Assembly: GCA_027029065.1 (NCBI GenBank)
Contig: JALVGO010000219.1
Coordinates: 1 to 9,297 of the forward strand
DNA length: 9,297 nt
Direction of reading: 5' to 3'
Source of the DNA: Sulfurovum sp.
Lineage (GTDB): Bacteria > Campylobacterota > Campylobacteria > Campylobacterales > Sulfurovaceae
Positions 1 through 9,297 of the stretch are shown here, piece after piece. A program made the position numbers and the translations under genes. How positions within the stretch are numbered: the first letter of the stretch is position 1; every line of letters begins with the position of its first letter. The notes beneath the pieces are model-generated. The model saw only the letters and a list, made by a program, of their open reading frames with translations, was not told the origin of the DNA and made no database searches.

Positions 1-506
1 CCGCTCACGCCGGCAAGTGCTTTTTGGATCGCTTCTTTTTTAAAGCCAAGGCTCTCCAGTGCCATCACCGCTTCGGTCATAGATGCACCCACACTACTCT
101 CTGCATCGCCATCAACAATAAAGTCAGCAAGCTCTACCAAAATACGGCTTGCCGCTTTGGGACCGATGCCCGGTACCCGCTTAAGCATTCCCACATCCTT
201 GCTGCTGACAACCCTTGCAAAGGTCTCAGGCGTAAAGGTCGAGCAGACAGCCAAAGCCACTTTTGGACCGACACCGTTGATCTTTATCAGCGTATCGAAC
301 ATCTTCTTTTCATTCTTCTGCATAAAGCCGTAAAGCGCATTGGTATCCTCACGGATAATCTGTGTGGTATACAGCTTGACACGCTTGTCGTGTATAGCAT
401 TGGAGGTGTTAATGGAGACATGCACCTCATAGATCAGTCCGTTAACATTGAGATGCACACAGGTTGGGTCTCTGTGTTCTACCGCACCTTCGATTCCTAC
501 GATCAT
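1..506 (-). CDS. ruvA: Holliday junction branch migration protein RuvA, 3'-truncated by the window edge
   Basis: RuvA binds four-way Holliday junctions as a tetramer and loads the RuvB motor, driving branch migration in recombinational repair in the cytoplasm. The reading frame starts [12 protein letters not shown] and is open to the window edge, giving 168 residues; bacterial RuvA is about 180-205, so only the last part of domain III is missing. Residues 1-62 form the OB-fold domain. Two helix-hairpin-helix DNA-binding motifs are visible, [12 protein letters not shown] (about 76-87) and [12 protein letters not shown] (about 111-122). The flexible linker (DGDAESSVG) and start of the RuvB-binding domain ([13 protein letters not shown]) follow. 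The ATG at 504-506 is preceded on the minus strand by an AGAAGGA Shine-Dalgarno sequence (514-520). It is divergent from murJ, as I recall for the C. jejuni locus. Identification is from recognised family sequence; the truncation is purely a window effect. Confidence 0.96.
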
Positions 507-535
507 TCTCTGTTCCTTCTGTATCTGTTTGTAAA

Positions 536-541
536 AGTATA
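536..541 (-). promoter_or_regulatory. -10 box of ruvA
   Basis: TATACT on the minus strand lies 30 nt upstream of the ruvA ATG, with the Shine-Dalgarno between them. No convincing -35 is seen, which is usual for sigma-70 promoters in this phylum. Inferred by position only. Confidence 0.5.
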
Positions 542-566
542 GCTTCAATTCCCAATTATTTTTCAA

Positions 567-589
567 AAATATGTCATATTGTCATATTT
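567..589. promoter_or_regulatory. Tandem TGTCATAT pair inside an inverted repeat, candidate operator between ruvA and murJ
   Basis: Two head-to-tail copies of TGTCATAT (572-579, 580-587) lie inside an inverted repeat with 7-bp arms AAATATG (567-573) and CATATTT (583-589). The first half also contains the 11-bp palindrome ATATGTCATAT. It sits in the divergent ruvA/murJ spacer, upstream of both -10 boxes, so a regulator bound here could act on either gene. AT-rich spacers produce such patterns by chance, so the operator reading is tentative. Confidence 0.3.
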
Positions 590-611
590 CTTCTTCAAAT
601 ATACATTGCGG

Positions 612-617
612 TAAAAT
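612..617 (+). promoter_or_regulatory. -10 box of murJ
   Basis: TAAAAT lies 27 nt upstream of the murJ ATG, in an AT-rich stretch; transcription would start near 624. An AAAGAG Shine-Dalgarno-like stretch lies at 635-640. Inferred from position and resemblance to epsilonproteobacterial promoters. Confidence 0.45.
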
Positions 618-644
618 ACATCCAACTTCAACATAAAGAGAATC

Positions 645-2051
645 ATGCGCCTGCGATCTATATTCACCAACAGTTTCGGTATTCTGCTTTCACGCATTAC
701 CGGTCTTATTCGGGATGTGCTTATGGCATCAGCACTGGGAGCTTCTGTCTGGTCAGATATGTTCTTTATTGCATTCAAGCTGCCCAACCTTTTCCGGCGT
801 ATCTTTGCAGAAGGTGCATTTACACAGGCATTTATGCCCTCTTTTATTGCATCCCGGCACAAAGGAGTATTTGCTACTGTGATTTTCATACGGTTTCTGC
901 TCTTTTTACTCTTTTTTTCCCTAATGGTTACACTCTTTCCAGAGCCCATAACCAAACTGATGGCATGGGGATGGGAGTGGGATCTTATCGAACAGACCGC
1001 TCCCCTGACAGCCATCAACTTTTGGTATCTTGACCTGATCTTTATTGTCACTTTTTTGGCCACACTGCTTCAGTATAAAGAGCATTTTGCCACAACAGCA
1101 CTCTCTACCGCACTACTGAATATCTCGATGATCTGTGCACTCTGGCTCTATATGAAACAGGATCCCAAAACAGTCGCCTATGCACTGAGTGTCGCCGTAC
1201 TTGTCGGTGGTCTACTTCAGATCATAGCCCACCTCTATACCCTGCACCACTTCAAACTTGACCGACTGCTTATTGGCGGATGGAAATACCGAAAAAGCAA
1301 AGATGTCAAAAAAGAGACAACCCATTTCAAAAGCCTTTTCCTACCGGGGATTCTTGGAAATTCAACACCTCAAATCTCAGCATTTGTAGATACTCTCCTA
1401 GCAACCTTTCTGATGGCGGGATCGGTATCATTCCTCTTCTATGCCAACCGTGTCTTTCAGCTTCCTCTGGCACTCATTGCCATTGCTACAGCAACCGTAC
1501 TTTTCCCTACTGTATCAAAAGCACTTAAAAACGGTGAAGAGACAAAAGCGTATGAAAATCTTGCACAGGCATTCTGGCTGCTTGCTTTCCTGCTTGGTGC
1601 GGCAACACTGGGTGGCATGCTGCTTGCCGAACCTATTGTCTGGCTGCTTTTTGAAAGGGGGAAATTTACTGAGGCTGAGACCATGCAGACTGCCTATGTA
1701 CTTCAAATGTATATGATCGGGCTAATACCCTTTGGGCTTGCCAAACTCTTTTCACTCTTTCTGTATGCCTCACACCGCCATAAAAAAGCGGCAAAAGTCG
1801 CAGTATACTCACTAATAGCCTCTGTCTCTTCTTCTCTGGTATTAATGCAGTTTATGGGAGCGGCAGGGCTGGCGCTGGCGGGCAGTATCGGTGGCTGGGT
1901 ACTCTTCTTTTTTACAGTCAAAGAGGTCGGGTTTGACAAACTCTCAGCAATTGTCAAAAACAGACTCTCCCTCTACTTTGTCACTGCGATGCTCCTCTTT
2001 GGCATCTTTTTATATTATGCAGGGGCATGGATTACCACTCTGATACACTGA
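645..2051 (+). CDS. murJ: Lipid II flippase MurJ (MviN family)
   Basis: MurJ moves undecaprenyl-linked lipid II from the inner to the outer face of the cytoplasmic membrane, the step before peptidoglycan polymerisation. The 468-residue protein is hydrophobic throughout, with many membrane segments typical of the MOP exporter superfamily and a length normal for the family. The N terminus carries the family signature with SRITGLIRD (about 16-24), SDMFFIAFKLPNLFRR (37-52) and AEGAFTQAFMP (55-65). The charged cavity residues known from E. coli MurJ (R18, R24, D39, R52, R270) correspond here to R17, R23, D38, R51 and R269, all conserved with a constant one-residue shift. The ATG at 645 is chosen because AAAGAG lies 4 nt upstream and the signature begins immediately. 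It is divergent from ruvA and convergent with the PAS gene, 7 bp from that gene's stop codon, so it is probably monocistronic. Confidence 0.97.
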   Translation: MRLRSIFTNSFGILLSRITGLIRDVLMASALGASVWSDMFFIAFKLPNLFRRIFAEGAFTQAFMPSFIASRHKGVFATVIFIRFLLFLLFFSLMVTLFPEPITKLMAWGWEWDLIEQTAPLTAINFWYLDLIFIVTFLATLLQYKEHFATTALSTALLNISMICALWLYMKQDPKTVAYALSVAVLVGGLLQIIAHLYTLHHFKLDRLLIGGWKYRKSKDVKKETTHFKSLFLPGILGNSTPQISAFVDTLLATFLMAGSVSFLFYANRVFQLPLALIAIATATVLFPTVSKALKNGEETKAYENLAQAFWLLAFLLGAATLGGMLLAEPIVWLLFERGKFTEAETMQTAYVLQMYMIGLIPFGLAKLFSLFLYASHRHKKAAKVAVYSLIASVSSSLVLMQFMGAAGLALAGSIGGWVLFFFTVKEVGFDKLSAIVKNRLSLYFVTAMLLFGIFLYYAGAWITTLIH

Positions 2052-2058
2052 CCGATCT

Positions 2059-2589
2059 CTAACGATCGGCAAAACTTGCAAGTTCATCACCGTGGAAAAG
2101 CTCCATCGACATAAAATAGGGATCGTATTTATGCTCGACACCATAAAGTTCGGCATACTTTTTCTCTATCTCTTCGATAACATCAGGGTAGGCATCTCTT
2201 CTGCTGGCAATATAGCCGATGTGCTTTCCTTCACTGTCAAACTTGGGCTGAATATAGACCAATGCCCAGTAGTATGAACCGTCTCTGCAGATACTTTTGA
2301 TATAACCTCTCCAGACCTTTTTCTGCCGGATAATCTTCCACATTGCATAGTAGAGACCTTCAGGCATATCAGGATGCCGAACAATACTGTGAGGCAGTCC
2401 GACAATCTCTTTTTTACTATAGCCTGTGAAGTCCTGAAATTTTTTGTTTGCGTAAGTGATCATACCTTCAAGATCGGTTTCAGTGATCATCGGTTTACCG
2501 TCATAATGCTTCATGATCGAAGTCGGTTTCGGTTTTTGGAATGTTTCCCGCGTAAAGATATTGAGGTAAATAAATCTGCCTTCAGCCAT
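2059..2589 (-). CDS. PAS-domain redox/energy sensor, Aer/CetB type
   Basis: This is a 176-residue cytoplasmic protein built around one PAS domain (about 33-135) with a short C-terminal tail and no methyl-accepting, kinase or GGDEF output domain. It closely resembles the FAD-binding PAS of E. coli Aer and C. jejuni CetB: TDLEGMITYANKKFQDFTGY (38-57), PHSIVRHPDMP (66-76), KVWRGYIKSICRDGSYYW (91-108) and a late GYIASRRDA (125-133). The R71-H72-P73-D74-M75-P76 block corresponds to the flavin-contacting segment of Aer. By family knowledge such proteins report redox or electron-transport state to a separate chemotaxis transducer (CetA partners CetB); no such partner is present in the window. The ATG at 2587-2589 is chosen because AAGGAAAAG (2595-2603 on the minus strand) precedes it; Met26 is a weaker alternative. 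The gene is alone, and its leader holds a cyclic-di-GMP riboswitch. Flavin binding and signalling role are inferred. Confidence 0.88.
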   Translation of the reverse strand: MAEGRFIYLNIFTRETFQKPKPTSIMKHYDGKPMITETDLEGMITYANKKFQDFTGYSKKEIVGLPHSIVRHPDMPEGLYYAMWKIIRQKKVWRGYIKSICRDGSYYWALVYIQPKFDSEGKHIGYIASRRDAYPDVIEEIEKKYAELYGVEHKYDPYFMSMELFHGDELASFADR

Positions 2590-2593
2590 GTTG

Positions 2594-2620
2594 TCTTTTC
2601 CTTGTCATTGTGAAGAATGG
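2594..2620 (-). promoter_or_regulatory. Possible Shine-Dalgarno-sequestering hairpin of the PAS gene leader
   Basis: On the minus strand UUCUU (2612-2616) can pair with the AAGGAA Shine-Dalgarno core (2598-2603), one pair being U-G, around a 9-nt loop. The 52-nt stretch between the riboswitch aptamer and the start codon has no T-run, so translational control is more plausible than termination. The stem is only about five pairs, so this is a weak structural proposal. Confidence 0.25.
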
Positions 2621-2632
2621 TACTGTTATAGG

Positions 2633-2722
2633 TGATAAAGCGGCAACCCGGCTGTCTTGAATGAGATATTTATAAGACCCGTAGTTTTCCATCCCTGCTT
2701 TCCAACAGGTTTGACTTTTCAA
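2633..2722 (-). promoter_or_regulatory. Cyclic-di-GMP-I (GEMM-I) riboswitch aptamer in the PAS gene leader
   Basis: Read on the minus strand, this segment matches the GEMM-I aptamer from memory. GUCAAACC (2708-2715) leads into CCUGUU-GGAA-AGCAGG (2694-2709), a 6-bp stem capped by a GNRA tetraloop. GGGAUGGAAAACUACGGG follows (about 2679-2696; consensus roughly GGGACGCAAAGCCACGGG). A second arm GUCUU/AAGAC (2674-2678 with 2654-2658) leads to AGCCGGGUUGCC ending at 2642. A weak closing helix UGAAAA (2716-2721) with UUAUCA (2633-2638) is possible, with one mismatch. The base equivalent to Vc2 G20 is G (position 2715), favouring c-di-GMP over the cGAMP-type variant, which has A there. Vc2 C92 also appears kept. 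The Vc2 21/46 pair becomes U-G, a covarying change. The aptamer lies directly 3' of a TATAAT box and 52 nt before the PAS start codon, so c-di-GMP would control that gene; the sign of control cannot be read. Confidence 0.87.
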
Positions 2723-2728
2723 TGCGGC

Positions 2729-2734
2729 ATTATA
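2729..2734 (-). promoter_or_regulatory. -10 box for the riboswitch-PAS transcript
   Basis: A perfect TATAAT on the minus strand, preceded by TGA (TGATATAAT, close to an extended -10). Transcription would start near 2722, so the RNA would begin at the first bases of the aptamer. No strong -35 is present; AGACAA at 2752-2757 has the right 17-nt spacing but a poor match. Confidence 0.7.
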
Positions 2735-2756
2735 TCAAATCACAATTTGTTTTGTC

Positions 2757-2774
2757 TGTAGGATTTTGCCTACA
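2757..2774. repeat. Short inverted repeat upstream of the riboswitch promoter
   Basis: TGTAGG (2757-2762) and CCTACA (2769-2774) form perfect 6-bp arms around a 6-nt spacer. It lies near the -35 area of the minus-strand promoter and its right arm overlaps the left TACAA flanking the palindromic element. It could be an operator or part of the element's outer end; it lacks a T-run and so is not a terminator. Confidence 0.35.
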
Positions 2775-2940
2775 AGCCAAATCTCGAAATAGGATTCTTT
2801 GAATTTGCGTTATGCTCGTATTTGCGGGGTTTGCAGAAAATTTGAGTCGCACCCGTAGGTTCGGCGATGATTTTATGCGAAGCCCGTGAATGCGATGATA
2901 ATGCAAAGTCATGAATTTCTATTTCGAGATTTGGGTACAA
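2771..2940. repeat. 160-bp palindromic repeat element (MITE- or REP-like) flanked by TACAA direct repeats
   Basis: Perfect 16-bp terminal inverted repeats, CCAAATCTCGAAATAG (2777-2792) and its complement (2919-2934), bound an element that is self-complementary around 2855/2856 without gaps for 66 positions: about 50 Watson-Crick pairs, 8 G-U pairs (as plus-strand RNA) and 8 mismatches. The pairing continues to the centre in a shifted register (CGCACC against GGT and GCG). TACAA occurs directly outside both ends (2771-2775 and 2936-2940), as a 5-bp target-site duplication would. No protein-coding gene is credible inside. It sits between the minus-strand riboswitch promoter and the plus-strand cysS promoter without breaking either. 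The structure is seen directly; mobility or an RNA role is inferred. Confidence 0.75.
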
Positions 2941-2973
2941 CAAATATATTTCACGTTTATAGCCATTTTTCGA

Positions 2974-2979
2974 TATAAT
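2974..2979 (+). promoter_or_regulatory. -10 box of cysS
   Basis: A perfect TATAAT preceded by a T-rich tract (ATTTTTCGA), the usual promoter form in Campylobacterota. Start of transcription near 2986 would give a leader of about 27 nt containing AAAAAAGG before the ATG at 3013. Confidence 0.75.
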
Positions 2980-3012
2980 CCCGAATAATTACAGAAAAAA
3001 GGCTGATCGAAT

Positions 3013-4416
3013 ATGCTTCTCTTTGACAGTGTTACCAAAACCAAACGCACATTCGAACCTATCCATCCGAATGAAGCGTCTATCTATGTCTGCGGTCCTA
3101 CCGTTTATGATGATGCCCATCTGGGACACGCACGCAGTTCTCTCGCGTTCGACCTGCTCTCCCGTACCCTCAAAGCACTTGGCTACGAAGTGACACTGGC
3201 AAAGAACTTCACCGATATCGATGACAAGATCATCAAAAAGGTCGAAGAGACGGGCAAGAGTATGCAGGAGATCACCGACTACTATATTGAGCGTTATCTT
3301 GACGAAATGGCACAGCTTGGTGTGCAGCGTGCCGATATCGAGCCCAAAGCAACCGAATCACTCGGTGCCATAGAGCAGATGATACAGACACTTATCGACA
3401 AAGAGTGTGCCTATGTTGTCAGCAACGGGGATGTCTATTTTGACACATCCAAAGACCCGCACTATGGAGAGATCTCACACAAAGTCCATGATGATGAAGA
3501 GAACCTAAGCCGTGTTGAACACAACAGCGAAAAACGCAACCCCAAAGATTTCGCCCTATGGAAAGCCTGCAAAGGGAGTGAGGATATCTGCTTTGATACC
3601 CCCTTCTCTTCCGGACGCCCCGGCTGGCACATCGAGTGTTCAGCAATGATCGAGAAACACTTTGAAGGCAATGGCACCTACAGCATCGACATCCACGGCG
3701 GCGGGGCAGACCTGCTCTTCCCCCACCATGAGAATGAAGCAGCACAAAGCCGCTGTGCTACAGGACACGCCCTTGCCAAATACTGGATGCACAACGGGTT
3801 TGTCCAGATAGACGGTGAAAAGATGAGCAAAAGCCTTGGCAACAGCTTTTTCCTCAAAGATGCCCTCAAGGTCTATGACGGAGAGATACTGCGCTACTAT
3901 CTCAACTCGGTACACTACCGCAACGACTTCAACTTCAACGAAGAGGATCTACTCGCTGCCAAAAAACGTCTAGACAAACTCTACCGCCTCAAAAAACGTC
4001 TGCTGCCTGGCAAAGCATCCTCTGTCAACAAAGATTTCAAAGCAGCCCTGCTTGACGCGATGGCAGACGACCTCAACATCTCCGTAGCCCTTGCACACAT
4101 CGACGAGATGGTCGCCAATGCCAACGAACAGCTCGATACAAACCCCAAAGACAAAGCGCTCAAAAAAGAGACCCTCGCCAACCTCGAGTTTATCGATACC
4201 CTGCTTGGCTTTGGCGGCAAAGAGCCCTACAGCTACTTCCAGATCGGGGTCAATGAGGCGCTTAAAACACAGGTTGAAGCCATGATCGCAAAACGAACCG
4301 AAGCCAAAAAAGCCAAAGATTTCGCCACCTCCGATGCCATCCGTGACGAGCTTACCGCTATGGGCATTGCCATCATGGACACACCGGAGGGTACCGTATG
4401 GGAGAAAATATCATGA
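3013..4416 (+). CDS. cysS: Cysteinyl-tRNA synthetase
   Basis: This class I aminoacyl-tRNA synthetase charges tRNA-Cys with cysteine using ATP in the cytoplasm. The 467-residue length matches bacterial CysRS (E. coli 461). The Rossmann catalytic domain carries CGPTVYDDAHLGHARS with the HIGH-type motif HLGH at 36-39, and the KMSKS loop is at 270-274 (GEKMSKSLGN). The zinc site that selects the cysteine thiol is intact: C27, C209 (WHIECS), H238 and E242 (FPHHENEAAQ). The C-terminal helical anticodon-binding region ends with the conserved AKDFATSDAIRDEL and IMDTPEGTVW segments. The ATG at 3013 is preceded by AAGG (2999-3002) 10 nt upstream and a strong -10 box. The stop codon overlaps the start of the next gene (ATGA), indicating coupled translation with the barrel gene. 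Confidence 0.98.
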   Translation: MLLFDSVTKTKRTFEPIHPNEASIYVCGPTVYDDAHLGHARSSLAFDLLSRTLKALGYEVTLAKNFTDIDDKIIKKVEETGKSMQEITDYYIERYLDEMAQLGVQRADIEPKATESLGAIEQMIQTLIDKECAYVVSNGDVYFDTSKDPHYGEISHKVHDDEENLSRVEHNSEKRNPKDFALWKACKGSEDICFDTPFSSGRPGWHIECSAMIEKHFEGNGTYSIDIHGGGADLLFPHHENEAAQSRCATGHALAKYWMHNGFVQIDGEKMSKSLGNSFFLKDALKVYDGEILRYYLNSVHYRNDFNFNEEDLLAAKKRLDKLYRLKKRLLPGKASSVNKDFKAALLDAMADDLNISVALAHIDEMVANANEQLDTNPKDKALKKETLANLEFIDTLLGFGGKEPYSYFQIGVNEALKTQVEAMIAKRTEAKKAKDFATSDAIRDELTAMGIAIMDTPEGTVWEKIS

Positions 4417-4907
4417 AAAAATATATATTTCTACTATGTATGGCGGTCATACCGCTGACGGCAGAAGAGATATTCTCTTTTGTCGGTGTCAATACCGCCT
4501 ATAAAAACATCCGTCTGACCGATGCCTACCAGAAAGCAGATACTTCCGAAATGACATTTGGCTTTACACTCGGTATGCAGGCACTCAGATGGCGCACTGA
4601 TGTCAATCTTGAACATGGCAGTGATTACACTTCATTTGGATTCAATGCCGACTACATACTCCTTGACAGCATGTTCGGTACACCAAAAATCCGCCCATAC
4701 CTCGGTATCAACACCGGGTACATGACCTATGATGACAGCCGTCTTGAAGATACAGACGGACTCTATTTCGGCGGCAATGCCGGACTGATACTCTATGCTA
4801 ACGACATGGTCGATATCGATATCGGGTACCGCTACGACAAGATATCACAGCTTGAAGGCTTTGACACCATGCAGAGTGTCACCCTCTCTGTCCACTACTT
4901 TTATTGA
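4413..4907 (+). CDS. Small outer-membrane beta-barrel protein
   Basis: I do not recognise a named gene. The 164-residue product starts with a clear signal peptide (MKKYIFLLCMAVIPLTA, predicted cleavage after Ala17). The rest alternates polar and hydrophobic residues with many Tyr, Gly and Phe, as in small OmpA/OmpW-like barrels of about eight strands, for example FGFNADYILLDSMF, IRPYLGINTGYMTY, LYFGGNAGLILYAN and VDIDIGYRYD. It ends SVTLSVHYFY, matching the C-terminal aromatic beta-signal used by the BAM complex. The start chosen is the ATG at 4413 rather than an upstream in-frame ATG (4398), because the downstream one begins the signal peptide and has GGGAG (4400-4404) 8 nt before it. It overlaps cysS by 4 bp, so it is probably co-transcribed and translationally coupled. 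Outer-membrane location is inferred; ligand or function cannot be read. Confidence 0.85.
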   Translation: MKKYIFLLCMAVIPLTAEEIFSFVGVNTAYKNIRLTDAYQKADTSEMTFGFTLGMQALRWRTDVNLEHGSDYTSFGFNADYILLDSMFGTPKIRPYLGINTGYMTYDDSRLEDTDGLYFGGNAGLILYANDMVDIDIGYRYDKISQLEGFDTMQSVTLSVHYFY

Positions 4908-4915
4908 CTTTTGGC

Positions 4916-4921
4916 TATAAT
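4916..4921 (+). promoter_or_regulatory. -10 box of pyrD and the downstream operon
   Basis: TATAAT after a T-rich tract, just behind the barrel gene's stop codon. Transcription would start near 4928, giving a very short leader (about 17 nt) that still includes AGGAG (4934-4938). It probably drives pyrD and the tightly packed genes after it. Confidence 0.65.
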
Positions 4922-4944
4922 CGCATAAAATTCAGGAGCGACAC

Positions 4945-6009
4945 GTGTCACTTTTTTCCTACCAAAATCTCAAAAAGATCCTTTTCAAACTTGACCCTGA
5001 AACAGCACATACCATAGCAGGCTTCGGACTTCGGGCTGCCGCCTACTGCCCTCCTCTGCTGCGCCACTTTTCAAACGCGTTTTTTGTCTCCGACCCGATG
5101 CTTGAACAGCACCTCTTTGGCAAAACATTTCGCAATCCGGTAGGACTTGGCGCAGGTTTTGACAAGAACGGACAGTACATTACTGCCATGCCCACGCTCG
5201 GGTTTGGATTTACAGAGATCGGTACGGTTACACCCAAACCGCAGCCGGGCAACCCCAAACCGAGACTCTTCCGTCTGATTGAAGACCAATCCATACAAAA
5301 TGCCATGGGTTTCAACAACAAGGGGATGGGCTATATGCTCGAGCAGCTCAACAAGCTCTACTTTTTCGACTACCCCATCGGCATCAACATCGGGAAAAAC
5401 AAAGTCACCCCGGAAGAGAAAGCGCTGGAGGATTACGAAACACTCTTTCATGCCTTCAAAGACTATGGTGACTACATCGTCATCAATATCTCCTCTCCAA
5501 ATACACCGGGTCTAAGAGACCTGCAGAACGAGCAGTTCATTAACGACATCTTTGCCATGGCAAAGCGCATCACCAAGCAGCCTGTTTTGCTCAAGATCGC
5601 ACCTGACATGACCCCCGAAGATGCCGTTGCCCTCTGTACCACAGCCGTAGAAGCGGGTGCAGCGGGAATCATCGCCACCAACACAACCATCGACTACTCG
5701 CTGACACCGCATGCCAAAGACTTCGGCGGTATCTCCGGTGCACTCTTGACACAAAAGAGCTACGCACTCTTCCAAGCCATAGGCGAAGCGCTCTACGGCA
5801 AAACTCTTCTCATCTCCGTAGGAGGCATCGACTCTGCCGAAGAGGCATACAAACGCATCAAAGCCGGCGCGTCACTCGTACAGGTCTACAGCATGCTCAT
5901 CTACAAAGGTCCCGCCCTCATCAAAGAGATCAACACCGGACTGGTTGACCTGTTAAAGAAAGACGGCTACACTCACATCAGCGAAGCCGTTGGTGCGGAT
6001 TGGAAATAA
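4945..6009 (+). CDS. pyrD: Dihydroorotate dehydrogenase (quinone), class 2
   Basis: This FMN enzyme oxidises dihydroorotate to orotate in pyrimidine synthesis and passes electrons to membrane quinones. The 354-residue length and the N-terminal helical extension (about 1-45, with DPETAHTIAG at 17-26) are typical of the membrane-associated class 2 enzymes. The FMN barrel shows NPVGLGAGFDKNG (64-76), TEIGTVTPKPQPGNPKPRLFR (90-110), NAMGFNNKG (119-127), the catalytic segment NISSPNTPGLRDLQ (181-194) with Ser184 as the class 2 base, LLKIAPD (215-221), ATNTT (244-248) and the phosphate-binding SVGGIDS (291-297) and AGASLVQVYS (307-316). The start is GTG at 4945, with AGGAG (4934-4938) 6 nt upstream; no in-frame ATG fits as well. 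Followed after a repeat-rich gap by the M16 peptidase gene, an order I also recall from C. jejuni. Confidence 0.97.
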   Translation: MSLFSYQNLKKILFKLDPETAHTIAGFGLRAAAYCPPLLRHFSNAFFVSDPMLEQHLFGKTFRNPVGLGAGFDKNGQYITAMPTLGFGFTEIGTVTPKPQPGNPKPRLFRLIEDQSIQNAMGFNNKGMGYMLEQLNKLYFFDYPIGINIGKNKVTPEEKALEDYETLFHAFKDYGDYIVINISSPNTPGLRDLQNEQFINDIFAMAKRITKQPVLLKIAPDMTPEDAVALCTTAVEAGAAGIIATNTTIDYSLTPHAKDFGGISGALLTQKSYALFQAIGEALYGKTLLISVGGIDSAEEAYKRIKAGASLVQVYSMLIYKGPALIKEINTGLVDLLKKDGYTHISEAVGADWK

Positions 6010-6018
6010 ATTTCCAAA

Positions 6019-6168
6019 GTTAAAAATTAAAAGTTAAAAAATGAGGAATTGGGAATGAAGAATGTTTGTATGCTTTTTTTCAAAAAGCTTTTATTGATAC
6101 CTAACAATAAAAGTATTGTGAAGCAATACAAACCTACATTCCTCATTCCTCATTCCTCATTCCTCATT
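6019..6168. repeat. Degenerate heptanucleotide repeats forming a fold-back element between pyrD and the M16 gene
   Basis: From 6019 the sequence parses into successive 7-mers: GTTAAAA, ATTAAAA, GTTAAAA, AATGAGG, AATTGGG, AATGAAG, AATGTTT. On the other side lie four perfect CATTCCT copies (6137-6164) plus CATT, the reverse complement of the AATGAGG type. The outer arms pair perfectly over 10 bp (6040-6049 with 6159-6168). Inside, GTTTGTAT pairs with ATACAAAC, and CTTTTATTG (6088-6096) pairs with CAATAAAAG (6105-6113) round an 8-nt loop. A further A-T hairpin (GCTTTTT / AAAAAGC, 6072-6088) is nested in the left arm. The block lies across the 5' end of the M16 reading frame. Confidence 0.8.
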
Positions 6169-7497
6169 AAAACAATAATGCTTGCATTATTGTTAATTCC
6201 AGGAGTTTCCATGGCAAATTCACTGCCCAAACACTACACCAAAACCCTCGACAACGGGCTTGAGGTGGTCGTTATCCCTATGCACAACGACTCCAATGTC
6301 ATCACTACTGACATCTACTACAAGGTAGGCAGCCGTAACGAAGTGCTGGGCAAAAGCGGTATGGCACACATGCTTGAACACCTCAGTTTCAAATCGACCA
6401 AGAAACTCAAAGAGGGAGAGTTTGATGTCATTGTCAAAAGCCATGGCGGGGTGGACAATGCCGCTACCGGGTTTGACAAGACACACTACTTCATCAAAAC
6501 TGCCAGTAAAAATCTCGACATGACACTCGACCTTTTCTCCGAACTCATGCACAACCTCAAACTTGACGATGAAGAGTTTCAAAGAGAACGTCAGGTGGTT
6601 GCCGAGGAGCGACGGCTCAGAACAGACAACAGTCCCATGGGCTACCTCTACTTCCGCCTTTTTAACACCCACTATGTCTACCACCCCTACCACTGGCTGC
6701 CCATCGGATTTATGGAAGATATCCAAAGCTGGAAGATCGAAGATATCAGAGCCTTCTACCACCGCTACTACCAACCCTGCAATGCCATCCTCATCGTTGC
6801 GGGAGACATTGAACCAGAGCAGGTCTTCAGTGCCGCGCAGCACTATTTTGGCAGCATCAAGAACGAACACCCCATCCCGAAGGTAACGGCAACCGAACCG
6901 AAAATAGACGGTACCAAACGTGCCGTGCTGCACAAAGAAAGTAACCGTGTCGACACTATCGCCATCGCCTACCCCATTCCCAATTACGAAGATGACGATC
7001 AGGTGGTACTCTCCGCTATCAGCCACATATTAAGCCACGGCAAAAGTTCATGGTTTGAAAAAGAGCTTGTCCATGATAAACATCTTGTCAACCAGATCTA
7101 CGGCTACAATATGGAGATGAAAGATCCCGGCATTTTCCTCATCATGGCAATGGCAAACCCCGGTGTTGACATAAATGAGGTCGAAAAAGCGATCCTAGCC
7201 GAGCTTGAGAAACTCAAAAGCGGTCATGTCACACAGGAGGAACTTGACAAGGTCAAGATCAACACCAAAGCCGAGTTCATCTACTCACTGGAGAGCTCAA
7301 ACAACGTTGCCAGCCTCTACGGAGACTATCTGGTCAAGGGCAACCTGAAGCCTTTACTTGAATATGAAGAGAAATTGGATAAAATAACGCTCAAGGATAT
7401 CGTGCGTGTGGCGAAGAAGTACTTCAACCATGACTTCTCCACCACAGTCATTTTAAAAAAGCACGATGACAACAACACAGCCAAACAGGAACAGTAA
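6055..7497 (+). CDS. M16 family zinc metallopeptidase (pitrilysin/insulinase type), start uncertain
   Basis: M16 proteins are zinc peptidases of the pitrilysin/mitochondrial processing peptidase clan; this single-unit type (about 430 residues from SLPKHY onward) is M16B-like and probably periplasmic. Numbered from the ATG at 6055, the inverted zinc motif HMLEH is at 105-109 and the third ligand lies in VVAEERR (Glu184/185), about 76 residues later as in active enzymes. The inactive-like C-terminal domain contains LSHGKSSWFEKELV and MANPGVDINEVEKAI. Start choice is difficult. ATG 6055 has GAGG 8 nt upstream but reads through a heptad repeat (FLIPHSSFLIK). ATG 6178 gives a signal-peptide-like MLALLLIPGVSMA without a Shine-Dalgarno. 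ATG 6211 has a perfect AGGAG (6201-6205) but would remove the export signal. I give the 6055 start as the longest supported by a Shine-Dalgarno. Its stop overlaps dapA by 1 nt (TAATG). The substrate is unknown. Confidence 0.9.
   Translation: MKNVCMLFFKKLLLIPNNKSIVKQYKPTFLIPHSSFLIKTIMLALLLIPGVSMANSLPKHYTKTLDNGLEVVVIPMHNDSNVITTDIYYKVGSRNEVLGKSGMAHMLEHLSFKSTKKLKEGEFDVIVKSHGGVDNAATGFDKTHYFIKTASKNLDMTLDLFSELMHNLKLDDEEFQRERQVVAEERRLRTDNSPMGYLYFRLFNTHYVYHPYHWLPIGFMEDIQSWKIEDIRAFYHRYYQPCNAILIVAGDIEPEQVFSAAQHYFGSIKNEHPIPKVTATEPKIDGTKRAVLHKESNRVDTIAIAYPIPNYEDDDQVVLSAISHILSHGKSSWFEKELVHDKHLVNQIYGYNMEMKDPGIFLIMAMANPGVDINEVEKAILAELEKLKSGHVTQEELDKVKINTKAEFIYSLESSNNVASLYGDYLVKGNLKPLLEYEEKLDKITLKDIVRVAKKYFNHDFSTTVILKKHDDNNTAKQEQ
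6171..6194. repeat. Perfect 24-bp palindrome across a candidate M16 start codon
   Basis: AACAATAATGC (6171-6181) and GCATTATTGTT (6184-6194) are exact inverted copies separated by TT. The ATG at 6178-6180 is inside the left arm, and the right arm encodes part of the hydrophobic core of the signal peptide. It could hinder initiation at 6178 in RNA, be a protein-binding palindrome, or reflect chance in hydrophobic, T-rich coding sequence. Confidence 0.5.
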
Positions 7498-8393
7498 TGG
7501 ATACCTATATTACCGGTGCAACCACTGCACTGATCACCCCGTTTAAGAACGGACAGCTTGACGAAGCGACCTTCGCAACCCTTATCAAACGACAGATCGA
7601 CAACGGCATCGATGCCGTCTGCCCTGTCGGTACGACCGGCGAGAGTGCCACACTCAGCCATGACGAACACAAGCGCTGCATAGAGATCGCCGTTGAGGTT
7701 TGTAAAGGGACACAGACCAAAGTCCTTGCCGGTGCGGGCAGCAACGCCACACACGAAGCGATCGACATTGCCAAACATGCCGAAAGCTGCGGGGTAGATG
7801 CTATCTTCTCCGTCAGTCCCTACTACAACAAACCAAGCCAGGAGGGACTCTACCAGCACTACAAAGCCATCGCTTCAGCAGTCGCTGTGCCTTTCATGCT
7901 CTACAACGTACCCGGACGTACCGGCGTGGACATCTTGCCAGATACCGTTAAAAGACTCTTTGATGATGTACCCAACATCATGGGTATCAAAGAGGCGACA
8001 GGTTCCATCGAGCGTACCGTAGAGCTGCTGGCAAAAGTGCCTGAACTCTACGTCTTCAGCGGTGACGATGCCATCGACTTCCCTATTCTTGCAAGCGGAG
8101 GCAAAGGGGTCACATCGGTCACCTCCAACCTGCTGCCGGACATGAAAGCCAAACTGGTACATGCAGCACTTGCAGGTGATTTCAAAACCGCCAAAGCGCT
8201 CAATGACGATCTCTTTGCCATCAACAAAGTGCTCTTCTGTGAAAGCAACCCCATCCCCATCAAAGCGGCGATGTACATTGCAGGACTGACAGAGACACTG
8301 GAGTACAGACTGCCGCTGGTACCGCCAAGCAGTGAAAACATGAAAAAGATCGAAGAGGTCATGAAACAATACCACATCGCAGGAGTAGCCTAA
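7497..8393 (+). CDS. dapA: 4-hydroxy-tetrahydrodipicolinate synthase
   Basis: DapA condenses pyruvate with aspartate semialdehyde, the first committed step to diaminopimelate and lysine, through a Schiff base in a TIM barrel. The 298-residue length is typical. Visible active-site residues match E. coli DapA: the T46-T47 pair in GTTGES (E. coli T44/T45), Y109-Y110 in SPYYNKPSQEG (E. coli Y107), Y136 in LYNVPGRTG with R141 (E. coli Y133, R138), and Schiff-base lysine K165 in MGIKEATGS (E. coli K161). The ATG overlaps the peptidase stop (TAATG), with AGGA (7487-7490) upstream, and its own stop overlaps the next start in the same way. This suggests one operon with coupled translation. Diaminopimelate is needed for peptidoglycan, which links it loosely to murJ nearby. 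Identification is firm. Confidence 0.98.
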   Translation: MDTYITGATTALITPFKNGQLDEATFATLIKRQIDNGIDAVCPVGTTGESATLSHDEHKRCIEIAVEVCKGTQTKVLAGAGSNATHEAIDIAKHAESCGVDAIFSVSPYYNKPSQEGLYQHYKAIASAVAVPFMLYNVPGRTGVDILPDTVKRLFDDVPNIMGIKEATGSIERTVELLAKVPELYVFSGDDAIDFPILASGGKGVTSVTSNLLPDMKAKLVHAALAGDFKTAKALNDDLFAINKVLFCESNPIPIKAAMYIAGLTETLEYRLPLVPPSSENMKKIEEVMKQYHIAGVA

Positions 8394-9172
8394 TGAGTAC
8401 TATGAAGGGAAAAACCGCCGTTATCACAGGAGCCACCAAAGGCATCGGACTGGCAGTTGCCAAAAAATTTGCTCAAAACGGTGTCAATGTCGCATTTACC
8501 TACAACTCCAACAAAGAGGCAGCTGACAAGATTGCTGCGGAGCTTGAAGCAGAGTACGGCATCAAAGCAAGAGCCTATCCTCTCGACATCCTCGACACCG
8601 ACCAGTTCAAACCGCTCTTTGCCGCTATCGATGAAGATTTCGACCGTGTAGACTTCTTTGTCTCCAACGCCATGATCTACGGCCGTCCGGTTGTCGGCGG
8701 TTACGGCAGATTTATGAAACTACGCCCCAAAAAAGGTCTGACAAACATCTACACTGCAACAGTCGGTGCGTTTGTGGCAGGCTCGCAGGAAGCGGCAAAA
8801 CGCATGGAGAAAGTCGGCGGCGGCTCTATCGTTACACTAAGCTCGACAGGGAACCTGATCTACATCGAAAACTACGCAGGGCATGGTACTAACAAAGCAG
8901 CCGTAGAAGCCATGGCACGCTACGCAGCCGTTGAACTTGGCGAAATGGGCATCCGCGTCAACGCCGTTAGCGGCGGTCCCATCGACACCGACGCACTCAA
9001 AGCCTTCACCAACTACGAAGAGGTCAAAGCCGAAACCATCAAACGCTCCGCCCTCAACCGTATGGGAAGCCCCGAAGACCTCGCCGGCGCCATCTACTTC
9101 CTCTGCACCGACGATGCAAGCTGGATCACCGGACAGACGATTGTTGTGGATGGGGGAACGACGTTTAGATAA
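8393..9172 (+). CDS. SDR-family reductase resembling FabL-type enoyl-ACP reductase
   Basis: This 259-residue short-chain dehydrogenase has the Rossmann cofactor motif TGATKGIG (12-19), SNA at 91-93 in place of the usual NNAG, and the C-terminal WITGQTIVVDGG (244-255). Its catalytic pair is Y161 and K168, spaced Y-x6-K as in enoyl-ACP reductases rather than the classical Y-x3-K. The stretch ENYAGHGTNKAA followed by NAVSGGPIDTDALKAF (190-205) resembles Bacillus FabL from memory, including GGxIDTDALK. FabL enzymes perform the NADPH-dependent last step of each fatty-acid elongation cycle. Whether this is the main enoyl reductase or a second one beside FabI cannot be seen here. The ATG at 8393 has AGGAG (8381-8385) 7 nt upstream and overlaps dapA by 1 nt; ATG 8402 is a weaker alternative. 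The gene stop codon merges into a heptad repeat. The SDR call is firm; the FabL role is likely. Confidence 0.9.
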   Translation: MSTMKGKTAVITGATKGIGLAVAKKFAQNGVNVAFTYNSNKEAADKIAAELEAEYGIKARAYPLDILDTDQFKPLFAAIDEDFDRVDFFVSNAMIYGRPVVGGYGRFMKLRPKKGLTNIYTATVGAFVAGSQEAAKRMEKVGGGSIVTLSSTGNLIYIENYAGHGTNKAAVEAMARYAAVELGEMGIRVNAVSGGPIDTDALKAFTNYEEVKAETIKRSALNRMGSPEDLAGAIYFLCTDDASWITGQTIVVDGGTTFR

Positions 9173-9226
9173 TTAGGAATTAGGAATTAGGAATTAGGAA
9201 TTAGGAATTAGGAATTAGGAATTGAG
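9171..9226. repeat. Heptanucleotide tandem repeat, seven AATTAGG copies plus a variant
   Basis: Seven perfect copies of AATTAGG (9171-9219) are followed by the variant AATTGAG (9220-9226). The first copy overlaps the reductase TAA stop codon (9170-9172). The motif belongs to the same heptad family as the AATGAGG / AATTGGG units near 6040-6060. Perfect repeats of this kind are prone to copy-number change; here the variation would lie outside coding sequence but upstream of the next promoter. Confidence 0.95.
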
Positions 9227-9253
9227 TCCTCTGAAAAACCCAAGCAAAAATGC

Positions 9254-9259
9254 TAAAAT
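9254..9259 (+). promoter_or_regulatory. -10 box of the gene at the right edge
   Basis: TAAAAT preceded by TGC, giving an extended -10 form (TGnTAAAAT), 32 nt upstream of a well-supported start codon. Transcription would start near 9266. Confidence 0.55.
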
Positions 9260-9290
9260 ACCCTAACACAAAAGAGGAGGAGAAAAAACG

Positions 9291-9297
9291 ATGTCAA
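9291..9297 (+). CDS. Start of an unidentified gene, cut by the window edge
   Basis: ATG TCA followed by one base, with a very strong Shine-Dalgarno AGGAGGAG (9275-9282) at suitable spacing and a -10 box before it. Only two codons are visible, so the product cannot be named. The strong ribosome binding site suggests a well-expressed gene. Confidence 0.6.

Follow-up and report, generated by a model that had tools for sequence, protein, structure and literature searches.

A c-di-GMP-I-clan riboswitch aptamer in front of an Aer/CetB-type PAS sensor gene in Sulfurovaceae, a family with few flagellar and chemotaxis genes

Why should a gene for a protein that resembles energy-taxis sensors lie directly behind a riboswitch for a second messenger, in a bacterium that, judging from its relatives, would not swim? 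The question is raised by a stretch of 9,297 nucleotides from Sulfurovum sp., hereafter the window, in which an earlier note had placed a GEMM-I aptamer in front of an Aer/CetB-like PAS gene and had proposed that c-di-GMP is thereby joined to aerotaxis input. The analysis described here leads us to consider it likely that, in a non-motile lineage, an orphan flavin PAS sensor, small, cytoplasmic and of the Aer/CetB type, is under the control of a class I c-di-GMP riboswitch. The computed part of this reading comprises the fold of the aptamer, its pocket residues, its placement between a -10 element and the start codon, its recurrence in related genomes and the near-absence of flagellar and chemotaxis genes.

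The aptamer lies on the minus strand at 2638..2724, as delimited by RF03167, and is composed of P2, P3 and a three-way junction, with P1 almost absent. Its key bases on this strand are G20 (2715), U21 (2714), U44 (2691), G46 (2689), A47 (2688) and C92 (2643). When the whole window was searched by cmscan with 4227 Rfam families, RF03167 (c-di-GMP-I-GGC, clan CL00126) was the only family with an above-cut-off match, at 2724-2638 of the minus strand with an E-value of 1.9e-12 and 59.8 bits, just 0.8 bits over its cut-off of 59. A search of 2600-2760 showed a second CL00126 family, presumably RF01051, to be over its own cut-off as well, although the overlap rule keeps it from being printed. Matches to MIR166, IS009 and HgcG in the window were far under their own cut-offs and were rejected. 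Our custom covariance model R1 scores the aptamer at 73.5 bits, with the window itself being part of its training set. In the window RNA, P2 and P3 form every one of their 18 core pairs, three of them as G-U wobbles, and the P2 loop is GGAA, a GNRA tetraloop of the kind found in 166/172 aptamers. The tertiary pair between P2 and P3, which is C-G in 170/172 aptamers, is present in the window only as a U44-G83 wobble, U44 being found in this one aptamer (1/172). The P1 helix expected of RF01051 is reduced to two consecutive pairs at best. In an alignment of 38 aptamers including the window, 99.0% of the cells are paired and 12 of the 18 core pairs have changed on both sides, a result matched by 0/500 shuffles, and sliding the alignment by one to three columns brings the paired fraction to 25-50%. 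The score, the complete core and the covariation confirm that the element is a genuine c-di-GMP-I-clan riboswitch aptamer. The GEMM-I claim of the earlier note is thus borne out, and the Rfam covariance check that it had proposed came out in its favour, with RF03167 and one unnamed family of the clan over their cut-offs.

For the wider comparison, aptamer loci were taken from the best-scoring places of an RF01051 search of the family and from the place lists of five genomes (G001-G005); 174 matches, the weak remnant L093 included, were merged into 155 unique aptamers, and 38 sequences trained R1. The 3',3'-cGAMP (GEMM-Ib) riboswitch class, as in Geobacter, has a fold common with c-di-GMP-I and carries A at position 20. 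In contrast, G is found at this position in 155/155 unique aptamers, which led us to reject cGAMP specificity; A is found at position 47 in 155/155 and C at position 92 in 152/155. The window has all three bases, which favour c-di-GMP over cGAMP, and with this pocket kept the aptamer reads as the canonical c-di-GMP type, whatever its Rfam name. By these residues c-di-GMP would be the ligand of the window aptamer. In the cited parts of the literature, key roles in recognizing the ligand are given to G20, C92, A47 and A48, the tertiary pair C44-G83 is described as conserved (PMC3764141), and a G20A mutant that binds cGAMP is mentioned (PMC7288161).

The floor of the pocket is where the family departs from the reference aptamer. 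The pair 21-46 is C-G in 151 of the 155 unique aptamers, U-G in 2 (the window and L093) and G-C in the remaining 2, whereas the RF01051 aptamer Vc2 of Vibrio cholerae has G21-C46. The Sulfurovaceae aptamers otherwise share with Vc2 the P2/P3 fold, the GNRA loop, C44-G83 (U-G in the window) and G20/A47/C92, as well as targets tied to surface and signalling; unlike Vc2, they have a weak P1, leaders with few terminator-like sites and Aer-type PAS genes as repeated targets. Eighteen order-level aptamers (15 loci, 13 outside the 175 family genomes) all carry G20, C21-G46, A47 and C92, a uniformity that is biased because these are top hits of R1, itself trained on C21-G46 copies. Taken together, these features make the Sulfurovaceae aptamer look like a c-di-GMP sensor in which the pocket-floor pair is inverted. 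The affinity of the window copy may be low, since both U21-G46 (2/155) and U44 (1/172) are rare among its relatives.

The presumed regulated gene, at 2059..2589 on the minus strand, encodes a stand-alone PAS protein of 176 aa (Pfam PAS_3, 1.3e-14). Its best solved relative is the PAS domain of E. coli Aer (8dik, E 4.8e-23) and the third is a full-length chain named 'Aerotaxis receptor' (31cj, 3.5e-20). The flavin contacts of Aer named in the cited part of PMC9668731 are H53, R57, M69, W70, R115 and N85. The first five align with H67, R71, M83, W84 and R130 of the PAS protein, each invariant or at least 90% conserved in 42 rows, and N85 is replaced by S99, so that five of the six named contacts are kept. 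Homology and contact residues together suggest that the protein would bind FAD and report redox or oxygen state. With CetB of C. jejuni the likeness is one of architecture and comes from published description, the cited part of which presents CetB as PAS-only and needed for energy taxis, its partner CetA bringing the HAMP and signalling domains (PMC2628428). Unlike CetB, the PAS gene of the window has murJ and cysS as neighbours and no cetA-like gene, and it differs from both Aer and CetB in that few Sulfurovaceae genomes have MCP or CheW partners and that its expression would be under a riboswitch. An Aer/CetB-type PAS gene is thus found directly downstream of the aptamer in a Campylobacterota genome, as had been claimed. 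Aer-type PAS proteins are matched in 162/175 Sulfurovaceae genomes among the matches listed, and Sulfurovum riftiae is among the named organisms in the 120 PAS relatives listed. A PAS "fusion" in genome G049 was rejected by eye, its long frame being antisense to a metH-like frame and running into the PAS gene.

How could the aptamer act on this gene? A consensus scan, the sole source for this element, places a -10 element, TATAAT with an upstream TG (extended -10), at 2729..2734 of the minus strand, and a weak -35-like hexamer, CAGACA, at 2753..2758 with an 18-nt spacer; the same scan finds 3 promoter-like sites in 2500-3020 compared with 1.5 expected in shuffles. From the TATAAT at 2734-2729, transcription could plausibly begin near 2723-2721 and would thus almost coincide with the beginning of the aptamer, in line with the start proposed in the earlier note. 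The 5' strand of P1 would then be limited to about four bases. This close promoter is not a rule, because a -10-like box within -8 to 4 of the aptamer is shared by only 70/150 loci, about twofold over local background. In the register 14-93, P1 pairing across 154 aptamers is 0.578 versus 0.466 for shuffled partners (z 6.5), an excess which shows that some of these aptamers do have a P1, as a weak but covarying helix.

The leader from C92 to the start codon is 53 nt long (2590..2642, minus strand), has no intrinsic terminator and carries a Shine-Dalgarno-like AAGGAA at 2598..2603, 8 nt before the ATG, as read from the sequence. With ORFs called by a simple rule, 146 of the 155 leaders could be compared, 7 without a called ORF and 2 leaders under 20 nt being left out. 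Control by intrinsic terminators was rejected, as none (0) is found in 2500-3020 of the window and a simple rule finds terminator-like sites in 2/146 leaders. A possible anti-aptamer element in the window, CCAUUCU at 2613..2619 of the minus strand, would pair with aptamer positions 40-46 (GGGAUGG) with a duplex energy of -8.0 kcal/mol, which is not significant against shuffled leaders (p 0.07 and 0.13). Across the 146 leaders, a general element of this kind is weak, segment 40-50 having a mean z of -0.20 and reaching p<=0.05 in 7% of them, and the same duplex test gives nothing for four other aptamer segments (mean z 0.02 to 0.34). Among 13 PAS leaders at the metH locus described below, two of them near-identical, the mean z is -1.46 and p<=0.05 is reached in 4/13 (L225, L077, L221 and L222). 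No conserved expression platform was found in the 6 leaders of the cysS locus (mean z -0.13), and no consistent switch in 15 chosen leaders folded with versus without the aptamer fixed, a comparison in which L048 is to be disregarded because its fixed fold is off register. We envisage that c-di-GMP binding would lock P2 and P3 together and that the locked aptamer would alter how accessible the start site is, which lies 53 nt further on. Since no terminator was found, control is by exclusion probably at translation, and the sign leans slightly to OFF because possible anti-aptamer elements are present in a few relatives.

The genes around the riboswitch allow its history to be followed in related genomes. 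The PAS gene is flanked by murJ (645..2051, plus strand), its convergent neighbour, and by cysS (3013..4416, plus strand), its divergent neighbour, both identified by Pfam, and the conserved order is murJ, PAS, (riboswitch), cysS, a 169-aa protein without Pfam match and DHODH. The CysRS of the window is up to 93% identical to that of genomes of the Sulfurovaceae set among the matches listed, which places the window in this set. A genome scan found PAS relatives in five MAGs that bear the label Sulfurovum, Sulfurovaceae or Epsilonproteobacteria, and in 2/5 of these loci a riboswitch lies directly before the PAS gene, with 61.6 bits in L001 and 53.6 bits in L002, the latter under the RF03167 cut-off. 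The arrangement murJ-PAS-cysS is found in 15 genomes including the window; 6 of them carry the riboswitch (the window, G001, G002, G100, G109 and G069, the last with a second PAS gene behind it), 1 carries a remnant and 8 have neither. The remnant, in G137, is a degraded riboswitch (L093:1395-1492, 23.3 bits) that occupies precisely this position ahead of the cysS-linked PAS gene. In the six genomes with the closest CysRS among the matches listed, the fetched stretches of at most 1500 bases on each side of cysS contain no riboswitch; in 5 of these 6, murJ adjoins cysS with no PAS match between, and the sixth is cut by a contig end. At a second place, metH-PAS-lpxD, the riboswitch occurs in 7 of 11 fetched loci, which were hand-chosen, three of them (G117, G068 and G126) for a known riboswitch, and L223 holds a 9.3-bit trace; the neighbours were assigned by Pfam for L215 and by eye for the other loci. 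This pattern of presence and absence at two PAS loci indicates that the pairing has been gained or lost more than once. The survey of relatives that the earlier note had suggested therefore shows that the arrangement of riboswitch and PAS gene recurs.

The PAS genes belong to a larger set of riboswitch targets. Riboswitches are present in 106/175 Sulfurovaceae genomes, with up to 21 per genome, among the matches listed in the RF01051 search, and in the wider order R1 matches 79/398 sampled genomes, family members included, again among the matches listed. GGDEF proteins are matched in 150/175 Sulfurovaceae genomes; all 106 riboswitch genomes are among them and 0/25 GGDEF-negative genomes have a riboswitch, among the matches listed, an association with a hypergeometric probability of 3e-12 that overstates independence because the genomes are related. 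We compared 130 downstream proteins, cut to 350 aa, with the window, the PAS-chosen loci L086-L115 and repeats left out. Their leading domains are PilJ (10), PAS (9), CarboxypepD_reg (9), LysM (8), NlpC/P60 (8), CAP (8) and HD_5 (5), accompanied by adhesin-like, cadherin-like, SdrD-like and efflux domains. Two PAS-chosen loci, L001 and L002, were retained among the 130 because they represent entries of the unbiased place lists, which leaves 7 of the 9 PAS members unaffected by that choice. Judged by its domains, this gene list looks like a c-di-GMP regulon. In G001-G005, for which the place lists are complete, an Aer-type PAS gene lies downstream at 7/46 riboswitch places, compared with a rough expectation of about 0.08 if genes occur at one per kb and PAS genes number 20. 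Each of the five genomes had been reached by way of its PAS gene, and since in G001 and G002 this gene is itself a riboswitch-bearing one, the cautious figure is 5/44; the sequences fetched cover all but two of the 46 places, these two scoring below the RF01051 cut-off, and some places are at contig ends. The c-di-GMP-I riboswitch class is already known, and the large regulon has Aer-type PAS genes as an unexpected repeated target; we found no report of a riboswitch regulon across Sulfurovaceae in the open-licence literature searched. The regulon yields a candidate list of c-di-GMP targets for a little-studied group, and it raises a testable question about the role of Aer/CetB-type flavin sensors in bacteria that are unable to swim.

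Two further features of the regulon were observed. A GGDEF diguanylate cyclase gene (PF00990, L058:223-1408) is itself preceded by a riboswitch of the same kind, a candidate for a direct feedback loop. Tandem aptamers, 137-176 nt apart from start to start, occur before one gene at L083, L084, L069, L167, L040, L044, L187 and L210, and their target genes often have a CGGG lipobox-like start as judged by eye.

The most direct alternative to our reading is the one from the earlier note, that the amount of an energy-taxis (aerotaxis) sensor is governed by c-di-GMP, which would in this way steer swimming. It is encouraged by the Aer PAS domain as closest solved relative, by the role of the PAS-only CetB in the energy taxis of C. 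jejuni (PMC2628428, cited part) and by two riboswitch-bearing genomes, G114 and G121, that have one MCP match each. However, flagellin is matched in only 2/175, MCPsignal in 4/175 and CheW in 2/175 Sulfurovaceae genomes, in searches whose controls matched in E. coli and B. subtilis, so that at the level of the family the HAMP/MCP partner, CheW and flagella of a CetA/CetB system are nearly all missing. Many of the genomes are multi-contig drafts, in which single absences prove little, and it is the family-wide pattern that carries the argument. The sole genome with all three marks, G141 (4 flagellin, 18 MCP and 12 CheW matches), has 20 matches to Aer-type PAS but, among the matches listed, none to the riboswitch. 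The cited part of PMC5401914 describes flagella as absent from the genus Sulfurovum and the family as non-motile, although Mcp, CheB and CheR are reported there from the family as well. With this near-absence of flagellin, MCP and CheW, the aerotaxis reading was rejected and the proposed junction of c-di-GMP with aerotaxis input is not supported; we regard it as very improbable. G141 itself may be a motile outlier or a misplaced genome.

Two other alternatives concern the aptamer. It could be a relic or a weakly functional riboswitch, decaying in front of a PAS gene that no longer needs c-di-GMP control. Its nearly lost P1, its off-consensus U21 and U44, the degraded copy at the same place in G137 and the 8 of 15 orthologous loci without a riboswitch all agree with decay. 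Nevertheless, every core pair forms in the window, the off-consensus bases still pair as wobbles and the pocket residues are intact. A weak P1 is moreover common in the set, 46/154 aptamers having at most one pair, and one of the weak-P1 aptamers, L095, still scores 89.2 bits. We therefore consider a relic unlikely. A variant aptamer for some other ligand, whether the Rfam GGC variant or a new specificity arising from the inverted C21-G46 pair (U21-G46 in the window), appears to us quite unlikely. By E-value, as reported by cmscan, RF03167 is the best Rfam family both in the window and in seven further aptamers from six loci, and G21 and C46 are named among the key binding residues in the cited part of a simulation paper (PMC9049102). 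Yet the RF03167 consensus has G at 47, together with G21-C46, and "GGC" would name positions 20, 47 and 92, whereas the window and all 155/155 aptamers have A, not G, at model position 37 (Vc2 47), together with G20; true membership in the GGC variant was rejected on this ground. The GGC label arises because the tool ranks by E-value. In bits, RF01051 outscores RF03167 for some copies (76.4 vs 67.3 for G132:C20), and for G001:C28 it scores lower (59.9 vs 61.6). The distribution of the riboswitches, which follows GGDEF genes, and the match of the downstream genes to a c-di-GMP regulon also speak against another ligand. As a separate matter, automatic annotation may mislabel A47 aptamers as the RF03167 GGC variant.

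What remains as the preferred reading is a c-di-GMP riboswitch on a flavin PAS sensor outside chemotaxis. In this arrangement the sensor would report redox or oxygen state to a non-chemotaxis partner, which would most plausibly be part of the c-di-GMP and surface network of a sessile bacterium, and the riboswitch probably ties the PAS sensor to a sedentary, surface-living programme rather than to swimming. We further speculate, as a tentative and rather doubtful extension, that an ancestor of the Sulfurovaceae lost swimming and that its Aer/CetB-type redox sensors, retained and increased in number, were newly connected to the c-di-GMP network, c-di-GMP setting their expression through riboswitches. 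Such sensors may in turn inform c-di-GMP enzymes or the surface machinery of the redox state and so close a redox/c-di-GMP feedback loop without chemotaxis, and the inverted C21-G46 pair would mark a lineage-wide version of the aptamer.

The window also contains several repeats. Between the riboswitch promoter and cysS, an imperfect palindrome of about 160 bp (2774-2936), with 65-nt arms that are 77% complementary, belongs to a dispersed MITE-like repeat found in 44/175 Sulfurovaceae genomes, with up to 8 matches each, counted on both strands, and the best 97% identical. When 53 listed copies of this repeat were compared with 19 riboswitch places, two lay 44 and 57 nt from a riboswitch (G076 and G002), a proximity that may be due to chance. 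Two perfect tandem heptamers were also observed, CATTCCT repeated 4.6 times at 6137-6168 before an M16 peptidase gene, possibly inside its long TTG-start frame, and AATTAGG repeated 7.6 times at 9171-9223 after an enoyl-ACP reductase gene.
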